From positions 1-46,114 of the IMG/VR virus record IMGVR_UViG_3300044996_000047: a DNA stretch of 46,114 nucleotides, one strand, 5' to 3'. This stretch comes from a virus. Of the stretch, positions 1 through 46,114 are shown in pieces (within the stretch, counting starts at the first letter, position 1; each line of letters starts with the position of its first letter). The notes under the pieces were generated by a model. That model worked only from the letters and a program-made list of their open reading frames with translations. It did not search any database and was not told the origin of the DNA. The translations under genes and the position numbers were made by a program.

Positions 1-768
1 GTTCTTGGCGGACAGCCGGGCACCCAACTCTTCTGCCGTGGTAAGAATCTGAGCAGAAGCGACTCGGGGGGCTAGGCTCCTCCTGTCTTCCTCTGCGGCA
101 GATATAGCATCCAGCAACAAAGTCAATTCCTTGATTTTCCCCTCTTTCTGAACCAGTTCTTGGTACAGGGCTTCCATTGCCTTGTACATCTCCCAACCCC
201 GATCTATGTCTGGTAGGGCATTTAGTTGCTGGGCGACTTCATTTCCTCTTTGCTCGTTGATCGTCAAAGCCGTTCCGGTCGTGCGAATGAAGGAGTTGGC
301 TGAGGATAGAGAGGAGTCAATCAGTTCCAGATGGGCGAATTGGTTGAGCCTTCTGGCAACTGATCCGGCGGATTCTTGAAGCAGGAACGGGGTATCAAAC
401 TGGGATTGGAAGTTGAGGCTTGAAAGGTTGAGGAGCTTGGTAATGGGTTCCGGCAATCCCGCCTTGAAGTGCTCGAAAACTTCCCCACGACCATCCGGGT
501 GCGTGAGATGGATGCGGTTGACGGAGGATGACCGGATGCGCTTGATCACCTGACCAGAGTCCAGGGTGATATGCACTTCTGTGGACTTGGTGCCGCGCCT
601 TCTGTAGTCATCCCCTCGTGGCTCATCCTCAACTACCCAGCGGATGGCGCGAAGCACGGAGGATTTGCCCGCATCGATGGGGCCGATGAAGACGTTGATG
701 CCGGGGGATAGATCAACAGTTTGATCTGAATACCCCTGCCAGTTGATCAGTCTGACTTGTCTGATCAC
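1..768 (-). CDS. SbcC/Rad50-like recombination ATPase, N-terminal part (cut by window edge)
   Basis: The N-terminal 256 residues of an SMC/Rad50-type ATPase are present and the gene runs off the left edge. Seen: an N-terminal strand followed by a Walker A motif (GPIDAGKSS) near residue 30, then a family-typical segment (LNFQSQFDTPFLL) and the beginning of a helical, probably coiled-coil region. The start is a GTG at 766-768, because an in-frame TAA lies two codons upstream. Known: phage SbcC homologues act with an SbcD/Mre11 nuclease on DNA ends during replication and recombination. Inference: it is the last visible gene of the leftward replication-recombination operon, and its nuclease partner would lie beyond the edge. 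No ABC signature or Walker B is visible because the C-terminus is missing. Confidence 0.8.
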   Translation of the reverse strand, partial: MIRQVRLINWQGYSDQTVDLSPGINVFIGPIDAGKSSVLRAIRWVVEDEPRGDDYRRRGTKSTEVHITLDSGQVIKRIRSSSVNRIHLTHPDGRGEVFEHFKAGLPEPITKLLNLSSLNFQSQFDTPFLLQESAGSVARRLNQFAHLELIDSSLSSANSFIRTTGTALTINEQRGNEVAQQLNALPDIDRGWEMYKAMEALYQELVQKEGKIKELTLLLDAISAAEEDRRSLAPRVASAQILTTAEELGARLSAKN

Positions 769-771
769 GAG

Positions 772-996
772 TTACCACGGCCACATTCCGTGCCTGTGCA
801 ACCACATCCCAACTGGATCACCGGGGTTTCGGCTCCCAATCTCAAGCCCCAATATAAAGAATCCCCAACGTCCAGGTCCCACATGTTGTTTGTTGCGGAA
901 GATTCCCACCCGGTCCCCCGGACTCCTCCACTTCATCTTCCACCACCCCAGTCGCCCCACCCAAAGATACTTCAGCAGTTTCACTTCCCACCTCAT
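772..996 (-). CDS. Small hypothetical protein, 74 aa, Trp/Gly/Arg-rich
   Basis: I do not recognise this protein. The start ATG overlaps the stop codon of the upstream RuvC-like gene (ATGA), and its stop lies three bases before the GTG of the SbcC-like gene, so it fills the gap exactly, as expected for a coupled operon gene. It is basic and unusually rich in tryptophan and glycine, with segments such as WVGRLGWWKMKW and PGRWGFF. No Cys pairs, signal peptide or membrane segment is seen. The composition is somewhat odd, so translation is inferred from the perfect packing alone. Confidence 0.5.
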   Translation of the reverse strand: MRWEVKLLKYLWVGRLGWWKMKWRSPGDRVGIFRNKQHVGPGRWGFFILGLEIGSRNPGDPVGMWLHRHGMWPW

Positions 997-1571
997 CCTG
1001 TTGCTGGCACGGTGCGTCTGGGACTGTATACCGGCTTGGGGGCTTCCAGCAGACCCCAGCTCACCGCTTTTCTGCGCCCGTACTCGGCAATCAGTAGGGC
1101 ATCCGCGTTGGCGTGAGTAACTCGCATCGATGGGAAGAGTTCCATTGCTCGCGCCTTGGAAATGTTTTTGTCTCCGCCCGTCCGGCAGTTGAGATCGCGC
1201 TGCCAAACTTGGGGCCGCACCCTCTCAAATCTTCCGCAACCCAACCCCAAGCAATGCAGGAAGCCGAACGATGATCCAAAGGTGAAGCAGGAGGCCACCC
1301 CCTGCCCAGGCATTGAGTGCACTTCCTCCAGAAAGAAGGCGGCGGCTCTGTGCTTGAAAAGGTCCAGCCAAATCTTCATCTCCAACTCGGGACCGGAGCA
1401 CGCTATCCACCCCTCAACTCCCCCGGAGAGCCGGAGAGCAACCAAGGCTCCTGATCTGCCGGGGTCCGCCCCTATGACAAGCAGTTCAGCGTGCGACGTT
1501 GGGACAGGGCTTGTGTTCCCGCCCCCACCGTTGGCCATCGCCCAGCTTGGAGACTGTTCCAGTGCACCCAT
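993..1571 (-). CDS. ruvC: RuvC-like Holliday junction resolvase
   Basis: RNase H-fold nuclease expected to cut four-way junctions formed during phage recombination. Seen: first catalytic strand GADPGRSGALV with Asp near residue 36, second acidic motif LEEVHSMPGQG with Glu near 82-83, and the C-terminal acidic motif HANADALLIAEYGRR with Asp near 157. These are the spacing and residues of the RuvC group found in phages. The ATG at 1571 is preceded by GAGGAACGACA, a good ribosome site, and lies about 100 bases inside the upstream exonuclease gene. An alternative ATG at 1538 has a weaker site. The last residues are SPRRTVPATG, one of the recurring RRTVP tags of this genome. Confidence 0.85.
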   Translation of the reverse strand: MGALEQSPSWAMANGGGGNTSPVPTSHAELLVIGADPGRSGALVALRLSGGVEGWIACSGPELEMKIWLDLFKHRAAAFFLEEVHSMPGQGVASCFTFGSSFGFLHCLGLGCGRFERVRPQVWQRDLNCRTGGDKNISKARAMELFPSMRVTHANADALLIAEYGRRKAVSWGLLEAPKPVYSPRRTVPATG

Positions 1572-2425
1572 TGTCGTTCCTCAAGTAGGGAGAGCATATT
1601 GAATTCCACGCAAACCTTCCTCAACTCCTCCAAATCCAATTTGAATGGCTTGATGGGTTGCGGCGGGGTGGTGGGGAACGGGAGTTCCACCAGGGCACGA
1701 TTCCGAACGATGATTGGCGCGTTCTCTTGTATAGATCGCATTGCTTTGGAATCGGGCTTGAGCAACCCCCTGAGGAACTTGATTGCTGTCTTCTCCCCGA
1801 CTCCCGGCACCCCCGGCACCTCATCCCCCGGACAGCCAGCGATGCTTTTCACCTTCACCCACTCAGACGGGTGTATTCCAAATTCAGCTTGAAACAACTC
1901 CCCATCCATGTATTTCTCTTCATACGGCTTCCCCTTGCGCGGGACTGGGAATGATCCTATGGTGACTTGGGGGAAGGTGAGGAGTTGGTACAGATCGTGG
2001 TCGCTGGAAATGATGAAGAATTTGTAGCTGGCGGGCAAGTAACCGTTGTCAGACACGAGGGCTGCTATCAAGTCATCCGCCTCCAATCCCTTGGACCAGT
2101 AGACTGGTATTCCAATACGAGGAAGAATGTTGTCCCGCAGTATGTCGAATTGCCTCCAAGTCTCCTCCATTTCCACCATCTCCTCTGGGGTCATCTGGGA
2201 GTGGCGCTTGGCTTTGTATCCAGGAAAGAGTGCTTGTCTGGCGGTCGGACGGTCATCCCAGAGCGTGTAGACGCAGCGGGCATTGAGTGAGCGGGATAGG
2301 TCTATGACCCTCCGCAGAAACCCATATATCACTCCAGTCCCCGCCCCGCCAAATGAAAGGGCACTGCCCATCGTGTGTTTGGCTTGATACCCGATGTAGT
2401 GCCCGTCAATTAGCAGAAGGTTCAT
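1472..2425 (-). CDS. 5'-3' exonuclease / flap endonuclease
   Basis: FEN-family nuclease, the counterpart of T5 D15, T4 RNase H or the PolA N-terminal domain, which removes RNA primers and flaps. Seen: N-terminal LLIDGHYIGYQAKHT, then YTLWDDRP, the acidic cluster LEADDLIAAL, SSDHDLYQLL and the helix-hairpin-helix GVPGVGEKTAIKFL. The length of 317 residues is normal. The start ATG overlaps the end of recA by 20 bases. The C-terminal 30 or so residues overlap RuvC in another frame and end in SQRRTLNCLS, a degenerate copy of the RRT tag. It supplies the 5' nuclease that the separate polymerase gene lacks. Confidence 0.88.
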   Translation of the reverse strand: MNLLLIDGHYIGYQAKHTMGSALSFGGAGTGVIYGFLRRVIDLSRSLNARCVYTLWDDRPTARQALFPGYKAKRHSQMTPEEMVEMEETWRQFDILRDNILPRIGIPVYWSKGLEADDLIAALVSDNGYLPASYKFFIISSDHDLYQLLTFPQVTIGSFPVPRKGKPYEEKYMDGELFQAEFGIHPSEWVKVKSIAGCPGDEVPGVPGVGEKTAIKFLRGLLKPDSKAMRSIQENAPIIVRNRALVELPFPTTPPQPIKPFKLDLEELRKVCVEFNMLSLLEERQWVHWNSLQAGRWPTVGAGTQALSQRRTLNCLS

Positions 2426-3473
2426 CCGCCCACCGGTTCCTGCGGTTCAGCTGGCACTCATCCTCGAAAGTCCGCCAACATTCAGCCAGATAGGAGTGGA
2501 GATTGGGCACCAGACCCTTGTTCTCAATCTGGCGACATAGAGCCAACATTCCGCCGTTCACGGACACGTCCCAGTCGGCGGGTATCGGAAACTTGTACTT
2601 GATGAGCCAGGCGACAGAGGCTTGGGTGTCGTCCATTCCAATTTCGTAGTACACTGGAATGTCAATCCGGCGGAGCCGTCCGCACGCCCGATTCTTGGTG
2701 AATCTCCAGTGGGTTCCGGTTCCCACCTGAGTCTTTTGTCCACGACGTTCCAGGCACAACTCTCCGGTGGTATTCAACCAGACGATGTGGTGGGGGTAGA
2801 AATCCAGTGCCTGTCCGCCCGATCTGGTATTCACGCTGTATGAGGTGGGGTTGGTTTCATCTCTCGTTTGGGAGATGATGACGACCAGCGAGCCGCTGCT
2901 TTCAATCTGTTCCATCATCGTGCGGAAGAACTGGGAGTTGAACTTGGCCTTCTCCATTCCATAGGAGCCTTTGCCCTTTTTCTTGTTCCCCTTCTCATCC
3001 ACGGCCTCTGGATCTTCCTCAAGCTTCTTGTCGATGAAAGCCAGTTCTTCATTGGTGGTCAGGCCGTCCATCGAATCCAGGACATACGCAACCGGACCCT
3101 CGTTCATCGCTTGCCGTATGTTCTTGTGGAATTGCTGCGCGGTCCCGCTGGGTTGGATGGTGACCCGCTCAACTGTTTTGGACCCAAACATCGCCCGTAT
3201 GTCAAAGGCGTTCCCTCTCTCCACTGGATCATATATCAGCTTCACGTCATCATAGTTGTGATCGTGGGAGAGTTGGGCGAACATTGTCAGCGCGCCCAGA
3301 GTCTTCCCCGATGAGTTTCCTCCAATGATGTTCACCATCGTCCCAGCCATCCATCCTCTGTCTCTCCGTTGTGATACAGCGAGATTGAGGAGGGTGCACC
3401 CCGTTGGAAAGGTTCTGACATTGTCTACGGGGGCGGTTGATTCTGGAAGGGCTGGAGTTGTGCGGCGGCTCAT
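2406..3473 (-). CDS. recA: RecA-like recombinase
   Basis: Strand-exchange ATPase. Seen: Walker A GGNSSGKT near residue 50, Walker B region YVLDSMDGL, the strand LVVIISQTRDE, and the RecA L2-side pattern RSGGQALDFYPHHIVWL. The length, about 355 residues, matches RecA/UvsX proteins. A GTG four codons further upstream is possible, but the ATG at 3473 has GGAAG eight bases upstream and gives the N-terminus MSRRTTPALPES, matching the MSRRT starts of other genes here, so I chose it. It lies downstream of the SSB gene, with a hairpin-forming leader between them (3493-3550). Expected partners are the SSB and the coiled-coil protein at 5017-5658. Confidence 0.88.
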   Translation of the reverse strand: MSRRTTPALPESTAPVDNVRTFPTGCTLLNLAVSQRRDRGWMAGTMVNIIGGNSSGKTLGALTMFAQLSHDHNYDDVKLIYDPVERGNAFDIRAMFGSKTVERVTIQPSGTAQQFHKNIRQAMNEGPVAYVLDSMDGLTTNEELAFIDKKLEEDPEAVDEKGNKKKGKGSYGMEKAKFNSQFFRTMMEQIESSGSLVVIISQTRDETNPTSYSVNTRSGGQALDFYPHHIVWLNTTGELCLERRGQKTQVGTGTHWRFTKNRACGRLRRIDIPVYYEIGMDDTQASVAWLIKYKFPIPADWDVSVNGGMLALCRQIENKGLVPNLHSYLAECWRTFEDECQLNRRNRWADEPSAN

Positions 3474-3492
3474 GACAGCTTCCACGAGGAAA

Positions 3493-3550
3493 CTCCCGCC
3501 ACTCAGCTGGTGCTCCAGGCTGAATTATGGAACTGTGTCCGTGGCGGGAG
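3493..3550 (-). promoter_or_regulatory. Structured leader between SSB and recA
   Basis: A perfect ten-base inverted repeat, CTCCCGCCAC at 3493-3502 and GTGGCGGGAG at 3541-3550, encloses a second hairpin (TCAGC...GCTGA with TGG/CCA continuing the stem). It ends about eight bases before the GGAAG ribosome site of recA. On the leftward transcript it could act as an attenuator, an RNA processing or stability element, or a protein-binding site for autoregulation. No U-run follows directly apart from TTT. The role is not known. Confidence 0.5.
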
Positions 3551-3566
3551 AGGGGGTTGGGATCAA

Positions 3567-4868
3567 CTACCGTCTGACGGGTCTACGGGAAACGGGAATG
3601 CCGCCGGCCTGCGGAGCCGGGGCCGGAGCCGGAGCCGGAGCCTGGGGTTGGGCCGGAGCCGCTGGGGCGCCACCCCAATCTCCAAACGATGTTTCCGCCG
3701 GAGCCGGAGCCGGAGCCGGGGCTGCAGCCGCCGGAGCCGCAGCCTGCGGAACCTGCGCAGCCTGCGGAGGCAACCATCCCCTTCCGGCGCACGGTACGCA
3801 CTGGCCCCCACGACTGGACTTCCCTCCTCCATTGCAGGCCGGGCAACGAGTCGCCCCTTCAGGAGCCTGGGGTTGGGCCGGAGCCGGAGCCGGGGCCGGA
3901 GTGGCGGACTGATCCGGGGCCGGAGCACGGCGGCGGGGGGAGTCCGTGACGGGGGGTGCCGCCGGAGCCGGGGCCGGAGCCGGGGCTGTAGGAGGGGGTG
4001 GGGTCTGCGCAACCGGCGCAGGCGGAGCCGCCCTGCGTGACGTAGGAGCCTGTGGGACTTCCTGGGGGAGTTCCCCAGAGGAGACCCCGTCAGGGTCCAC
4101 GACGGCTCTACCCGCATCCGGGGGAGCTTCCACCCCGAAGTGCAGCTGGTACAGTTCAGCGTAGGACATCACGTACAGAATGTTGTCCAGGTCCAGCGCT
4201 TCCTTCACCACCGACACATCGTAGGGCTGCTGACGGGGGATGAAGTCCACCCGATCGCAGGCGGTGAACGGGCTTCCACCATCTCCAGTCTTCTCATTGA
4301 ACCGGCACTTCAGGGTGTATCCCCTCGCCAGGCTGGGGTATGCGGTGCAGGCCGGGTCAGAGGATTGGAGGTCGGTGATGATCTGCTTCTCAAAGTTCCA
4401 CTGAGAGAAGTCAAAGATCATCACGGGTTGATCCTTCATCTGGAGATCAACCACGTTGAACAGCACGCGCTTCCTGGGGCGCAGTGAGTCCACGCGGTTC
4501 CGGTCGGTGCTCTTGTCCCGGCTGAGCCGCTGCCGGTCCTCACAGACCGGGCACGGACCCTTACCCACCGACACCGGGCACACGATGGCTTTCTGCTCGT
4601 GCCCAACGCCATAGTGAACGCTGAAGTCCTTTTTGTAGTACAGCTTGCCGGGCTGGATTCCCCGCGAATGGTGAGAGACGGTCACCAGATAGGGGATGAT
4701 GTCCAGGAAGTAGATGGACGGTTGAGTTCCACGCACCTTGGGCTGAAACTCGGGGAAGCCCTGAGGAAGAATCAGCCAGCTGTCTCCGCTGGCCACCCTC
4801 TGGGCATCCCGGCGGACGACATCAACCTCAATGTCGCCCACGTCAGTAGGAAACGGGTTGTTGTTCAC
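3567..4868 (-). CDS. gp32-like single-stranded DNA-binding protein with long Pro/Ala tail
   Basis: Residues 1-270 resemble T4 gp32-type SSBs: a zinc-type cluster CPVCEDRQRL preceded by further Cys, and the strand RKRVLFNVVD. The last 160 or so residues are a Pro/Ala linker interrupted by a DnaJ-like zinc motif (CPACNGGGKSSRGGQCVPC) and two RR patches (TSRRAAPP, SPRRRAPAP), and end in SRRPVRR. Known SSBs usually end in an acidic tail that recruits partners, so this basic end is unusual. The start is a GTG overlapping the TGA of the small membrane gene upstream (GTGA). The gene precedes recA, consistent with a shared recombination and replication role. The SSB call rests on the zinc motif and context. 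Confidence 0.7.
   Translation of the reverse strand: MNNNPFPTDVGDIEVDVVRRDAQRVASGDSWLILPQGFPEFQPKVRGTQPSIYFLDIIPYLVTVSHHSRGIQPGKLYYKKDFSVHYGVGHEQKAIVCPVSVGKGPCPVCEDRQRLSRDKSTDRNRVDSLRPRKRVLFNVVDLQMKDQPVMIFDFSQWNFEKQIITDLQSSDPACTAYPSLARGYTLKCRFNEKTGDGGSPFTACDRVDFIPRQQPYDVSVVKEALDLDNILYVMSYAELYQLHFGVEAPPDAGRAVVDPDGVSSGELPQEVPQAPTSRRAAPPAPVAQTPPPPTAPAPAPAPAAPPVTDSPRRRAPAPDQSATPAPAPAPAQPQAPEGATRCPACNGGGKSSRGGQCVPCAGRGWLPPQAAQVPQAAAPAAAAPAPAPAPAETSFGDWGGAPAAPAQPQAPAPAPAPAPQAGGIPVSRRPVRR
3600..4000 (-). repeat. Low-complexity GGAGCC/GGGGCC tract inside the SSB gene
   Basis: Runs of GCCGGAGCCGGGGCC-type hexamers encode the Pro-Ala tail of the SSB protein. Such tracts can slip during replication, so copy number may vary between relatives. 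They also produce long spurious open frames on the opposite strand. Confidence 0.8.
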
Positions 4869-5020
4869 TTCTTGTTCTCCTGCTCTGCTTTGGGCTGTGA
4901 TGATTTGATTCCACTGAACAGTCCCTTACTCCAAGCCCGTCCCCACAGCCACAGGATTCCGGGAATGATGAGCAGGACCAGTACTGCCACTCCAGATGCG
5001 ACTTTCCAGAAGGTGCTCAC
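4865..5020 (-). CDS. Tiny single-span membrane protein, 51 aa
   Basis: Begins at a GTG (5018-5020) overlapping the stop of the preceding gene (GTGA), and its own TGA overlaps the GTG of the SSB gene, so it is coupled on both sides. The product starts VSTFWKVASG, continues with a hydrophobic segment (VAVLVLLIIPGILWLW) and ends with a charged tail (PKAEQENKK). One transmembrane helix is evident. The family is unknown. A membrane anchor inside the replication operon suggests membrane attachment of replication or an unrelated lysis or exclusion role; nothing in the sequence decides. Confidence 0.7.
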   Translation of the reverse strand: MSTFWKVASGVAVLVLLIIPGILWLWGRAWSKGLFSGIKSSQPKAEQENKK

Positions 5021-5658
5021 GTTGAAGCCTCAGTCGGGATGGGTCTGCGACGGCGGGAGTTGAATTCATTCAGAGTGGGAAACACCCCTGGAGGGATTGT
5101 GCCGGCAAGAGAGGGTCGTGCCGGGATAGGGGCAGCAGGGCTAGGCTCCTGGTCCAGTTTCTCAGGGATTCCCAGAGCGTTGATGATCTCCTGCTCAACC
5201 GCCTCGTGGAATGCGGAAGTTGCCTGGAAGTGTTTGGCGCGAATCTCATCGAGTTGGTGAGGAGTTCCGGGAGCGTGGAAGTACCCTCGGCACCAAAGGT
5301 TGATTGCCTCTTTGAGATTGGCGTCTCGCTTGTGAACGGAGAACATCATAGAACGTGCGCTGTCCGCCTTTGCCATCGCCCTCAGCCAGTCAGTTTTCAG
5401 TTTCTGGTGGCGGGGGTGATTTCTCACAAAGGTGTCGATGCTGCTGTCGGTGAACTTGGTGCCGGACTTCTCGCATCCGGCTCTGAACTCTGCGGACAGT
5501 TCCGCTTTGCAGAGCTTCAGCCCCTCCTCAATCTCTCTCACTTCTGCTTGAGCGGAGTCAACCGCCTTTGCGGCCTCATAGTACAGAGAGGGACTGGCCT
5601 CCAACTCCACTTCCAGGTGGTGAAGGTCGATGCGGAGTTGCTGCTCAAAGGTCTTCAT
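5017..5658 (-). CDS. Coiled-coil protein of the recombination operon
   Basis: I do not recognise the family. The 213-residue product is mostly helical, with heptad-like stretches (for example AVDSAQAEVREIEEGL near residue 35) and a C-terminal Pro-rich region ending NSRRRRPIPTEAST, which resembles the RRTVP tags. The start ATG follows AGAGAG in a short gap containing CGGATATAGAG. Its place between clamp loader and SSB/RecA makes a recombination mediator or SSB-interacting protein possible, but that is inference from position only. Confidence 0.6.
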   Translation of the reverse strand: MKTFEQQLRIDLHHLEVELEASPSLYYEAAKAVDSAQAEVREIEEGLKLCKAELSAEFRAGCEKSGTKFTDSSIDTFVRNHPRHQKLKTDWLRAMAKADSARSMMFSVHKRDANLKEAINLWCRGYFHAPGTPHQLDEIRAKHFQATSAFHEAVEQEIINALGIPEKLDQEPSPAAPIPARPSLAGTIPPGVFPTLNEFNSRRRRPIPTEAST

Positions 5659-5663
5659 CGGCT

Positions 5664-5674
5664 CTCTATATCCG
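5664..5674 (-). promoter_or_regulatory. CGGATATAGAG element
   Basis: A variant of the recurring CGGGTATAAAG element, directly before the coiled-coil gene and after the clamp-loader stop. Its AGAG part overlaps the probable ribosome site, so it may be translational instead of a promoter. Confidence 0.3.
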
Positions 5675-5676
5675 AT

Positions 5677-6636
5677 TCAACCCTTGCCATATACCACAGC
5701 CAGGCAAGAAATAGTCAGCCCGTTCTTGCCCGTGTTGTAGTACGGCTCCTTGAAGGCAAACATGATCTTCGCCAGCTTGGGACTCAAGGCTCCATTCAGC
5801 AGGATGGCATTGGCGTACCCCAGCACGGCTCTCCTCACCGTCTCCTCTGGCTGGTTCTTGAATCCACGCAGACAATTGGCAATCTCCTTCCAGTCCGGGG
5901 AGTCTCGCTGGAGAATCTTGATGATGTCGGCAACCTTGCTCTCCCTCTCTGCCATCTCCTGCACTTTGACGGACATCTCCTCAACCGGAAGCCCGATGAT
6001 GCCATCCAGAATCTTCAGAGCAATAGCAGGACTGCCCATTGCGTATGACGCAATGCTTTCCACGATCTGTTCCGGCACCGGCACTGTGCGATTGTCCTGA
6101 ACTTCGCTGGCTACCACTTCATTGAGAAGCTGCTTGATCTCATCCGGCTCGCAGGAGGAAACCGGATATTCAGTCAGTCTCCGCCGGAACATGGCGTCCA
6201 GCTTCTCCGGCTCCCCGGTGCAGAACAGATAGTACACGTGCTTGGGAGGCTGCTCGATGATCTTCAACAATCCATCTTGGGCCTTTGGAGTCAGTCCCTG
6301 GCACTCGTCAAATACGAACACCCGCACGTTCGCCCGCAACGGGGCTAGACGGCTCACGTCACGGACATACCCCACGATGTCCTTGCCGCCAAAGTCAGCG
6401 TTGTTCATCTCCTTGTAGTCAGGGTTGGCTGACTCCGCCTCTTCAGGATTGTAAACCCCCATCTGATTGGCGAGGATTCTGGCGATGGTGGTCTTGCCGC
6501 AACCGGTGGGGCCATGAAGCAGGATAGCGTGGGGCCGATCTGCGCGCTTCACCCAGGTTCTCAACTGCATCTTCAGCCCGGCATTCCCGATGACCTGATC
6601 CATCGACTGGGGCCGATAGTCTGTGGTGAGGGACAT
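5677..6636 (-). CDS. Sliding-clamp loader ATPase (AAA+)
   Basis: Opens the ring clamp and loads it on primed DNA. Seen: Walker A GPTGCGKT near residue 41, Walker B VFVFDECQG near 107, the sensor-1 region LFCTGEPEKL, and FRRRLTE where other loaders have the SRC arginine finger. The length of 319 residues fits DnaX/gp44-type subunits. No second loader subunit is seen, so it may be a homomeric pentamer, or it may use a host or distant gene. RBS TAGGAG precedes the ATG. The polymerase gene ends ten bases upstream and the clamp lies three genes upstream in the same operon. Confidence 0.9.
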   Translation of the reverse strand: MSLTTDYRPQSMDQVIGNAGLKMQLRTWVKRADRPHAILLHGPTGCGKTTIARILANQMGVYNPEEAESANPDYKEMNNADFGGKDIVGYVRDVSRLAPLRANVRVFVFDECQGLTPKAQDGLLKIIEQPPKHVYYLFCTGEPEKLDAMFRRRLTEYPVSSCEPDEIKQLLNEVVASEVQDNRTVPVPEQIVESIASYAMGSPAIALKILDGIIGLPVEEMSVKVQEMAERESKVADIIKILQRDSPDWKEIANCLRGFKNQPEETVRRAVLGYANAILLNGALSPKLAKIMFAFKEPYYNTGKNGLTISCLAVVYGKG

Positions 6637-6645
6637 TGGAATCTC

Positions 6646-8040
6646 CTATGCTGCCTTGAACTTTTTCTTCTTGAACCAAGACTCCCCAGGAGGGGCCACC
6701 TCAAACTCTACGTCAAGTGGAACTTTCAACCAGGTCCAGGTTCTACCTATTTCTGAAATCATGATCTCTTGCGCTAGTTCGATGAACTGCTTCAGTTCCC
6801 CTTCGGCAACCATGGCGAGGATGCTGTCGTGGATCTGCGCCACCAAGTAGGACTTCATCCCCTTGCGCTTCATCTCTTCTGCCAGCCGGTAGAATGATCT
6901 CAAGCAACAATGGAAGGCGGAGCCTTGGACTGGATAGCATACCACGTCACGAGGGTACATGACGCTGAAGTATCTGAAGCCCGTCAGTGAATCAAAGTAT
7001 CCGCGCTGCGCATACTCCCTCACCCATCTCTCTTTCCACTCACGGTGTTCGGACAGCCGGTCAAACCAGAATATCTGGTCTTCCTTTTGTACCAAGGTTT
7101 CGTATGCATTGGGATCACCCCGGAATTGGGGAGACAGGTGGTCATATCCTTTGGACTTCAGATGATCCAGCAGCCTCCTACCATCCTTCATCCTCAGCCC
7201 ATCGGGCTTTGTCAATTGTCTCCACAAAGCCCTTGCGATGTTTTGAGGGACTGATCCATAGAACTTGGCAAACACGTTCTTGTTCTTTGCCTCGTGGCGA
7301 ATCTCCTTGGTGACTTCCGAAGCCGGAAGCAAGAACAAGTCCATAGCAGAATCTCGATGCATATCAGTGGACTTGTCTAATATGTATCGGATGAGGTGAG
7401 AGTCCCCCGAGTATGACGCATTGACTCTCACTTCTAGTTGGCTGTAGTCACTCTCCACCATCTGAAATCCGGGCGGGGGAAGGAAGGCTGATCGGATGAT
7501 CTCTCCGCACTCTGGATCACGGATGGGCATGTTCTGAAAGTTGGGATTGGAGGAGGATGACCTGTACGTTCTGGTGGTATGAAGGTCAAAGGAGGGGTGG
7601 CAGATTCCTTGGTGGGTTGCGCGCAGTATCCCCTCCAGATAAGTCCCGGAGACCTTCAGCCACTTCCTCATCTCCAGCACGGTTTCCAGCACTGGAAGTT
7701 GGGGGCAAAGGTCTTCCAGCACTTCATCGTCTACTGCTTTGGACCCACCCTTGGTTTTCTTTTCCGATGGAAACTTCTTGACCACGAACAGCATGTGTGC
7801 CAACTGGTCGTTGGCGTTGAGGTTGAACTCTCTCCCGAATGTTCCTTGCCAAGACTGGCAGAACTCATCCTCCATGCAGATGGCCTGAAGCTCTTTGATC
7901 TTGATCTGTATTCCGGTCAGGGCTTGTTGACAGTAGGGAACGTCAACCGGAATCCCCCTCAACTCAGCCTCCGCCATCGCCACGATACCTTTGTGGAACA
8001 GCTCAGCTGCTTGTGGTAGAAGTGGAGTGGGTCCCATCAT
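6646..8040 (-). CDS. Family A DNA polymerase, polymerase domain only
   Basis: Replicative polymerase of the PolA family. Seen: motif A VESDYSQLEVRV (Asp near 198), motif B RHEAKNKNVFAKFYG (Arg near 248), motif C QIHDSI (Asp near 405). Motif C reads HDS where the family norm is HDE. At 464 residues it contains thumb, palm and fingers only. The 3'-5' exonuclease sits in the separate upstream gene fused to a glycosylase, and the 5' nuclease is a third gene. The start ATG overlaps the UDG-exo stop (ATGA), so both parts are made together and probably form one complex. Confidence 0.93.
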   Translation of the reverse strand: MMGPTPLLPQAAELFHKGIVAMAEAELRGIPVDVPYCQQALTGIQIKIKELQAICMEDEFCQSWQGTFGREFNLNANDQLAHMLFVVKKFPSEKKTKGGSKAVDDEVLEDLCPQLPVLETVLEMRKWLKVSGTYLEGILRATHQGICHPSFDLHTTRTYRSSSSNPNFQNMPIRDPECGEIIRSAFLPPPGFQMVESDYSQLEVRVNASYSGDSHLIRYILDKSTDMHRDSAMDLFLLPASEVTKEIRHEAKNKNVFAKFYGSVPQNIARALWRQLTKPDGLRMKDGRRLLDHLKSKGYDHLSPQFRGDPNAYETLVQKEDQIFWFDRLSEHREWKERWVREYAQRGYFDSLTGFRYFSVMYPRDVVCYPVQGSAFHCCLRSFYRLAEEMKRKGMKSYLVAQIHDSILAMVAEGELKQFIELAQEIMISEIGRTWTWLKVPLDVEFEVAPPGESWFKKKKFKAA

Positions 8041-9269
8041 ACTCCAATCTTCCTTCTTTGGTGTAGGGCCAGCAGTAATTCCATTGCGGCATCGATGCCG
8101 TTGTATTTCAGCAAGTCTTCCGAATGTATCAGATGGATGCGGTTGGGTAGGTTTGGATCGTTGTCGGGGCTGGAGAGGAAGTTGTCAACATCCCCGCTCC
8201 AGTTTCTCGCCCCCAACTGCACAAACGATTCCCACTTCAACGAGTGTATGCCGGTTCTGTGATCAATCACGTGGCTCTGCACCACGGTATCCCAAGCCCA
8301 TCCCTGCACTTCCACTCCTAGCTTGACTGCCGACCATTGATGCTCAAACTTGAGGTTGGCTGCGATCTTGCGCACTGAAGGGTCTGCCAGCAGTGCTCTT
8401 AGGTGAGGCTCTATATCTGGGTGGAGGAGGAAGGCAACGGCTTCTCCTGGCGTACTGGATATGGCGCAGGACACTATCTTGGCGTGGGGAGCATATGGGC
8501 GGATTCCGGTGGTCTCATAGTCGAAAGCAATCACCGGAGCCGTGATGGCGTCCAGATACTGATTGACTTCCGCCGGGTTGTGTATCACTTCCACCTTGAT
8601 ATTGTTTGGGTCCGGGGGGAGAGGCTGCTGGAGCTTTTGCAGGGCCTGATAGATGTCCAGCTTGAAGACGGTTCTCACTTGGGGATGCTTGGCCTCATAC
8701 AAGATGTATGATGGGTGATAGGTTGCCACTACCCAGCAGTTGTTTTCGTGGTCTGGGATTTGGAATCCCCTCCAGTGCTCCACGCTGAACTCTTCTGCCC
8801 TTACCCTCCCACCCCAGTAGGATTTGATGGCAGTTCCCCCAAGCAGCATTACCAGTTTGGGAGGATGATCCCTCATCTCCTGTTGCCAGATGAAACGACA
8901 GGCTTCCACTTCCTCTGGCTCGGGAGTACGATTGCTGCCGTCACTGTTGGTGGGCCGGCAGTTGACAGCGTTGATCTTTCTGGCGTGAGAATCTAGGTCC
9001 AGTCCCAGTTCTTGTAGCACGTCTCTCAGCACCTGCCCAGCCGGACCCACCAGCTGTACCCCCGCCCCATCCTCCACTTCTCCGGGGGCTTCTGCGATGA
9101 ATAGGATGGGCAGAGAGCCTAGCCCGGAAGGTGGCATCCTGGGGGACTTGACGTTGCGGAAGAGTTTGCAAGCTCCCCCGCAACGTGCGGCTCCAATCGG
9201 GTTGCCTGACCGCTTTTCCGGGGGCAGGCACTCGTTCAATTGGGCCCTGCTGAAGAAGCCCTTGGGCAT
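8037..9269 (-). CDS. Family-4 uracil-DNA glycosylase fused to a 3'-5' proofreading exonuclease
   Basis: Two enzymes in one chain of 410 residues. Residues 25-215 form a UDG4 domain: FIAEAPGEVED, VQLVGPAGQVL, the LLGGTAIKS strand, ATYHPSYIL, and four Cys (about 30, 34, 104, 124) placed to hold a 4Fe-4S cluster. Residues 240-410 form a DnaQ/PolA-type exonuclease: ExoI FDYETTG, ExoII AANLKFEHQW, ExoIII YNGIDAAMELL. The start ATG overlaps the clamp stop (TGATG). Inference: proofreading and uracil removal are delivered in trans to the adjacent polymerase. It lacks an RRTVP tag. Confidence 0.9.
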   Translation of the reverse strand: MPKGFFSRAQLNECLPPEKRSGNPIGAARCGGACKLFRNVKSPRMPPSGLGSLPILFIAEAPGEVEDGAGVQLVGPAGQVLRDVLQELGLDLDSHARKINAVNCRPTNSDGSNRTPEPEEVEACRFIWQQEMRDHPPKLVMLLGGTAIKSYWGGRVRAEEFSVEHWRGFQIPDHENNCWVVATYHPSYILYEAKHPQVRTVFKLDIYQALQKLQQPLPPDPNNIKVEVIHNPAEVNQYLDAITAPVIAFDYETTGIRPYAPHAKIVSCAISSTPGEAVAFLLHPDIEPHLRALLADPSVRKIAANLKFEHQWSAVKLGVEVQGWAWDTVVQSHVIDHRTGIHSLKWESFVQLGARNWSGDVDNFLSSPDNDPNLPNRIHLIHSEDLLKYNGIDAAMELLLALHQRRKIGV

Positions 9270-10300
9270 CAGGAAACCTGACTGAGGCAGACGGCGTGGA
9301 TGAACTTGTCACCCTTGATCCCGATGCGGTTGTCGGTGACCTTGATGGTGTGCATCACCGCCAGAGCTTCCCGGAAGGTTGCCGGGTTGATGAAGAAGGA
9401 AATGTTGCCGGGGAAGGCGCACTTCTCCCTCTCCTGGAACCACCCGGAGTTGCCCTTGCCAGTGACGAGGATCATCCCGCCCTGCACTTGGATTTCAACG
9501 TAGTCATCCTCGTTGTCGCTGCTGAACACCCCGGCTCTCTGGAGGGTTTCCCCCAGAGTGTCGGGCAGCGTGAGGTCTTGGCCTTCCACTGCCAGCAGCT
9601 TGTCCAGGTTAGGATAACCAAAGGACACTCTGCGGCAGGAGAACACCACGTGGTCATCCGTGATGAAGTGAAGGAAAGCGGAGTCTACCGCAATGTGGGT
9701 CAGCGAGAGCTTGGCCAGCTGCAGCGCCTGGAGTCTGGGGATGAGCAGGTCCGACTCCAGCACCGACTCCATCGTGTATCGGGTGGCGCGGAAGTCGTCA
9801 CAAGACTCCGCTTGGTTCCCCTTGACGTGGATGCAGTTCAGAATCTGCTCAGCCTTGGCATCTCGTGCCGTGCTGAACATACAGAACCGGAGAGCCGTGG
9901 TGAAGTCCTTTGGAAGGACTTTCCAGGAGTCGCTGCCGGATTCCGGCGGCTTGACTTCCTGCACGGGCAGCAGGACGTTGTGTTGGGCGGGAATCCCCAT
10001 CCGGGACTTGTTGCTGGAGATGCGCAACTCCTTGTCGCTCACCTCAACCATCACTGAGGTGGCGTCCATTTTGGACAGGATGGAGAGGAGCTTCTGGCTT
10101 TTCACCGCCCCGTTCCATCCCCCGAATGTCAGCGGGAGATTGACGCAGATGTTGTCGTTGTACGTCATCAACCGGCCATTCAGGAAGACAAAGCAGTCAG
10201 ACTGCTCCAGCACTTCCTCTGTCGTCAGACCGGGCGACACCTTCTCCAGCGCGAGCATCAGCTCACGCCGATCTACTTGAAACTTCACCGGGGTTTCCAT
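9269..10300 (-). CDS. dnaN: DnaN-like sliding clamp
   Basis: Processivity clamp. Seen: the DnaN-type N-terminus (VDRRELMLALEKVSPG) and about 343 residues, with beta-strand patterns of three repeated domains and the C-terminal strand NRIGIKGDKFIHAVCL. The ATG at 10300 was chosen because GGAGAACAAA precedes it; an ATG 14 codons upstream lacks a ribosome site and overlaps more of the neighbour. It overlaps the stop of the upstream gene by 38 bases. It sits directly before UDG-exo and polymerase, its expected clients. The similarity to DnaN is read by eye and is not strong in every domain. Confidence 0.75.
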   Translation of the reverse strand: METPVKFQVDRRELMLALEKVSPGLTTEEVLEQSDCFVFLNGRLMTYNDNICVNLPLTFGGWNGAVKSQKLLSILSKMDATSVMVEVSDKELRISSNKSRMGIPAQHNVLLPVQEVKPPESGSDSWKVLPKDFTTALRFCMFSTARDAKAEQILNCIHVKGNQAESCDDFRATRYTMESVLESDLLIPRLQALQLAKLSLTHIAVDSAFLHFITDDHVVFSCRRVSFGYPNLDKLLAVEGQDLTLPDTLGETLQRAGVFSSDNEDDYVEIQVQGGMILVTGKGNSGWFQEREKCAFPGNISFFINPATFREALAVMHTIKVTDNRIGIKGDKFIHAVCLSQVS

Positions 10301-11159
10301 TTTGTTCTCCGTTGTCTTCTTTCCTGACCCAAGAGTGAACATAGAGCACTTGCGACGGTCCCAGACGCTGCTTGAACCTGGCTAGACCTGGGCTGTCTAG
10401 GTCTCCACCATCGTTGACATGCGCCAGATGAATCCCCATTCTTCCCGACAGAAACTGATACATTTGGTATCGTGTCCACTCATTCAGGAGGGGGAATGAG
10501 GGGTCTGTGAAATTGTATCTGAACCAGTTCCAGCTGCCGTAGTGCTCAAAGATGTTGACGCCGATGAGTTGGCCCTTGAGATAGAAATGCTGGGAGTAGA
10601 CGTGGGGCAGGTCTTGGGAGAGATACGCCTGCATCATCTGATCATCTTGTACAAGGTCTCTGCGAGGCTCCAACCACTTGACCAGCAAGTTGATTCTCTC
10701 CTCCACTTGATCCGGTTCCAGTGGCAAAGAGCCTTCCAGATTGAGAGTCACTATGTCCTTGCAGTACTTGCGATCAAACTTCCTGACGTTGTCTTTGAAC
10801 GAGTGGTGGGAGTGCTTGAACAGCAACACATCAATCGGAACAAAGATGTACTGCCTGTCCAATACTTTGGATGGAAGTTCCGGGGCGGGACTCTCCCCCG
10901 GCACAATCTCCTCCAGCCGGGGGAAGTCGGCCCAAATGGGAGTCTCCACTGGATAGATGCTCCCCTCCTCATCAATCGGGGGGAACACCCACTCCCCGGA
11001 TTCCATCAACCCCGGCTCCCCCTGCCATTGCCACTCGTTCTGCGCCAGCTTTTCGCAAATGAAGGCGGGGGACATCCAGAAGTTAGGAAGGTGCTTGCCC
11101 CTGCGTACCCTTTCCAGCCAGTTGATCACGCGGGGGAGTTGGGGGTGACTTGGGAGCAT
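10263..11159 (-). CDS. Hypothetical protein, possibly GNAT/DUF2156-type acyltransferase
   Basis: A protein of 298 residues with no motif I can name with certainty. The C-terminal half (YLKGQLIGVNIFEHYGSW..., HVNDGGDLDSPGLARFKQRLG) has the strand-loop layout of GNAT-fold amino- or acyltransferases such as the LPG-synthase C domain, where a GL..FK..F.P segment is common. This is a weak resemblance. The ATG at 11159 follows AGGACGGAACA and lies inside the preceding small gene (about 77 bases of overlap). Its place beside the radical-SAM cassette would suit a modifying transferase. It contains several HS/W-rich segments and no membrane helix. Confidence 0.55.
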   Translation of the reverse strand: MLPSHPQLPRVINWLERVRRGKHLPNFWMSPAFICEKLAQNEWQWQGEPGLMESGEWVFPPIDEEGSIYPVETPIWADFPRLEEIVPGESPAPELPSKVLDRQYIFVPIDVLLFKHSHHSFKDNVRKFDRKYCKDIVTLNLEGSLPLEPDQVEERINLLVKWLEPRRDLVQDDQMMQAYLSQDLPHVYSQHFYLKGQLIGVNIFEHYGSWNWFRYNFTDPSFPLLNEWTRYQMYQFLSGRMGIHLAHVNDGGDLDSPGLARFKQRLGPSQVLYVHSWVRKEDNGEQNGNPGEVSSRSA

Positions 11160-11232
11160 TGTTCCGTCCTGCCTTCAGTCGTGCGATCAGTTTCTGCGAA
11201 ACCGCGCCAGCTTTCCTACTCTTGCCGCCCAT
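11083..11232 (-). CDS. Small basic protein, 49 aa
   Basis: Starts with ATG at 11232 after a very strong ribosome site (GGAGGAATCCG) and overlaps the end of the upstream gene by 17 bases. The product is basic (MGGKSRKAGAVSQKLIARLK...) with a Pro-rich tail, possibly nucleic-acid binding. The family is unknown. Its 3' part is shared with the next gene in another frame. Confidence 0.5.
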   Translation of the reverse strand: MGGKSRKAGAVSQKLIARLKAGRNNAPKSPPTPPRDQLAGKGTQGQAPS

Positions 11233-12019
11233 CGGATTCCTCCTCCAGGGCTTGACGCACGACCCCCAAGGAATCGTACTTGCAGCCCCCGATAACCCCA
11301 CTCATTTCAATGCGCGGGTCCATTGACTGGATCCATACCAGAGAGCCGTTGTCCGGGTCGCAGACAGAGAACATCACGTTGGATACGAAAGCAAACAGCG
11401 CCAGGTAGTCTGGCGTGCGGAGTCCGAATGGGTTGAACGGCACCGGGATGGAGTCTTGGATACCGGAGCCGCTGACGCCAAACCCACGGCTGGCATCCCT
11501 CTCAACCCGGATGATGCTGCCGGAGTAGATGTTGCGTTGAAGGATGATGAGCTTCTTGTCTTTGTCCGTCAGAAACTCCACGTGGGAAAGGTCGGGATTG
11601 AGAAGCGAGTTCAGCCCAGCGTCCAGCGCGAAATGGATGTCCTGCTTGTCCAAGGCATCTGCGGCTCTGGTTGCGTACCCATCGAACAGCGCCCCAACTT
11701 GTTCGGGGGTCTTGCCTGGAACTTTGGAGGCCACGTCCTTCACCCAGCCTCCTTCCCTCGACACAAAGTGGATGAAGCCGTCTTCCTCTCTGAACTCACG
11801 GCCATCGTAGTCATCTGCCTTGAAGCACACCGGGGTCTTGAAGGGGCTTTCCCCTTCTCTGAGCAAAAACTCGATGATCATCGAGTCGTCACTGTTGAGA
11901 ATCAGAATGCGATTGCCCACGCAGTATATGGTGGACTTCATTCTCCCGGTCTGGGAGAGTCCCGCCGCCACGGCAAACAACTCTTCCACCCTGTTCCCGA
12001 TCTTGTGCACTCCGCTCAT
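11216..12019 (-). CDS. Hypothetical protein, 267 aa
   Basis: Not recognised. The product is soluble and rich in beta-strand-like segments (STIYCVGNRILILNSDDS, KLIILQRNIYSGSIIRVER, YLALFAFVSNVMF), with no Cys cluster or Walker motif. The alternation of strands and its place near the clamp gene recall clamp-like folds, but I cannot support that by motif. The start ATG is preceded by CCGGAGACAAAA, the common GGAGAC ribosome site of this phage, and further upstream by CGGGTATAAAG. Confidence 0.6.
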   Translation of the reverse strand: MSGVHKIGNRVEELFAVAAGLSQTGRMKSTIYCVGNRILILNSDDSMIIEFLLREGESPFKTPVCFKADDYDGREFREEDGFIHFVSREGGWVKDVASKVPGKTPEQVGALFDGYATRAADALDKQDIHFALDAGLNSLLNPDLSHVEFLTDKDKKLIILQRNIYSGSIIRVERDASRGFGVSGSGIQDSIPVPFNPFGLRTPDYLALFAFVSNVMFSVCDPDNGSLVWIQSMDPRIEMSGVIGGCKYDSLGVVRQALEEESDGRQE

Positions 12020-12033
12020 TTTTGTCTCCGGCC

Positions 12034-12044
12034 CTTTATACCCG
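12034..12044 (-). promoter_or_regulatory. CGGGTATAAAG element
   Basis: Sits about 17 bases before the ATG at 12019. The TAA stop of the small gene 12036-12263 lies within the element (CGG GTA TAA), an arrangement also seen at 21041 and 30385. It may be a minus-10-type promoter, or a motif tied to coupled translation. Confidence 0.4.
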
Positions 12045-12263
12045 TTTGGCGGCTCTGCGTTGGTTCTCCCCCACCCTATCTACCACCCTCAGCACAATCC
12101 CATTGGGGTGGAGTGCTATGAATAGGTACTTGAGTTGAGTGAGGGTTATCGGGCATAGTACGCCGCTCACGTTCCCTCCCCTCATCTCTATGAGGATGGA
12201 GAGTTTATCGTGAAACTTCCTCCACTGCTTTTCTGCCCTTCTTTTGCGCTGTCTTTCTGTCAT
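12036..12263 (-). CDS. Small basic protein, 75 aa
   Basis: Not recognised. A strongly basic N-terminus (MTERQRKRRAEKQWRK) is followed by a compact hydrophobic strand-helix segment (TQLKYLFIALHPNGIVLRVV) and a basic tail ending RRAAKRV. ATG preceded by GAGGGCGAAA. It lies between radical-SAM gene 1 and the 267-residue protein. It may bind nucleic acid, by composition only. Confidence 0.55.
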   Translation of the reverse strand: MTERQRKRRAEKQWRKFHDKLSILIEMRGGNVSGVLCPITLTQLKYLFIALHPNGIVLRVVDRVGENQRRAAKRV

Positions 12264-12271
12264 TTTCGCCC

Positions 12272-13717
12272 TCAGAATGGAGGGATGGTCAGGGAATATC
12301 CCAGAGCACCCTCAAGCAAATCCGCCCGGAAGTCGTCACCAGGAACATAACTCCAAACCACTCCGTCAGCGTCGTGTCCAACCGGAGTGATGCCTGGAGA
12401 CCACGCGGGTGAATAGGCTTCCCCGGTCCCCTCGCAATTCCACTTCATCCAGACTTCCCGCTTGAGGGCATCGGAGAGGAAGCCCCCGTGATTTTCAACC
12501 ATAGCCACAAAGTCGCACCACCGTGTTGGGACGTGTCGGCGGGAGATGATGTAGCGGGAAGCTATCACGGTACAGCCAAAGTTGAATCCGGCCCCTCTGC
12601 TTCTGAAGTACGGTCCCACTTCGCAGCAGATGGAATCGTTGTTGATTGGGGCGCACCCCATATCAAAGGAGGAAACACTGAAGCCCTGATTCTTGAAGAC
12701 GTCCATAAAGGCGGACAGCAGCAAGGAGCCTAGCCCCTGACTGTCAGCCCCCAGGTCATACAGTCTGTCGTAGTCGATGCCTTCATTGATGAAGGCCTGG
12801 CGGATTCCTGGATTGGTTGCGGTGTACGAGTAGGTGTCAAAGGTGATGTGTCTCACGCCCACATCCCGGACTCTTTGGATGTACTCCCCCACATCTTCCT
12901 TCTTGTCGTTGATGAATACCAGAAACGGCTCTATGCGTGCCACCACTTCCACTCCGGCTTGGATGAGGTTGCGGGCGGCTTGTAGACGGGCAGCGAAGGA
13001 AGGTGCGCCTGGTTCCAGGGATTGAATCAAATCCTCTCGACAGGTGATCATCGTGATGTGGACGGCGGCTCCGCCTTTGTTGCGGCCCAGTGCGCTGGCG
13101 TATGCCGGCTCCCCTACCAAGTCCGATTTGGTGTTGATCATCAGCGGGTAGGATTGGTCAGCTAGATAGTTGAGGAGCTTGAGGGATACTCCTGCGGCCC
13201 TCTCTTCATACAGGAAGTCCTCAAACCGGATTCCAAAGCGCACCGGAATTTGCATTGCAAATGCGCGCTTGATCTCGCTGGAGTGGGACTGGGGATCAGT
13301 GCCGCGAACTGTCATCAGCTTGTCCAATTCTCGGCAGTGAGAATCCGTGTTACAGTGGCGCAGCCCCATTGTCTTGGCGTTGTCGAAAAATGCCGTGTAG
13401 AGGGAAGCCCGGAAGGCGTTGGCGAAGCAGTACTTGCAACCAAACGGGCAGAGCAGTCCATCCCAGATGTCCATATTCAAGGGCATCGGGCACGCGCCAG
13501 CACGGCAGGACACTTCAACAAACGAGTTGATTTCACTCGTGTTGAGTAGACGTTCTTGAGGCACCATCTCCCCGGCGGAGACGTTGAATTGGCTGTAGTT
13601 GCGCTTCCTTCCCTTCTCTCTCACCGCAGAAACGTGACGGCGGTGTTGGATGAGTTGAGTCATCCGGGGGTGGAGCTTCGCAACCTGGTCCCTCAGTTCC
13701 CAGTAATCGTACATCAC
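12272..13717 (-). CDS. Radical SAM enzyme 1 (SplB-like)
   Basis: Seen: the 4Fe-4S signature CPFGCKYCF (C-x3-C-x2-C) near residue 90, a strand LMINTKSDLV like that of spore photoproduct lyase-type enzymes, and a second Cys group (DMGCAPINNDSICCEVG and FNFGCTVIA) near residues 375-410 that could bind another cluster. Length 481 residues. Known: SplB-like radical SAM proteins act on nucleic-acid bases or peptides through a 5'-deoxyadenosyl radical. The start codon overlaps the upstream stop (GTG at 13717 or ATG at 13714 within GTGATG). With the second radical SAM gene, the glycosyltransferase and the DUF362 protein it forms a coupled cassette. The substrate is unknown. Confidence 0.82.
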   Translation of the reverse strand: MMYDYWELRDQVAKLHPRMTQLIQHRRHVSAVREKGRKRNYSQFNVSAGEMVPQERLLNTSEINSFVEVSCRAGACPMPLNMDIWDGLLCPFGCKYCFANAFRASLYTAFFDNAKTMGLRHCNTDSHCRELDKLMTVRGTDPQSHSSEIKRAFAMQIPVRFGIRFEDFLYEERAAGVSLKLLNYLADQSYPLMINTKSDLVGEPAYASALGRNKGGAAVHITMITCREDLIQSLEPGAPSFAARLQAARNLIQAGVEVVARIEPFLVFINDKKEDVGEYIQRVRDVGVRHITFDTYSYTATNPGIRQAFINEGIDYDRLYDLGADSQGLGSLLLSAFMDVFKNQGFSVSSFDMGCAPINNDSICCEVGPYFRSRGAGFNFGCTVIASRYIISRRHVPTRWCDFVAMVENHGGFLSDALKREVWMKWNCEGTGEAYSPAWSPGITPVGHDADGVVWSYVPGDDFRADLLEGALGYSLTIPPF

Positions 13718-14136
13718 GCACCAAAGGTATGGCCATCCACCTTCACTTGAAACAGGAAGGCGGGGCCGTTGCCGTTATTGGCGGTGATGTCGATGGTGTC
13801 CACCGCCGGGGGTTTGCCCCTCGTCAACTCTTGAATCTCAATCAAGTGGTTGACGATGTAGATAGACAGCTGCTTTACCATCTCCATCCTACGTTCCCCT
13901 GGGATGGTATTCTGCGCGGCCTCCGTCACTCCGAATCTGGAGTTCACCCGCTTGCGGATGGAGACTCCCTGCTCTTCAAGCATCTCCAGAAGAGCCTTGT
14001 TGGATGAGGCCTGGACTATCTCTCGCCCCTCCTCATCGATGACTCGCGCCTCGTGGTTGGTCGGCTTCCTGGTGATCAGGATGGCATCCGGGAAAAGCCG
14101 CTTCACCGTTTCTTGGAGTTGTTCCGTTGGCGTCAT
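13714..14136 (-). CDS. Hypothetical protein between the two radical SAM genes, 140 aa
   Basis: Not recognised. The helical N-terminus (EQLQETVKRLFPDAILI) is followed by a strand (EARVIDEEGREIVQASS) and a middle helix (MEMVKQLSIYIVNHLIEIQ). No metal motif is present. It is coupled to radical SAM 1 by a GTGATG overlap and lies 17 bases after radical SAM 2, so it may be an accessory subunit or substrate carrier of the cassette. No normal ribosome site is seen: GGGGTATAAAG stands where one would be. Confidence 0.6.
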   Translation of the reverse strand: MTPTEQLQETVKRLFPDAILITRKPTNHEARVIDEEGREIVQASSNKALLEMLEEQGVSIRKRVNSRFGVTEAAQNTIPGERRMEMVKQLSIYIVNHLIEIQELTRGKPPAVDTIDITANNGNGPAFLFQVKVDGHTFGA

Positions 14137-14140
14137 AGTG

Positions 14141-14152
14141 CTTTATACCCCG
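14141..14152 (-). promoter_or_regulatory. CGGGGTATAAAG element
   Basis: Only four bases separate this element from the ATG at 14136. A sigma-70-like minus-10 box here would give a leaderless mRNA, so the element may instead act in translation or RNA processing. Confidence 0.35.
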
Positions 14153-14153
14153 T

Positions 14154-15368
14154 TCAGACAGAAGTGCAGGAGCCTAGCCCGAAACCTTTTTTGACTGGGG
14201 GAGGGGGTGGGGTTGTCCTTGGGGCGTAGATGTTGAGTCCCCTCGCATCCTTCCCAACCACTTGAATCTCGGGAGAGTCCGCCAGGGTGAAAATCCCGCC
14301 GCCGCCGTTCCAGCACTGGCGGAGTTTGGCGTGTACTTCCGGGTGCTTGAATTCCACCGCCTCCATATCCATCCAGCAGACAGTCCCGACTTTTTTCATC
14401 AGCTTGCAGGCGTACTGGAAGGTGAAGTGGTACATTGGGAAAAGACCATCGATGCCGCAGCAACTCTCCCGGTCATTGTCAAAGGGGAAGTTCACGAAAT
14501 CAGGAGAGGAAACTGGAACACCCCGTGACTTGAGAGTTTGAATGAGTTGCTTGCCCACGGGACGCCAGTTCTTGTCCAAGCTCCTCTCAAGAAGCTTGAT
14601 GTAATCGTACCCTCTACTCTCAAACTCCACTTGAGCTCGGGTGGCGAGTGAGGTGCGGTATCCGTAGATGGAGACGTGCTTGGCCCCGTACTTCTTGGCT
14701 TTGTCTGCGAAGTCATCGAAAATCTCCTGGGTGCTGTTGATGCCGCATAGGATTGGTTCCCAGCGGACCCCGCACCAAATGCCCATCTTGTTCAGCGTTT
14801 CCACCAGCCTCCATCGTGTAGACGGAGAAGCACACCCCGGTTCCAGCTTGTAGTTGAGGGTATCACTGCCTCCCATAATGCTGACTATCACCGCACACTT
14901 CAGGCCCTTGATGATGTCCAGATATCTGGTCAGTCCGATGTAGTGGCTCTTGGTCTCAAATATGATCGGCACCCCGTACTCCCGGAATATCTCCAGCACC
15001 CTCACCACGATGCTCTCTGGTCCGCGCAGCACGTCTTCCAGATTGAAAGTCTCCGCCTTGCTTCCCATATTGAACGGAAGTCCCCTGCGCAGACATAGCA
15101 GGTTCCAATCGTCAGTGGGCTTGTCGGAGAATGCCCGATCAAAGAGCCGCCGAAAATCATCTGGGTTGCAGGGTCTCACCAAGTCCCTGCTCCACCCGTC
15201 AAAATACTTGGTGAACATCTCCTCTTCAGATTCTCGGCAGAAGCAGAACCAACACCCCATCGAGCAACCGCCCCAGCAGTCTCCCCCAAAGGCTTGGGGG
15301 CACGCTAGGCTGTCCCCTCTCCATCCAACGATGGAGGAGAACTGGGCCTGGCGGATGTCCTTCTTCAT
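14154..15368 (-). CDS. Radical SAM enzyme 2 (SplB-like)
   Basis: Seen: the cluster motif GGCSMGCWFCF (C-x3-C-x2-C) near residue 35, a segment LPFNMGSKAETF and the strand PIIFETKSHYIGLT, the same layout as radical SAM 1. Additional Cys (RESCCGIDG near 310) may bind a second cluster. Length 404. It starts with ATG overlapping the glycosyltransferase stop (ATGA). The C-terminus is a flexible tail APRTTPPPPPVKKG, similar to the RRTTP tags but with one Arg lost. Two SplB-like paralogues side by side suggest successive radical steps or a heterodimer. The substrate is unknown. Confidence 0.82.
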   Translation of the reverse strand: MKKDIRQAQFSSIVGWRGDSLACPQAFGGDCWGGCSMGCWFCFCRESEEEMFTKYFDGWSRDLVRPCNPDDFRRLFDRAFSDKPTDDWNLLCLRRGLPFNMGSKAETFNLEDVLRGPESIVVRVLEIFREYGVPIIFETKSHYIGLTRYLDIIKGLKCAVIVSIMGGSDTLNYKLEPGCASPSTRWRLVETLNKMGIWCGVRWEPILCGINSTQEIFDDFADKAKKYGAKHVSIYGYRTSLATRAQVEFESRGYDYIKLLERSLDKNWRPVGKQLIQTLKSRGVPVSSPDFVNFPFDNDRESCCGIDGLFPMYHFTFQYACKLMKKVGTVCWMDMEAVEFKHPEVHAKLRQCWNGGGGIFTLADSPEIQVVGKDARGLNIYAPRTTPPPPPVKKGFGLGSCTSV

Positions 15369-16246
15369 CTCGGGTACACCGCCTTCAGCTGATCTTCAAT
15401 CCACAGAGTCCAGGGGGAAGGCGGGACAGCCCATCGTCTTGTATACAGCGCGGCCTGCTTGTTGAACTTGAAGGAGGGTCTGCCGTGTTTGTTGATGGTC
15501 ATCGAAAGGTACGGGCTGACCTTCACCAGATACCTTGCCGCAGCGACTCTTTTGGAGGAGGAGCCGCCGCCGCCGCATCCGCTGCTGACAGTCTTACCCC
15601 GGACGGATATCATCATTCCCGATCTACGCTTGTCGTTCCACCCCCTGTATACCCAATCCAGGTCATTGAAGCTGCGTAGGAGGGGATCACTGTATCCATA
15701 CCGTCTGAATGAGGACGTGGGAGTGCATACTGCATTCCCGATCTGCGCGGTGGGGACAATCGGCTCCGTGGCTTCCCGGCTGGTCCAGTATCCCATAAAC
15801 CCCGCGTTGATGGTGAGGCACATCCAGTCGTTGCTTGCCGGTAGAAGGGGACTGGGATCATCCAGTAGTTCAACGTCAGAGTCTACTCTCCAGAGCCACT
15901 CGCATCCCAGGGCCACGGAGAGATACTGAACGGTGTTTTCATTCCCGCCGATACCCTGGTTGACTTGGTAGGGTAGTTTGATCAACGGCCAGTCACTCGG
16001 GAATGGAATGTTGTACGGGCAGGGAGAGCAATCATCGATGAACACGATGAGCGGTCGGTGTCCAGAAGCCCTCAACCCATTCACAGAAACTTCCAGTGAG
16101 CGGAAGGTCTGTTGGGCCTGCTTGTCCGGGCTGATTGGTTTCTCCTCTCCGGTGGAGCTCACTCGCTTCCCGCTGCAGAACCATTCCAACGCTATCAGAA
16201 CGTCAGGGTGATAGTTGGAGGAGAATCCCTGTACTTGAATGTTCAT
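15365..16246 (-). CDS. GT-A type glycosyltransferase
   Basis: Seen: an N-terminal nucleotide-sugar half with VFIDDCSP, VNQGIGGNENT, the metal-binding D-x-D segment WLWRVDSDVELL near residue 120, and FNDLDWVYRGW near 200 in the acceptor region. These are typical of GT2-like enzymes, which move a sugar from a nucleotide donor. No membrane helix is seen, so a soluble acceptor such as phage DNA or a small molecule is more likely than a lipid. It is coupled by ATGA overlaps to the DUF362 gene upstream and radical SAM 2 downstream, so the three act in one pathway by inference. Confidence 0.78.
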   Translation of the reverse strand: MNIQVQGFSSNYHPDVLIALEWFCSGKRVSSTGEEKPISPDKQAQQTFRSLEVSVNGLRASGHRPLIVFIDDCSPCPYNIPFPSDWPLIKLPYQVNQGIGGNENTVQYLSVALGCEWLWRVDSDVELLDDPSPLLPASNDWMCLTINAGFMGYWTSREATEPIVPTAQIGNAVCTPTSSFRRYGYSDPLLRSFNDLDWVYRGWNDKRRSGMMISVRGKTVSSGCGGGGSSSKRVAAARYLVKVSPYLSMTINKHGRPSFKFNKQAALYTRRWAVPPSPWTLWIEDQLKAVYPR

Positions 16247-17106
16247 TTCCAGAGGAATGGAAGGTCATACATCAGCACGGCTTCTTCCGGCACAGCGGTG
16301 TAGACTGATAGTCCAGGCGGCTTGGGAATCTTCTTGGCTTCCCTGATGTAGTCCAGATAGGGAACGTCCAATGGGTTTATCCCCATCGCCCCGGCGGCAA
16401 AGCAATCAATCTCCCACGGGTCTAGCCCGGAGAACAGGAGTTGGCTGTTCATCGGGACTCCCTGCTGCTCTGCGTACCCACTTCCAACGATGCCGTCAAC
16501 CAGCGTCCACATAGGAGGGAGCTTGGTGGTGATCAGCAGCCATAGATCACGGAGCCTCTTGTGGAGAATGTCGATGGAGTCGCCCGGATGCATGGAGCCT
16601 TTCTGGGTCATCGTCCCCATCATGTTCTTGATGGCACCGGTGACCAAGGCTCTTGAATGCACCTTGAGCTTGGGGAGATTGATAATGCAGTCGCACTCCA
16701 GAAGGTAGTCGCTGAACTTGGCCCCGAACAGGGACAGGTATCTCCCCTCCTCCAGCCGCACGAGGGTGAACTTGTGGAAGTTGGGTCCGTCTTGGAGGGG
16801 GATCAGCTCCACTCGGGGGTCTATTCTGCCCAGGGTATCGTATCCCCCCGCTAGCAGCGTCTCCTCCCACGTTCCCTTGAATCCACACTCCCCTACAGCC
16901 ACCCCTCTCGCCCCGCGTTCTAGGCATTGTAGGATCACGGCCTGGATGATGGAGACGTGGGTGCAGCTGGCCACGTCCCATCGTAACGGCGGCTGGACCC
17001 AGTTGGGCTTGATGAAAACCCGCTTCCCGGACACCTCAGGGAAGTCTCCCCAGATGGTATCCGGGATGGGGGCTTGATAGGAGGGAACCGGGAAGGCTAC
17101 ATTCAT
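16243..17106 (-). CDS. DUF362-family protein
   Basis: Seen: KRVFIKPNWVQP near the N-terminus, CDCIINLPKLKVHSRALVTG, IKNMMG and VDGIVGSGYAEQQGVP, all in the order typical of DUF362 proteins, whose biochemical activity is not established. The ATG at 17106 was chosen because the frame upstream runs through a terminator-like hairpin. No good ribosome site precedes it. It is the first gene of the coupled series DUF362, glycosyltransferase, radical SAM 2, 140-aa protein, radical SAM 1. DUF362 proteins in bacteria often carry ferredoxin clusters; none is present here. Confidence 0.75.
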   Translation of the reverse strand: MNVAFPVPSYQAPIPDTIWGDFPEVSGKRVFIKPNWVQPPLRWDVASCTHVSIIQAVILQCLERGARGVAVGECGFKGTWEETLLAGGYDTLGRIDPRVELIPLQDGPNFHKFTLVRLEEGRYLSLFGAKFSDYLLECDCIINLPKLKVHSRALVTGAIKNMMGTMTQKGSMHPGDSIDILHKRLRDLWLLITTKLPPMWTLVDGIVGSGYAEQQGVPMNSQLLFSGLDPWEIDCFAAGAMGINPLDVPYLDYIREAKKIPKPPGLSVYTAVPEEAVLMYDLPFLWK

Positions 17107-17115
17107 ACAGTAAGA

Positions 17116-17141
17116 GGGGGCGGGACTTGCGCCCCGCCCCC
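17116..17141 (-). terminator. GC-rich hairpin after the Lys/Ala-rich gene
   Basis: A perfect nine-base stem (GGGGGCGGG / CCCGCCCCC) with an eight-base loop lies between the stop of the gene at 17168 and the DUF362 start. On the leftward strand it is followed by TCTTAC, a poor U-run, so it may be a weak terminator or mRNA 3' barrier separating a highly expressed gene from the cassette. Confidence 0.55.
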
Positions 17142-17149
17142 TATACCTG
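17139..17149 (-). promoter_or_regulatory. CAGGTATAGGG element
   Basis: A variant of the recurring GGTATA element, about 33 bases before the DUF362 ATG and touching the hairpin. No convincing minus-35 box is seen. Confidence 0.3.
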
Positions 17150-17167
17150 ATTGATGCCGTCTCGCTG

Positions 17168-17878
17168 CTACACCAGCGAGAACTTGTCGCCATCCGCCTT
17201 CAGGATGCCCAGGCCGGAGAGGCAGTTGATCCCGTACCTGGTGCAGCTGGTGGTCTCGCGCAGGTTGGGATCCAGGCCCAGCTTCCCGCACGTCTCGTTG
17301 GCGTGATCCACGAATTCATCGAAGGTCATCGCCTGGGTGCGGAGGGTCTGGAAGGCGCGTCCAACCGCGAACGGGCGGGTGATGCGCGGCTCCTTTGCCG
17401 CCGCCTTCTCCGCCGCCTTCTTGGCCTTCGCTTCCTCCTTGGCCTTGGCCTTCTCCGCCGCCTTGGCTTCCTTCTCCGCCGCCTTCTTGGCCTTCGCTTC
17501 CTCCTTGGCCTTGGCCTTCTCCGCCGCCTTGGCTTCCTTCTCCGCCTTCTTGGCCGCCGCCTTCTCCGCCGCCGCCTTGGCTGCGGCTTCCGGGTCCGCC
17601 GGAGCCGCCGGAGCCGCACCGGCCCCGCGAATCTTCAGCTGGGGGCACTTCTCCGGCGCCAGCGCCTTGAGCACCTCCACCGTCTCCGCCGCCAGCTCAT
17701 CGCCCTTGGCGATGTCGCCCTCGTTGATGGCCCTCACCAGGTCACCGAGGATGGCCTCATCGGCCACATCGTCTCCCGTCTTGATGGCGCCGCCGGGGGA
17801 CTTGTGGAACCCCAGGGTGGTGCTCACGTCGTTGGCCGCAGCGATCAGCTGCGCGCGGGTGATCTGCTTCGCATCCAT
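17168..17878 (-). CDS. Lys/Ala-rich protein with two folded ends and a repeated linker
   Basis: A 236-residue product. The N-terminal 80 residues look folded (QITRAQLIAAANDVSTTLGF). A highly charged middle of Ala, Lys and Glu carries a tandem repeat of 22 residues (AEKAKAKEEAKAKKAAEKEA...). The C-terminal 70 residues look like a small folded domain (MTFDEFVDHANETCGKLGL...SLGILKADGDKF), possibly winged-helix. The middle resembles histone H1-like or TolA-like helices. It may be an abundant DNA-binding or scaffold protein: it has its own sigma-70-like promoter, a 5' hairpin and a strong ribosome site (AGGAGACTGACG). Function inferred from composition only. Confidence 0.65.
   Translation of the reverse strand: MDAKQITRAQLIAAANDVSTTLGFHKSPGGAIKTGDDVADEAILGDLVRAINEGDIAKGDELAAETVEVLKALAPEKCPQLKIRGAGAAPAAPADPEAAAKAAAEKAAAKKAEKEAKAAEKAKAKEEAKAKKAAEKEAKAAEKAKAKEEAKAKKAAEKAAAKEPRITRPFAVGRAFQTLRTQAMTFDEFVDHANETCGKLGLDPNLRETTSCTRYGINCLSGLGILKADGDKFSLV
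17411..17542 (-). repeat. 66-bp tandem repeat in the Lys/Ala-rich gene
   Basis: Two near-identical in-frame copies with a 66-base period (first at 17411, second at 17477), each encoding 22 residues of the charged helical linker, followed by a partial third copy. The near identity at DNA level suggests recent duplication or slippage. Confidence 0.8.
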
Positions 17879-17905
17879 CGTCAGTCTCCTGTTGTTGAAC
17901 GTTGC

Positions 17906-17925
17906 GGGCTTCCAAAGCCCTTTTT
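17906..17925 (+). terminator. Hairpin plus T-run readable on the + strand
   Basis: GGGCTT-CCA-AAGCCC followed by TTTTT has the form of an intrinsic terminator for rightward transcripts, although all nearby genes are leftward. On the leftward mRNA it is a 5' untranslated hairpin preceded by AAAAA, just downstream of a promoter, where it might protect the transcript. Confidence 0.5.
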
Positions 17926-17940
17926 CCCGTCAGACACCCC

Positions 17941-17969
17941 CTTATACCCGATGAGTCCAAAAGCGTAAA
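17941..17969 (-). promoter_or_regulatory. Sigma-70-like promoter for the Lys/Ala-rich gene
   Basis: TTTACG (complement at 17964-17969), 17-base spacer, TATAAG (complement at 17941-17946), ending in the CGGGTATAAG motif. It lies in the gap between the DnaB stop and the ATG at 17878, leaving a leader of about 60 bases with a hairpin. The best-formed promoter in the window. Confidence 0.6.
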
Positions 17970-17971
17970 GG

Positions 17972-19519
17972 CTATTTTTTCAGAGGGTAGGAGCCCAGTA
18001 TCACCCTTCCACGTGCTAAGTTCTGGAGTACAACGGTTTCCGTATCCGTCCGCCCATCACCTTCCCGCACTATTCCCAGGTTCCCCACCCTCAGGATTCC
18101 CTGCGTCTTCTCCTCCGGGGTCTGGTTCAGGGCGAATGCGGCGGTGACGTGGGCGAACTTGGACTTGTTCTCGCTGAAGTTGCGGACGGATTGGCTGGTG
18201 ACGGTGTGCCCCTCTATGTCCGACTGGGTTGGGACGATGATGAGCATCTCCCTCTCCATCGAGAGACGGCGGAGAGCCTTCCAAGTGGAGTTGATCTGAT
18301 GGCGAACGTCCTGCGGGGCTTCCGGCTCTTTCCCCATCACGTCCGGGTAGTCCAGTATCAACACCCTTGGAGACCACCCGTTGAACTGCTCCCACACCCT
18401 GATCTTCTGAGAGATGGATGCCACGCTCTCCGATTCAGAAGGGTAACTGGCCAGTCCGATCTTGAGACCGCCCACCAGGAATGCGAAGTCGTTGGCGCAC
18501 TCCAAGCCCTCCGCCCAACTCAGAGGCTTCACCGCCGGGACTTTCACCCACCACATGGTGGGGATGCACTCCTTGCAGTACTTGGCTTCATCGCAGGGGC
18601 GATACCCCTCCAGCGCCAGCTTGAACTGCAATCCATTCTCCCTGACGTCATATCCCAGTCCAGCTGAAGCTCTCTTTCTGCAAGACGCCATCTGGCACCT
18701 TTCGCAGTCCAAACACGGCTGCAGCATCTCACCGCAATACTTGGGATTGTAGTGCCTGCCGGAAAGGTTGACGTGGAATCTGCGCGTCATCTGCCTGCGG
18801 GTCATATCCCCCACGGCAATGTATGCTGTCGGACAATTACTCCAACAGGCCCACTTGGCCAACTCGTTGCACCAGTGGGTCTTGCCGCGTTTCTCGGGAG
18901 CCTGGAACATCACCAGTCCGCCGGGGATGAAGTGTTCGTTGAGCATCCTTCCAATCTCTCCGGGAAGGGTGAACAACGGGTCCGTGCCTTCATTGAAGGC
19001 ATCGTACACTGCATCTTCATCCAGATACGGATTGATCAACTGGTCTGGGGCGGTGGAGGAGAATCCCTTGTTGTACTCTGCGATACCCTCTTGAGCTCCA
19101 GCCAGATTGCCGGATAGCAGGTTGCTTTGGATCTCATCCGCCAGCATCTGGAGTCTGGCGGACTCTTGGCTGCGGAGGGTTTCTTGAACGGCGTATGGGA
19201 CGTTGAACTGGTCTCCACTCTCGTACAAATCGGACGCACGTTCCAGAATAGTCGTGATGGTTTGGATCTGCTCATCGGGAATCTTCCCGCCTCGAATCTC
19301 TGCCCGGAAGATGTCCTCAATGTGGCGCTTGGGTGGCTCGTGGAACTTGGTCCAGAAGGTCCAACACCAGTTGAATACTCTGGATGTGGTTTTGGACTGG
19401 ATGAGTTCCGGCCTGGCGGCTTTCAGTCTCTCAATCTCTGAGAGATACTCCTTGGAGGTGATGGCTCCAGTGAGCATCAACATGTCAGAGGAGTCCGTGA
19501 TGGTCTGGCGACGCATCAT
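17972..19519 (-). CDS. dnaB: DnaB-like replicative helicase with Cys-rich insert
   Basis: RecA-fold helicase that unwinds the fork. Seen: Walker A APEKRGKTH near residue 210, Walker B VLILDYPDVM near 385, LIIVPTQSD (the Q/S motif) and a C-terminal ARGR segment near the expected arginine finger. An N-terminal helical region precedes the core. Unusual: between Walker A and Walker B there is an insertion with at least eight Cys (CGEMLQPCLDCERCQMASC, CDEAKYCKEC) that looks able to bind zinc or an iron-sulfur cluster. Starts MMRRQTIT. Start overlaps the initiator stop (ATGA), and the primase is two genes upstream. Confidence 0.82.
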   Translation of the reverse strand: MMRRQTITDSSDMLMLTGAITSKEYLSEIERLKAARPELIQSKTTSRVFNWCWTFWTKFHEPPKRHIEDIFRAEIRGGKIPDEQIQTITTILERASDLYESGDQFNVPYAVQETLRSQESARLQMLADEIQSNLLSGNLAGAQEGIAEYNKGFSSTAPDQLINPYLDEDAVYDAFNEGTDPLFTLPGEIGRMLNEHFIPGGLVMFQAPEKRGKTHWCNELAKWACWSNCPTAYIAVGDMTRRQMTRRFHVNLSGRHYNPKYCGEMLQPCLDCERCQMASCRKRASAGLGYDVRENGLQFKLALEGYRPCDEAKYCKECIPTMWWVKVPAVKPLSWAEGLECANDFAFLVGGLKIGLASYPSESESVASISQKIRVWEQFNGWSPRVLILDYPDVMGKEPEAPQDVRHQINSTWKALRRLSMEREMLIIVPTQSDIEGHTVTSQSVRNFSENKSKFAHVTAAFALNQTPEEKTQGILRVGNLGIVREGDGRTDTETVVLQNLARGRVILGSYPLKK

Positions 19520-21015
19520 TGAGTGATCTTCACTCCGGTTTCTGATTCAAGCCACCGCACAAACCGTTTCCACCCGTCTCCCCCGACTTCCACTTCATCC
19601 GGTCGGGCTACCACAAACCGGCTGGTGGCGTAGTATTGAGTCCACCTGCAAGTGAATCCAACCACCCCGCCGCTCAGGGCTAGAATCTTGAGGAGGGTGG
19701 GTGGCAGATTGCGATATTGTTCGTGGAACTCGTGGGTGAAGACCTTGAGATCAAACCGGGACTCCTCCAACACCCACTTCCCGGATTCCCGCCGCATGGA
19801 GATGAACTGTCCCAGGGTGTGGAGTGTTCTCTGTTCAGACTCGTTGAGCTTGATTGGGTCGGATTCCCCCAGACGGAACTTGACCGCGAAGGTGGGATGG
19901 GACTGCAGGACGTGGAAGATTTTGGGAACATCTCTCCCGCGCCCATCAATCAACCCTTCGATGGAGAGGATTTTGTCACCCCAGAACCTGTCACGGATGG
20001 CCCACATGATCAACTCGTGAAACTGGGAGACCGTCAGCCGTGCTAGGTTGGAAGCCTTGAGGATGGCTTGTCTCTCCTTGCGGGCCTTTTCTGCGGTCAT
20101 ATTGGAGAGGCTTGGAACAAAGGTCGGGAAGCGAGTGGATTGGAGTCTGAAGAACTCCCGGAACAATCCATCCACGGCAGCGGTGGTTTCATCTTGGTCC
20201 ACCTTCACCTGAGGAACTTCCCTCATCCAGGGATCAGAAAGAGATGGGATGGAACTGGTGGGATTCCCTTGATTTGCCCCCAGAGTACGATTTTCATACC
20301 CTGGGGCACCGTCTCTCTCTCCCCCTGACGAGGGGAGTAGAGAGGGGAGAGTACAAGAGAGGGGGGAAAGAGGGGAGGCACTCTCTGGTACCATCTGCGT
20401 TTTGCCGTTCCTGTCGGGGATGCGCAAGACGCTCATCGCCATCTTCTCTATTGGGGTGAGATGGTCCCCAAACACGGTGTGAAGGGAGGCTCTGGAGATG
20501 TGTTGGCGGAATCCAGAGGAGCACGGATGAATGATGTAGGCGTTGGAGATGAATCGGCCTGTTGAGGGGTCCGTTACCCTCCGGTGATCCATCACTCCCA
20601 ATTCGATGAGCGTCTTGCGCCTCTCCAGGAACTTGGTGCGACCCCAGCCCATTTGTTCTACCAGATATGCGGTGGTGATGGTGACGCTGTAGTATCTTTT
20701 CATCCTCACCAGCCACACCAGGAAAATGTAGAAGCCCATCAGCTCAGCAATCTCTTTCCGGTATCCGTGCTCAAAGAATCTCAGTGGAAGGTAGATGTCC
20801 AAGGACAACGGCTCCTCACTGTTGTCCAAAGCGTACTCGTCAAAGGCGTCATCATCCTGGCGCAGGAACGGCGGGGTGAATGGAACCGGCTCCGATTGCG
20901 GAGGGGCTTCTGGGGTCTGTGCGGTTGGTACGGTGCGCCTGGAAATGGCTTGAGGAGGGGCGGTGGGTGCTGGTGTAGATTCTGGTTCTGGTTGAGCTAC
21001 AGTACGCCTGCTCAT
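19516..21015 (-). CDS. Replication-initiator-like protein with winged helix
   Basis: A 499-residue protein placed between primase and DnaB, the position of a DnaD/gpO-like loader or initiator. Seen: a disordered Pro/Gln-rich N-terminus with two tags (MSRRTVAQPEP and ISRRTVPTAQ), a helix-turn-helix segment (AYLVEQMGWGRTKFLERRKTLIELGV) as in RepA/DnaD-like winged helices, a low-complexity middle and a helical C-terminal half. The ATG at 21015 was chosen because AGGACACCT precedes it and it begins with the tag; a GTG-type start 12 codons upstream lies in the promoter-like element. DNA binding is inferred. No origin iterons were noticed nearby. Confidence 0.6.
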   Translation of the reverse strand: MSRRTVAQPEPESTPAPTAPPQAISRRTVPTAQTPEAPPQSEPVPFTPPFLRQDDDAFDEYALDNSEEPLSLDIYLPLRFFEHGYRKEIAELMGFYIFLVWLVRMKRYYSVTITTAYLVEQMGWGRTKFLERRKTLIELGVMDHRRVTDPSTGRFISNAYIIHPCSSGFRQHISRASLHTVFGDHLTPIEKMAMSVLRIPDRNGKTQMVPESASPLSPLSCTLPSLLPSSGGERDGAPGYENRTLGANQGNPTSSIPSLSDPWMREVPQVKVDQDETTAAVDGLFREFFRLQSTRFPTFVPSLSNMTAEKARKERQAILKASNLARLTVSQFHELIMWAIRDRFWGDKILSIEGLIDGRGRDVPKIFHVLQSHPTFAVKFRLGESDPIKLNESEQRTLHTLGQFISMRRESGKWVLEESRFDLKVFTHEFHEQYRNLPPTLLKILALSGGVVGFTCRWTQYYATSRFVVARPDEVEVGGDGWKRFVRWLESETGVKITQ

Positions 21016-21029
21016 AGGTGTCCTCTGAA

Positions 21030-21049
21030 GATACCCGACTCTATACCCC
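21030..21049 (-). promoter_or_regulatory. GGGGTATAG and CGGGTATC elements
   Basis: Two adjacent copies of the GGGTAT motif lie 15-35 bases before the ATG at 21015. The first contains the TAG stop of the primase gene (GGG GTA TAG), repeating the pattern seen at 12036 and 30385. Confidence 0.35.
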
Positions 21050-22018
21050 ACCCAGAAGTTCAGCCCGCAACGTTGCTACTTTTTCTGGGGGCAGTTCCCC
21101 GGCATCCTTGTAGTCTTCCAAGGTGACTACTTCCGTGGTGCCACCGAAGATTGATTGGACGGCGTGAGCGAGTGCCCTGGCTCTCTTCTGGCTGTCGATG
21201 CTTCTGACGTCATTGTCGAACAGGATGAACCGCTTGGAGTACTCCCCAAGCAGGGAGACCTGCTCCCACTTCCAGCCGATTCCGAATGTGGCCACGGCTC
21301 CGGGTCCGATCTTGATTGCGTCCATCGGCCCCTCTACCACTATCACTTTGTCTCTGGGTACCAGGTCCGCCCCAAACAGGAGGGTCTTGTGGTCTACGGC
21401 TTCCAGTTCTTTGGGGCAGGAGATGTACCTCAGGGAGTGACTGCCGATGTGGCGGGAAGTCCAGCTCACCATCGCCCCATTCAGCCGTATGGGGATGAAG
21501 AGCCTCCAGGATAGGTCCAGCCAGGCTCCTCTCCCCCCGGACCCCGCCCCGGATAGGGACACCCCCGCCGCCGCCCCGGCCCCCTCTACCCCCCACACTC
21601 GTACCACTTCCGGGGGGTCTAGCCCCCTTCCGGCCAGGTATTTGAGGTGCGGGGGTGACGGATACCCCACCCCCTGAGGCTTTTCCGCCTCCCCCCTGTA
21701 GGGCGGGATGGGGTATCCCGGACCCCCACCCCGTTCGGCCTCTAGCGCAGCCCCGCCGCCTTGGTACTTCTTGAGGTCGGGGATGACGTCCTGGGGGAGC
21801 TTCCGGGAGAGGGCGCAGAGGGTCTTGAGGAGGGGCTTCCAGCCGCATCTCCAGCAACGGAAGTACCCCCTGGATAGGTTCCACCCCAAGTGCGGACCCT
21901 CGGAGCCGGAGCAGTGTGGGCAGTCTACGTTCACCCACCCACGGGAGCACTGCTTGTATCCGGTGGTGTGGGTGGGGATGTTATGGTCTTCCGCCCAGCT
22001 TTGGAAGTTGAAAGGCAT
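21041..22018 (-). CDS. DnaG-like primase (zinc ribbon plus TOPRIM)
   Basis: Makes RNA primers with the DnaB helicase. Seen: a zinc ribbon CPHC...FRCWRCGW near residue 35, a Gly/Pro-rich low-complexity linker near residues 85-155, and a TOPRIM domain with VIVVEGPMDAIKIG (Glu) and RFILFDNDV (Asp). The C-terminal helicase-binding domain is short or absent. Length about 325. The ATG at 22018 is the most plausible start because the family begins shortly before the zinc ribbon; it has no close ribosome site and lies inside the upstream membrane-protein gene, so coupling is likely. Confidence 0.85.
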   Translation of the reverse strand: MPFNFQSWAEDHNIPTHTTGYKQCSRGWVNVDCPHCSGSEGPHLGWNLSRGYFRCWRCGWKPLLKTLCALSRKLPQDVIPDLKKYQGGGAALEAERGGGPGYPIPPYRGEAEKPQGVGYPSPPHLKYLAGRGLDPPEVVRVWGVEGAGAAAGVSLSGAGSGGRGAWLDLSWRLFIPIRLNGAMVSWTSRHIGSHSLRYISCPKELEAVDHKTLLFGADLVPRDKVIVVEGPMDAIKIGPGAVATFGIGWKWEQVSLLGEYSKRFILFDNDVRSIDSQKRARALAHAVQSIFGGTTEVVTLEDYKDAGELPPEKVATLRAELLGGV

Positions 22019-22200
22019 AGGCGCAGAGCTACAACCAGCATCTTCCTCTCGAAACGCAGGGCCCAGATTTGTACCCAACTGGGCACCCTACCGTAGATGA
22101 GTCCAGATACCCAAGCCGCCTTGATGTGGTGGCGAACGAAAAGACTGGTTGCCACCACCCCCAAGATGTACCCGGCCAGAATGGAGAGAAGGATTGTCAT
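21931..22200 (-). CDS. Small membrane protein, 89 aa
   Basis: The start ATG overlaps the SNF2 helicase stop (ATGA). The N-terminal 20 residues (MTILLSILAGYILGVVATSL) form one clear membrane segment, followed by a basic region and a Pro/Thr-rich tail. The last 88 bases overlap the primase gene. The family is unknown. It is the second tiny membrane protein in the replication operon (with 4865-5020). Confidence 0.6.
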   Translation of the reverse strand: MTILLSILAGYILGVVATSLFVRHHIKAAWVSGLIYGRVPSWVQIWALRFERKMLVVALRLCLSTSKAGRKTITSPPTPPDTSSAPVGG

Positions 22201-23825
22201 TTCATCGATGCCCTCAGCTTCTTGAGGATGGCCTGCAACATTCCCTCCTCAGAGGCTTCCCCGCCGTCCAGGACTTGGTGGAGGACTTGGCGCTTGGTAT
22301 CCAGAATGTCCATGATATCCTCCTCCACGGTATTCTCCGCCACCAAGTAGTAGATACCGCATTGGCGAGTCTGCCCGATGCGGTGGATGCGATCCTCTGC
22401 TTGGTCGTGATCGCCCGGAGTCCACCCCAGTTCAAGGAAGGCGACGTTGGCGCAGTCCATTTGCAAGTTCAGTCCCACTCCGGCGGACTTGAGTTGCCCT
22501 ACCAGCAGCCGGCAGTCGGGGTCACGGTTGAAACGGTCGGATGCGGCCTGCCTCTCCACCTTGGATATGGTACCATCGATGTTGACGCAGGCGGAGCCAA
22601 AGTGTTCTGTCAGCACCCTGATGGCCAGGTTGACGTGGGTACAGAACACAATGAGCTTCTCCCCCTCTATGAAGTCCTCCACCCAGTCAATGGCCATCTT
22701 GATCTTGCCGGACGTGGTGAGCTGCTTGAGGGATTCTATTCTGGTGAGGGCGATAGCCTTTGCCGCCTTGTCCGCCTTCTCTGGATCAGTCTTTTCCAAC
22801 CAAGCGATGAAGTCCGTTTTGGCGCGGGTGTATTCGGCCCTATTGGAGATGGGGAGTGGTACGATGGACCTCACCTTGGAGGGGAGTTGGGGCAGCACGT
22901 CCTTTTTCAAACGGCGGATCATCACCGTCTGGGTGAGCCTCTCGTGAAGCTCTTGGGTGTGAGAAGCTCCGTTGAAGTTCCATCCGCCGTTCTCATACAC
23001 GGCCCCGCAGTATCGCTGGACATATTCCCAGTAGGAGGGGAACAACGAGGGGCGGATCATCTTGAGCACGTTGAAGAACTCGCTGGGGCGATTCACCACC
23101 GGGGTCCCAGACATTCCGATAACGTGATGACACCGTTCGCTCAGGGACACCGCCGCCTTGGATGACTTGGCGGACGGATTCTTGATGCGGTGGCACTCGT
23201 CAACCACCATCGTGCGCGGACCCCAGTTGAGAAGGTCTTGGAGTCTCCTCTCGATGATCTCAAAGTTGACTATCAGCAAATCCCCCTTGGGAATGTCCGA
23301 CTGGCGCGTGCCCTCAACTATCTGGATGTTGCGGCCGTGGATCCACCGGCTTGCTTCCCTCCTCCAGTTGATCTTCACGCTGTTGGGGCAGATGATGATG
23401 GCGGGGAAGGCGTCGTTGTGGTAGGTCATCCAGGCGAGAGCCTCAATGGTCTTGCCTAGCCCCTGCTCGTCACCAATGAGGGCACGACCGTGACGGCTCT
23501 CCGTGAACTCAATCCCCTCCCACTGAAACTCCATCGGGACTCCTACCAGCCCCACAATCTCGCTGATGTGGACTTCCGGCGGGGGAGCAAGCTCCCGATT
23601 CGCCCAGGCCAAAAGCTCCGGGTGCACCCTCACCCCCATCTTCTGCAGGTCTATCACTCGGTGGGGGGCGGCGGGGAGCAACCAACAATCATCCCCCTTG
23701 CGGTGATACCGTCCTGGGATTGAGAGAGTCCAGGCGTTCATCAGCGGAGAGGACGGCACCCGGATATAGGAGCCTTCCAGAGCCGCTAAAGCTTCATCCG
23801 GTACTTCTGTTGTTCTGCGGCTCAA
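22197..23825 (-). CDS. SNF2-family DNA helicase/translocase
   Basis: Superfamily 2 motor. Seen: motif I GDEQGLGKTIEAL, motif II VVDECHRIKN (DECH), motif III GMSGTPVVNRPSEF, motif V VGLNLQMDCANVAFLE and motif VI QAEDRIHRIGQ, which is the SNF2 signature. About 542 residues. Similar phage proteins probably remodel forks or protein-DNA complexes. Start: TTG at 23823-23825 overlapping the sigma-like stop (TTGA). It is the first start in frame that gives an N-terminus (SRRTTEVPDE) matching the MSRRT tag of RecA and the initiator; an ATG further upstream would overlap the neighbour by 58 bases. Confidence 0.85.
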   Translation of the reverse strand: MSRRTTEVPDEALAALEGSYIRVPSSPLMNAWTLSIPGRYHRKGDDCWLLPAAPHRVIDLQKMGVRVHPELLAWANRELAPPPEVHISEIVGLVGVPMEFQWEGIEFTESRHGRALIGDEQGLGKTIEALAWMTYHNDAFPAIIICPNSVKINWRREASRWIHGRNIQIVEGTRQSDIPKGDLLIVNFEIIERRLQDLLNWGPRTMVVDECHRIKNPSAKSSKAAVSLSERCHHVIGMSGTPVVNRPSEFFNVLKMIRPSLFPSYWEYVQRYCGAVYENGGWNFNGASHTQELHERLTQTVMIRRLKKDVLPQLPSKVRSIVPLPISNRAEYTRAKTDFIAWLEKTDPEKADKAAKAIALTRIESLKQLTTSGKIKMAIDWVEDFIEGEKLIVFCTHVNLAIRVLTEHFGSACVNIDGTISKVERQAASDRFNRDPDCRLLVGQLKSAGVGLNLQMDCANVAFLELGWTPGDHDQAEDRIHRIGQTRQCGIYYLVAENTVEEDIMDILDTKRQVLHQVLDGGEASEEGMLQAILKKLRASMK

Positions 23826-24376
23826 AGGGCTAGTTCCCTCAACTCCCGGAAGGCGTTGTATACCCTTGGACCCGACCACTGTTGGTCGTGCATCAGCCAG
23901 TGCTTGAGCGCGCCTCTGATCTTGTTGGGGGGAAGATCGTGGCGGGATGACTTGAGGAAGTCGTTGGGGTGATTGAGGATTGTAGTCACGATCATCTGCG
24001 CGTCATCGGACAGATGCTCCAGCTCATCCCGGAACTCCGCCATCACCGCCGGGTTGAACTCCCCGTGGCGGCTCTCCCCTTCATACTGGATTGGGCCGTC
24101 TGTGTCCTCTTCTGATGCCGGAGAGTTGATGGGCAAGGGAAGGTCGTGCCGGTGTACGTACTTGAGGATGGTGTTGTGGAGGATAGAGTTGAACCACGTG
24201 TTGAAGTTGGCTCCCCCGCCCTCTCTCCAGGTATCGCACGCCACGATGAAGGCGTGGATCACTTCCACCCGGATGTCTTTGCTGTCCCGGTTCCACTTGG
24301 AGGCTTGCTGTTGGGAGATTGCATCGATGCGCTGTTTGTAGTCTTGGTACAGCTTCATCACCTGACTGCGACGCAT
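23822..24376 (-). CDS. Sigma-factor-like protein
   Basis: A 184-residue protein whose N-terminal half resembles sigma region 2 (YKQRIDAISQQQASKW..., EVIHAFIVACDTWR, NFNTWFNSILHNTILKYVHRHD) and whose C-terminal half could be a region-4-like helix-turn-helix (LSDDAQMIVTTILNHP..., PPNKIRGALKHWL). Phage sigma factors such as T4 gp55 switch host RNA polymerase to late promoters. The ATG at 24376 follows CAGGAGAGTTGAA. If the call is right, the recurrent GGGTATAAAG element is its natural candidate target; that is inference. Alternatively it is a replication-associated DNA-binding protein. Confidence 0.6.
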   Translation of the reverse strand: MRRSQVMKLYQDYKQRIDAISQQQASKWNRDSKDIRVEVIHAFIVACDTWREGGGANFNTWFNSILHNTILKYVHRHDLPLPINSPASEEDTDGPIQYEGESRHGEFNPAVMAEFRDELEHLSDDAQMIVTTILNHPNDFLKSSRHDLPPNKIRGALKHWLMHDQQWSGPRVYNAFRELRELAL

Positions 24377-24377
24377 T

Positions 24378-24566
24378 TCAACTCTCCTGAAAGGGATTGA
24401 CCTTGAGCTCCACCGCCATTTGGAATAGGACCATCGCGCCCTCCTTCAAGGTCCGATTATGAACCTTGCAGAAGGCGGCAAATTGGTTCTTCAAGTCTCG
24501 GGGGAAGCCCTGGATCATCAGGCTACACTCCCGGCTTGCCGGTAGTCTTTTCTCTTTGGTGTTCAT
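24378..24566 (-). CDS. Ribbon-helix-helix DNA-binding protein, 62 aa
   Basis: Arc/MetJ-like regulator. Seen: ECSLMIQGFPRDL (beta strand then P-x-D-L turn) and the two helices KNQFAAFCKVHNRT and LKEGAMVLFQMAVEL. ATG at 24566. A longer version from 24629 (TAATGA overlap with the upstream gene) would read through a strong hairpin, so it is less likely. A short frame of 18 codons (MPRLGWTPSR...) overlaps this ATG by ATGA and could be a leader peptide. It is a candidate binder of the palindromic operators at 27.6 and 31.9 kb, but nothing in the sequence proves it. Confidence 0.65.
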   Translation of the reverse strand: MNTKEKRLPASRECSLMIQGFPRDLKNQFAAFCKVHNRTLKEGAMVLFQMAVELKVNPFQES

Positions 24567-24587
24567 TCTCGGGGCTTCCCTTCTACC

Positions 24588-24616
24588 CCCCGGCTGGGGG
24601 TCCACCCCAGCCGGGG
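24588..24616 (-). terminator. 12-bp perfect hairpin after the DUF932 gene
   Basis: Arms CCCCGGCTGGGG and CCCCAGCCGGGG with a five-base loop, just after the DUF932 stop. There is no T-run, so it is a strong hairpin of terminator, processing or attenuator type. It overlaps a possible 18-codon leader frame for the ribbon-helix-helix gene. Confidence 0.55.
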
Positions 24617-24628
24617 CATTCCTAGTCA

Positions 24629-25621
24629 TTAGGCGGCAACCAAGTCCGGGGTGCTAAGGAAGTCCAGCACCCCAGTCTTGAGGTCCGCCCGTCCGCCGGT
24701 CACCGTGTCCCAGTGGAATCGGGCGGGGTCTTGGCGGGTGCGCTCGTGGTCGATGATGAAGGTGATGGCGTTGAGCAGACCGTATCGGGAGTGAGCGGTG
24801 GCCAGGTCTAGCCCCTGATCGGAGTTGAACTGGTTGCGCACGGCGGCTCTCCGTGCGTCGATGATCTCCCGCTTGCGCTCCCCGTCCGTCTTGAGGACGG
24901 GGAAGGTGAAGGCAAGAACCTTCTCCACTTCCACGTCCGTCATCGGGAGTCCCGCCAGGTGGTTGAGCAGTTCCTCCTGGGCCTTCAGCCCCATCAGAGT
25001 CCCCGCCATCTCCTGGCAGTACTCATCCACCTTCTTGGTCACGTTCCCTACGTGGGCCCACTTGCGGAGGGACTGGTTGGCTGCGCCCTCCGATTCCGCC
25101 GCCCGGAGGGTGTTGTTGCAGACCACTCGCACGTTGTGTACGCACGCCCGGTAGGCTCCGCTGCCCAGGGGGTTGGCGTACATCATCCGTGAGTAGGAGG
25201 GGGATTTGTCCCCCTTGATCTGGAACTCCTTGGTCCTCAGGTTGATGAAAGCCGTCTGGTTGTTCCACAGTGTTCCCGCTCCCTCAATCACCAGGTCGGG
25301 AAACACCGCCAGCAGATTCTCGTTCAGGAAGTTGGCCATGAGGCGGTTGCTCTCCGCCACATAGCCCTCCCCCACGTGGTGCACCAGCACATGACGAGTA
25401 TCCCGGCGTAACAGCGCCCAGGCCTTCACCGGGAAGGTCGTGCGCCTGGCTCCCGGTCGGTGGTCTTGGAAGAACAGCGGGACTTTGTCAATGTCCCAGT
25501 TGAAGACTTCCAGAACCTGCGTGATGGTCAGGGGCCGGTCCTGCGTGATGTAACGCGGATTCTTGTGCCAGGTATCGCCCCAGATGACTCCTGCGTCGTG
25601 TTCGAGGATTCCTGCTGCCAT
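24629..25621 (-). CDS. DUF932 phage/plasmid protein
   Basis: A 330-residue protein of the DUF932 type found on phages and plasmids, function unknown. Seen: an N-terminal W..NP segment, an R-x-D turn (LLRRDTRHVLVHHVGEGYVAESN) and the characteristic CVHNVRVVCNNTLRAAE stretch. It has its own promoter (25644-25673), a CAGGAGACGGGCA ribosome site and a hairpin after the stop, so it is probably a separate, well-expressed early unit. It contains GARRTTFPVKA near residue 60, which resembles the RRT tag but lies in a conserved strand and may be chance. Confidence 0.75.
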   Translation of the reverse strand: MAAGILEHDAGVIWGDTWHKNPRYITQDRPLTITQVLEVFNWDIDKVPLFFQDHRPGARRTTFPVKAWALLRRDTRHVLVHHVGEGYVAESNRLMANFLNENLLAVFPDLVIEGAGTLWNNQTAFINLRTKEFQIKGDKSPSYSRMMYANPLGSGAYRACVHNVRVVCNNTLRAAESEGAANQSLRKWAHVGNVTKKVDEYCQEMAGTLMGLKAQEELLNHLAGLPMTDVEVEKVLAFTFPVLKTDGERKREIIDARRAAVRNQFNSDQGLDLATAHSRYGLLNAITFIIDHERTRQDPARFHWDTVTGGRADLKTGVLDFLSTPDLVAA

Positions 25622-25643
25622 TGCCCGTCTCCTGCTTGTTGTC

Positions 25644-25673
25644 CTTCTACCTTATTGACCCTTGCTCCGTAAA
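25644..25673 (-). promoter_or_regulatory. Promoter for the DUF932 gene
   Basis: TTTACG (complement 25668-25673), 18-base spacer, TAGAAG (complement 25644-25649). It aligns with the two copies at 27.6 and 31.9 kb (TTTACGGA...AGGTAG) but lacks their palindrome, so it may escape the same repressor. Confidence 0.45.
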
Positions 25674-25677
25674 GTCC

Positions 25678-25914
25678 CTAATCACTCCCAAGAGTGAGGG
25701 ACCGTTCCCTTGTGATCCGGTATCCTCTCCCCAAAGCCAGCGCACGGACGTGGTGTTCATTCTCCGGCGTGTTCTTCAGGGAGAGGACGTGGTGTCCAGA
25801 ACGGGAGAGGGTGATACGGTCGGGGGAAGTCGTGAGCGTGGCGCTCATACGCTGCTCTTTCACCTGCCCCCATATCCTCTTCCAGTTCCAGTTCACGGCG
25901 TTGATCCTCGGCAT
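25678..25914 (-). CDS. Hypothetical protein, 78 aa
   Basis: Not recognised. Starts MPRINAVNWNWKRIW; an alternative start is the internal ATG of MSATLTTSPD. It has a strand-rich centre (DRITLSRSGHHVLSL) and a basic C-terminus. It lies 13 bases after the stop of the 278-aa protein, with AAGGG upstream, and before the DUF932 promoter. The sequence TGACTAGGAATGCC at its start is repeated near 24617. Confidence 0.45.
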   Translation of the reverse strand: MPRINAVNWNWKRIWGQVKEQRMSATLTTSPDRITLSRSGHHVLSLKNTPENEHHVRALALGRGYRITRERSLTLGSD

Positions 25915-25927
25915 TCCTAGTCAGCCC

Positions 25928-26764
25928 TTACCACTCCTGCCGCACCGCAGACCGGAGGAGGGAGTGCACCGCTTCCTCCAGGGTCTCGCTCTCCACGGTT
26001 GTCTGGAATCCCGTCACCAACTCATCCCGGTTCAACTCGGGGTGGTCGGCGGAAACCCGGCTCGCCCGGCGGACCCCGCCCAGAACCTTGATGCGGTATT
26101 CCTTGTGCCAGTCGCACTCCCGCTTCTCCGGCGGGAAGAACTGGACGGTCATCTGCCACCGGGTCTTGATCGTCACCGGTACTTCAATCGGATTCCCGGA
26201 GGCGTCTTTGGTCTGCTGATTGCCGATCCACTCGGGGTTGTCCCCGGAGATGAGCAGGCAGTCCATCCCACACACCTGGATTGGGGCGGCGGACTCCCAC
26301 AGAGCCTTCCCGTGCTTGTTCCAGAAGTCCATCACTTCGGAATTGAACGCGGCTTCCTTCTTGGCCTTGTAGGCGGCAGCAGCAGCGATGGCCTTCACAT
26401 CGTTCGCCACGACCTGCTCCACCGTCTCCGAATCCTCCAGGCAGTACCCGGTGGAGGAGCCGCCGTGCATCCTCACGGTGAACTTCCCGCCCCGCATATA
26501 GCTGTACCCGTTATCCATCCATGTGGTGGGGTTCTCTCCTACCCGGCGGGACTCCGGGTTGTAGGCATCTACGATGCGGACGGCTTTCAGTGACGTCCTG
26601 GATTCCTTGATCTCAGTCACCAGATAGGCGCTGTAGACGGCGGCGTGCGTATTCCCCCGCTTCCCGTCCTCGCGCTTCGGCACCAGGTCCGGGTCCAGCT
26701 CAACGGAGTAGGAGTGGACCTTGAATACCGTTCCCACCTTGATCGTTTCGTGCAGCTTGCTCAT
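25928..26764 (-). CDS. Hypothetical early protein, 278 aa
   Basis: Not recognised. It has a soluble beta-rich N-terminal half (IKVGTVFKVHSYSVELD, AAVYSAYLVTEIKES) and an Ala/Lys helix near residue 125 (VKAIAAAAAYKAKKEAAF). Only scattered Cys. The ATG is preceded by the cassette AACAACCAAGGAGAC shared with three other early genes. The downstream member of the unit transcribed from the promoter at 27.6 kb. Confidence 0.6.
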   Translation of the reverse strand: MSKLHETIKVGTVFKVHSYSVELDPDLVPKREDGKRGNTHAAVYSAYLVTEIKESRTSLKAVRIVDAYNPESRRVGENPTTWMDNGYSYMRGGKFTVRMHGGSSTGYCLEDSETVEQVVANDVKAIAAAAAYKAKKEAAFNSEVMDFWNKHGKALWESAAPIQVCGMDCLLISGDNPEWIGNQQTKDASGNPIEVPVTIKTRWQMTVQFFPPEKRECDWHKEYRIKVLGGVRRASRVSADHPELNRDELVTGFQTTVESETLEEAVHSLLRSAVRQEW

Positions 26765-26801
26765 CGGAGTCTCCTTGGTTGTTTCGTTTGCTGTTGTACG
26801 T

Positions 26802-27539
26802 TTACAGAGTCTCGGGGTCAGGGGCGCACAGTCCCGCGTTCCCCCCGTAGTTGTCCACGACCTTCTTGAGCTCCGCCAGAAGGCTCTTGTAGTCTTCCTT
26901 CCGGGAGCCAGCGAGCTTCTCCAGCACGGCTTCCACTTCCGTCTTGATCTTCCCCACGATGCGCCGCCCGTTCTCCTCCTTCCTCACCACCTTGAGGTAG
27001 GGATCATTGGCTGCGTACCACGTATCGCATCTGGAACCTTGGAAGGACTCCCCGTTGAACTTCACGTTCTGGCTTTCCCGCTCATCGTTCTCTTTGAACT
27101 TCAGGGCGATGCGCGTGCCCAGAACCCTGGAGACCGTCCATTCCCCTTGGATGGTCGGGTCTCCCCAGTGGTGGTGAAACACCTTCACCATCTTCTCCCC
27201 CGGCTGGAGCATCCTCCGAAGGGTCTCACTCAGTCTCGACTTCTGGTGCCACTCCAGATTGTCGTAGTCCATGGTCAGCAGCATCGTCTGCAGCTCATTC
27301 GGAGTCTGGTTGGCGGGGAGAGGAAGCTGGATGGTGGTCCCGCTCCCGTAGAGGAACTGAAGCCCCCGGTTGATGTCGTCTGAGAACCGGGAGAAGGTCT
27401 GCGCCGTCTCGTTGATGACGCTTCCCTTGGTGTTCTTGAGGATGCGTAGGTATCCGTTCCAGGTGGCCGGTCCCGGCCTGCCGCTGGCGATGGCCATTGC
27501 GTTGGCCAAGTCTTCGACTGCGTACGGGGTCTTGTTCAT
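26802..27539 (-). CDS. Hypothetical early protein, 245 aa
   Basis: Not recognised. Begins MNKTPYAVEDLANAMAI and contains an Arg/Leu-rich helix (RLSETLRRMLQPGEKM) and a C-terminal helix (EVEAVLEKLAGSRKEDYK). The ATG at 27539 has AACAACCAAGGAGAC just upstream. The frame is open for 17 more codons (from GTGATG at about 27590) within the duplicated leader, so an extended form is possible. First gene after the promoter/operator copy A. Confidence 0.6.
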   Translation of the reverse strand: MNKTPYAVEDLANAMAIASGRPGPATWNGYLRILKNTKGSVINETAQTFSRFSDDINRGLQFLYGSGTTIQLPLPANQTPNELQTMLLTMDYDNLEWHQKSRLSETLRRMLQPGEKMVKVFHHHWGDPTIQGEWTVSRVLGTRIALKFKENDERESQNVKFNGESFQGSRCDTWYAANDPYLKVVRKEENGRRIVGKIKTEVEAVLEKLAGSRKEDYKSLLAELKKVVDNYGGNAGLCAPDPETL

Positions 27540-27543
27540 CGGG

Positions 27544-27642
27544 GTCTCCTTGGTTGTTTCGGGTTGATCCTTTTCCGCCTTCATCACCACCCATCCTACC
27601 TAACGGACCACTGGTCCGTAAAGAAAAAAATTTCACTATTTT
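27544..27642 (-). promoter_or_regulatory. Duplicated promoter/operator/leader, copy A
   Basis: This 99-base block is nearly identical (one mismatch) to 31826-31924. It contains an AT-rich upstream stretch, TTTACG (complement 27617-27622), an 18-base spacer holding a perfect palindrome ACGGACCA-C-TGGTCCGT (27603-27619), TAGGAT (complement 27593-27598), and a leader ending in AACAACCAAGGAGAC. This is the form expected for a repressible early promoter. The AT-rich part overlaps the last codons of the transglycosylase-like gene. Confidence 0.6.
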
Positions 27643-28025
27643 TTGGTACGAAACCCCCATTGTCTATTCATCGAAGTTGACTTGGGGTCAATTTCGACCA
27701 TAGCCTGCTTCACTTTCCGCCAGTACCCCCTCGTGGAAGCCTCTCTCGCGCCATCGGGTCCGCCGTTCCAGGTGCGGGCGATAGCCTCTGGGGTCTGGGC
27801 TCCGTAGATGTGGGCGTATGCCCTCACCGCCCAGGCCGATAGCGTGGAGTCCCGGAAGTCCCAGAGCCGGTAGGAAGTCCCGAAGTGGCGGTTGATATCC
27901 ACGACGGCGGCTGGGCGGATTTGGAACATCCCCACCGCACGCTCCCGGTGGTTGTATGCGCGGGGGTCTAGCCCCGACTCCGTCATCGCCATCGCGCAGA
28001 GGAGGATTGAGATGGAGTTGGTCAT
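27636..28025 (-). CDS. Lytic transglycosylase-like protein, 129 aa
   Basis: Peptidoglycan-cutting fold of the SLT/lysozyme type. Seen: CAMAMTESGLDPRAYN with the probable catalytic Glu near residue 15, the AVGMFQIRPAAV motif, and AIARTWNGGPDG, in the usual order. The product is short and has no clear signal peptide beyond a weakly hydrophobic start. The ATG at 28025 overlaps the upstream stop (ATGA). Its place among early accessory genes, not tail or lysis genes, is unusual. It could be a small endolysin, or a virion-entry enzyme located out of module. Confidence 0.65.
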   Translation of the reverse strand: MTNSISILLCAMAMTESGLDPRAYNHRERAVGMFQIRPAAVVDINRHFGTSYRLWDFRDSTLSAWAVRAYAHIYGAQTPEAIARTWNGGPDGAREASTRGYWRKVKQAMVEIDPKSTSMNRQWGFRTKK

Positions 28026-28207
28026 TTGCGCCTGACCTTTTGGCAGACCACTCCAGTGAATTGAGGTCTGTAGAAGCAATTGAGGCCGCTGCTCGCTTTC
28101 GTTCCCGCAAAAGCAAACCCCACCATCTCCCCACCAAACACCCGGATGTCTGTGGAACATAGGGTGCTTCCGGCTTTCAACTTTCTGCACTTGACCTTTA
28201 TGATCAC
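28022..28207 (-). CDS. Hypothetical protein, 61 aa, Cys-containing
   Basis: GTG start overlapping the upstream stop (GTGA), with the strong ribosome site AAAGGAGGGTGCTC. The product (VIIKVKCRKLKAGSTLC..., VGFAFAGTKASSG) has four Cys but no standard CxxC pair. The family is unknown. Confidence 0.55.
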   Translation of the reverse strand: MIIKVKCRKLKAGSTLCSTDIRVFGGEMVGFAFAGTKASSGLNCFYRPQFTGVVCQKVRRK

Positions 28208-28746
28208 GAGCACCCTCCTTTCAGTCGGCGGCTCCGGCGTGGTCTTTCGGTCTTGGTGGGGATGACGTATAGGTGCTTGAGCGGGTGGTCGGGGTGGTCC
28301 GGCGGCTTCCCGCACCGCACGCAACGAGGGAGATTGGGATTGCCTTGAGGCCGGAGCTTGTTCACCCACTCCCAATCCGTCTCCTCCATTTCCCCCCGCA
28401 TCGCACTCCAGACGTTCATCAACCTCACGTGGCGAGAGGAGGGGACCGGGAGAGACTTGTGGCAATGGCTCTTGAAGTTGGTGTAGCTGATCTCCCTCCC
28501 CATCGTCTCCACCGCCCTGGCCCAGGCCCACTTCGGCATGCGCATTCTGTACGGGTAGTCAGCCCTTGGAGTGTCGTGGATGGTGAGAGGGTAGAGAAGC
28601 ATCCCCAATCCCGCTCCCTTGTTGTTCATCAGACGTTCGCGCAGCCTCTCCAGGTCTCCACGGTATCTCGCCCGCACCAGCACTGAGTTCTGGTACTTGT
28701 CGTGTTGCACCGTGCTGAAGAATCCGATCTCAGAGAACACCCACAT
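28204..28746 (-). CDS. Hypothetical protein with zinc-type Cys pair, 180 aa
   Basis: Not recognised by name. It contains a conserved-looking block (DYPYRMRMPKWAWARAVE, ISYTNFKSH) and a CVRCGKPP motif near residue 150. It starts MWVFSEIGFFSTVQHDKYQN and ends in a very basic tail (PRRSRRLKGGCS). Proteins with the STVQ...ARYRGDLERL layout recur in actinobacterial and phage genomes as unknowns, as far as I recall. It lies two bases after the TOPRIM gene stop. Confidence 0.6.
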   Translation of the reverse strand: MWVFSEIGFFSTVQHDKYQNSVLVRARYRGDLERLRERLMNNKGAGLGMLLYPLTIHDTPRADYPYRMRMPKWAWARAVETMGREISYTNFKSHCHKSLPVPSSRHVRLMNVWSAMRGEMEETDWEWVNKLRPQGNPNLPRCVRCGKPPDHPDHPLKHLYVIPTKTERPRRSRRLKGGCS

Positions 28747-28747
28747 G

Positions 28748-29680
28748 CTACACCAGTCCCTTCTTGAGCTCATCCCGGACCTTCTCCAGGGCGGCTCTCT
28801 CCTCTGTTTGCTTCGCCACGGCCGCATTCCACGGGTCCGGGTCCGTTACTTCCTCCACCGCCCTCCGCACCAAGGCGTCGATGGTCTTGGGCTCCAGCGC
28901 GTCCAGCTCCCAGCAGTCATCCCCGAATTGGGCGATGTAGTCTGCGGCTCTGGTATCCGTGATCTTGGCCGGAGCCGGGGGCGGGTTGTATTGGAGCACC
29001 TGGTCGTGGTTGAGGGCGATTCTCTTGACGGTAAGTCGGGGAGCCTTCCCCTTCAAGAACAACTCCACCCGCTCCAAGACATCTCGGGTCATATCAATCC
29101 CGGACGGGTCGTGATCGCCCAGATGGATGACCCGCACTTCCCCCGCCCCGTCCTCCAGATACCGTAGGAAGCGCTGAGCCGCTTCATACAACGTGCTGCT
29201 GCTGACGTATCCTCGGCAGCTGAAGTAGGGAACATCCAGAGCACGGCAGGGTCTGCCCACCACGTCCACCAGTGCATCCTTCTCCACCCAAACTTCCGGG
29301 CGAACGGCCTGGCCTTGGCGCAAATCCCTACGATACTGGCTGATGGCGGCGTTGATGATGTCCGCCGGATGATCCCAGTGGTTGTTCTCGCGCAGGCTGC
29401 GGGTCCGGTCCTCCAGCACGTCCCAGTCGATGAGTCCCGCCAACCGTGCGCGGGAGATGACCTCACCCAACTTCTTGTATGACCCCTCGTTGTTCTTGGA
29501 GCCTGTCTTGCGGTCCGCCCATTCCTCCGGCAGCAAGTCGCCCGCAACAAAACGGTAGTACAGCTGTCGGAGGGTGAGTTGGTATCCCTGACGCTGATAC
29601 TCATCCAAGATGGCGTTGGCCTTTTCGATGAGTATCATCGAGGAAGGCGCAAAGTTGATTTCTTGGAATCTCTCTTTCAC
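28748..29680 (-). CDS. TOPRIM-domain protein (Spo11/TopoVI-A-like)
   Basis: A 310-residue protein. Residues 20-130 are a helical DNA-binding-like region (YQLTLRQLYYRFVAGDLLP). Then come WVEKDALVDVV (Glu of TOPRIM), SCRGYVSSSTLYEAAQRF and VIHLGDHDPSGIDMTRDV with the D-x-D pair, the same order as in the TOPRIM domain of topoisomerase VI A/Spo11. No catalytic Tyr context could be confirmed by eye. The GTG at 29680 was chosen because AGGAGACTAGC precedes it and it overlaps the upstream stop (GTGA). The role may be DNA cleavage or nucleotidyl transfer, and it is unproven. Confidence 0.65.
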   Translation of the reverse strand: MKERFQEINFAPSSMILIEKANAILDEYQRQGYQLTLRQLYYRFVAGDLLPEEWADRKTGSKNNEGSYKKLGEVISRARLAGLIDWDVLEDRTRSLRENNHWDHPADIINAAISQYRRDLRQGQAVRPEVWVEKDALVDVVGRPCRALDVPYFSCRGYVSSSTLYEAAQRFLRYLEDGAGEVRVIHLGDHDPSGIDMTRDVLERVELFLKGKAPRLTVKRIALNHDQVLQYNPPPAPAKITDTRAADYIAQFGDDCWELDALEPKTIDALVRRAVEEVTDPDPWNAAVAKQTEERAALEKVRDELKKGLV

Positions 29681-29997
29681 GCTAGTCTCCTCTCCCGGTT
29701 GAAGCGGTGAACGTCCACGATGGACTGGGAGAGTGCGATGAAGCACCCCGCCAGCGAGCAGTTGAACAGCCGTTGCCTGATCAGGAGCTTGTGGCGGACT
29801 TCCCCGGCGGACGGCTTGGGATTGTTGTGGCGGGAGCGTGCTACGGCTCTCTCCTTTGCCCGATCTGCGACGGATGCCCGTTCCCCCAGGCGTCTGAGGG
29901 ACACGCAGAGGCGCATTTCCTGCGCCTTCTCGGGGTTGCGGCGGATCCACCGCCGCTGCTTGCCTTCCGTCAGAAGGTTGAACTGATTGATGTCCAT
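29677..29997 (-). CDS. Hypothetical basic protein, 106 aa
   Basis: Not recognised. Arg-rich throughout (KQRRWIRRNPEKAQEM, GERASVADRAKERAVARSR), with one moderately hydrophobic stretch (NCSLAGCFIALSQSIV). ATG preceded by GGAGAAGTAAC. Coupled by GTGA to the TOPRIM gene, which suggests a shared role. Confidence 0.55.
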   Translation of the reverse strand: MDINQFNLLTEGKQRRWIRRNPEKAQEMRLCVSLRRLGERASVADRAKERAVARSRHNNPKPSAGEVRHKLLIRQRLFNCSLAGCFIALSQSIVDVHRFNRERRLA

Positions 29998-29998
29998 G

Positions 29999-30367
29999 TT
30001 ACTTCTCCGGGGGAATCTCCATCCCCATGTCGCGCATCCAGCCTTCCACCTTCTTCAACTCCCGGACGGCTGTCTTCACGTCTGGGGCTTCCATCGCCTT
30101 CTCCGGGGAGAGGGGCTGGCTGATATCCTTGGTATAGAAGTCCACCCAGCGTTTGACGCTGGCGCGGCGCATCGGGAGCCTGAAGCGGAGTCTCCGCTCA
30201 ATCTCCTCTCGGAGAGGCGCGGCATCCGCCTCCGCCCAAGTTGTCATCAAGGCCTGGGCTGAGGTTCTGCTGTGGAGAGACTTGGGCACATCCGGGCGGA
30301 TGCGCCGGAGGAGCCGGATGGACTCCTCCTTGTTCAGGCTTCTGAGGTAACTGAGGCAGTTGATCAT
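29999..30367 (-). CDS. Hypothetical protein, 122 aa
   Basis: Not recognised. Helical and Arg-rich (LRSLNKEESIRLLRRIRP, LREEIERRLRFRLP). ATG preceded by ACAGGAGACGAACA and further upstream by CCGGTATAAAG. No motif seen. Confidence 0.55.
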   Translation of the reverse strand: MINCLSYLRSLNKEESIRLLRRIRPDVPKSLHSRTSAQALMTTWAEADAAPLREEIERRLRFRLPMRRASVKRWVDFYTKDISQPLSPEKAMEAPDVKTAVRELKKVEGWMRDMGMEIPPEK

Positions 30368-30382
30368 TGTTCGTCTCCTGTC

Positions 30383-30393
30383 CTTTATACCGG
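30383..30393 (-). promoter_or_regulatory. CCGGTATAAAG element
   Basis: Sits 16 bases before the ATG at 30367. The TAA of the zincin-like gene is part of it (CCG GTA TAA). Confidence 0.35.
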
Positions 30394-31020
30394 ATTGGTT
30401 GGATTGGTTTGAGTTGTTGCTGCGGGTTGGAGAGCCTCCTCTGGTAGCGGGACCGTCCGCCGGGTGAGACGGTCCTGGGCGGCTTCTCGGGCTTCCTGGG
30501 CCTTGTGGGCTTGGAACAACGCATTCATCCGATCTGCCCGCCGTTGCTCGGCCAGCCTCCTCACCGCCCAGAGAGCCTCAAAGGCGAGAGCGAGAGTGAT
30601 GATTGTGTCGGCGTGGCGTTCCTTCCTCTCCAAGGCTTCGCTGGCCAGATGGTCCGCTCGTTTCTCCTCCAGCCGGTCATCGTGGGCGATTCTCCGCCCG
30701 TTGACTTCTGGAGACGTGGGACGGTGAATCCCCTTTCTGGCATCCAGAGCGTCACGGATGTGGGACCACTCGTGGGCCGCAACCCAGTAGAACTTCTCCG
30801 CCGTCTCCATAGCGGACTTCGCGCACCTGGGTACGCAGAGGGTGATCTTGGTAGTCCAGGCCATCCCAGAGCATCCCGGTCCAAAGCCGGACCCTTGGGA
30901 GACTATCACCTTGACGGGAGTCTTCCGGTCAATCCCCTTGATCTCACTCCGGGCGGCTTTGATAACGTCCTTGAGTGCTTTGTCGGGGAGTCGGGTACGG
31001 TTGATGAGCTTGATGCTCAT
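30385..31020 (-). CDS. Zincin-like metalloprotease-fold protein with RRTVP tail
   Basis: Seen: AAHEWSHIRD (an HExxH motif) near residue 95 and a downstream acidic helix (DDRLEEKRADHLASEAL) that could give the third ligand, as in zincins. The C-terminal part is a charged helix followed by TRRTVPLPEEALQP and a Thr/Pro tail. The ATG at 31020 has GGGAGGAGTCGAA upstream and overlaps the previous stop (ATGA). It has no secretion signal, so it probably acts inside the cell. A processing or host-attack protease is possible, and the substrate is unknown. Confidence 0.6.
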   Translation of the reverse strand: MSIKLINRTRLPDKALKDVIKAARSEIKGIDRKTPVKVIVSQGSGFGPGCSGMAWTTKITLCVPRCAKSAMETAEKFYWVAAHEWSHIRDALDARKGIHRPTSPEVNGRRIAHDDRLEEKRADHLASEALERKERHADTIITLALAFEALWAVRRLAEQRRADRMNALFQAHKAQEAREAAQDRLTRRTVPLPEEALQPAATTQTNPTNPV

Positions 31021-31211
31021 TTCGACTCCTCCCAATTGCCCCGGTAGTGGACAAAGGCGGGGGCGGACTCTGTGTAAAGCTCGTTCAGTTCATCGAGAGC
31101 TTCGTGGTGGGCGAGGATTCCCCACGAGTAGGTGCGCTTGGTCATCTTCACCAACTCCTCTTTGCGCATCCACGTGAACCAGGTACGAACATCGAGGCCG
31201 TTGCCGTTCAT
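31017..31211 (-). CDS. Hypothetical protein, 64 aa
   Basis: Not recognised. MNGNGLDVRTWFTWMRKEEL, then an acidic helix (EALDELNELYTES). ATG after GGGAGAGTAGCA, ending in an ATGA overlap with the zincin-like gene. Confidence 0.5.
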   Translation of the reverse strand: MNGNGLDVRTWFTWMRKEELVKMTKRTYSWGILAHHEALDELNELYTESAPAFVHYRGNWEESK

Positions 31212-31213
31212 TG

Positions 31214-31486
31214 CTACTCTCCCATGCGGTTGATTGGGTGGTTGGTTTTCTGGGTGTTGTAGAGTCTCCGGGCGATTCGCTGGCACTGCCGGGTGAAGTT
31301 GTCCATGGGGTTGAGCTCGCCCTTGTCTATCTCCACGATCTCATCCCACACGCGGATTCTGGCGCGAACGGTACGATCACTCATCGTGATGATGGTGATG
31401 TAGAAAACCTGCTGTGGGATTCCTGGGACGTGGAAGAACATCGCCCCGTCGTTGCGGGGTTCCGGCTTCCAGTTGAGTCGTTTCAT
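31214..31486 (-). CDS. Hypothetical early protein, 90 aa
   Basis: Not recognised. Strands (VFYITIITMSDRTVRARIRVWDEIVEI) followed by a basic helix (TRQCQRIARRLYN). ATG preceded by CCAAGGAGACGGAG, one of the shared ribosome-site cassettes. Confidence 0.55.
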   Translation of the reverse strand: MKRLNWKPEPRNDGAMFFHVPGIPQQVFYITIITMSDRTVRARIRVWDEIVEIDKGELNPMDNFTRQCQRIARRLYNTQKTNHPINRMGE

Positions 31487-31506
31487 CTCCGTCTCCTTGG
31501 TTGGTG

Positions 31507-31821
31507 TTACTCGTGATAGCAAGCCCACATCGCGCTGGAGGCGCTGGGGTAGCAATTCTGGTGGGACAGAAGTCCGGGCTTGACGGTGTCCGGGGTGACT
31601 ACCCAGACGCGGATGGGGGTGAGGCGGCGGGGAGCCGTCGCTGTAACGCTGCGGACTTGGTGGGTGGTCCCGTTTGGATCCTTGACTGAGTAGACGGTGA
31701 TACTGTGGTGTCCTTCTCCGGGGAAGTACATCTCACCGTGCCAGGTGAGTCCGCCTACCGTTTTGGAGGCTATTGGACGGTGGTTGCATTGGGCCAGTTC
31801 CTCGGTGGTTCTGATCTTCAT
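31507..31821 (-). CDS. Hypothetical early protein, 104 aa
   Basis: Not recognised. A beta-rich, His/Tyr-containing product (LTWHGEMYFPGEGHHSITVYS). ATG at 31821 after AACAACCAAGGAGACGGAG. The frame is open 17 codons further into the duplicated leader, exactly as for the gene behind copy A. First gene after promoter copy B. Confidence 0.55.
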   Translation of the reverse strand: MKIRTTEELAQCNHRPIASKTVGGLTWHGEMYFPGEGHHSITVYSVKDPNGTTHQVRSVTATAPRRLTPIRVWVVTPDTVKPGLLSHQNCYPSASSAMWACYHE

Positions 31822-31825
31822 CTCC

Positions 31826-31924
31826 GTCTCCTTGGTTGTTTCGGGTTGATCCTTTTCCGCCTTCATCACCACCTATCCTACCTAACGGACCACTGGTCCG
31901 TAAAGAAAAAAATTTCACTATTTT
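31826..31924 (-). promoter_or_regulatory. Duplicated promoter/operator/leader, copy B
   Basis: Same block as copy A with one mismatch: AT-rich stretch, TTTACG (complement 31899-31904), palindrome (31885-31901), TAGGAT (complement 31875-31880), and leader with AACAACCAAGGAGAC. It drives the unit running from 31821 towards 27636. Confidence 0.6.
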
Positions 31925-32034
31925 ACAGCGCGAAATGGCCTGATTCTATTGGCCAAAGTCAAGCTCACGGCGTTTTCACCCCATCAGGAAGCCCAATCCC
32001 TCACCAATCCCCCCGATACCAATGAAATACCCCA
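31925..32034. other. Intergenic stretch before promoter copy B
   Basis: About 110 bases with no convincing frame. It holds only a short inverted repeat (TGGCC...GGCCA near 31940-31960) and an AT-rich end. Confidence 0.5.
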
Positions 32035-32469
32035 TTATATCGTGCGCCTTCCGGTCACTTCCTCCCACGCTCCCACTCCGCCGAAGGGGCGGTCAATGAA
32101 CCGTATCCGGGCGGGGGGTCTACCCTCCCTCACCGGCAGCACCCACCACTCCTCTAGGAGCCGCCCGGACCCTTCCACGGGAGCCGGAACCGTCCGCCGG
32201 GAGAGGGGGGCTTGAAGCATCACCCTCTCCTCCATCGAGGGGGTTTGGACTGGAGCCGGAACCGTCCGCCGGGAAGTGAGCCTGGCCGGGCACTCTAGGT
32301 TGGGGCAGATGAACCGGGAGAGGCCGTTGAATACCATCAGCCTGGTCTTGGTGTCGCAGTGAGGGCACTCCGGGTTCGCCTTCATCCAGGCGAACGGGCT
32401 TTCAGTCGGGGCGGCTCCCGGTGCCGGGTTGGGCTCTGGGGTTTGTGGGAGGGGGGTTGTTCTGCGCAT
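32035..32469 (-). CDS. Zinc-ribbon protein carrying four RRT tags
   Basis: A 144-residue protein in which one zinc ribbon (CPHCDTKTRLM...ICPNLECPARL, residues 37-65) is surrounded by tags: MRRTTPLPQTP at the N-terminus, SRRTVPAPVQTPS and SRRTVPAPVEGSG in the middle, and GRRTI as the last residues. Codons differ between the N-terminal and the middle copies, while the two middle copies are nearly identical in DNA and may be a local duplication. ATG at 32469, overlapping the previous gene by 68 bases. Function unknown. It is the most tag-dense protein and therefore a good entry point to what the tag does. Confidence 0.65.
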   Translation of the reverse strand: MRRTTPLPQTPEPNPAPGAAPTESPFAWMKANPECPHCDTKTRLMVFNGLSRFICPNLECPARLTSRRTVPAPVQTPSMEERVMLQAPLSRRTVPAPVEGSGRLLEEWWVLPVREGRPPARIRFIDRPFGGVGAWEEVTGRRTI

Positions 32470-32809
32470 TGGGCGGAGTGTCCTTGGAAACGAGTGCTTG
32501 AAGCTCGGGGGTGAGATGCACCTGGTATTCAGAGGCGATGGCGCGCATCCTCTTCAGGCATCCCAGGGCCACTGGGAGTTCCACTCCAGAATCTCTCGCT
32601 GCGCGACTGACCTCAATCTCCATAGACTCAATCTCGCGCATCATCTCTTGGTTGAGAGCCTTGGTGAGCATCGCCCCTATCTGGAGCAGGGCTTCATTGG
32701 TGATCCCGCCGGATACGGGCATCAACGCCCCTGCCAGCAGCGTTGCGGCCAGAATGTCGTGGCCCTCAACCGCCCTTTTGTGCCCCACCAGGATTTGGAC
32801 TGGATGCAT
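32402..32809 (-). CDS. Hypothetical helical protein, 135 aa
   Basis: Not recognised. It has a hydrophobic/Ala-rich N-terminal stretch (ILAATLLAGALMPVSG), then long helices (LTKALNQEMMREIESMEIEV) and a Pro-rich tail. ATG after AAGGAGGCTCCAG. It shares a loose C-terminal pattern (LTPELQALV) with the next protein (ISPTLQKMI), so the two may be distant paralogues. Confidence 0.55.
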   Translation of the reverse strand: MHPVQILVGHKRAVEGHDILAATLLAGALMPVSGGITNEALLQIGAMLTKALNQEMMREIESMEIEVSRAARDSGVELPVALGCLKRMRAIASEYQVHLTPELQALVSKDTPPNAQNNPPPTNPRAQPGTGSRPD

Positions 32810-33215
32810 CTGGAGCCTCCTTGGCTTTGAATGGAATGGGGTCTGGCGTTGGCGTGGTCTCCGAAGCCGGGGTGTGGCCGATCATCTTCTGAAGAGTCGG
32901 GGAGATGGCCACCCTGTGAGAGAGAATGGACATCTCCAGAATGTTGAGTTGCAGTCCCGCGTTGGCCACCTGACGGGAGAATTCACGGGGGGTGAGGGGA
33001 AGGGAGAGTTGCCGGATGGTGTCTTTGAGATTGTTGAGGAGGCCGATCTGCTCTTGGTTGGTGATGGCGTGGAAAGAGCCGGCAGCATTCTTGATCACAC
33101 TCTCGTTGAGCGTCTTGGCGGGAATCCTCCCAGTGGCTCCATCGATGACGCGCAGTACCCAATTCCCGTTCTGGTCCTGAACCAGGCTTTCCAGATCAAC
33201 TTGGATGTGTCGCAC
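32766..33215 (-). CDS. Hypothetical helical protein, 149 aa
   Basis: Not recognised. The N-terminus is strand-like (RHIQVDLESLVQDQNGNWVL), the middle helical (LLNNLKDTIRQLS), and the tail Pro/Thr-rich. GTG start preceded by AGAAGGAACAACTGCC. Overlaps the next gene by 44 bases. Confidence 0.55.
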   Translation of the reverse strand: MRHIQVDLESLVQDQNGNWVLRVIDGATGRIPAKTLNESVIKNAAGSFHAITNQEQIGLLNNLKDTIRQLSLPLTPREFSRQVANAGLQLNILEMSILSHRVAISPTLQKMIGHTPASETTPTPDPIPFKAKEAPDASSPNPGGAQKGG

Positions 33216-33298
33216 GGCAGTTGTTCCTTCTCAGGTAGTCTGTTAGTCCACGCGTCAGTTGGTCGATGTCGATGGAGATTGACCTTTCATCCAGCCAG

Positions 33299-33592
33299 CT
33301 ATAGACCAGGGTCTTGTACTGTATTCTCGTTTGGTCTGGGGACGGTGCGCCTGCTTGACGGATTCCCGGCGGGAGACGGTGGTGCTTGGACAGGACTTCC
33401 GGTATCAGGGGTGGGGATTGGGGCCGTGCGCCGCTTGATGTAGGTGACGAAGATTGGCCACGAACAGTCATCGCAGATGAACAACCATTCTCCATTTTCC
33501 AACTGTCTTCCGGTGCGCTCAAATACTTCCCCTTGGCAACGAGGACACTGCACCAGTTGACCGTGGAGTCGGAAACGGGTGAGTTGGGACAT
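33299..33592 (-). CDS. Zinc-ribbon protein with two RRT tags, 97 aa
   Basis: A two-knuckle zinc ribbon (VQCPRCQGEVF...FICDDCSWPIF, residues 14-48) followed by a disordered Pro-rich tail with KRRTAPIPTPDTG and SRRTVPRPNENTV. ATG preceded by AAGGATTGTTCCA. The same plan, ribbon plus RRT tags, is seen in 32035-32469 and 38637-39077. The 84 bases between its stop and the next GTG hold an open frame without a normal start. Confidence 0.65.
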   Translation of the reverse strand: MSQLTRFRLHGQLVQCPRCQGEVFERTGRQLENGEWLFICDDCSWPIFVTYIKRRTAPIPTPDTGSPVQAPPSPAGNPSSRRTVPRPNENTVQDPGL

Positions 33593-33613
33593 TGGAACAA
33601 TCCTTGTTCATTT

Positions 33614-33844
33614 TCATGACTGAGAAGTCCTACAAAACTGATGCGGACACTCCGCAGTAAAGAGGCACGTGGAGCCATCTCCATCGAGATGCTCGCAGGA
33701 TTTTTTCGGAGGCAGGGAGCATCGAGGGCGCTGGGCCTTCTCCATCAACTCCTCTTTGACCCCTTTGGCGGCAGTCTTGCCGATAGGGCGATTGGGTTTC
33801 ACGACGGGAGCTTCACTGATCGGAGGGGTGAGGAAGATGAACAT
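33614..33844 (-). CDS. Cys-rich small protein, 76 aa
   Basis: MFIFLTPPISEAPVV, then a basic middle and a Cys cluster (RCSLPPKKSCEH, STCLFTAECPHQFC), probably zinc-binding. ATG at 33844, with a weak ribosome site (AGGTGTGCG). The family is unknown. Confidence 0.55.
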   Translation of the reverse strand: MFIFLTPPISEAPVVKPNRPIGKTAAKGVKEELMEKAQRPRCSLPPKKSCEHLDGDGSTCLFTAECPHQFCRTSQS

Positions 33845-33860
33845 CGCACACCTGCATTGC

Positions 33861-34262
33861 TCAAACCAGCAACTGTAGGGATGGATCCCCTGGTTTGTGA
33901 TCCCGAATGGTCTCCACCAAGTCTTTGGCGTCTTTGAGACCCAGCCCCATTTTCGCCCGTACCTGCTTGATGGCGCCAATGAGTTGGTTGTTTTGGATAT
34001 AGACAAGCACGGTTTCCATCAAGCCCTTGTCTATCTTGGTTTCCCACTTCTCTCCAAATGAGGGGGCGACTCGCACCATCACCTTCCCGGTCGGCTCAAC
34101 GGCAGCTGCCTGTCGGCTGCTGGGAGGGTTGATCCTTGCGTGAGCATTGATGATGGCCTTGGGATTCTTGCGCGCCACTTCCAAGAGCAGGTCCAACTGC
34201 CCCAATGGGTCGTGGGAGGAACGGCGGACGATGTCGATGGCGGCGGGGTGATTGGATTTCAT
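33861..34262 (-). CDS. Protein with L7/L12 C-terminal-like helical hairpin, 133 aa
   Basis: The last 40 residues (LIGAIKQVRAKMGLGLKDAKDLVE) match the helix-turn-helix of the ribosomal protein bL12 C-terminal domain (IKxVRxxTGLGLKEAKDLVE), the surface that meets translation factors. The rest is a Pro/Arg-containing linker and an unassigned beta segment. It lacks the third helix and last strands of true bL12. ATG overlaps the previous stop (ATGA). Small bacterial proteins of unknown role also carry this motif, so a ribosomal function is only possible. Confidence 0.6.
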   Translation of the reverse strand: MKSNHPAAIDIVRRSSHDPLGQLDLLLEVARKNPKAIINAHARINPPSSRQAAAVEPTGKVMVRVAPSFGEKWETKIDKGLMETVLVYIQNNQLIGAIKQVRAKMGLGLKDAKDLVETIRDHKPGDPSLQLLV

Positions 34263-34597
34263 GACGGGAATCTCACTGTGCGTCGGGGAGAGGAGGGGGA
34301 GAACAGCGCCTTCTCCTCCTTATCCAATTGGGATTTGATTGCACGCCATTGCTCTTCAGCACGTCGGGAGAATGCCATCAGGGTTTGCATTTCCTCTTTC
34401 GTATCGCAAACCGCCTTGACGTTCCAGCGGGCAACCCAAGAATCCCTTGGCAAATCCCCCTCCCAACGAGGCACCCCGTGATAGCAGATGCGGGTGTTGG
34501 TGATCTTGGTGATCCTTCCCAAAAGCATAAACCGTCCCCACTCCGTGCCCGTGGAGTCGAAAAGGATGGCGCCAACTCTGGGAGTCTTGGTGATCAT
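34259..34597 (-). CDS. Hypothetical protein with C-terminal RRTV tag, 112 aa
   Basis: Not recognised. A beta-rich first half (VGAILFDSTGTEWGRFMLL, RICYHGVPRW), an acidic/basic helix, and the last residues SPRRTVRFPS. Start ATG overlaps the stop of the 55-residue gene upstream. Confidence 0.6.
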   Translation of the reverse strand: MITKTPRVGAILFDSTGTEWGRFMLLGRITKITNTRICYHGVPRWEGDLPRDSWVARWNVKAVCDTKEEMQTLMAFSRRAEEQWRAIKSQLDKEEKALFSPSSPRRTVRFPS

Positions 34598-34761
34598 GAC
34601 GGGGTTTTCGGAGTTGGAAAGAAACCTTTGTATTCCTGGAGCAACTGGGAGTCACTCAAGCTCTCCAACCACTCCAGGTATCCTTCTGGATTGGGATGCC
34701 CGTCGGCCAGAACATCCCTGATTTCTGCCATCATCTGGTTACGGTCGGGATTGGTGATCAT
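34594..34761 (-). CDS. Tiny acidic protein, 55 aa
   Basis: Starts MITNPDRNQMMAEIRDVL, ends FFPTPKTPS. It is coupled by ATGA overlaps to genes on both sides, which is why I accept it despite its size. Acidic helix-rich product (EGYLEWLESLSDSQLLQEY). Family unknown. Confidence 0.65.
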   Translation of the reverse strand: MITNPDRNQMMAEIRDVLADGHPNPEGYLEWLESLSDSQLLQEYKGFFPTPKTPS

Positions 34762-35054
34762 GGGGCACTCATGAGGGGAAAAGTCCTTCTACAGTTGGGA
34801 CACTCCACCGTGGGAAAGAGTGGGGTGGTTTGGGGAATGGAGACGCGCATTCGGCAGGACGGGCAGATGAAATGGAGGATTGTTCTTGGTAGGTCATTCC
34901 AAGCTTCTGCCGCCGATGTCTCCGAATCTCGGGTGGGGCCGGCCATAAAGCACTGCGGGCACTTCACCTGGAGATCAAGATTCCCCGTACAGGTCACCAT
35001 CACCGGCTCTTTGGACCGGGAGCATCGAGGATTGGGACAGAATTGGAGTTTCAT
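34758..35054 (-). CDS. Double zinc-ribbon protein, Lar-like N-terminal half
   Basis: 98 residues. The first ribbon with VKCPQCFMAGP and SAAEAWNDL recalls the Lar/restriction-alleviation family (CP.C... then E.AW). A second ribbon (FICPSCRMRV...VECPNCRRTF) follows. Known Lar proteins lessen host type I restriction; the similarity is by pattern only. The C-terminus CRRTFPLMSAP resembles the tag but lies in the ribbon. ATG overlaps the previous small gene stop (ATGA). Confidence 0.6.
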   Translation of the reverse strand: MKLQFCPNPRCSRSKEPVMVTCTGNLDLQVKCPQCFMAGPTRDSETSAAEAWNDLPRTILHFICPSCRMRVSIPQTTPLFPTVECPNCRRTFPLMSAP

Positions 35055-35215
35055 CCCCCGCTCCCCCAAAGAAGATCCAAAGAGACACTCCAGAAAAGGA
35101 ATCCAAGTCCAACCGTCAATCTCCCCCAACCCCAGGTCGCCAGAAGGCAGGGGATCAGCAGCACGGTATCTTTGGAACGGTTGTATCGGAATCGGAATTT
35201 GGAGGGTGTCTTCAC
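35051..35215 (-). CDS. Small membrane protein, 54 aa, first gene of the leftward block
   Basis: GTG start at 35215 (an earlier TTG at 35236 is also possible). A basic N-terminus (VKTPSKFRFRYNRSK) is followed by a hydrophobic stretch (VLLIPCLLATWGWG, LGFLFWSVSLDLLWG) that spans the membrane once or twice. Stop overlaps the next ATG. The recurring GGGGTATATAGGGG element is just upstream. Family unknown. Confidence 0.5.
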   Translation of the reverse strand: MKTPSKFRFRYNRSKDTVLLIPCLLATWGWGRLTVGLGFLFWSVSLDLLWGSGG

Positions 35216-35216
35216 G

Positions 35217-35331
35217 CCCCTATATACCCCTTCCAATGCTTTCCATAACCATCAATCCATTCCCCACTCTCCCCGCCCCCTCTAGTATCCCCTTGAGAGC
35301 CGTAGAAGCTGAAGGCAGGATCAACAATACA
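35217..35331. promoter_or_regulatory. Divergent intergenic region between leftward and rightward blocks
   Basis: Contains GGGGTATATAGGGG (35217-35230, leftward) and, rightward, TTGAGA followed by a 17-base spacer and CAGGAT, a poor match. This is the only divergent switch in the window and so the likely place for divergent promoters, although no strong box pair is seen. Confidence 0.4.
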
Positions 35332-36105
35332 ATGAGCTCAAGAAGGACAGTTCCAATCTCCCCTGCGGCAGTGCTATCTGATGAGGAAAGGGATGGACTT
35401 ATCCGGGCGCAGAATGCCCGCAATAGGGGTGGGCCGCCAAGGGGGGTAAGTCCTAGAAGAAGCTGGGGGAATCCCTATATCCCTCAAAGAAAATCAGATC
35501 GCACCATACCATTTCCAACTGAGCTCGTGGATGAGGACGGGAAGCCCCTAGAGCCGCTGACGCCGGAGGAGTATGCTTTTGTCTTGGAGATGCTGAAGAA
35601 TGGAGGGAATGCAACCAAGGCGTACTGTGTAGCCTATCCCGGAAAGGTGAGGAGGAATGAGGAGGGGAAGGTGTTGAGCTGGGTTGGTTTGGACGCATGC
35701 GCGGTGGTGCGCAGGCCAAGTGTTTCCAAGCACCTGAAAGCAGCGCGGGAGATGTTGTTTGCACAACAGGTGGCCGGCACCGTGGAGCGTCAAGCAATCC
35801 TCTCCGGTCTAGCCCGAGCGAATGCTTTGGATTTTGTTGAGGTGGGGGCGGACGGCACTCCAAAGTACAACTTGGATCCAGAGCACCCCAACGCCATGGC
35901 GATTCGGGGGGTGACCTTTGACGAGTCCTATGACCGTAACGGAATCCTCATCAACCGCAAGACCGGGTTCACCTTGGCGGACCCCGTGAGGGCGATTGAT
36001 ACCCTGAACCGGATGGAGGGGCTGTACAAGGATGAGGGGGGCGGAGAGGGGCGTGTACCAGTCCAAGTCGTGATCAATCTCGGGGACCAAGAAAAGAGCT
36101 TTTGA
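35332..36105 (+). CDS. terS: Terminase small subunit-like protein
   Basis: 257 residues. It begins with the tag MSSRRTVPISPAAV and has a second related stretch KSDRTIPFPTEL. A helix-turn-helix/terminase_2-type segment follows (LKNGGNATKAYCVAYPG... RRPSVSKHLKAAREML), typical of small terminases that bind packaging sites. The C-terminal region, with VTFDESYDRNGIL, resembles other phage small terminases. It precedes the structured gap at 36.15 kb and, further on, the large terminase. DNA recognition is inferred. Confidence 0.75.
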   Translation: MSSRRTVPISPAAVLSDEERDGLIRAQNARNRGGPPRGVSPRRSWGNPYIPQRKSDRTIPFPTELVDEDGKPLEPLTPEEYAFVLEMLKNGGNATKAYCVAYPGKVRRNEEGKVLSWVGLDACAVVRRPSVSKHLKAAREMLFAQQVAGTVERQAILSGLARANALDFVEVGADGTPKYNLDPEHPNAMAIRGVTFDESYDRNGILINRKTGFTLADPVRAIDTLNRMEGLYKDEGGGEGRVPVQVVINLGDQEKSF

Positions 36106-36111
36106 TCCAGT

Positions 36112-36120
36112 CGGGTATAG
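36112..36120 (+). promoter_or_regulatory. CGGGTATAG element (+ strand)
   Basis: Seven bases after the small-terminase stop and just before the structured region. Same motif as on the minus strand but in the rightward direction. If it is a minus-10 element, the transcript would start at about 36125. Confidence 0.4.
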
Positions 36121-36149
36121 AGCGTCAGTGAGAATGGTAGTCATAGGTG

Positions 36150-36620
36150 TTTGGGCTTCTGGCGTTGGGCTGCTTGGCCAACACCATTCCGCCAATGACA
36201 GCCTAACGTCTCCCGGTCGGGAGAACAGAAGCCCGTTTGACTCTCCGGCTCCCCTCGTGCTCTATCGTTCACAAGTGGAGGACTCTGTGCCTCCAGCCAT
36301 GGAGCCTTGCCAATCGCCAATCGGCGGTTTGGCCTGGAGGGAGTCGGCCAAAGGAAACCGCGCAACCCCACGTGGTCGGGGCGACTGCGCGAATGAACGC
36401 CAAACATTCGCCCGTGCCGGCGTCTGGAAGTGGGAACGAGGCCAGTGCAGGCGGGTTGCGCCCGCAAGGTGCCCAGCGGCACTCCAAGTTTGATCTTGGT
36501 TGCACTGGGGGACCACCACCTTCATCCACTCCAAGCCGGGATACCTTCTCCACTGACCGGTCGCAATTGAGCGACGTTCCCCAACCAGGGAAACCGGAGA
36601 AGCCCCGGCACGAGTGGTCA
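36150..36620 (+). ncRNA. Candidate large structured RNA or packaging site
   Basis: About 470 bases without a convincing gene. Open frames on both strands lack domains and natural composition. Perfectly complementary arms are dense: GGGCTTCTG (36153) with CAGAAGCCC (36226), enclosing GTTGG/CCAAC and TCTCCC/GGGAGA hairpins; CCTCGT (36253) with ACGAGG (36436), enclosing TGGAGG/CCTCCA, TTTGGCC/GGCCAAA and CGCGCA/TGCGCG; CCAGTGCA (36442) with TGCACTGG (36500), enclosing GCGGG/CCCGC, GTGCC/GGCAC and CCAAG/CTTGG; and CCACTC-GCCGGG-CTTCTCC (36526-36551) with GGAGAAG-CCCGGC-GAGTGG (36596-36617), enclosing two more hairpins. Successive closed multi-branch domains suit an RNA. A cos/pac DNA site is the alternative. 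Confidence 0.6.
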
Positions 36621-36650
36621 AAGAGAGTGCAAGATGGATGAGGGCTTGCG

Positions 36651-36857
36651 GTGAAAGAGTACGACATGCTGACTGGAAGGTGGGTTGATATCCATCGCCC
36701 GTACCGCGCCAGACCCAACAAGAACGGTTGCCCGCTTTGTCCCAAGAGATGCGGAGGAAGATCAAGTGAAAGTGTGCCTGCGTTGCGATCATCGGACCTG
36801 GTGTCCCAGGGTAAGCCGCCCACCGCTGGGCTTTTGCGAAAACTTCCGGCGGGATGA
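36651..36857 (+). CDS. Small Cys-containing protein, 68 aa
   Basis: GTG start after GAGGGCTTGCG. MKEYDMLTGRWVDIHRPY, then CPLCPKRCGG, a short zinc-type motif. Its last 90 or so bases overlap the next gene in another frame and look less protein-like, so the functional part may be short. Family unknown. Confidence 0.45.
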   Translation: MKEYDMLTGRWVDIHRPYRARPNKNGCPLCPKRCGGRSSESVPALRSSDLVSQGKPPTAGLLRKLPAG

Positions 36858-36975
36858 TCAGTCGAAAGCGCTGTTGATCTTCCTTGGGTGGTTGGGCTTC
36901 CTGGTGATAGTGGGGCTGATGTGCTACATCATCGCCACCTGCGAGCCGATTGATTGCGTGGGAGTTGGACGATGA
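36766..36975 (+). CDS. Zinc-motif membrane protein, 69 aa
   Basis: GTG start with GGAGGAAGATCAA upstream. The N-terminal Cys group (KVCLRCDHRTWCP, GFCENF) is followed by one transmembrane helix (ALLIFLGWLGFLVIVGLMCYII) and a Cys-rich end. Overlaps the next ATG by ATGA. Family unknown. Confidence 0.6.
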   Translation: MKVCLRCDHRTWCPRVSRPPLGFCENFRRDDQSKALLIFLGWLGFLVIVGLMCYIIATCEPIDCVGVGR

Positions 36976-37316
36976 AGTGCTACCTGTGCAACACGGAGAT
37001 GACGCCGCACCCAATGGCGAAGGATGCGGTGGGGTGCAACAACCGGGATTGCCTACTTTGGTTTGCCCGCATCCCCGGAGACGCCTACAAGCAGCTGCTG
37101 GAGAAGGTGGAGAATACTCGTGGAGCAAGAGCCAAGTGGCTCCGGGAGATACTCACTCACCCCGGCGGCGGTTCCTTGTGCGGGCTTGAGTATCTCCAAG
37201 CCATCAGGATGGCCGCTGATCTACTGGACACCCCTGATCACGAGTTGGCAAAGGGCACGAGCGTAGAGTTGCGCCAACTCCACTCCCGCCTCAAGTTCCA
37301 TCTGGATCGCAAGTAG
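36972..37316 (+). CDS. Zinc-finger-type small protein, 114 aa
   Basis: Starts MKCYLCNTEM with the second pair in VGCNNRDC, a short zinc knuckle, followed by helices (AYKQLLEKVENTRGARAKWL; LEYLQAIRMAADLL). Stop overlaps the large-terminase GTG by one base (TAGTG). Unknown; its position suggests a role with terminase. Confidence 0.6.
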   Translation: MKCYLCNTEMTPHPMAKDAVGCNNRDCLLWFARIPGDAYKQLLEKVENTRGARAKWLREILTHPGGGSLCGLEYLQAIRMAADLLDTPDHELAKGTSVELRQLHSRLKFHLDRK

Positions 37317-38623
37317 TGTCCAATCGCCCGCCACCGGGAGCAGGCAGACCCTACCGCAAGGTGGTGGTTGACTCCTCTGCTTGGAAGAAGAATCCGGCGC
37401 AGTTGAGGGTCATCAGCAACATTCTCTGCGACCCCGGCTTCACCAGCATCCTCCTTTCGGGCGGCTCCCGATCTGGCAAGACGTTCTTGCTGTTGTATGC
37501 GATGGTGGTGAGGGCTTTGAAGCACCAATCCCGCCACCTCATCTTCCGCAAATACTTCAACCACGCCAAGCTCTCCATCTGGCATGAGACGCTGCCCAAG
37601 GTGATGAGCGTCTGCTTCCCCGGACTCCCCTACCACCGCAACGCCAACGACTTCTTCTATGAGTTCAAGAACGGCAGTACCATTTGGTTGGCCGGCTTGG
37701 ATCAGAAGGAACGCACGGAGAAGGTGCTGGGGCGCGAGTTCAGTACGGGGTTGTTTGACGAGTGTAGTGAGATGGGATTCAGTGAGGTCCAGACGGCAAG
37801 CACCCGGTTGGCGGAGAAGAACCCACTACGCAAGATGCGGTACTACACGTGCAATCCTCCAGGCAAGCAGCATTGGTCATACAAGCTGTTCTATCGCCAC
37901 CTGAACCCGATTGACCTTCAGCCCGTCCACAACCCGGATTCCTACGCCTATGACACGATGAATCCAGAAGACAACGTGGATAACATCGACAAGGATTACA
38001 TCGACAACATTCTCAAGCCGCTATCGTACCGGGCACGGATGCGCTATTGGAAGGGGTTGTGGCTGGATGACGTTCCTGGCGCCCTCTGGACTGGAGACAT
38101 GATTGAAAAGACTCGGGTTGCCTCTGCCCCAGATACGTTGGAGTGGGTGGACGTTGGGGTTGATCCCGGAGTGAGTACCGGGGAGAAGTCTGACGCAACG
38201 GGTATCGTGACGGTTGGTTGGCGGTTGGGACACTGCTACGTTCTGAAGGACTCCACGCTGAAAGGCTCCCCGCTGGCTTGGGGCACCAAGGTCATCGATG
38301 ACTATGAGGAGCTTCAGGCGGATAGCGTGGTGGGGGAAGTCAACAACGGCGGGGACTTGGTTGAGAGCAACGTCCGGGCGATTGATCCTCACGTCAAGTT
38401 CATCAAGGTCCACGCATCGAGGGGCAAGGCTATCCGGGCGGAGCCGGTTGCAAACCTGATGGAGCAGGGGAAGTTCCACGTGGTTGGACAATGGCCGGAC
38501 CTTGAAGCAGAGATGACGGGTTGGGTGGACGGCTGCGGCTGGTCCCCGAATCGGATGGATGCTATGGTGTGGGCGGCTTGGAGGCGCATGACCGTCAAGA
38601 AGCGTGCCCGGAGTCTTGGATGA
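37316..38623 (+). CDS. terL: Terminase large subunit
   Basis: ATPase-nuclease that packages DNA. Seen: Walker A GGSRSGKT near residue 50, Walker B TGLFDECSEM near 145 with the catalytic Glu, the coupling motif TCNPPGKQHW, and nuclease acidic residues in VDVGVDPGVS, VVGEVNNGGDLV and PNRMDAMVWA. 435 residues, normal for the family. The GTG start overlaps the previous stop. Confidence 0.93.
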   Translation: MSNRPPPGAGRPYRKVVVDSSAWKKNPAQLRVISNILCDPGFTSILLSGGSRSGKTFLLLYAMVVRALKHQSRHLIFRKYFNHAKLSIWHETLPKVMSVCFPGLPYHRNANDFFYEFKNGSTIWLAGLDQKERTEKVLGREFSTGLFDECSEMGFSEVQTASTRLAEKNPLRKMRYYTCNPPGKQHWSYKLFYRHLNPIDLQPVHNPDSYAYDTMNPEDNVDNIDKDYIDNILKPLSYRARMRYWKGLWLDDVPGALWTGDMIEKTRVASAPDTLEWVDVGVDPGVSTGEKSDATGIVTVGWRLGHCYVLKDSTLKGSPLAWGTKVIDDYEELQADSVVGEVNNGGDLVESNVRAIDPHVKFIKVHASRGKAIRAEPVANLMEQGKFHVVGQWPDLEAEMTGWVDGCGWSPNRMDAMVWAAWRRMTVKKRARSLG

Positions 38624-38636
38624 GGTAAAGAGGAGT

Positions 38637-39077
38637 GTGAGCGAACGCAGAACAGTACCGCTGAATGGGAAAGAGCCTGAGGTCAGCCCACTCCAGGCTC
38701 TCTTTGACGCCCTCTCCCGGTCCCCAGAGGAGGGCCGGAAGTACCGCATCCTCGCCATCGACAACTTCAGCTGCGTGGCGTGTAGTGCGGTGGATCGCAA
38801 GATGGTGCGCGTGGGTTCTCTGGTATTCTGCAAGAAGTGCTTTGAGGAGATTTGGTTGATGGGCGGGCAGCTGACCTCACTGGAAGACCAGACCAATCTG
38901 TACAAGCACTGGATGAGGGTTGTGAAGAGCCGGGATGAGAAGGATTCCCCTCAGTACGGGGAACCTAGCCCGGACGGGCGGTGGTTGTGCGGTTGTAGTC
39001 CTCGGTGCTCCATGGGCCCGCAAGTTGAGATTTGCCCGGAGTGCGGATACTTCAGACCGGAAAGGAGTATGCCATGA
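38637..39077 (+). CDS. Zinc-ribbon protein with N-terminal RRTVP tag
   Basis: 146 residues. GTG start at 38637 with GAGG 11 bases upstream gives VSERRTVPLNGKEP. Two Cys pairs follow (FSCVACSAVDRK ... VFCKKCFEEIW), then WLCGCSPRC...EICPECGYF. Same plan as the tagged zinc-ribbon proteins on the minus strand. It lies between large terminase and portal. Function unknown. Confidence 0.65.
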   Translation: MSERRTVPLNGKEPEVSPLQALFDALSRSPEEGRKYRILAIDNFSCVACSAVDRKMVRVGSLVFCKKCFEEIWLMGGQLTSLEDQTNLYKHWMRVVKSRDEKDSPQYGEPSPDGRWLCGCSPRCSMGPQVEICPECGYFRPERSMP

Positions 39078-39205
39078 CGGGCTGGATTGGTATTGCGTTT
39101 CTCCTGCTGGCGGGTGTCTGTTTGGACGCTCGTTTGGGGTGGCTTGGGTGCGCGTTTGCAGTGTGGACAGTCCTAAAGAAGACAAGGGGTGAAGCACACC
39201 AATGA
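39074..39205 (+). CDS. Tiny membrane protein, 43 aa
   Basis: MTGWIGIAFLLLAGVCLDARLGWLGC... with two hydrophobic stretches (IGIAFLLLAGVCL and LGCAFAVWTVL) and a basic end. ATGA overlaps on both sides support translation. It may be a holin-like or accessory membrane peptide; no evidence decides. Confidence 0.6.
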   Translation: MTGWIGIAFLLLAGVCLDARLGWLGCAFAVWTVLKKTRGEAHQ

Positions 39206-39339
39206 GCATTGAACCCACGCCCACCGACCAGATTGGAAGCTCCCTTGAGAAGATGGGCTGCTCCATATCATCCCTGGCGGTGACATTGATATTTCTCGTG
39301 TGCTTGGGCGGCTGCGTGAAGGCCTGCGGGTACATGTAG
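39202..39339 (+). CDS. Tiny membrane protein or lipoprotein, 45 aa
   Basis: MSIEPTPTDQIGSSLEKM, then a hydrophobic helix (SSLAVTLIFLVCLGG) followed by CVKACGYM. The LGGC could be a lipobox-like site, but the long N-terminal stretch before it is unusual. Coupled by ATGA to the previous gene. Confidence 0.55.
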   Translation: MSIEPTPTDQIGSSLEKMGCSISSLAVTLIFLVCLGGCVKACGYM

Positions 39340-39376
39340 TCCAACCAGACTTCTTTCACGACTCCTCTGTCTGATA

Positions 39377-39386
39377 CGGGTATAAC
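39377..39386 (+). promoter_or_regulatory. CGGGTATAAC element before portal
   Basis: Lies 26 bases before the portal ATG, in the 73-base gap after the last tiny gene. Same motif as on the minus strand. Confidence 0.4.
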
Positions 39387-39412
39387 GTCCTCATCCGGGA
39401 AGGATGGTCAGT

Positions 39413-40906
39413 ATGCCCTCACGTCGCACTGTTCCCGCCTCATCTTCCATTTCTGGGTTGAGGAACAACGAGTCTGGTCTGCGTTTGCTCCACGACTTGG
39501 AGGGGTTGTTTTCAGAGAGGGGATTGCTTGCTCGCTGGATGCAGCGAGGCGGGAAGCGCAATCTGTACAGGGATGTGTCTTGGATTGAGAATCCAACCCC
39601 GGCGGACTTTCTGACTGCCTACCGTCGCAACCCCATCGCCCGTCGTGCTCTCAAGGCTTTCCCGGACTCCACCTGGGCCGATCTACCCGCCATCTTTGAG
39701 ACCACGGATGAAACGGAGACGGCATTTGAGAAGGCAGTTGGGGATATTGTCACCGACAAGGAACTGCGGTTCAAGAAGCGGATGCTGCAGTTGGACAAGC
39801 AGGCCTGTCTGGGGGAGTATGCCTTGCTCCTACTCGGGTTGCCGGGGGATTCCTCCACCCCCGCCCAGAAGGGGAATGCCGGCAAGCTCGCCTTCTTACG
39901 GGTGGTGGGGCAGAGCAACGCCAAGATTTTGGAAACAGAGAAGAATGCCAGTGATCCTCGTTTCGGCCAGCCTACCATGTATGAGATAAACCTTTCTGCA
40001 GGGAAGGATTCCAAGTCAAGCTCCCCAGTCTCTTTCCACTGGACCAGGGTCGTGCACGTGGCGTACAACTGCGAGGAGGGTGATGTATTCGGGACTCCAG
40101 AGATGCTGCCCATCATCAATGCTCTGACGTCTCTGGAGTATGTGTACGCTGCTGGTGCCGAAGGGTATTACAAGACGGGAATGGGCGGGATGGGGTTCAA
40201 GGTGGACCCCAACGCGGAGCTTGGTGAGGAGGATGAGAAGACTCTGCGGCGCGACATCCGTGACTACATGAACGAGTTGCGGCGTGATCTGCTACTCCAG
40301 GGGGTGGAGCCCAAGCCGCTGACGATGGACTACAAGAGTCCCAAGGAGATTGTGGAGTTGCTGATCCAGTCCATCTGCGCTGACAAGGGAATCCCGATGC
40401 GCATCTTGCTGGGAAGCGAGATTGGGGACTTAGCCAGCACTCAGGACCGGCGCAACTGGATGACCATCGTGTTCAACCGGAGCCGGAACGTGGTTGAGCC
40501 GGAGTTGCTGCGTCCCATCGTGGATCGTTTCACTGAACTCGGGATTCTCCCGACTCCCGCCAAGCCCTACCAGATTGAGTGGGCGGACCCGGAAGCCCTG
40601 AGTCAGGTGGAGAAGGCAGATTATGGCAACAAGTTCATCACGGCTCTCGTTTCGTACTGCAACAGCCCGATGGCGCTGATGGTCAGTCCGTTCAGCCTAC
40701 TGACGGTGGTGTTTGGGTTCAAGGATGAGGTGGCGCGGAGACTCCTGGAAGAGGCGCAGGATGAAACCAATCAGGTAGATGGGGTGGGGAGAGCTGCAGC
40801 GGACCCCAACGCCCAGCCTAGCCCTGATGATGAAGAAGGGGATGAGGAGGATCCAGACCAGGCAGGAAAGAAAAAGCAGCTCAAGAATCCCGCACCTGAG
40901 AAATGA
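39413..40906 (+). CDS. Portal protein
   Basis: The portal ring is the DNA gate of the head. 497 residues of the DUF1073-type portal family. Seen: the wing/stem pattern ending DEVARRLLEEAQDETNQ, the segment KGIPMRILLGSEIGDLASTQD and an acidic C-terminal tail. The ATG at 39413 was chosen because AAGGA stands eight bases upstream and it yields MPSRRTVPASSS; another ATG nine bases earlier lacks spacing. It follows the terminase and precedes the head protein (ATGA overlap). A virion protein carrying the same tag as replication proteins is unexpected. Confidence 0.85.
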   Translation: MPSRRTVPASSSISGLRNNESGLRLLHDLEGLFSERGLLARWMQRGGKRNLYRDVSWIENPTPADFLTAYRRNPIARRALKAFPDSTWADLPAIFETTDETETAFEKAVGDIVTDKELRFKKRMLQLDKQACLGEYALLLLGLPGDSSTPAQKGNAGKLAFLRVVGQSNAKILETEKNASDPRFGQPTMYEINLSAGKDSKSSSPVSFHWTRVVHVAYNCEEGDVFGTPEMLPIINALTSLEYVYAAGAEGYYKTGMGGMGFKVDPNAELGEEDEKTLRRDIRDYMNELRRDLLLQGVEPKPLTMDYKSPKEIVELLIQSICADKGIPMRILLGSEIGDLASTQDRRNWMTIVFNRSRNVVEPELLRPIVDRFTELGILPTPAKPYQIEWADPEALSQVEKADYGNKFITALVSYCNSPMALMVSPFSLLTVVFGFKDEVARRLLEEAQDETNQVDGVGRAAADPNAQPSPDDEEGDEEDPDQAGKKKQLKNPAPEK

Positions 40907-43900
40907 ACAGCCTCCAAAAACAAGACCCCACCCAGACCTATCTCATCCGCCGGGCATTCATCAAAGAAATCACCCGGCGGATGAATGCTTTCAAGGCCGT
41001 CATCCTCAAGGCCATCGTTGACGAGGATTGCTTTGGTCTGGAGAAGAAACCAGTCACCGTCCAGGTGATGGAGGCGGCTCTCCCCGGCTCTTTCGCCTTC
41101 AAGACTTCCACCAACAAGGTTCCGCTGTTTGGGGTTTGGATGGCGGAGCAGTTTGATAAGGGGGTGTTGGGGCTGAGCCAGTCGGTGAATGCGGACCCCG
41201 CGAATATCTGGCCCCATCTCTATCTCACTTCAGCATTCAAGCAGGGGCTCAAGAAGGGATACGCTCAGCTGAAGGCCAAGGGGTATGCGGATGCTCTCCC
41301 GGATGACTACCAACCGGAAGATAGGGGGATCAATGCAGCCTTCAATACCCCCCAGAACGCGGCACGCGCCAACTTGGTATTCACTCGCGCCTACACGGAG
41401 TTGAAGGGCATCTCCGCAGCGATGGACAAGACCATCAGCCACACCCTCGCCCAGGGAATCGTAGACGGGCTGAATCCCAAGCAGATGGGGAAGCAGATAG
41501 CGGCTCAGATAGACACCATCACCCGTACCAGGGCCGTTACCATCGCCCGGACGGAAACCATCCGGGCGCATCACGTCGCCAACATCGGGGTGTATCGCCA
41601 AGCCGGCATCGAGGGGGTGACGGTTGAGGCGGAGTGGAGCACGGCGGGTGACGAGAGGGTGTGTCCAGTCTGTGAGAAGATGGCTGCGACGGATGATGGT
41701 GAGGAGAGGGTCTACTCACTGGATGAGATTGAGCCGTTGATCCCGGCCCATCCCAACTGCCGTTGCTCGGTGATTCCTCTCCCCGCCGTCAAGGCTTCCA
41801 CCAACAACGTGGCGAAGCATATGAAGGGGTTGGGTTGGGTGGAGATGAACCCCGACCAGGTGAAGGAAGCCAACGCACTCTTCAATCCTTTGGACGGCAA
41901 TTTGGTTCCATTGCCTCCGCAGGATGCCCCAGAGAAGGTCCAGGAGATTTATACCAAGTGGATCAAAGCCGTCGTGGGGAAGGGTTGGAAGGTTCCGTTT
42001 GGGACTTACTACCAGCAGCAGTTCCAGAAGGCTCAGATGATGGTTGGGAAGGCTCTCGCCAAGCCCAAGCTCCCGGCCCCGCAGAAGCTGACGAAACCCC
42101 CGCTAGTCAAGCCCCCGTCTCCCCCCACCCCTACCCCCATCCCGAAAGCCCCCACCACAGCCCCGGCATCTGTAGGCACGGCCAAGCCCCCGGAAAGGTG
42201 GGCGGAAGGTCTAGCCCCTCCTGCCACGCAGCCCGGACCCCCTCCAGACTCTCCCATCAACAAGCCCTCCGGCTCCAAGGGGTTGTTCGGGGCGGATGAC
42301 TTCGCTGTGGGGATGAAGGATACCGGGGTGTCAACCGGTGGTTCCACCGGGGCGACTATGTGGATCAGGCCGGACGGTTCCAAGTGGAACGTCAAGTTCT
42401 ACAAAGGCGATACGGAACAGGTATCCAACGAGTGGTTCGCCAATCAGATGTATGAGATGATGGGAGTGCCGGTGCCGGAGACTCGCCTCATCCGATCTAA
42501 TGGGAAGCTTGGGGTTGCAACCCGCTGGCTGAATGGGGTGAATAAGGTTGGGAGCAGCCCGCAGTTGGAAAAGCAGTGGATAGGTAGCACGGCGGCAATG
42601 AGCGGTGCTCCCGTGGATATGTGGCTGGCGAATTGGGATTGGGCCGGGACTGGGTTGGATAACATCGTCACCGATCTGAAGCAGCTTTGGCGGGTGGATC
42701 AGGGCGGCTCCCTCCTCTTTCGTGCGCAGGGCGGGTTGAAGGGCCAGTCCTTTGGCGCGACTGTGGGTGAGATCACTTCGATGCGCGATGCCGCGATCAA
42801 CTCATACTCTGCCAAGATGTACAGCGACAACCTGACTGATCAGGAGCTTGCGAAGCTGATCAAAGGGATGCGCGCCAAGTACGATGCGATGCGGGCTTGG
42901 GACCTTGCCCTTGAGTCGGGGTATACCAAAAAGCAGGCCAACGAGATTTGGACGCTGCTGAATACCAGATTGAAATATATGGAGGATTGGGCGAATGGGG
43001 TGAAGGCGACTCCCGGAGTTGCGGTGAAGGGCATCGAGAATCTACCCAAGCCCGTCCTTACTCAAGTGGATGGAGTGACGGCAGAGGAGTGGAAGAGCAT
43101 CGTCACTTCTCGCAGCAACGGGTTTGCTATCCCTCTCGACACGGACCAGATTGAAGATCAGCAGGTGCTCTTCTGGGTGGAGAAGGATTCCAAGGGGAAG
43201 GAAGTGCTGCGGGCTTCTTGGAAGTTTCGGGATACGGATGAGGTGAAGAAGCTCCTCACCCCCACCAAGGTATCTATGGGGACTCCTCTGGTGTCGGAGG
43301 AGACGCTGGCAGAGATTGAGGAGGAATACCGGATGGGCAAGGACTTGCTCATCCGTATGCGTTCCCAGCTCAACAAGGGGGCGACTGATTGGGACGATAT
43401 CACCAAAGCCAGATATAGGGATTGGTTGGAGTTGACGGAGAGCGCAGAGAAGGCGTACATGGATTCGGTGTTTGCTGTGGATGATTATTGGAAGCAAATG
43501 ACCGTGGATGAGAGGGATATTTGGGATGGGGTGAAGGGGTTTCGTACCACAGCGAACGTGTGGCAAGACCGTATCAAGTTGACCTTCGCCAACAAGAAGT
43601 ATGATCCAGATTGGGGGTTGATGGATGGTCAGTTGTTGGACCTGAAGCCCTTGTTCAAGCACCAGGAAGGCGGGGGGATTGCGGCTGCTTGGGAGAAAAG
43701 CGCGTGGGAGTATGAAGCATCGAAGATGGACCGTGGCTTTATACAACGTCTTGGCAGACCAATTACCACCCGCCACGAAATTGGATACACCGCCCGTGGA
43801 GTGAAGTACGAGAAGGATGGGGTGCGCATCACGGTGGAGTCTTTTGATCCGGGAGAGACAGAAGGTTCCTACGCTGGCCGTGGTTGGGCGATGGCTTCCA

Positions 43901-44817
43901 TCGATGATTCTTCTGGCGATGGAGTGAAGAAGTTGATGGGGGCGCTGAAGGAATCCGGCTTCAAGACAGCCAGACCGGAATATGCCGATGCGGAGGATAT
44001 GTTCCTACAACAGTGGGCGTATCGCGCTGCTCCAAGTGGTGGGAATCCTGCTCGTCATACGGTGGACGACTGGGATAAATATGCCACGGACCTGGCCAAG
44101 ATGTCCAGGGATGACCGCATCGCTTTTCTGAAGCAGGAGTTGAAAATCTGGCTTGGAAAAGCTCCAGATGATTTCAAGACCTATCGGGATGCGGTGATGG
44201 GGGTCACAAATGGTTCCGGTTTTGGTAACGGGAGACGCATATTCATTCGGTCTGACCTTGTAGAGGATTCCCGCTGGGAGTCCTTTATGAAAGACAGGAT
44301 GGTGTACAAGACGTGGACAGACTCAACCAGATCAATGCCGGATGGGGTTGCTTTGATTTTGGATTCTGGCGGGGGAGAGTCCGCCCAGATGGAGCGTGTT
44401 AGGAAGGGGTTGGAGGTTGCCGGGGAGAGTTTGAGAGAGGACAGAGAGAGTGGAGGAGCCGCCCGCAACTTTTTCTACACCGGGAGACGTGGGCAGGAAA
44501 ATGATGTTGGATTCTATTATGACCCCCACGCCGTCGCCAGAATGGATGCAATCTACTATCCAGGGGATAGATTTGGTAGAGCAAAGAGTGCCAACTACGT
44601 GAGGGAGAACAATCTGCTGGATACGTTTGAGCACATGAAGAGTCATTGGGGTGGCGGGCAATTCTCGGTGAAGGACAATATATCGCTGTTGGAGGGGTTG
44701 TATCGTATCAACGTCTCCGGTGAAAAATCTCGCAAAGCCCTCATTCAGGTATTTAGGGACAGAGGATACCTGGAAGTGAATGGAATCAAGGTTGAAGACC
44801 TTGTTGTTGTGGGGTGA
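40903..44817 (+). CDS. SPP1 gp7/Mu F-like minor head protein fused to a kinase-like domain and a large unknown C-terminus
   Basis: 1,304 residues. Residues 120-300: phage minor-head fold with ARTETIRAHH and the Cys pattern CPVC (254, 257) and CRC (286, 288). Residues 390-460: Pro-rich linker. Residues 475-680: HipA/lipid-kinase-like domain with GGSTGATMWIRPDGSKW, VKFY (Lys), NEWFANQMYEMMGVPVPETR and a catalytic-loop-like DMWLANWDWAG... DNIVTD with LWRVDQGGSLLFRAQG. Residues 680-1304: mixed, unassigned, ending in NGIKVEDLVVVG. Phage head proteins with such extra enzyme domains are known (polyvalent proteins). Probably packaged and delivered with DNA, by inference. Confidence 0.75.
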   Translation: MNSLQKQDPTQTYLIRRAFIKEITRRMNAFKAVILKAIVDEDCFGLEKKPVTVQVMEAALPGSFAFKTSTNKVPLFGVWMAEQFDKGVLGLSQSVNADPANIWPHLYLTSAFKQGLKKGYAQLKAKGYADALPDDYQPEDRGINAAFNTPQNAARANLVFTRAYTELKGISAAMDKTISHTLAQGIVDGLNPKQMGKQIAAQIDTITRTRAVTIARTETIRAHHVANIGVYRQAGIEGVTVEAEWSTAGDERVCPVCEKMAATDDGEERVYSLDEIEPLIPAHPNCRCSVIPLPAVKASTNNVAKHMKGLGWVEMNPDQVKEANALFNPLDGNLVPLPPQDAPEKVQEIYTKWIKAVVGKGWKVPFGTYYQQQFQKAQMMVGKALAKPKLPAPQKLTKPPLVKPPSPPTPTPIPKAPTTAPASVGTAKPPERWAEGLAPPATQPGPPPDSPINKPSGSKGLFGADDFAVGMKDTGVSTGGSTGATMWIRPDGSKWNVKFYKGDTEQVSNEWFANQMYEMMGVPVPETRLIRSNGKLGVATRWLNGVNKVGSSPQLEKQWIGSTAAMSGAPVDMWLANWDWAGTGLDNIVTDLKQLWRVDQGGSLLFRAQGGLKGQSFGATVGEITSMRDAAINSYSAKMYSDNLTDQELAKLIKGMRAKYDAMRAWDLALESGYTKKQANEIWTLLNTRLKYMEDWANGVKATPGVAVKGIENLPKPVLTQVDGVTAEEWKSIVTSRSNGFAIPLDTDQIEDQQVLFWVEKDSKGKEVLRASWKFRDTDEVKKLLTPTKVSMGTPLVSEETLAEIEEEYRMGKDLLIRMRSQLNKGATDWDDITKARYRDWLELTESAEKAYMDSVFAVDDYWKQMTVDERDIWDGVKGFRTTANVWQDRIKLTFANKKYDPDWGLMDGQLLDLKPLFKHQEGGGIAAAWEKSAWEYEASKMDRGFIQRLGRPITTRHEIGYTARGVKYEKDGVRITVESFDPGETEGSYAGRGWAMASIDDSSGDGVKKLMGALKESGFKTARPEYADAEDMFLQQWAYRAAPSGGNPARHTVDDWDKYATDLAKMSRDDRIAFLKQELKIWLGKAPDDFKTYRDAVMGVTNGSGFGNGRRIFIRSDLVEDSRWESFMKDRMVYKTWTDSTRSMPDGVALILDSGGGESAQMERVRKGLEVAGESLREDRESGGAARNFFYTGRRGQENDVGFYYDPHAVARMDAIYYPGDRFGRAKSANYVRENNLLDTFEHMKSHWGGGQFSVKDNISLLEGLYRINVSGEKSRKALIQVFRDRGYLEVNGIKVEDLVVVG

Positions 44818-44821
44818 TAAG

Positions 44822-45298
44822 ATGACGGACGTGGAAGTGGCGCTGAAGGAGATGAGGTTGGAATTGGTCCCCCCCGGGGCTGATACCGGCTTCTTCACAC
44901 CGTGGTTGTTCCGCACCGATCTAGCCCTGATGGGTGTCAGGCCTTACTGGGCCGGCAATCCGTTCTCAGACATCAAGGTCATTTTCATCCCGTATTCCAA
45001 TTGGGGTGGAGTTCCAAAGGAGTTCCCCTGGAAGGTTGGGGCCGGGGGAGAAGTGCGGGAGATAAGTCACGGCCACAGGCTGGCTGGTGAATGGAATCGC
45101 TGGAACAAAGCGATGAGGGAGCGGGGGCTGGCCAGAGAGGAGAACAATAGGACGGCTTGGATGAAGGCGATGGCGGAAGCCAAGGCGCGTGGAGGCGTGC
45201 TTGGTATATTCGAGCAGGAGTTTATGGTGGCCAGGAATTTGGAATCAGCTGGCGCCACCGAAGATGAGATGACGTTGTCTTTGGGATTGCCTCTCTGA
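44822..45298 (+). CDS. Hypothetical protein, 158 aa
   Basis: Starts at ATG 44822 with GGGGTGATAAG upstream. A strand-rich first half (LFRTDLALMGVRPYWAGNP, IKVIFIPYSNWGG) is followed by a helical C-terminus (AWMKAMAEAKARGG). Not recognised. Placed between head protein and prohead protease. Could be a head accessory protein, by position. Confidence 0.55.
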   Translation: MTDVEVALKEMRLELVPPGADTGFFTPWLFRTDLALMGVRPYWAGNPFSDIKVIFIPYSNWGGVPKEFPWKVGAGGEVREISHGHRLAGEWNRWNKAMRERGLAREENNRTAWMKAMAEAKARGGVLGIFEQEFMVARNLESAGATEDEMTLSLGLPL

Positions 45299-45366
45299 CT
45301 TCCATATTAGATTCTCACTTTTGAAACGCACCCCTCTCCCGTATTCTTGCCTCATCTTTCGGGACA

Positions 45367-46114
45367 ATGGTGCTTTCGAGTGAGATGAGCGGCAAGACGT
45401 CAGAGTTCCAGACCCTCCGCACGAACATGGCGAGCATCGTGCGTGAAGACACGTTTGAGGGTCAGGAATACTGGGTGGTTCCAACCGTTCTGATGTGTGA
45501 GGGGGTCCACAATCGGATTCTCTACACGGCGGAGGAATTGAGCCACTTTGCGGAGACTTGGAACCATAAGCCGGTCATCATCTTCCACACCAAGAGTCCG
45601 AACGGCACCCCCGTATCCGCCTGCACGCCGGAGCTTCTGGAGTCGTGCGGCATTGGGTTGATCTTCAACACCGTTTGGGATTCCGCCGCCAAGAAGCTGC
45701 GTTGCGAATCTTGGCTCAACAAGGCCAAACTGCCTCAGGTCTCCCCGGAAGTCTTGCAGTGCCTTCAGGACGGGCAGATGGTGGAGGACAGCATCGGAGT
45801 CTTCACCGACTGCAAGATGTGTGAGGGGGAGTGGAACGGGGAGAAGTACATCGCTGTGGCGACGGGGCTCAAGCCGGACCACTTGGCGATTCTCCCTGGG
45901 ATGAAGGGAGCCTGCTCAATCGCTGATGGCGGCGGACTTCTCCAAGTGAATCAAGGTGAGGGGGTGGTTGTGAGCGACAGCAAGTCCAAGGTTCTTTCCT
46001 TCCTTCAGTCCATCAACCCCTTCCGCACCAACGCCGCAGAGCAGTCGCTGCGTGAGAAGCAAGATGCGATGCGGCTTGCCCTCAACGCCAGGTTCACCGG
46101 AGATGCTCACGCCT
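45367..46114 (+). CDS. Prohead protease-like protein, N-terminal part (cut by window edge)
   Basis: An open frame without stops to the right edge. Seen: KPVIIFHTKS near residue 75, DSIGVF near 143 and LKPDHLAILPG near 170, in the order of DUF2213/S78-like prohead proteases or scaffold proteases. Start ATG at 45367, with a possible in-frame alternative at 45385. Downstream of the head protein, as in head gene clusters. The C-terminus may be a scaffold and lies outside the window. Confidence 0.6.
   Translation, partial: MVLSSEMSGKTSEFQTLRTNMASIVREDTFEGQEYWVVPTVLMCEGVHNRILYTAEELSHFAETWNHKPVIIFHTKSPNGTPVSACTPELLESCGIGLIFNTVWDSAAKKLRCESWLNKAKLPQVSPEVLQCLQDGQMVEDSIGVFTDCKMCEGEWNGEKYIAVATGLKPDHLAILPGMKGACSIADGGGLLQVNQGEGVVVSDSKSKVLSFLQSINPFRTNAAEQSLREKQDAMRLALNARFTGDAHA

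Follow-up and report, generated by a model that had tools for sequence, protein, structure and literature searches.

A candidate structured RNA at the head of the packaging operon of an uncultured tailed phage

What, if anything, is carried by the 545-base gap (36106-36650) between terS and the small-gene/terL cluster of an uncultured tailed phage? In this 46.1-kb record (IMGVR_UViG_3300044996_000047, analysed over its full 46,114 nucleotides and called the window here), the genes as far as ~35 kb, with those for polymerase, helicases and topoisomerase, point leftward; from 35.3 kb on they point rightward, in the order terS, small genes, terL, portal and head genes (Table 1). An original prediction had placed a gap of roughly 500 bases directly after the small terminase and taken it for a candidate undescribed structured noncoding RNA, or else a cos/pac packaging region; the gap is indeed there, running from where terS stops (36105) to about 36651, and we put the probability that it holds a real, undescribed, lineage-restricted structured RNA, whatever its role, at about two in three. 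Both the original prediction and we favour such an RNA, in our case because the gap matches no Rfam family, appears to be non-coding, shows changes in a relative that keep base pairs on the + strand, and is preceded by a recurrent promoter-like element.

Table 1 Features of the locus, with positions in the window (structural parts as predicted)
Feature	Position	Strand	Details
terS, terminase small subunit	35332-36105	+	PHROG 51, E 3.3e-6; upstream neighbour of the gap
CGGGTATAGAG, recurrent promoter-like element	36112-36122	+	Just 5' of the structured region; putative promoter
Domain 1	36153-36234	+	9-bp closing stem 36153-36161/36226-36234, long hairpin 36162-36209, hairpin 36210-36223
Domain 2	36240-36347	+	Closing stem 36245-36256/36337-36347 round two hairpins
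Middle part	36360-36514	+	Hairpins 36389-36411 and 36468-36514; pairing otherwise uncertain, helices weaker
Last domain	36517-36629	+	19-pair arm round hairpins 36560-36575 and 36577-36592, plus outer stem
Small ORFs 36651, about 36767, 36972	36651-37316	+	Function unknown; downstream of the gap
terL, terminase large subunit	37316-38623	+	PHROG 979, E 6.7e-50

Comparison with Rfam 15 covariance models returned no match to the gap at gathering score, so that the word 'undescribed' stands; relaxed to E values of up to 10, the search gave only H19_3 and CRISPR-DR29, both far below their gathering scores, and no described match was found among terminase-linked structured RNAs in the literature. 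A tRNA/tmRNA search found none in the window. Homologues of the gap were absent from phage records searched by blastn, and exact patterns from the gap, sought in viral contigs, recovered only L001 (IMGVR_UViG_3300024300_000069), which is 95% identical over 479 bases and is the sole close relative found (a 19-mer pattern match in another locus, L109, most probably arose by chance). No further homologue emerged when blastn, nhmmer and two covariance models were applied to about 100 loci, for the most part terL relatives, or when relatives by polymerase or terL were searched across their entire records, and the use of terS, portal and ORF 36972 as bait for relatives yielded L001 only or nothing. 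As far as seen, the element would appear to be confined to this lineage, with only two sequences known.

Modelled from the window sequence alone, with a pair span of at most 130, the gap is predicted to fold into four main parts, that is, domain 1, domain 2, a weaker middle and a final arm. The complementary arms and closed domains that had been described are present, two hairpins being enclosed by a 9-bp stem in domain 1 and two by the stem 36245-36256/36337-36347 in domain 2, and the 19-pair final arm (36526-36551/36596-36617) agrees with the earlier description to the base, its runs of six (36526-36531/36612-36617), six (36535-36540/36604-36609) and seven pairs (36545-36551/36596-36602) being interrupted by small internal loops. 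Against dinucleotide shuffles, domain 1 (36153-36234) reaches a z score of -6.65, with 0 of 200 shuffles as good, domain 2 (36240-36347) reaches -3.31 (-4.29 for the L001 copy), the last domain (36517-36629) -4.58 (-5.02 for the L001 copy) and the hairpin 36468-36514 -2.39; the middle (36355-36465) is no better than chance (-0.66). The energy of the whole gap (z -3.16 on the + strand and -4.37 on the - strand) is by itself weak evidence, because coding stretches of the same genome reach similar values: a 436-base stretch holding an ordinary-looking 140-amino-acid ORF (13714-14136) attains -3.2, and a 180-nt scan of the genome has its 5th percentile at about -2.7, with a broad tail. Shuffle-controlled folding, which the original prediction had proposed as a check, thus bears out the single domains, where the folding signal is concentrated, leaves the whole gap weak (z -3 to -4, matched by coding stretches) and goes against the unremarkable middle. 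Other structured candidates, near 13.7 and 24.5 kb, turned out to lie inside open frames.

The comparison with L001, whose alignment starts 3' of the first 55 bases of the gap and of the promoter-like element there, bears on the pairing itself. In a placement test, pairing was predicted from one sequence and the observed substitutions were set against randomly placed ones, scored for broken and compensated pairs. When pairing was kept local, with spans of up to 120, P on the + strand was 0.0006 for the window structure and 0.0002 for the L001 structure, compared with 0.12 and 0.02 on the - strand; with a span of 60 or without limit, the + strand gave 0.004-0.02; and under a different alignment, of all 5 kb common to L001, the + strand of the gap (P 0.003) supplied the lowest two of 64 tests. 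The 22 substitutions in the gap touch 11 pairs of the window-only model, nine of which are kept on the + strand, and nine fall at unpaired positions. Two pairs are kept by double changes (36253-36339, C-G to A-U; 36277-36294, G-C to U-A) and seven by one-sided changes between Watson-Crick and G-U on the + strand, and both broken pairs fall in the weak middle part. The covariation that had been named as a further check is therefore found in part, from one relative: the nine kept pairs speak for it and the two broken in the middle against it, and the covariation proper consists of two double changes between sequences 5% apart, one of these changes hinging on the placement of an indel in the alignment.

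These changes are spread over the predicted domains. Domain 2 contains two double compensatory and three one-sided pair-keeping changes, and a one-base deletion in its closing stem is offset by neighbouring changes, giving a perfect 11-bp stem in L001; domain 1 has U-A to U-G at 36165-36206; and the last domain has U-A to U-G at 36549-36598 together with an A to G change at 36587 that lengthens a hairpin. The middle part is highly conserved (36383-36469 is identical in the two sequences), and over 36161-36252 and 36383-36636 only 6 of 346 bases are changed, less than the synonymous divergence seen nearby (0.06-0.18). The - strand of the gap also folds well, with a weak placement signal; the strand asymmetry of the tolerated changes, which form G-U on the + strand only, favours an RNA over a DNA structure. 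A single close relative can thus yield strand-specific structural evidence for an orphan RNA.

How might such an RNA be made and used? The CGGGTATAG noted in the original prediction just before the structured region was found at 36112, where CGGGTATAGAG has its only perfect copy. With up to two mismatches allowed, CGGGTATAGAG has 18 matches versus 6.8 expected (a count reached by 0 of 100 shuffles), and 17 of the 18 are on the coding strand, often about 10-30 bases ahead of a start codon. At several genes the element and the preceding gene's stop codon overlap, which is not so at 36112. Relatives retain the core of the element at the covered junction sites, once with both flanks changed. GGGTATA(A/G)AG-like elements stand near gene starts on the coding strand at 5664, 12034, 14141, 17940, 21039 and 30383 (- strand) and at 36112 and 39377 (+ strand), and resemble a phage promoter element in which no -35 can be recognised. 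Between 35000 and 37400, neither a sigma-70-type promoter nor a terminator-like site was found.

An element directly 5' of the structured region, together with the lack of a terminator-like site, fits a leader. We infer that the element acts as a promoter and that the packaging/head transcript has the gap as its first 500 nt; transcription would run rightward through the gap from a phage promoter, its recurrent element CGGGTATAGAG lying at 36112, and the resulting modular RNA of ~500 nt would fold into three closed domains of several hairpins each, the pairing of its middle being less certain. The folded RNA would be the 5' leader of the transcript for the small genes, terL, portal and head genes, and might be cut free later. 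Its most likely action would be in cis on that transcript, as in RNA-encoded antitermination leaders, either allowing RNA polymerase to read through the long operon or setting terminase gene expression or stability. The promoter identity of the element, accumulation of the RNA and the cis role are all inferred, and we rank first, as a tentative choice, a structured leader that acts in cis on the packaging/head operon.

Ranked next is a free-standing phage noncoding RNA that acts in trans, either as a large ornate RNA or as a packaging RNA working with the terminase/portal motor, which we regard as possible yet doubtful. The domain z scores, placement tests and kept pairs serve this reading equally well, as does the position between terS and terL, and abundant long noncoding RNAs do arise from gene-free gaps in ICP1 (PMC7567579) and phage K (PMC9241854). 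Against it stand the absence of a terminator-like site at the 3' end and of an Rfam match and tRNA gene; for a packaging RNA in particular, the known example comes from phi29-like phages, whose motor is of another kind, whereas ordinary TerS and TerL are found here. That the ~500-nt RNA from the head of the terminase operon represents a new class tied to the TerS/TerL motor, taking part in or required for DNA packaging or head assembly, is graded as highly doubtful.

The gap could be an ordinary intergenic or regulatory stretch with chance GC-rich hairpins, or a decayed remnant, in which the kept pairs are coincidental; the genome is GC-rich with ordinary stretches reaching z of about -3, and there is one informative relative with no homologues further away. 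Given the z score of domain 1, a placement test for the gap that is the lowest of 64, and conservation of most of the gap below the synonymous rate, we consider this improbable. The same conservation, the position beside terS and terL, and inverted-repeat structure on both strands would also suit a DNA element, a packaging site (cos or pac) in which the DNA itself forms the structure that terminase binds and no RNA has a function. This we judge quite unlikely, as the gap has no direct repeats or iterons, the record has no terminal repeats, the seven kept one-sided changes would be mismatches on the other strand, and the placement test favours + over -; a cos/pac site may nevertheless lie within the same stretch as the RNA.

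The open frames across the gap (121 and 134 amino acids) lack domains, as had been stated: neither PHROG nor Pfam gave a match for ORFs in the gap, and codon use in 36106-36560 is unlike that of the genes of this genome in any frame. A conserved protein frame with synonymous bias was looked for, and what was found is a dN/dS of about 0.9 for the 121-amino-acid frame against L001, and two single-base indels in L001, 24 bases apart, that shift any frame. The gap is thus best read as non-coding, and a small protein gene starting just after CGGGTATAGAG, at 36128 or 36134, is most improbable on these same grounds, despite the open frames and the spacing of about 10-30 bases by which the element precedes start codons elsewhere. 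For comparison, the small ORFs downstream of the gap have dN/dS of 0.27-0.54 versus L001, and a PHROG/Pfam search assigned them to no confident family.

Several other features of this phage and its relatives were observed. The peptide motif S-R-R-T-V-P (RRTV core) is shared by 9 different predicted proteins and has 11 occurrences in all, compared with 0.22 expected from residue-shuffled proteins, at 35341, 38646 and 39422 on the + strand and at 34285, 33352, 32271, 32199, 30462, 21009, 20940 and 1019 on the - strand. It lies at the N-termini of TerS and portal, at several C-termini and in Pro/Ser-rich stretches, its codons differ each time, and it is kept at 4 of 4 covered sites in the relative L111, with synonymous changes at two; it looks like a phage-wide short linear motif, possibly for docking, targeting or cleavage. 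The DNA polymerase seems to be split (6646-9269), with two adjacent ORFs matching successive parts of PHROG 17. A 143-nt direct repeat (27535-27677 and 31817-31959; 86% identity, 4.3 kb apart) lies at gene starts and is in part present twice in L111 as well, and a perfect 12-bp GC-rich hairpin on the - strand (24590-24645), placed either where a short ORF begins or between genes, is a possible terminator or regulator. L001 carries an inserted gene (L001:1158-1824) between ORF 36972 and terL that is absent from the window and looks like a putative DNA methyltransferase with a DPPY motif.

Large structured phage RNAs are few and their function is mostly unknown, and an RNA at the head of a packaging operon beside a recurrent phage promoter-like element would offer a direct handle on the function of such RNAs. 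Large phage noncoding RNAs are already known as a kind (PMC7567579, PMC9241854, PMC12286853); what is new here is an orphan variant in an unusual place. GOLLD and ROOL, which phages and prophages carry, are large RNAs that fold into several domains and encode no protein (PMC12286853), a description that the gap candidate would share. The kinship with GOLLD and ROOL that had been suggested is not supported: no covariance model matched the gap, the candidate sits in a packaging operon in a window without tRNA or tmRNA (proximity to tRNA genes being typical of GOLLD and ROOL, not obligatory), and at about 500 nt it is smaller than most GOLLD RNAs, many of which exceed 800 nt. GOLLD and ROOL also form RNA-only multimers, whereas the candidate is known from sequence alone. 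By the tests made, the candidate falls outside GOLLD, ROOL and pRNA.

The candidate resembles the roughly 800-nt noncoding transcript of ICP1 (PMC7567579) and the lncRNAs of phage K (PMC9241854) in coming from a long gene-free gap of a tailed phage, outside classical RNA families, and the ICP1 transcript also in lying where a late-type gene cluster begins and in the lack of tRNAs. Those RNAs were seen by RNA-seq, whereas ours is a prediction from the genome, and the likeness was compared only through blastn of phage records, which found nothing. With phi29 pRNA the candidate shares its nature as a structured phage RNA placed with packaging genes; it differs in lacking an Rfam match and in its setting, TerS and TerL families being found here in place of a phi29-type motor. 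The pRNA is also much shorter than the ~500-nt candidate. The put antitermination RNA of HK022 is a structure of about 70 nt with two stem-loops, formed where early phage transcripts begin, directly behind the promoter. The candidate, with its proposed antitermination role, would likewise follow a putative promoter, but it would extend over about 500 nt at the head of the packaging/head operon.
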